Positions 1 through 15,397 of a stretch of 15,397 bases of DNA are shown here, one piece after another. The notes below the pieces were generated by a model. That model made no database searches. It was not told the origin of the DNA and saw nothing but the letters and a program-made list of their open reading frames with translations. Every line of letters starts with the position of its first letter. Position 1 is the stretch's first letter. The position numbers and the translations under genes were made by a program. Source of the stretch: a methanogenic archaeon (lineage in GTDB: Archaea > Thermoplasmatota > Thermoplasmata > Methanomassiliicoccales > Methanomethylophilaceae); contig CADAGG010000016.1 of assembly GCA_902787415.1 (NCBI GenBank), positions 1-15,397 of the forward strand, given 5' to 3'.

Positions 1-1368
1 GCTGTACTGTACACCTACGGGTTCGATTCTTCCATCTACCACCACGACCCCGACGTGGTCGTGCAGCCCGTGACCACCGAAGAGGTCTCGGAGATCATGA
101 AGATCGCCTACAAGTACGAGATCCCGGTCACCCCCAGGGGTTCCGGTACCGGTCTCTGCGGAGCGGCCGTCCCCATCAACGGCGGTATCGTCGTCGCCAT
201 GCAGAAGATGAACAAGATCAAGAGGGTCAGCATCGAGGACCTGTGGGTCGACGTGGAGGCAGGATGCATCTACAACGACCTCAACGCCGAGCTCGCCAAG
301 TACGGATTCTTCTTCCCTCCCTCCCCCGGTTCCGCCGAGGCCTGCCAGGTCGGAGGAATGGTCGCCACCAACGCCTCCGGTATGAGGGCAGTGAAGTACG
401 GAGCCACCAGGGATTTCGTTCTGGGTCTTACCTTCGTCAGGGCCAACGGGGACATCGTCCGCTGCGGTACCAGGACCATCAAGGACGCATCCGGATACCA
501 GCTCGCACGTCTGATGTGCGGGTCCGAGGGAACCCTCGGCATCATCACCGAGATCACCTTCAAGATCACCACCAAGCCCAAGAAGTCCGCCTCCTGCCTC
601 TGCGCGTTCAACTCCGTCGTCGACGCAGGCAACTGCATCTCCGCCATCATCGCCAAGCCCCTGATCCCGGCCTCCTGCGAGCTGATGGACAGCGTGAGCA
701 TCAACGCGGTCAACAAGGCCCGCGGCAACCCCCTGCCCGATGTCAACGCCCTCATCATCGTCGAGGTCGACGGCGAGACCGACGAGGTCATCCAGAGGGA
801 CCTGAAGATCGTCGAGGAGGTCGCCCACGCCAACAAGGCGGTGTCCGTCACCCCCTCCTTCGACTCCGCTGTCATCGCCAAGTGGACCGACGCCAGGAAG
901 TCCGTACTCGCTTCGCTTTCCGTCCTCAAGCCCGGATACGTCTCCGTGTCCCTGGCCGACGACATGGGCGTGCCCATCACCAAGGTGCCCCAGGCGGTCG
1001 AGGCCTTCCAGAGGATCGCCGACAAGTACAACGTCACCGTGGCCACCTACGGTCACGCATCCGACGGAAACCTCCACACCAAGATGGTCCTGAAGCCGGA
1101 CGACAAGGACGAGTGGGACCGCGGAATCGCCGCCGTCAACGAGATCTTCGACTTCTGCATCGAGATGGGCGGAACCGTCACCGGCGAGCACGGTGTCGGA
1201 ATCTCCAAGGCCCTCAACTTCCAGCAGGAGAGGAAGACGGAGATCGAGTGCATCAACGACATCAAGCGCGCGTTCGATCCCAAGAACATCCTGAACCCCG
1301 GAAAGGCGTCCCAGTGGAGGGGCAGCCCTCTCCAGCACCTCAGGTATCCCTGCAAGGAATACATGTGA
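1..1368 (+). CDS. glcD: FAD-linked oxidoreductase, GlcD / D-lactate dehydrogenase type (5' partial)
   Basis: This is a flavoprotein oxidising a 2-hydroxy acid such as glycolate or D-lactate and passing electrons to a partner, often an FeS (HdrD-like) subunit. The frame is open from base 1, and the first 18 visible codons already match the family, so the true start lies outside the window; 455 residues are visible. The FAD-binding PCMH half shows PRGSGTGLCG at about nt 133-162, a PGSAEACQVGG/NASG segment near 328-378, and CGSEGTLGIITEI near 517-555. The C-terminal FAD-oxidase half carries YGHASDGN (1048-1071) and GEHGVGISKA (1183-1212), both family signatures, and ends with FDPKNILNPGK. No ferredoxin domain is fused here, so the electron acceptor must be another protein. 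Substrate is not determinable from sequence; the family call is firm. It ends at TGA, just before a strong terminator. Confidence 0.9.
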   Translation, partial: AVLYTYGFDSSIYHHDPDVVVQPVTTEEVSEIMKIAYKYEIPVTPRGSGTGLCGAAVPINGGIVVAMQKMNKIKRVSIEDLWVDVEAGCIYNDLNAELAKYGFFFPPSPGSAEACQVGGMVATNASGMRAVKYGATRDFVLGLTFVRANGDIVRCGTRTIKDASGYQLARLMCGSEGTLGIITEITFKITTKPKKSASCLCAFNSVVDAGNCISAIIAKPLIPASCELMDSVSINAVNKARGNPLPDVNALIIVEVDGETDEVIQRDLKIVEEVAHANKAVSVTPSFDSAVIAKWTDARKSVLASLSVLKPGYVSVSLADDMGVPITKVPQAVEAFQRIADKYNVTVATYGHASDGNLHTKMVLKPDDKDEWDRGIAAVNEIFDFCIEMGGTVTGEHGVGISKALNFQQERKTEIECINDIKRAFDPKNILNPGKASQWRGSPLQHLRYPCKEYM

Positions 1369-1373
1369 AACCC

Positions 1374-1408
1374 GACGGGGGACATCCCCCCGTCAACTTC
1401 CTTTTTTT
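1374..1408 (+). terminator. Hairpin plus T-run terminator of the GlcD-type gene
   Basis: An 8-bp perfect stem (GACGGGGG at 1374-1381 with CCCCCGTC at 1387-1394, 5-nt loop) begins 5 nt after the TGA stop and is followed by seven T residues at 1402-1408. The T-run is on the + side only, so this serves the GlcD-type gene and not the convergent protease gene that ends at 1415. Confidence 0.75.
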
Positions 1409-1414
1409 ACCCTC

Positions 1415-2083
1415 TTATCCGTAGTAGAAGTCGGGCAGCATGCCGGTCAGCCTCGAGACGAACAGCACTCCGGCGATGGCTATGCAGAGCACCCAAACGG
1501 ATGAGTTCCACCTCAGGACCTTGGCCCCGTCGAGGATGCCGATGGGCAGGAGGTTGAACAGTGCCAGCGATGCGTTCAGGATGAACAGCAGATAGAAGAA
1601 GATGACAATCGGGCTGTGGTTGAACGCGATGCATCCGGCCAGTCCGATGAGGGCGAGGACGATGTTTACCGCGGGTCCCGCCACGCTGATCTTGCCGTCC
1701 TGCTCGACATCGACGAACCCCCTGATGTAGACCACGCCGGGGGCGGCGATGAGGAACCCCACGAAGCTCATCAGGAGGGTGAGCAGGAGTCCCATGGGGA
1801 ACATCCTGTACTCGGACCACAGGCCGAACTTCTGGGCGGTGAACTTGTGGCCGAGCTCGTGGGCGACGAAGCTGAGCGCCACGATGCCGACCATCATCCC
1901 GAGCATGCCGACCGCCCAGAGGTCCCCGAGATGCTCCTCGAAGTAGGCCGTGAACGATGCGTTGCGGAACATGACCAGGAACGCCAGGGACAGAACTATC
2001 ACGGAGATGAGCAGGTCGCGGACCTCTATGGTGCTGAACTTGTAACCTTTGGGCGTGACGTCCCTGAGCCGGTCGATATCCAT
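1415..2083 (-). CDS. Site-2 protease family membrane metalloprotease (peptidase M50)
   Basis: This is an intramembrane zinc protease of the M50 family, 222 aa, the size of the short archaeal/bacterial members. The zinc motif HELGH lies at residues 75-79 inside the second hydrophobic segment. The third ligand region NLLPIGILDG is at about 177-186, with Asp185 the expected metal ligand. Hydrophobic segments are near 22-40, 56-75, 95-118, 134-154, 157-178 and 198-213. There is no PDZ or CBS domain. It is convergent with the GlcD-type gene and divergent from the PP-loop protein; 50 bp separate the two divergent starts. A TATA-like AT stretch lies about 15-30 bp upstream of the ATG with no clear Shine-Dalgarno, suggesting a leaderless transcript. 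It is the only gene here ending in TAA. The substrate is unknown; the family is certain. Confidence 0.9.
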   Translation of the reverse strand: MDIDRLRDVTPKGYKFSTIEVRDLLISVIVLSLAFLVMFRNASFTAYFEEHLGDLWAVGMLGMMVGIVALSFVAHELGHKFTAQKFGLWSEYRMFPMGLLLTLLMSFVGFLIAAPGVVYIRGFVDVEQDGKISVAGPAVNIVLALIGLAGCIAFNHSPIVIFFYLLFILNASLALFNLLPIGILDGAKVLRWNSSVWVLCIAIAGVLFVSRLTGMLPDFYYG

Positions 2084-2093
2084 GCGCGTGCAT

Positions 2094-2116
2094 TTGCCTA
2101 TAATTAATTAATATTG
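2094..2116. promoter_or_regulatory. Shared divergent promoter of the M50 protease and the PP-loop protein
   Basis: An AT-only tract (TATAATTAATTAATATT at 2099-2115) sits in the 50-bp gap between two divergent starts. It lies roughly 15-35 bp from the ATG at 2083 (-) and from the ATG at 2134 (+), which is where an archaeal TATA box should be if both mRNAs start at or next to their start codon. Neither gene has a convincing Shine-Dalgarno sequence. Confidence 0.55.
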
Positions 2117-2133
2117 ACGGCATAGGTTCGGAC

Positions 2134-4206
2134 ATGACCCCTGTCATCACGAACATCGCCAACGGCAAGGAGACCTGCCGCTGGTGCGACAACTGCGGCA
2201 CGCTGCTTCTGGGCCGCAGATGTTCCGTATGCGGTTCGCAGGGCAGGGAATTCGAGATCAACAGCCCCGGGGACATCCGCCCCTGCATGGGCGACAGCGT
2301 GGGGATCCTGGAGGATTTACTCATAGAGGCGTTCGGCACCGCCATCCCCATCAAGAACCAGTCCATCTTCTTCAACAAGGTCCCCGGCGAGGACCGCACC
2401 GACGAGATCATCGCCTACGGCCAGGTCATAGGCGTGCTGAGGTTCGACATCGCCGCCGACCGTCTCCGGGTGGAGCTCAGGCAGCCCGGGGCGGAGCTCT
2501 TCGACCCCGTGGCCACGAAGAACGTGGTCAGGATCTTCGGGGTCTCCGGCCATCTCAAGGGCAAAGGGGTCCCCGGCGCGAACGTATCCGAGGTCATCGG
2601 CACCTTCTCCAAGGACGACCCCGTGATAATCAGGAAGGGCCTCAAGGTGGGCCCCGGCGTGGCCATGGCCGACAGCTCCTCTATGAAGGAGGCCGAGAAG
2701 GCGGTCAGGGTCAGGGACCTGAATACCCCTGCGGGCATCCCCCTGTCACCCGAGGCGGGGAGGGACGTCTTCGTGGCCTGCAACAGGAAGCATCTCGAGA
2801 GGCTCGAGAGCACCGCCGTCAGCGAGATCAGGAACTATGTGAAGGGGAAGAACCTCCCTGTCACGGTGTCCTTCTCCGGTGGCAAGGACTCCCTCGCCGC
2901 CTACGGTCTCGCGGCCCGCGCGGTGAAAGACCCAGAGCTCCTTTTCACCGACACGGGACTGGAGTTCCCGGAGACCCTCGAGTACGTGAAGGAGTTCTCC
3001 GAATCCGGGCATCTCACCCTGCGTACCGCCAAGGCGGGCAACGCATTCAGGGAGAACGTGGACGCCTTCGGACCGCCCGCCAAGGACTTCAGGTGGTGCT
3101 GCAAGGTCTGCAAGCTCGGACCCATCTCCGACCTGATCGCCCGCAACTACCCCAAGGGAACCATCACCTGCGAGGGCAACCGCTCCCTGGAGTCGTTCTC
3201 CCGCGCCGGCACCGAGTTCGTAACCAAGAACCCCTTCGTCCCCAACCAGACCAACCTGAACCCTGTCAGGGACTGGTGCGCCGCCGAGATATGGGGATAC
3301 ATCTGGATGAGGAAGCTCCGCTACAACCCGCTCTACGAGAGGGACTTCGAGCGCATCGGGTGCTATCTCTGCGCATCCTGCCTCGCCAGCGAGTGGCGCA
3401 ACACCTCCCGCATCCACCCCGAGATGTACCGCGACTGGGAGGATTACCTCCACAGGTACGCGGAGCGCAACGGCCTGCCCAGGGAATACATAGACATGGG
3501 CTTCTGGAGATGGAAGGTCCTGCCCCCCAAGATGAGACAGCTGGCCGAGGGTCTCGAATTGAAGATGGAGCCCAGGGGAGGCAACGGGCTCTCCATGAAG
3601 CTCATGAAGGGTGCGACCGTCTGCGTGGCCGGCGGATATTCCATGGAGGCCATCGTCACCGTCCCCCGCCGGAGGGACTTCTCCTACGTGGAGGACGCCA
3701 TGCGCACCGTAGGGGATGTGAAGTACTCCCCCGAGTTCGAGATCGCCCTGGTGAAGATGAAGACCGGGCGTGCCCGCGTGTTCGGCGGAGGGCAGGTGTC
3801 CGTGACCGCGGAGGATGCGAAGAGCGCCGAGAAGACCTTCGAGAAGGCCGTGAAGGCGCTCATCCGCGCCGAACTGTGCACCGGCTGCGGTATCTGCGCC
3901 AAGTCCTGCCCGAGGAAGGCCATCACCATCAAGGACGGCATGCGCGTGAACCCCGAGAAGTGCGTCTCCTGCGGGCTCTGCGAGCGCTCCTGCATGGTCG
4001 TCCACTACTACGACAAGATCATGGCGGGCAAGCAGGTGGATGCCCCGGACCGTTCCCAGAAACCCGGGAACGAGAAGACCCAGCACGGTAACGGAAGGCC
4101 ATATCATAACCGTGGCAGGCCCCGTGACGGAGGCCGGAACGGCCGTAACCGCGGCAGACCCTCCGGGGACCGCGGACGCAGGCAGGACGACCGCCGCAGC
4201 CGTTGA
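2134..4206 (+). CDS. Multidomain PP-loop protein: zinc ribbon, PUA, PAPS/APS-reductase-like core, 2x[4Fe-4S] ferredoxin, RG-rich tail
   Basis: 690 aa. Domains in order: a zinc ribbon (C18/C21 with C30/C33); a PUA-like fold about 128-190, ending in GVAMAD; the PP-loop ATP site SGGKDS (248-253); and a PAPS/APS-reductase-like core. The core has a CC pair at 322-323 and CxxCxxC at C410/C413/C416, a spacing close to the CC-X~80-CxxC [4Fe-4S] site of assimilatory APS reductases. After about 490-570, which I do not recognise, comes an 8-Cys ferredoxin domain (C582, 585, 588, 592 and 610, 613, 616, 620). Residues 651-690 are a basic Arg/Gly/Asn tail. Annotation pipelines would say 'phosphoadenosine phosphosulfate reductase family'. 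The PUA domain and RG tail, both typical of RNA-binding proteins, make an RNA-sulfuration role a serious alternative. I see no C-terminal ECGLH catalytic motif of true PAPS reductases. The function is unresolved; the domain reading is strong. Confidence 0.88.
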   Translation: MTPVITNIANGKETCRWCDNCGTLLLGRRCSVCGSQGREFEINSPGDIRPCMGDSVGILEDLLIEAFGTAIPIKNQSIFFNKVPGEDRTDEIIAYGQVIGVLRFDIAADRLRVELRQPGAELFDPVATKNVVRIFGVSGHLKGKGVPGANVSEVIGTFSKDDPVIIRKGLKVGPGVAMADSSSMKEAEKAVRVRDLNTPAGIPLSPEAGRDVFVACNRKHLERLESTAVSEIRNYVKGKNLPVTVSFSGGKDSLAAYGLAARAVKDPELLFTDTGLEFPETLEYVKEFSESGHLTLRTAKAGNAFRENVDAFGPPAKDFRWCCKVCKLGPISDLIARNYPKGTITCEGNRSLESFSRAGTEFVTKNPFVPNQTNLNPVRDWCAAEIWGYIWMRKLRYNPLYERDFERIGCYLCASCLASEWRNTSRIHPEMYRDWEDYLHRYAERNGLPREYIDMGFWRWKVLPPKMRQLAEGLELKMEPRGGNGLSMKLMKGATVCVAGGYSMEAIVTVPRRRDFSYVEDAMRTVGDVKYSPEFEIALVKMKTGRARVFGGGQVSVTAEDAKSAEKTFEKAVKALIRAELCTGCGICAKSCPRKAITIKDGMRVNPEKCVSCGLCERSCMVVHYYDKIMAGKQVDAPDRSQKPGNEKTQHGNGRPYHNRGRPRDGGRNGRNRGRPSGDRGRRQDDRRSR

Positions 4207-4212
4207 CCCCTT

Positions 4213-4220
4213 TTTATATT
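4213..4220 (+). promoter_or_regulatory. TATA-like box of the 7-TM protein gene
   Basis: The 33-bp gap after the PP-loop gene contains a T-rich TATA-like element (TTTATATT) about 20-27 bp before the ATG at 4240, and a G-rich GGGGATGGGG stretch just before the start. The gene may have its own promoter or be co-transcribed with the gene upstream. Confidence 0.4.
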
Positions 4221-4239
4221 TGTTAGGGGATGGGGAAAC

Positions 4240-4956
4240 ATGGAGATATTCTATATCGCGGCCGCATTGGCGTTCGTACCCGCCCTGCTGCTGATGTACT
4301 TCCTGCTCAGGCCCTACACCTATCCGCAGACCGAATATCCCTACTTCAGCGATCCGTCCTTCTTCATGCTGTTCGCCGTGGGGCTGGTGGCCGGTACCGT
4401 CCTGTTCCTGGTCTACTCCTACATCGCCAACAGCATCGTGACCGTGATCGTCTACTCCTTCATCCAGGTCCTGGCCATCGTCGTGTGCCTCAACCTCAAG
4501 CGCTACCGCGGCAAGTCCGACAGCATCTTCTACGGATACGGTTTCGGACTCGGTGCGGGAGCGACCACCGGCATGGGACTCATCTACTGGTTCGCCACCT
4601 CGGCCTCCAACCTCGGCAGCTCCCTGGAAGCCATCGATTACGTGTTCCTGTTCGTGCTCTCGGTCTCCATGACCCTGCAGTACAGCGCCGTGGGCATCAC
4701 CGTCGGGGACGGCATCGCCCGCCACGTCCCCATGCAGTTCGCGATCCAGGCCATGATCTACAATCTCGTGTTCTGGGTCTTGTTCTCGATAACCCTGCTC
4801 AACTCCGACTCGGGCATCTACATGTACGCGGCCGCGGTGCTCTGCCTGGCGGTCTCCGCCATGTACCTGCTGTACGCCTACAAGAAAGAGATCGGAATGA
4901 TGGTGATCGAGGTCAACAGGATGGCCAAGAAGGGAAAGAAGTTCAACGACGAGTGA
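4240..4956 (+). CDS. Unknown polytopic membrane protein, about 7 TM segments
   Basis: I do not recognise this 238-aa family. Hydrophobic segments lie near 3-23, 41-62, 66-86, 97-119, 131-152, 169-191 and 195-216, so seven helices are likely. A Gly-rich stretch, YGYGFGLGAGATTG, forms helix 4, and a polar GDGIARH motif follows helix 5. The C-terminus is basic (MAKKGKKFNDE), which would place it in the cytoplasm by the positive-inside rule. There is no signal peptide cleavage site, no HExxH, and no EExxxR motif of PrsW-like or CAAX proteases. Its stop codon abuts that of the convergent zinc-ribbon gene, so there is no room for a separate terminator. Gene reality is well supported by codon pattern and coherent hydrophobicity; function is not. 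Confidence 0.8.
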   Translation: MEIFYIAAALAFVPALLLMYFLLRPYTYPQTEYPYFSDPSFFMLFAVGLVAGTVLFLVYSYIANSIVTVIVYSFIQVLAIVVCLNLKRYRGKSDSIFYGYGFGLGAGATTGMGLIYWFATSASNLGSSLEAIDYVFLFVLSVSMTLQYSAVGITVGDGIARHVPMQFAIQAMIYNLVFWVLFSITLLNSDSGIYMYAAAVLCLAVSAMYLLYAYKKEIGMMVIEVNRMAKKGKKFNDE

Positions 4957-5382
4957 TCAGGCGGTGTAACGGCCGTACTTCGTCTCGTGCACGTAGCCTT
5001 CCACCAGCATCGCCTTCAGATACTTCTCGGCGTGCTTGGGCTCGATCTTCTCCAGGTCCTCGAAGGTGAACTCCCCGTAGACCGCGGTGAGCCCCTCGGC
5101 GAGCACCCTCATCTTCTCGTCGACGGAATGGCAGTGCTCGTAACGGTATTCCAGGGTGGAGTAGGGGTCGGCGTCGGAGGTCTGCTTCTTCTCCACCGGG
5201 GGCACGAAGCCGGTGAGCTGGCGGAGGGCCGCCCTGACCAGGGACTGGTCGTCGCTCTGGAAGTAGATCTTGAGGTTCTTGTGGGGGCCGCTGGTCCCGC
5301 AGTAGGGACAGGTGGAGCTCTTGTCGTTGAGGTCGACCACCCTCTTCTTGAGGCATTCCCTGCATGCTACGACGGCGAACAC
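4957..5382 (-). CDS. Small zinc-ribbon protein with C-terminal helical domain (archaeal DUF5817-like)
   Basis: 141 aa, starting at GTG (5382-5380). The N-terminus FAVVACREC, followed by CPYC, gives a zinc ribbon with C7/C10 and C25/C28. Residues 35-60 (KNLKIYFQSDDQSLVRAAL) continue in a way I associate with the uncharacterised archaeal DUF5817 family. The C-terminal 85-141 looks helical and winged-helix-like, but this is not certain. The GTG start is chosen because an AGGTGAT Shine-Dalgarno lies a few bases upstream and overlaps the TGA of the arginine decarboxylase gene. A longer upstream reading in this frame is only the shadow of that gene. It is the last gene of the PAC2-pdaD-zinc ribbon operon. 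Nucleic-acid binding is plausible from the zinc ribbon, but unproven. Confidence 0.8.
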   Translation of the reverse strand: MFAVVACRECLKKRVVDLNDKSSTCPYCGTSGPHKNLKIYFQSDDQSLVRAALRQLTGFVPPVEKKQTSDADPYSTLEYRYEHCHSVDEKMRVLAEGLTAVYGEFTFEDLEKIEPKHAEKYLKAMLVEGYVHETKYGRYTA

Positions 5383-5386
5383 GGTA

Positions 5387-5863
5387 TCACCTGAAGTCGC
5401 AGAAGACGAGGGACGCGATGCAGCAGCCGTAGGTGTTCGGGGGCACCTCGAGCGACTCGATGCGGTAGTGTATCTCACCGAACTCGACGCCGCGGATGCG
5501 CGACATCTCCTCCATCTTCTTCCTGAGCTCGTCGCGCAGGTCCTGCAGGTTCCCGTGGAGGTGGCCCTCGGCGACGTATCCGCCGTGGCCGTCCTTGCGG
5601 TACGCGTAGGCGATCCCGGCGGCGATGTTCTTGCCCGAGTATCCGCGCATCTGGGACAGCACGCAGAAGGTGACCGCGCCCATGGGTATGGGGCGCACCT
5701 CGACCTCCACCGCCCCGTCGGGGATGACCGAGGAGACGGCCACGAGGTTCTGCTCGCAGATGTTGGCATCCATGAGCGCGAGGTCGAAGGCGTTGAGGTC
5801 GGACACGGGGCTGGTGGCGTGGCCCGAAGTGATGAAGAACTCCTTGGGAACGAGTACGCCCAT
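5387..5863 (-). CDS. pdaD: Pyruvoyl-dependent arginine decarboxylase
   Basis: It decarboxylates L-arginine to agmatine, feeding polyamine synthesis and, in archaea, the agmatidine modification of tRNA-Ile(CAU). At 158 aa it has the family's usual length (about 160). The self-processing site VSSVIP is at 43-48; known members cleave between the two serines, so Ser45 should become the pyruvoyl group of the alpha chain. Other family-like stretches are LVPKEFFITSG (4-14), FDLALMDANI (26-35), VAEGH (97-101) and the C-terminal EVPPNTYGCCIASLVF (139-154). The start ATG at 5863 is preceded by GGTGAT, which contains the TGA of the PAC2 gene, and lies 5 nt after that stop. It is the middle gene of a tightly packed three-gene operon. 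A longer in-frame upstream extension is the shadow of the PAC2 gene. Confidence 0.93.
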   Translation of the reverse strand: MGVLVPKEFFITSGHATSPVSDLNAFDLALMDANICEQNLVAVSSVIPDGAVEVEVRPIPMGAVTFCVLSQMRGYSGKNIAAGIAYAYRKDGHGGYVAEGHLHGNLQDLRDELRKKMEEMSRIRGVEFGEIHYRIESLEVPPNTYGCCIASLVFCDFR

Positions 5864-5868
5864 CCAGA

Positions 5869-6675
5869 TCACCCGTAGATGTTGTGGTTGACCGGCTGCT
5901 GGTTCGCCTGCTGGCTGCGGAGCCTGTCCTCGATCTCCTGCGCCTCCTGTATCAGGGGCTGGGGGTCGACCTCGAAACGGGGGATGATCTTGCTGAGGGG
6001 GAGCAGGGTGGAGGCCGCCGCGCGGGGGTCGGGCAGCTGGGGGTTGGCCGGTGCGATGAGGCACATGGCGTCCAGTCCGTCGATCCTGCTCTGGAAGAGT
6101 CCCACGCCGCTCATTCCGCGGACCAGTCCGTCCGCCATGAGGGTGACCCCGGCCTCCTCCAGCATGGCCTTGGCCCTGTCGCTGGTGTATGCGCCGAGGA
6201 TGGCGGTGCTCTGGTCCATCCTGGCGATCCCGTCTATGAAAATGATGTCCGTGGCACCCATCTCCTTCACGATGTCGAGCATGGCGACCGTGAAGTCGTA
6301 GGTCTGCTCGGGCCTGGGGGCGAGCTCGGAGGTGAGGACGATGAGGTCCCTGGCCTTGACGCGCTTCCTGGGGGCCTCCTTCTTCTCCGGGGGCATCTCG
6401 GTCTCCGCGCCCTCGGCGGGCTTGACATTCTTCTTCCTCTTCTTGGGGATGGGGCCGGCGTAGATCCTGACCGGGGGATAGGGGGTGCCGTTCTGGATGA
6501 GCGTGTACTGCTGGGTGTCGGTGGGGGTGGCTCCCGCCACGACCTTCATGCTGAGAGTCCTGGCGATATAGCTGGTGATGATGGATCCCACCAGGCCGAT
6601 GCTGGGGAAACCCACGATTGCGATGGGGTCGTTCAGTTCGCCGCGTTCGTACCAGAATATCTTGGGCTCGGACAT
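5869..6675 (-). CDS. PAC2 family protein (archaeal proteasome-assembly-chaperone-like, PbaB type)
   Basis: 268 aa, PAC2 fold (PF09754). The typical N-terminal motif GFPSIGLVG is at 22-30, followed by SYIARTL (35-41). A ligand/dimer region reads GIARMDQS (149-156) and GLVRGMSGVGLF (183-194). Residues 77-108 form a Lys/Glu/Pro-rich insertion between strands, likely a disordered loop. The C-terminus (244-268) is a Gln-rich helix and tail. Archaeal PAC2 proteins include PbaA/PbaB, which bind proteasome subunits and related complexes, but many members have no assigned client. It is the first gene of an operon with pdaD and a zinc-ribbon protein. The ATG at 6675 has no clear Shine-Dalgarno and a TATA-like box (AAATAGCAAATAAG) about 20-35 bp upstream, so leaderless transcription is likely. 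Confidence 0.88.
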   Translation of the reverse strand: MSEPKIFWYERGELNDPIAIVGFPSIGLVGSIITSYIARTLSMKVVAGATPTDTQQYTLIQNGTPYPPVRIYAGPIPKKRKKNVKPAEGAETEMPPEKKEAPRKRVKARDLIVLTSELAPRPEQTYDFTVAMLDIVKEMGATDIIFIDGIARMDQSTAILGAYTSDRAKAMLEEAGVTLMADGLVRGMSGVGLFQSRIDGLDAMCLIAPANPQLPDPRAAASTLLPLSKIIPRFEVDPQPLIQEAQEIEDRLRSQQANQQPVNHNIYG

Positions 6676-6689
6676 ATCGGAGAGGGGAT

Positions 6690-6737
6690 GTTAACTGCTT
6701 ATTTGCTATTTCGCCCGGAGGGGCAGTTTCTTATCGC
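6690..6737. promoter_or_regulatory. Divergent promoters of the PAC2 operon and the M16 peptidase
   Basis: The 82-bp gap 6676-6757 holds a TATA-like stretch for the minus-strand operon (about 6697-6710) and one for the plus-strand peptidase (TTTCTTATC at 6728-6736, centred about 26 bp before the ATG at 6758). Both spacings predict mRNAs beginning at or near the start codon. There is no Shine-Dalgarno before either gene. Confidence 0.45.
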
Positions 6738-6757
6738 CCGCCCGCCTACACCCGTGC

Positions 6758-8032
6758 ATGCAAGACATTCCGATTGAACTCAGGAAGACGGCCGGAGGGA
6801 TCCCCGTCATAACCGAGAGGATACCGTACAGCGCCAACGCCGGTTTCCTCGTGGCGGTCCGCACCGGGTCCCGCGACGAATACGACGGCATCTTCGGTCT
6901 CTCGCACCTGCTGGAACATACGGTTTTCAGGGAGACCAAGACCCGCACCTCCTTCGAGATGGCCAAGGAGATGGAGGGTGCCGGAGGGGAGCTCAACGCC
7001 TTCACCTCCAAGGAGATGACCGGCTACTACGGCATCACCCTCGGCTCCACCGCGGACGTCGCCATGAAACTGGTGGGCGACATCGTGGCCAACCCCCTCA
7101 TCAACGAGAAGGACACCGCCCTGGAGAAGGAGATCGTCCTCCAGGAGCTCAGCATGGTGAAGTCCGAGCCCGAGTCCTACATCCACGACCTCTTCGAGGA
7201 GAACCTGTGGGACGGCAACGAGCTCGGCTGGGACGAGGGTGGTTCCGAGGAGACCGTCAAGCCCCTGACCCACGAGGACCTCCGCAAGTACTACAACGAG
7301 AGGTACGGCAGGCCCAACCTGGCGGTCTTCGCCACCGGCAGCATCGACGAGGACAAGGTCCTCAGGTGGGCGGAGGAGACCTTCGACCCCATGGAGGCCC
7401 CCGTCGTCAACGAGAGGACCGCCCCCGCCACCCCCGGCGCCAAGTACACCTGCACCGAGCACAACTCCGAGCACATCAACATCGGCTTCGGATTCCCCCT
7501 CGGGAAGCTGGACGCGAGGGAGCGCGCGGTCGTCAAGCTCATGGGCGCGGTCATCGGTTCCGGTACCAGCTCCAGGCTCTTCCAGAACGTCCGCGAGAAG
7601 AACGCCCTGGTGTACGCCATCTACAACAACACCCACTGCTACAGCGACGCGGGTTACGTGTCCGCGTTCATGTCCTGCACCGGCAAGAACGTGATCAAGT
7701 CCCTGCAGGAGACCGCCAAGTCCTACAGCGAGTTCAAGAGGAACGGACTGGAGAAGGGCGAGTTGGAGAGGACCAAGAACCTCCTCAGCGGAGCGGTCGC
7801 GCGCAGCACCGAGACCACCGACAACAGGATCTACCGCATGTGCGTGGGCTACATGACCCACGGCTCGGTCAGCAGCACCGCGGAGTATCTCGACCTCATC
7901 AACTCGATCACCGAGGACGAGGTCATGGCCGCGGCGGAGAAGTACCTCACCGCGGACCGTCTCAACATCTCCGTGCTGGGACGCTGCGACAAGAAGGTCA
8001 AGGATTTCGAGGCTCAGTCGCTCGAGATCTGA
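6758..8032 (+). CDS. M16 family zinc metallopeptidase
   Basis: 424 aa, the length of a single M16B (processing-peptidase-like) subunit. The inverted zinc motif HLLEH is at 50-54 (His50, Glu53, His54). The third ligand Glu130, in EIVLQEL, lies 76 residues after His54, the normal spacing, so the catalytic site is complete. The second half has the M16 C-terminal domain pattern, with SRLFQNVREKNALVYAIY at about 269-286 supplying the usual Arg/Tyr substrate-binding residues. There is no signal peptide, so it is cytosolic. M16B enzymes usually work as homodimers or with an inactive sister subunit; no second M16 gene is in the window. Its 3' end overlaps the convergent hydrogenase-maturation protease gene by 19 bp. 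The natural substrate is unknown. Confidence 0.92.
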   Translation: MQDIPIELRKTAGGIPVITERIPYSANAGFLVAVRTGSRDEYDGIFGLSHLLEHTVFRETKTRTSFEMAKEMEGAGGELNAFTSKEMTGYYGITLGSTADVAMKLVGDIVANPLINEKDTALEKEIVLQELSMVKSEPESYIHDLFEENLWDGNELGWDEGGSEETVKPLTHEDLRKYYNERYGRPNLAVFATGSIDEDKVLRWAEETFDPMEAPVVNERTAPATPGAKYTCTEHNSEHINIGFGFPLGKLDARERAVVKLMGAVIGSGTSSRLFQNVREKNALVYAIYNNTHCYSDAGYVSAFMSCTGKNVIKSLQETAKSYSEFKRNGLEKGELERTKNLLSGAVARSTETTDNRIYRMCVGYMTHGSVSSTAEYLDLINSITEDEVMAAAEKYLTADRLNISVLGRCDKKVKDFEAQSLEI

Positions 8033-8514
8033 TCCCGGTCCTTCCTGAACTCGCTGAGGACATGGAGCACCGCCCTCTCGGCGGACTCCTGCCTCTCGGC
8101 CACCTCGGGGGTCAGCTCCTCGCTCATGGTGGCCATGTCCTTGATCTCCATGGCGACCAGCTTTATCTGGAGCGGCATGGAGTCGGGGTCCATCTCCCTC
8201 CCGATCTTGATGGCGGTGGCCACGTTGATGTCGTGGGAGGGGACGTCGTGGACGGTGTTCTCGAAGTCCGCCACGTCGAAAATCAGTATTGTGCCAGGAT
8301 CGTAATTCCAGGTCTGTATGGCGTCGACGATGACGGCGTAGCTGTATCCCCTGAGAAGAGGGAGCAGCTCCAGTCCGCCCACGGCCTCCTGGAAGCAGTC
8401 CACATCCTCCATGTTCATTTTCTGGATGTTCTCGGAGATGCGGAGACCGATGGAGTCATCGGTCATGATGGGGCTTCCGATGCCGATGACGGCGAGACGA
8501 CCGTTCAGTGCCAT
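8014..8514 (-). CDS. Hydrogenase maturation protease (HycI/HybD, peptidase M52 family)
   Basis: This endopeptidase removes the C-terminal extension of a [NiFe]-hydrogenase large subunit after nickel insertion. 166 aa, normal for the family. The family N-terminus IGIGSPIMTDDSIGLRI is at 10-26, DAIQTWNYDPGTI at 64-76, a SHD (93-95) in the usual SHG place, and MEIKDMATMSEELTPEV at about 120-136. Expected nickel-sensing ligands are Asp20, Asp64 and His94, all present. In a methanogen with cytosolic HdrBC the natural client would be the MvhA-type large subunit, though the gene is not in the window. It is divergent from the ModE/LysR-like regulator, with the 19-bp operator-like element between them, so it may be co-regulated with hdrCB. 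It overlaps the convergent M16 gene by 19 bp. Confidence 0.88.
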   Translation of the reverse strand: MALNGRLAVIGIGSPIMTDDSIGLRISENIQKMNMEDVDCFQEAVGGLELLPLLRGYSYAVIVDAIQTWNYDPGTILIFDVADFENTVHDVPSHDINVATAIKIGREMDPDSMPLQIKLVAMEIKDMATMSEELTPEVAERQESAERAVLHVLSEFRKDRDQISSD

Positions 8515-8537
8515 GCGCCGTCAATCACGGTATACGC

Positions 8538-8543
8538 TTTAAT
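8538..8543 (-). promoter_or_regulatory. Predicted TATA box of the maturation protease gene
   Basis: On the minus strand an ATTAAA element lies about 24-29 bp upstream of the ATG at 8514, correct for a leaderless archaeal mRNA. It is about 15 bp from the operator-like element at 8558-8576. Confidence 0.4.
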
Positions 8544-8557
8544 GGTTCTGGACACGG

Positions 8558-8576
8558 GGGTTTACCTCCGAGGCTA
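8558..8576. promoter_or_regulatory. Operator-like dyad element, copy A (regulator / maturation protease promoter)
   Basis: GGGTTTACCTCCGAGGCTA matches copy B in front of hdrC at 17 of 19 positions. It has imperfect dyad symmetry: TTTA-CCTC-C-GAGG-C-TAAA, an inverted repeat with one extra C in the right half. It ends about 4 bp before the TATA-like box of the regulator gene and lies in the divergent gap shared with the maturation protease gene. The position next to TATA/BRE suggests autoregulation. Confidence 0.6.
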
Positions 8577-8579
8577 AAG

Positions 8580-8588
8580 CCTTTTTAC
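8580..8588 (+). promoter_or_regulatory. Predicted TATA box of the ModE/LysR-like regulator
   Basis: CTTTTTACC lies about 23-31 bp before the ATG at 8611. No Shine-Dalgarno is present, so the transcript is probably leaderless. Confidence 0.4.
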
Positions 8589-8610
8589 CGATGAGCGGAT
8601 TCCGTGTACG

Positions 8611-9420
8611 ATGGATATCAGGGTCCGCACCGAGCAGATCATCAACGGACAGGTGATCACCAACCGCCAGCTGGAGGCGCTGTGGGCAGTCGGCAAGACC
8701 GGCAGCATGTCGGCCGCCGCCAAGATGCTGGGGGTCTCCGTGCCGGTGATCCACCGCTACGTGACCAACATCGAGGCCTCCGCGGGAGAGGCCGTGACCA
8801 AGTCCACCCCCATGGGCACCAAGCTCACCCCGGCGGGCAAGAGGATATCCGACATGTACATGGCGGCGGAGGCCCGCTGCCGCGACGACCGCGGTTTCAC
8901 GGTCGCCTGCAGTCCCGTGACCGAGGACCTGATGATGTCCGTCTTCTCGTCGCTGAAGATGACCGACGTCGAGCTCGTGGTCTCCGACGACCTCCACAAC
9001 ACGAGGATGATGACCGAGGGTCTCGCCGACATGATCCTCATCGACGACCCCCTCTATCTTTTCGACATCGACGAGTACGGGTACGACGCCGAGGAGATCG
9101 GATTCATGGGCATGGTCTACGTGGACAAGGGACCGTCCTTCATCCGCTACAAGTACGGGGCGCAGAGAGTGGCGTTCATGTTCCTCGACACCCTCGGCTA
9201 CGATTACACCGTGGACGCCGAGACCTACTCCCTCACCGAGATGCTCGGTTCGAACAAGAGCTTCTTCGTGGACGAGTTCCTGCTGACGAGGAAGGGAATC
9301 AAGCTCAAGAGCGCCGTGGACCCCAAGGTCCTGCGCCATGCGATCACCGCCATCTACCGGTCCGAAAACAAAACCGTGATGAAACTGGTCAATGCCCTCA
9401 AATCGAGGCATATCTCCTGA
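8611..9420 (+). CDS. ModE/LysR-type transcriptional regulator with periplasmic-binding-protein-like sensor half
   Basis: 269 aa. The N-terminal 18-80 is a LysR/ModE winged helix: RQLEALWAVGKTGSMSAAAK (19-38), then a recognition helix VSVPVIHRYVTNIE (42-55) and a wing TPMGTKLTPAGKRI (66-79). The rest (about 95-265) alternates strands and helices like a substrate-binding domain, e.g. VELVVSDDLHNTRMMTEGLADMIL (two pieces: about 120-131 and 132-143). It is not a molybdate (MOP) domain, so ModE function is unlikely. Only two cysteines occur, C90 and C100, at the linker/sensor boundary. The gene lies between hydrogenase maturation and hdrCB genes, and nearly identical 19-bp elements precede it and hdrC. 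I infer a local regulator of energy-metabolism genes; ligand and sign of regulation are unknown. Confidence 0.85.
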   Translation: MDIRVRTEQIINGQVITNRQLEALWAVGKTGSMSAAAKMLGVSVPVIHRYVTNIEASAGEAVTKSTPMGTKLTPAGKRISDMYMAAEARCRDDRGFTVACSPVTEDLMMSVFSSLKMTDVELVVSDDLHNTRMMTEGLADMILIDDPLYLFDIDEYGYDAEEIGFMGMVYVDKGPSFIRYKYGAQRVAFMFLDTLGYDYTVDAETYSLTEMLGSNKSFFVDEFLLTRKGIKLKSAVDPKVLRHAITAIYRSENKTVMKLVNALKSRHIS

Positions 9421-9442
9421 GTGCTGGCCATATCGAAATTTA

Positions 9443-9461
9443 GGGTTTACCTAAGAGGCTA
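9443..9461. promoter_or_regulatory. Operator-like dyad element, copy B (hdrC promoter)
   Basis: GGGTTTACCTAAGAGGCTA differs from copy A at only two adjacent central positions (AA for CC). The CCT-N3-AGG core and flanking TTTA / TATA are kept. It ends 27 bp upstream of the hdrC TATA box, outside the core promoter, which is a position more typical of activation than of direct occlusion. Confidence 0.6.
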
Positions 9462-9485
9462 TACCTACCCCCTGGCTACCGTGCT

Positions 9486-9523
9486 CCATTATATAGGGTG
9501 AAATTTTTCTGAGAGTCAGAGGT
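9486..9523 (+). promoter_or_regulatory. hdrC promoter (TATA box) and Shine-Dalgarno
   Basis: A clear TATA box ATTATATAG lies at 9488-9496 and predicts a transcript start near 9515-9520. The short leader contains GAGGT (9519-9523), 5 nt before the ATG at 9529. Unlike most first genes here, hdrC therefore has both a good TATA box and a Shine-Dalgarno, consistent with high expression. Confidence 0.65.
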
Positions 9524-9528
9524 ATATC

Positions 9529-10029
9529 ATGGAGTTCAAAAGCAACCCTGAATTCGAGCAGCAGCTCGCCGCCCTCGGCGGAGCTGACGCGAAACTCTGT
9601 TTCCAGTGCGGAACCTGTACTGCTGGATGCCCCTCCGGAAGGCGCACCTCCTACAAAGTTAGGAAGCTCGTCAGGATGGCACAGCTCGACATGAAAGACG
9701 AGATCATCAACAGCGAGGAGCTGTGGATGTGCAGCACCTGCTACACCTGCGTAGAGAGGTGCCCCCGCCGCGTCCCCATCGTCGACATCATCATCGCACT
9801 CAGGAACATGGCTGTCGCAGAGGGACACATCAAGCCCGCTCACAAGAAGACCGCAACCAACCTCTACCAGCTCGGTCACACCCTCGCCATCAACGACGAG
9901 ATCAAGGCAACCAGGGCAAAGCTCGGACTTTCCGAGGTTCCCCCCACCGTCATGGCAAACGAGAAAGCCATGGCTGACCTCAAGACCATTCTCGATGCCG
10001 TCAAGTTCGACGCCATCGTAAAGGAGTGA
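9529..10029 (+). CDS. hdrC: CoB--CoM heterodisulfide reductase iron-sulfur subunit C
   Basis: HdrC is the electron-carrying subunit of the HdrABC complex, which reduces CoM-S-S-CoB, the end product of methanogenesis; with MvhADG it couples this to ferredoxin reduction by electron bifurcation. 166 aa, soluble, usual length. Two [4Fe-4S] sites are fully intact: C24, C27, C30, C34 and C68, C71, C74, C78. The start is fixed by GAGGT five bases upstream and by the family N-terminus. hdrB follows 6 nt downstream in the same operon; no hdrA is adjacent. The operator-like element at 9443-9461 and a strong TATA box precede it. Confidence 0.97.
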   Translation: MEFKSNPEFEQQLAALGGADAKLCFQCGTCTAGCPSGRRTSYKVRKLVRMAQLDMKDEIINSEELWMCSTCYTCVERCPRRVPIVDIIIALRNMAVAEGHIKPAHKKTATNLYQLGHTLAINDEIKATRAKLGLSEVPPTVMANEKAMADLKTILDAVKFDAIVKE

Positions 10030-10035
10030 TATTCA

Positions 10036-10881
10036 ATGGCAAAATACGCATTCTTCCTCGGCTGTGTCGCACCCCTCAGGTACCCCGGTATCGAGAAATC
10101 CACCCGCGTCGTCTTTGACAAGCTCGGAGTCGAGCTCGTCGACCTCACCGATGCCTCCTGCTGCCCCGCACCCGGAGTCATCAAAGCATTCTCCAAGCTC
10201 ACCTGGCTCGCAGCCGCAGCAAGGAACCTCGCCCTCGCAGAGAAGATGGGCCTCCCCATCATGACCATCTGCAACGGATGCTACGGATCCCTGTTCGAGG
10301 CAGCCCACGAGCTCAACAACAACGCTGACGAGCTCGCCAAGGTCAACGAGATCCTCGCCAAGGTCGGAATGAAGTACAACGGTACCACCAAGGTCTACCA
10401 CTTCGCAGAGGTCCTCGCAAACGAGGTCGGCGTCGAGAAGATCAAGGCAGCATTCACCAAGCCCCTCGCATACAAGATCGCAGTCTTCTACGGATGCCAC
10501 TTCCTGAAGCCCACCGACATCAAGGGACTTGACGACGCAGAGGCACCCCACATCCTCGAGGACCTCGTTGAGGCCACCGGATGCCAGGCAATGCCCAGGA
10601 AGCAGCCCATGCTCTGCTGCGGATCCGGAGGAGGTCTCAAGGCCGCTTTCGGTGACGTCACCAAGGAGTTCACCCTGACCAACCTCGAGAACATGAAGGC
10701 CTCCGAGGCCCAGTTCATCGTCGACGTCTGCCCCTTCTGCCACCTGCAGTTCGACACCGCACAGAAGGAGCTCGGCTTCGAGATCCCCGTTCTCCACCTC
10801 GCACAGCTCTACGGAATCGCAATGGGAATGACCGAGGAAGAACTCGGACTCGCTCTCCACAAGGTTCCCGTCAAGCTCTGA
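10036..10881 (+). CDS. hdrB: CoB--CoM heterodisulfide reductase subunit B
   Basis: This is the catalytic subunit that cleaves the CoM-S-S-CoB disulfide at two noncubane [4Fe-4S] clusters. 281 aa. Both CCG domains match the consensus exactly: C10-X31-C42C43-X35-C79xxC82 and C154-X39-C194C195-X36-C232xxC235. No cysteine ligand is missing. The ATG at 10036 is preceded by GGAGTGAT, which contains the hdrC stop codon, so translation is probably coupled to hdrC. Like HdrC it has no membrane segment, so this is the cytosolic HdrABC type and not HdrDE. It ends 22 bp before a GC-rich hairpin. Confidence 0.97.
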   Translation: MAKYAFFLGCVAPLRYPGIEKSTRVVFDKLGVELVDLTDASCCPAPGVIKAFSKLTWLAAAARNLALAEKMGLPIMTICNGCYGSLFEAAHELNNNADELAKVNEILAKVGMKYNGTTKVYHFAEVLANEVGVEKIKAAFTKPLAYKIAVFYGCHFLKPTDIKGLDDAEAPHILEDLVEATGCQAMPRKQPMLCCGSGGGLKAAFGDVTKEFTLTNLENMKASEAQFIVDVCPFCHLQFDTAQKELGFEIPVLHLAQLYGIAMGMTEEELGLALHKVPVKL

Positions 10882-10903
10882 GCAAAGGGAAAATAAACTT
10901 CAA

Positions 10904-10919
10904 GGGGGCGCAAGCCCCC
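10904..10919. terminator. Bidirectional hairpin terminator between hdrB and the Sel1 gene
   Basis: GGGGGC-GCAA-GCCCCC is a perfect 6-bp GC stem with a GNRA tetraloop. On the plus strand it is followed by ACCAACTTTTG, on the minus strand by TTGAAGTTTATTTT. It therefore can end transcription from both convergent genes. Confidence 0.65.
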
Positions 10920-10954
10920 ACCAACTTTTGATAAAATCCGGGACGCTGGCACAG

Positions 10955-12232
10955 TCACAGCTGTTTCTTCACTTCGTCGGCGAAGCCGCGGGCTTCCTTG
11001 ACCCCGTTGGAGTATGCCCTCTCGTACCATTCGAGGGCCTTGTGCAGATCCTTCTCGGTCCCCAGGCCGTACTCGTAGCACTTGGCCACGTTGACCTCGG
11101 CGATGTGGAACCCGCAGTCCGCGGCCTCCATGTAGAGCTGGAATCCCTTCGCGGGGTCGTACATGTCGGAGCTCTCCGTCATGTACAGGCTGCCGAGGTT
11201 GTTGATCGCCGGCGCGTATCCCGCATTGGCCGATTTGAGGCACCATTCCAGGGCCCTCCCGTAATCCTCCTCCACGCCGGATCCGCTGAGGTAGCAGCAG
11301 CACAGGTAGAACTCCGCTTCGGGGTCGTCCTGCATGGCCGCCTTGAGGAACCATCCGAACGCTGCCTTCTCGTCGCGGGGGATCCCGAGACCCTCATAGA
11401 GCATAAGACCCAGATTCCTCATGCAGGAGACATCTCCCGCCTGCGCACCCTTGTCGAAGTTGAAGGCGGCCTGGGAGTAGTTCTTGTGGACGGGGTCCTT
11501 GAGGTAGCAGCTGCCGAGGCCGTAATACGCTTCGGGGATGCCGTTGTCGGCGGACTGCTGGAACCAGTGGACGGCCTTGGCGAAGTCCTTGGGAGTCCCG
11601 CTGGCGTTGTAGTATGCGGCACCGAGGTCGCACTGAGCCACGGCATCGCCGCTCATGGCTGCCAGGGAGAGCCACTTGAAACCCTCCTCCGGCTGGCACT
11701 CGACGCCCGAGCCCTCGTAGTACGCCATGGCCACCGCGGACATGCATTCGGTGTCCCCGTTGCGGGCACCGGCGAGGTACAGGTCGAAGGCGGCCTTCGG
11801 GTCCTTCTCGGTACCGATGCCGTACTCGCTGCAGCGGCCCAGTTTGAATAATGCCTTGGGGTGGCTGCGGTCGTGAGCCTGCTTGTAGTAGGAATATGCC
11901 TTGTCCGGGTCCCTCTCCGTGAAGGCACCGTCCTCGTAGATCTCGCCCAGGGCGATCATGGCGTTGGAGTTGTCCTTCCCGGCGGATTTCAGGAACCATT
12001 CCATGGCGGTCCTCCCGTCCTTCTTGACCCCCAGGCCGGAACGGTACATTATCCCCAGGGTGTACATGGCGTCGGAATGATCCTGTTTCGCGGATTCGGA
12101 GATCCATCTGTAGGCCTCCTCCAGGTTCTGGTCGGTGCCGTCGCCCAGGAAATAGCGGATGCCGAGCTGGTATTGGGAAGCCGCATCGCCCTGTTCCGCC
12201 TTGGCCCTGAGTTCTCCGAGATCTTCCGTCAT
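10955..12232 (-). CDS. Sel1-like repeat protein, 11 repeats
   Basis: 425 aa built almost entirely of Sel1-like (TPR-related) repeats. The Leu-Gly or equivalent pair of each repeat falls at residues 23, 59, 95, 131, 167, 203, 239, 274, 310, 346 and 382, a near-perfect 36-residue period, giving 11 tandem repeats. Typical ends such as AMEWFLKSA (76-84), AFGWFLKAA (291-299) and ALEWYERAY (399-407) recur. There is no signal peptide or membrane segment and no fused enzymatic domain, so it should be a cytosolic alpha-solenoid scaffold binding other proteins. Partners are unknown. Sel1 proteins are mainly bacterial and eukaryotic, so archaeal copies may come from gene transfer, but codon use here is like that of its neighbours. 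A TATA-like AAAACTAAT lies about 25-32 bp before the ATG. Confidence 0.92.
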   Translation of the reverse strand: MTEDLGELRAKAEQGDAASQYQLGIRYFLGDGTDQNLEEAYRWISESAKQDHSDAMYTLGIMYRSGLGVKKDGRTAMEWFLKSAGKDNSNAMIALGEIYEDGAFTERDPDKAYSYYKQAHDRSHPKALFKLGRCSEYGIGTEKDPKAAFDLYLAGARNGDTECMSAVAMAYYEGSGVECQPEEGFKWLSLAAMSGDAVAQCDLGAAYYNASGTPKDFAKAVHWFQQSADNGIPEAYYGLGSCYLKDPVHKNYSQAAFNFDKGAQAGDVSCMRNLGLMLYEGLGIPRDEKAAFGWFLKAAMQDDPEAEFYLCCCYLSGSGVEEDYGRALEWCLKSANAGYAPAINNLGSLYMTESSDMYDPAKGFQLYMEAADCGFHIAEVNVAKCYEYGLGTEKDLHKALEWYERAYSNGVKEARGFADEVKKQL

Positions 12233-12484
12233 CGTCCACGGAAGGGCGTATCGGTATTAGTTTTGTATGCAGGGGGAGGTGTCGGACCATCTGCGTTCGT
12301 AGAGGGTCAGACTTAAATACTTCTGGTACTAATACAAAAAGGAATATTTTAGATTATTATGTTAAATTTGAACATGCTGGCTATCGGATTTTTAAGGTCG
12401 GCCTAAATATTTCCGAAAAATCCCTTCGGGCAAATGCATTATATACACCTATCAAATCAACGACTTCAATAAGAGGCTATCAAA
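12233..12484. other. AT-rich divergent intergenic region (Sel1 gene / rps3ae)
   Basis: This is the longest gene-free stretch (252 bp) and much more AT-rich than the coding DNA. It holds the Sel1 gene promoter at its left end, a second TATA-like CTTAAATAC near 12312-12320, an 8-bp perfect inverted repeat (GGATTTTT at 12386-12393 with AAAAATCC at 12416-12423), a CCGAA/TTCGG pair just after it, and the rps3ae promoter. I see no convincing short gene or structured RNA in it. Confidence 0.6.
12438..12476 (+). promoter_or_regulatory. rps3ae promoter (TATA box) and Shine-Dalgarno
   Basis: ATTATATA at 12438-12445 is the best TATA box in this region and predicts a start near 12465-12470. GAGG at 12473-12476 lies 8 nt before the ATG at 12485. 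Confidence 0.65.
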
Positions 12485-13163
12485 ATGGCAGGCGACAAAG
12501 CAAAGGCAGCAGCCGGAAGGAAAGCAAAGGACAAGTGGAAGATGAAGGAGTGGTACAACGTACACGCTCCCCGCATGTTCAACGAGACCGTCATCGGAGA
12601 GACCCCCGCAGCAGACCCCGAGTTCCTCATCGGAAGGCAGTCTGAGGTCACCGTTCAGGACCTGACCGGAGACTTCTCCAAGATGCACATCAAGCTAAGG
12701 TTCAAGATCGTCGGATACGACGGACACGAGGCAAAGACCGAGCTCATGGGACACGACCTCACCTCTGACTACGTCAGGAGGCTCACCCGCAGGAAGAAGA
12801 CCAAGACCGACCACGTTCAAGACCATGTCCATCGCCGACAGGAGGATCCAGGCTTCCCAGGAAGAGGGAATGCGCGCCGCAATCGCAGCATACCTCACCT
12901 CCTACGCAGCCGAGAACAAGCTCGCCGACATCATCAAGGCGATCATCTCCGGCGACATGGCAAAGGACACCGCAAAGGCATGCCACGCCATCATCCCCAT
13001 CAAGAGGATCGAGATCCGCAAGTCCGAGGTCCTCGTAAGGGGCGAGGGAGAGCCCGAGTCCATCATCGAGGCCGAGGCTCCCGCCAAAGAGGAGGAGGCA
13101 CCTGCAGAGGAAGTCGTCGAGGCTCCCGCAGAGGCTCCCGCCGAGGAAGAGAAGACCGAGTGA
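12485..13163 (+). pseudogene. rps3ae: 30S ribosomal protein S3Ae, frame broken at about 12815-12818
   Basis: This is a small-subunit protein shared by archaea and eukaryotes (eS1). Residues 1-111 read as S3Ae: DKWKMKEWYNVHAPRMF (16-32), IGETPA, DLTGDFSKMHIKLRFKI (59-75), GHDLTSDYVRRLTRR (89-103). At 12815-12817 this frame leaves the family. From 12816 the next frame (+1) continues with FKTMSIADRRIQASQ..., then IEIRKSEVL and an Ala/Glu/Pro-rich acidic tail ending at TGA 13161-13163. Compared with my memory of other archaeal S3Ae proteins, about 12 residues (the DVTTKDGY-like hairpin) are missing exactly at the junction. The frame arithmetic requires 3n+2 missing bases, about 38 nt. Because the gene is essential, a sequencing/assembly deletion is the likeliest explanation and the gene is probably intact in the organism. 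It is followed by a tetraloop terminator. Confidence 0.85.
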
Positions 13164-13172
13164 AACTCACAA

Positions 13173-13190
13173 TCGGGGCTTCGGCCCCGA
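13173..13190 (+). terminator. UUCG-tetraloop hairpin terminator after rps3ae
   Basis: TCGGGGC-TTCG-GCCCCGA is a perfect 7-bp stem closed by the very stable C(UUCG)G loop, 9 nt after the stop codon. Only a short T/A stretch follows. Confidence 0.6.
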
Positions 13191-13202
13191 CCTTAACAAA
13201 CT

Positions 13203-13222
13203 TCTCGTGCTGGCCACACGAG
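13203..13222. repeat. Short inverted repeat upstream of the tRNA gene
   Basis: CTCGTG (13204-13209) and CACGAG (13217-13222) form a 6-bp inverted repeat around CTGGCCA. It lies just upstream of the tRNA TATA box at 13232-13238. It could be a second terminator stem or a binding site; no T-run follows it directly. Confidence 0.4.
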
Positions 13223-13231
13223 TAGCAATCC

Positions 13232-13238
13232 TTATAAT
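13232..13238 (+). promoter_or_regulatory. tRNA gene TATA box
   Basis: TTATAAT lies 27-33 bp upstream of the mature 5' end of the tRNA, the expected spacing for an archaeal tRNA promoter with a short 5' leader. Confidence 0.6.
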
Positions 13239-13264
13239 GAATAAGTGGTTGCCATCTTACAACC

Positions 13265-13373
13265 GTCGGGGTGGCTCAGCCTGGTAGAGCGTCGGACTCA
13301 TAGGGTTCAGGTTAAAACTGACCTCACCAGGGAAATCCGAAGGCCGAGGGTTCGAACCCCTCTCCCGACACCA
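13265..13373 (+). tRNA. tRNA-Met (CAT), elongator type, with a 32-nt intron at 37/38; CCA encoded
   Basis: Acceptor GTCGGGG (13265-13271) pairs with TCCCGAC (13363-13369), with one G-U pair; the discriminator is A13370 and CCA is at 13371-13373. D stem is GCTC/GAGC; anticodon stem TCGGA (13292-13296) pairs with TCCGA (13336-13340). Anticodon CAT is at 13299-13301. T stem GAGGG/CCCTC encloses TTCGAAC. The intron at 13303-13334 contains a TCAG/CTGA hairpin and ends with an A-rich bulge, fitting a relaxed bulge-helix-bulge site. G1-C72 and the GGACTCATAA context favour elongator Met over initiator Met. The CAT anticodon also leaves tRNA-Ile2 possible, which the overall sequence fits less well. 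Confidence 0.92.
13303..13334 (+). other. tRNA intron (archaeal splicing-endonuclease type)
   Basis: 32 nt inserted after A37. Removing it restores a 7-nt anticodon loop CTCATAA. Three A residues at 13333-13335 span the 3' splice site as the expected bulge, and C32-T33-C34 can pair with GGG at 13330-13332. Confidence 0.8.
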
Positions 13374-13419
13374 TACTTCTTTTAATTCCGTTCATTGCGG
13401 CGTTGGTCACGCGTAATAC

Positions 13420-13427
13420 CTATATCC
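13420..13427 (+). promoter_or_regulatory. Predicted TATA box of the arsA operon
   Basis: CTATATCC lies 23-30 bp before the ATG at 13450. No Shine-Dalgarno is visible, so a leaderless mRNA is likely. A T-rich stretch (13377-13383) just upstream probably ends the tRNA transcript. Confidence 0.5.
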
Positions 13428-13449
13428 CGCGCGTGCGTTTTACTTAATC

Positions 13450-14619
13450 ATGCGGCTGATCATCTACAACGGCAAGGGTGGGGTCGGCAAGACCTCCGTA
13501 TCCGCGGCGACCGCATTGAGATTGGCTAAGAAGGGGCACCGCACCATCATCATGAGCGTGGACACCGCCCACTCCCTCGGCGATTCCCTGGGCGTGGAGC
13601 TCGGTCCCGATATCAGGAACGTGGCCCCCAACCTCGATGCCTTCGAGCTGGACATCATTCACGAGATGAAGACCAAATGGTCCTCCATCAGGGACTACCT
13701 CTCGGCCTTCATGATGTCCCAGGGTATCGACGGCATCTCGGCGGAGGAGATGGCCATCTTCCCCGGCATGGAGATGGTGGCCGCCCTGCTGTACGTTCTG
13801 ACCTTCCGCAACGAGAACACCTACGACGTGGTCGTGATGGATACCGCCCCCACCGGGGAGACCCTGAGGCTGATGAGCTTCCCCGACGTCTCCAACTGGT
13901 ATATGGACAAGGCCTTCTCCATGGTCAACAGGCTGATGGGCATCGCCCGTTTCACCATCGGGAAGGTGGTCGACTTCCCGCTGCCGTCCAAGGAGGTCAT
14001 GCGGGCCCTCGGCGAGCTGAAGGACCAGATGACCGAGGTCAAGTCCATCCTGGAGGACGGGCAGAACACCACCATCCGTCTCGTGCTGAACCCCGAGCGC
14101 ATGGCCATCAACGAGACCCGCCGTTCGTATGCCTACATGTGCCTCTACAACAAGAACGTGGAGTGCCTGGTGATCAACAAGGTGATCCCGGAGGACGCCG
14201 ACGGCGAGTTCATGAAGATCAAGCTCGACGAGCAGAAGGAGTACATGCAGATGATCCACGACTCCTTCGAGCCCCTGAAGATGATGACCGCCCACATGCT
14301 GAGGACGGAGATGAGGGGTATAGAGAAGCTCGAGCAGCTCGCCGACATGATATTCGGCGACTCGGACCCCATCGAGACCTATTCGGGCGAGAGCCCCATG
14401 AAATTCTATTCCGAGACCCCGGAAACAGCCACGCTGAAGATCAAGATGCCCTTCGTGGAGCAGGACCAGATAGATCTGTACAAGGGGCGCGACAACACAA
14501 TCATCCTGCAGATAGGCAGCCAGAGGCGCACGGTATCCCTGCCGATGACCCTGGCCAATGCGGAGCTCCTCGGAGCGGAGTTCGGCGATTCATGCCTGTT
14601 CGTCAGGTTCAAGAGGTGA
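13450..14619 (+). CDS. arsA: ArsA/Get3 family ATPase with C-terminal HSP20-like domain
   Basis: 389 aa. It has a deviant Walker A GKGGVGKT (8-15), Switch I DTAHSLGDSL (37-46), and DTAPTGETLRL (130-140), the ArsA/Get3 signature. The last ~70 residues (about 320-389, ATLKIKMPFVEQDQIDLYKG then LPMTL...FVRFKR) match the alpha-crystallin-like ArsA_HSP20 domain seen in prokaryotic ArsA-like proteins. It is a single-copy ATPase, not a tandem ArsA, and lacks the Get3 zinc CxxC and the arsenite-binding cysteine triad; no arsB or arsR is nearby. Arsenite export is therefore unlikely, and a chaperone or targeting role for hydrophobic clients is more plausible. It is first in an operon: the next gene starts 5 nt after its stop, with an AGGTGAG Shine-Dalgarno overlapping the TGA. 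Confidence 0.92.
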   Translation: MRLIIYNGKGGVGKTSVSAATALRLAKKGHRTIIMSVDTAHSLGDSLGVELGPDIRNVAPNLDAFELDIIHEMKTKWSSIRDYLSAFMMSQGIDGISAEEMAIFPGMEMVAALLYVLTFRNENTYDVVVMDTAPTGETLRLMSFPDVSNWYMDKAFSMVNRLMGIARFTIGKVVDFPLPSKEVMRALGELKDQMTEVKSILEDGQNTTIRLVLNPERMAINETRRSYAYMCLYNKNVECLVINKVIPEDADGEFMKIKLDEQKEYMQMIHDSFEPLKMMTAHMLRTEMRGIEKLEQLADMIFGDSDPIETYSGESPMKFYSETPETATLKIKMPFVEQDQIDLYKGRDNTIILQIGSQRRTVSLPMTLANAELLGAEFGDSCLFVRFKR

Positions 14620-14624
14620 GACCT

Positions 14625-15347
14625 ATGGCCGAAGACAAGAAATTTGACAAAGAGACCCAGAAGTTCTACGACGAGAACAAGGAGATGATCGACAGGATCC
14701 TCTCCCAGAGCAAGGCGGAATCCGAGGATTCCGAGAAGGCGTACCTTGAGGAGATGCTCCGCAGGGCCGCCTTCGAGCGCAGGATGCGCATGGAGTACGA
14801 GGCCGAGAGGGCCAGGCGCAAAGCCTTCGAGGACGCCGATAAGGCGTATTCCGACATCAGGCGCGGCAGGGACCGCACCGAGGAGGCCTATGAGGAGGCC
14901 CGCGACCACTTCCGCGACTATGGACGCGCGCAGGGAGACTACTTCTTCGACCTCCTGTTCGAGGAGGCGGACCGCGCCAGGAGCAACCTGGACCGCGCCC
15001 GCAGGTACGCCCGCGAGCGCTACGACGAGGAGAGGGCCAGCCGCGCCGAGTCCCGCGAGAGGATGAGGCAGAGGTTCAACGAGGAGTTCGACGAGTTCTT
15101 CGGACCCTTCTCCGACACCGGCTTCCAGAAGCACCTGGTTGGAGCGGGACTCGAGATGTGGATGGCGCTGAACGCCCTCATCAGGGCGGGACCCTTCCCC
15201 GACTCCGTCAAGGAGGCGTTCACCGAGGCTGACCGCAACAAGAACGCCGAGTTCTGCGTGAAGAACGACCAGTGCAACAAGAAACCATCCAAGGCCGCGG
15301 ACGAGCCCCAGCCTATCAAGATCACGGCCAAGGGGAAGAAGGAATGA
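14625..15347 (+). CDS. Unknown highly charged coiled-coil protein encoded downstream of arsA
   Basis: 240 aa, family not recognised. Residues 1-150 are almost all Glu/Arg/Asp/Ala/Lys and should form long charged helices or coiled coil. A less charged globular or amphipathic patch, GFQKHLVGAGLEMWMALNAL (166-185) then IRAGPFPDSVKEAF (186-199), follows, and the C-terminus (218-240) is Lys/Pro-rich and flexible. Two cysteines, C211 and C217, are close together. The start ATG at 14625 has AGGTGAGACCT before it, with the arsA stop inside the Shine-Dalgarno; a longer open frame upstream is only an arsA shadow. Translational coupling suggests it works with the ArsA/Get3-like ATPase, for example as an adaptor or co-chaperone, but that is inference. 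Confidence 0.8.
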   Translation: MAEDKKFDKETQKFYDENKEMIDRILSQSKAESEDSEKAYLEEMLRRAAFERRMRMEYEAERARRKAFEDADKAYSDIRRGRDRTEEAYEEARDHFRDYGRAQGDYFFDLLFEEADRARSNLDRARRYARERYDEERASRAESRERMRQRFNEEFDEFFGPFSDTGFQKHLVGAGLEMWMALNALIRAGPFPDSVKEAFTEADRNKNAEFCVKNDQCNKKPSKAADEPQPIKITAKGKKE

Positions 15348-15397
15348 TCACCGACGAGGAGGGTACCGCGGCCGTCAGGGCCGCCCGTGCCGTGACC
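15344..15397 (+). CDS. Start of next operon gene, possibly AMMECR1-like (3' partial)
   Basis: An ATG overlaps the previous stop as ATGA, with an AAGAAGGA Shine-Dalgarno in front. The 18 visible codons read MITDEEGTAAVRAARAVT. The pattern 'TDEEG..AVRAAR' resembles the beginning of AMMECR1-domain proteins, but 18 residues cannot prove it. Confidence 0.45.
   Translation, partial: MITDEEGTAAVRAARAVT

Follow-up and report, generated by a model that had tools for sequence, protein, structure and literature searches.

Two near-identical elements flanking a LysR-type regulator gene upstream of hdrCB are one end of a larger pattern, a symmetric 22-bp dyad which precedes hdrC across the order Methanomassiliicoccales and, in many Methanomethylophilaceae, also precedes the unlinked hdrA-mvhDGA genes. 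In the explanation favored here, the dyads are operators for the LysR-type protein whose gene lies between the two elements, and this protein would act on hdrCB, often on hdrA-mvhDGA and, in some lineages, on its own promoter; from the comparison of genomes, a probability of about 0.77 is given to this explanation as a whole. Comparative evidence establishes the sites, their conservation, their spacing at hdrC and hdrA, and a covariation between protein and DNA, and it is very probable on this evidence that the LysR-type regulator reads the dyad.

The window, that is, the whole stretch of 15,397 nucleotides analyzed from a Methanomethylophilaceae genome, contains exact matches to the 19-bp element GGGTTTACCTNNGAGGCTA at 8558-8576 and 9443-9461, with 17 of the 19 bases common to both copies. 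The first copy lies in the gap at 8515-8610, between the gene for a HycI-type hydrogenase maturation protease (8014-8514, minus strand; PF01750 and TIGR00072 above cut-off) and the regulator gene (8611-9420, plus strand). The second lies in the gap at 9421-9528, between the regulator gene and hdrC, for CoB-CoM heterodisulfide reductase subunit C (9529-10029, plus strand; TIGR03290, 196.9 bits against a cut-off of 160), which is followed by hdrB, for subunit B (10036-10881, plus strand; TIGR03288, 379.7 bits against 345; both cut-offs are those of NCBIfam equivalogs). No third place in the window was within three mismatches of the element, the pair had a chance expectation of 0.01, and it appeared in none of 200 shuffles. 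The same two places were the only ones with up to three mismatches in the genome of origin (G000, 1.23 Mb, 82.6% complete), where a reversed control pattern gave one. The near-identical pair in short gaps before the regulator and hdrC, as described in the initial annotation, was thus confirmed, and so was the distance of 27 bp from the end of the element to the TATA box of hdrC. The dyad symmetry proposed there also held, but not its parse with an N3 center, since the comparison within the family showed an even dyad with an N6 center. Read in this way, the sites are GGTTTACC-TCCGAG-GCTAAAGC before the regulator gene (8559-8580, score 9.9), a putative autoregulatory dyad with comparable sites in 28 of 133 loci, and GGTTTACC-TAAGAG-GCTATACC before hdrC (9444-9465, score 11.9), which is conserved across the order; both are diverged forms of GTATTACC-N6-GGTAATAC, as in genus g1. 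The TATA-like box of hdrC, TTATATAG, at 9489-9496 on the plus strand, starts 34 bp from the dyad center, as in most relatives. The sole Rfam match in the window was a tRNA at 13265-13370, whose span of 106 bases is above the usual length and suggestive of an intron.

The symmetric dyad model of 22 bp was trained on 87 hdrC gaps of the family Methanomethylophilaceae, and the consensus before hdrC was GTATTACC-N6-GGTAATAC. When mononucleotide shuffles of the hdrC gaps were scored, 0.2% reached 12 and the 99th percentile was 7.2, a value exceeded by 127 of 129 hdrC gaps (not by L126, with 5.9, or L131, with 7.2). All 90 family gaps scored at least 7.4 and 86 at least 12, figures that are partly circular because 87 of these gaps had trained the model; among the gaps of other families, all outside the training set, 31 of 39 scored at least 12 and the remaining eight between 5.9 and 11.0 (for example, CATTTACCAAAAAAGGTAAATG). 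The distance from the dyad center to the first TATA-like box was 31-35 bp in the 87 family gaps (87/87), mostly 34 bp, which together with the scores supports the earlier claim of a conserved site before hdrC. Conservation of both positions in related genomes, the check that the initial annotation had proposed, was found at hdrC but failed at the regulator promoter in most genera. The two halves of the dyad covaried beyond column composition at pairs 2/21, 3/20, 5/18, 6/17, 7/16 and 9/14, with z of about 6 at 3/20, 5/18 and 7/16 (122 unique sites, kinship ignored), and the central pair 11/12 was less symmetric than in shuffles. A pattern fitted to 12 genomes of other families found the hdrC site in nine of them, plus three other places. 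At one locus (L152, G135), tandem dyads 89 bp apart, at 2785 and 2874 on the regulator strand, were observed before hdrC. The hdrC sites of genus g7 (L081, L083 and L087) have half-sites of approximately TTGCTGT..ACAGCAA, which form a nearly perfect dyad of different sequence, and the recognition helix of their regulators contains SVAFRH or SVAYRH; this combination is possibly a second change of specificity.

Searches detected the regulator in 97 of the 102 family genomes and 137 of the 147 in the order. Directly 3' of it lies hdrC, at 90 of the 93 loci from the family and at 39 of the 40 from other families. Overall, hdrCB follows the regulator in 129 of 133 loci, and at the four loci without hdrC (L056, L057, L085 and L137) the contig ends inside the regulator gene or within about 160 nt. 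Upstream, hycI and a gene for an M16 peptidase are found in much of the order, and further off in several genera. A sample of 389 genomes from the phylum yielded 60 regulator matches, 57 of them inside Methanomassiliicoccales. The regulator-hdrC-hdrB order was kept in all three genomes outside it (G365, G179 and G154), where the dyad before hdrC scored 17.4, 9.0 and 15.4, respectively, each time the best of its 7.6-8.8 kb. No mcrA was detected in these three genomes (97, 81 and 93% complete); because archaea without detected mcrA keep the regulator, the site and hdrCB, the regulator may be older than methanogenesis or independent of it. A scan of contigs gave six named loci, with the dyad just 3' of the regulator in all six. 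In G179, hdrA lies divergently beside the regulator and hdrCB downstream (L325, 570-5745), so that Hdr genes occupy both sides of the regulator.

The regulator, of 269 aa, comprises an N-terminal winged HTH and a compact C-terminal effector-binding domain. Pfam HTH_1 was matched with an E value of 1.2e-10 (41.6 bits against a cut-off of 26.6) and was the only domain recognized by sequence in all of the 56 homologues (56/56, E of 0.01 or better); LysR_substrate (PF03466) matched one of the 56, with an E value of 0.0092. The structure model (pLDDT 93.6) gave whole-length matches to the LysR-type regulators CbnR, CcmR and OxyR, while for its C-terminal domain the list held effector domains from YeiE, OxyR and CysB and, slightly lower, binding proteins of the ModA type, indicating a predicted two-lobed effector-binding domain of the LysR type. 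Helix 44-58, with R49 inside, is the predicted recognition helix. The invariant positions among the 56 homologues include D127, D145-D146-P147, G183, Q185-R186, S217 and F219. No cysteine is invariant across these homologues, so an OxyR-like thiol switch is unlikely and a cysteine redox switch was rejected. The C-terminal domain likely has a small-molecule ligand; an anion or a metabolite of sulfur or redox chemistry is plausible. Regulator homologues are labelled 'ModE-like' in some sources, and the gene had been annotated as 'ModE/LysR-like'. The winged HTH of ModE is related, and the defining part of ModE is a C-terminal molybdate-binding Mop/TOBE domain. The regulator and LysR parts of that description stood, since the predicted fold is that of a whole LysR-type regulator, whereas the ModE assignment was rejected: the ModE model (TIGR00637) gave 22.4 bits against a cut-off of 98.5, the C-terminal domain has the predicted LysR effector fold, and Mop/TOBE was not one of the 21 Pfam families with a match in at least one of the 56 homologues. 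The fold matches listed included no ModE regulator, though one could stand outside these lists. At one locus (L015, G017:C7) an in-frame TAG stands in the regulator gene, immediately ahead of the EGLAD motif, and may be an error; TAG can code for pyrrolysine in Methanomassiliicoccales.

Apart from sites at hdrC and the regulator, which were the majority, a consensus scan of the 102 family genomes at one mismatch returned 14 other places, six of them directly upstream of an hdrA-like gene. No shared neighbor was seen for the remaining eight, one of which (L172 of G076) scored 27.0. The hdrA gene was located in 127 of the 147 genomes of the order. Among the family hdrA upstream regions, 38 of 80 scored at least 12, and in every one of the 38 the site lay 200-255 nt ahead of the codons for ALVIGGG; in 67 of those 80 loci, 31 reached 12, against 1.1% of dinucleotide shuffles. 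Sites before hdrA, which the initial annotation had suggested looking for by whole-genome scanning, were therefore found, in nine of the 13 genera of the family: dyads of at least 12 were present in g9 (17/24), g11 (3/3), g14 (5/5), g6 (3/3) and g2 (1/1), and more sparsely in g12 (2/5), g5 (1/3), g8 (4/15) and g1 (2/11). The single g3 locus reached 8 but not 12, nothing reached 8 in the hdrA upstream regions of g4, g7 and g10, and none of the 44 regions from f5 and f6 reached 10. In the window's own genome no dyad was recognizable upstream of hdrA (score 0.6), and recognizable dyads were present only at hdrCB and the regulator.

In the four genomes checked (G000, G087, G049 and G135), hdrA is followed by mvhD, mvhG and mvhA. 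The mvhDGA genes of G000 matched Pfam FlpD, Oxidored_q6 and NiFeSe_Hases above their cut-offs, and the best NCBIfam models for its hdrA-mvhDGA (HdrA2, VhuD, VhuG and VhuA) were matched below theirs. The available text of PMC4153887 gives the hdrA-mvhDGA arrangement in three named genomes and proposes a bifurcating HdrABC-MvhADG complex. With dyads at hdrCB and hdrA-mvhDGA, both operons of this complex would share one operator where both sites exist. The distance from the dyad to a TATA-like box at hdrA was 122-126 bp in 29 of 60 cases, and in 18 no such box was recognized. A CTGG[CGA] box was conserved in 73 of the 80 regions upstream of hdrA in the family (for example, L355 and L216), at 35-36 bp from the dyad center in 55 of 60, and is perhaps the site of a partner or second factor.

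In G086, G087 and G077, the places at the regulator, hdrC and hdrA were the only ones in the genome within two mismatches of the consensus; the remaining genomes of the 13 scanned in this way had further places, roughly as many as the reversed control gave, and the four places in G101 all fell outside the regulator, hdrC and hdrA promoters. Weak extra sites cannot be judged, because the reversed control yields about as many places at two mismatches.

The link between the protein and the dyad comes from residue 49 and the base pair at positions 7 and 16. The hdrC sites had C at 7 and G at 16 in 72 of 89 cases with Arg49, against five of 38 with Lys and none of two with Asn. At the unlinked hdrA sites, C at position 7 accompanied Arg in 21 of 26 cases and other residues in three of 28 (Fisher p = 2.5e-7, kinship ignored), and at the regulator's own site it was found in six of eight genomes with Arg and four of 20 with Lys. 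Within g9, three genomes have Arg49, all three with C-G at hdrC, and in the two that have an hdrA site this site also carries C-G; one of the Arg49 genomes with C-G at hdrA (G062) carries T-G at its own regulator promoter. When eight independent contrasts were taken on the HdrC+HdrB tree, a mean of 5.8 agreed, 0.3 disagreed and 1.9 tied (median two-sided p = 0.06). The covariation at both hdrC and hdrA ties the protein to the dyad, and residue 49 appears to set dyad specificity; this link is good and not conclusive, because two Lys genomes of f6b (family f6) keep C-G at 7/16 and only eight contrasts were available.

The copy before the regulator had a different distribution. Upstream regions of the regulator scored at least 12 in 28 of 133 loci (g9, 21/30; g11, 3/3; g1, 4/14; none elsewhere), and the window's own copy, with 9.9, is outside those 28. 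This patchy distribution indicates that the dyad at the regulator promoter is lineage-specific, which fits autoregulation; the autoregulation claimed in the initial annotation is thus plausible, but not as a general feature. In g9, 20 of the 21 dyads are centered 18-22 bp upstream of the regulator's start codon, close enough to it to favor autorepression.

A regulon that joined heterodisulfide reduction to hydrogenase maturation through hycI had also been proposed, and one regulon of hdrCB and hycI, served by the shared divergent gap, is an improbable alternative. The M16 peptidase gene, hycI, the regulator gene and hdrCB are neighbors in much of the order and the window site lies inside the gap shared by hycI and the regulator, as such a regulon would have it, and hycI upstream regions nearer than 300 nt to the regulator scored at least 12 in 22 of 89 cases; those sites, however, are explicable by autoregulation, and where hycI lay at least 300 nt from the regulator none of 30 upstream regions had a site scoring at least 10. 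Control of hycI was therefore not upheld and hycI was rejected as a conserved target, whereas a joint regulon with hydrogenase survives in another form, through the dyad upstream of hdrA, which heads hdrA-mvhDGA, in the nine genera.

According to the preferred explanation, a dimer of the regulator would probably bind each site, GTATTAYC-N6-GRTAATAC, with forms such as TTTACC-N6-GCTAAA in the window's genus. Its conserved job would be to control hdrCB through the dyad immediately ahead of the TATA box. Judging from the position of archaeal TATA boxes relative to the start, the hdrC dyad would have its center some 60-65 bp ahead of the expected start and would leave BRE, TATA and the start free, making activation more likely than repression. 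In the nine genera, the site at hdrA-mvhDGA would co-regulate the electron-bifurcating HdrABC-MvhADG in trans, and in some genera, including that of the window, the copy near the regulator's own promoter or start would probably serve autorepression. The same regulator and sites could instead work with the opposite sign, as a repressor at hdrC that an effector releases when heterodisulfide reductase is needed. Such repression has a precedent in HrsM, a methanogen LysR-type protein that represses hydrogenase operons according to the available text of PMC11097638, and the g9 regulator's own site is mostly in a repressor-like position; but the location of the hdrC dyad upstream of the TATA-like box, at a nearly fixed 31-35 bp, fits activation better, and the hdrA dyad lies further upstream still of any TATA-like box recognized there, which makes repression at hdrC rather unlikely.

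It is considerably less likely that another transcription factor binds the dyads and that the LysR gene is a bystander. Every genome must hold other HTH proteins, yet residue 49 changes together with the site at both hdrC and hdrA, which are unlinked, the regulator gene and the dyad stay paired outside the order, and in six of the 11 genomes checked no HTH_1 protein besides the regulator was found, the other five having one more each. The least probable alternative, and a very unlikely one, was that the repeat ahead of hdrC works at the RNA level, as the hairpin of a terminator or attenuator behind the regulator gene. The dyad does follow the regulator stop codon and has a potential 8-bp stem with a 6-nt loop; against this, it also occurs ahead of hdrA and, in certain genera, ahead of the regulator gene, it lies upstream of a TATA-like box, C-A cells at pair 7/16 (n = 12) outnumber T-G wobble cells (n = 6), and no terminator-like site was found in the window between 8400 and 9600. 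The RNA explanation was rejected on the cells of pair 7/16 and the missing terminator-like site.

Going beyond operator binding, there is perhaps an even chance that the regulator is dedicated to HdrABC-MvhADG, with a very small regulon that covers both unlinked operons in many Methanomethylophilaceae, often as the only LysR-type protein of the cell, with a code between residue 49 and positions 7/16 that can be read from genomes, an origin older than or independent of methanogenesis, and a second factor at the CTGG box of hdrA. Methanogenesis ends with heterodisulfide reduction, and the regulator sits beside the genes for this step; the coupling through HdrABC-MvhADG is proposed as a main energy-coupling point for Methanomassiliicoccales in the available text of PMC4153887. 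The retention of regulator, site and hdrCB outside the order points to such control of Hdr in archaea without mcrA as well. Since the finding comes down to one regulator, its 22-bp dyad, a pair of target operons and a putative specificity residue, the control of heterodisulfide reduction becomes testable with a single purified protein.

The regulator belongs to the LysR type, and its regulon is undescribed as far as the available text of the open-licence literature searched goes: no description was found of a regulator of hdrCB, nor a paper on the present regulator or its site. Among LysR-type proteins with anion or redox effectors, YeiE, OxyR and CysB have about 10-15% identity to it. Its dyad has a symmetric T and A separated by 12 bases (T-N12-A), unlike the textbook LysR box, T-N11-A. 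The closest described system, judging from the available text of the reports, is HrsM, the LysR-type repressor of selenium-free hydrogenases in Methanococcus, which binds the frc-vhc intergenic region, responds to selenium and has orthologues reported only in SelD-containing organisms; without selenium, transcript levels for the Cys isoforms of Vhc and HdrA increase (PMC11097638, PMC5322559). Both are LysR-type regulators of methanogens, and HrsM acts on hydrogenase genes. HrsM is selenium-responsive, whereas no link to selenium was seen for the present regulator, which differs further, by description rather than by sequence, in lying beside hdrCB with a defined dyad there and often at hdrA-mvhDGA.
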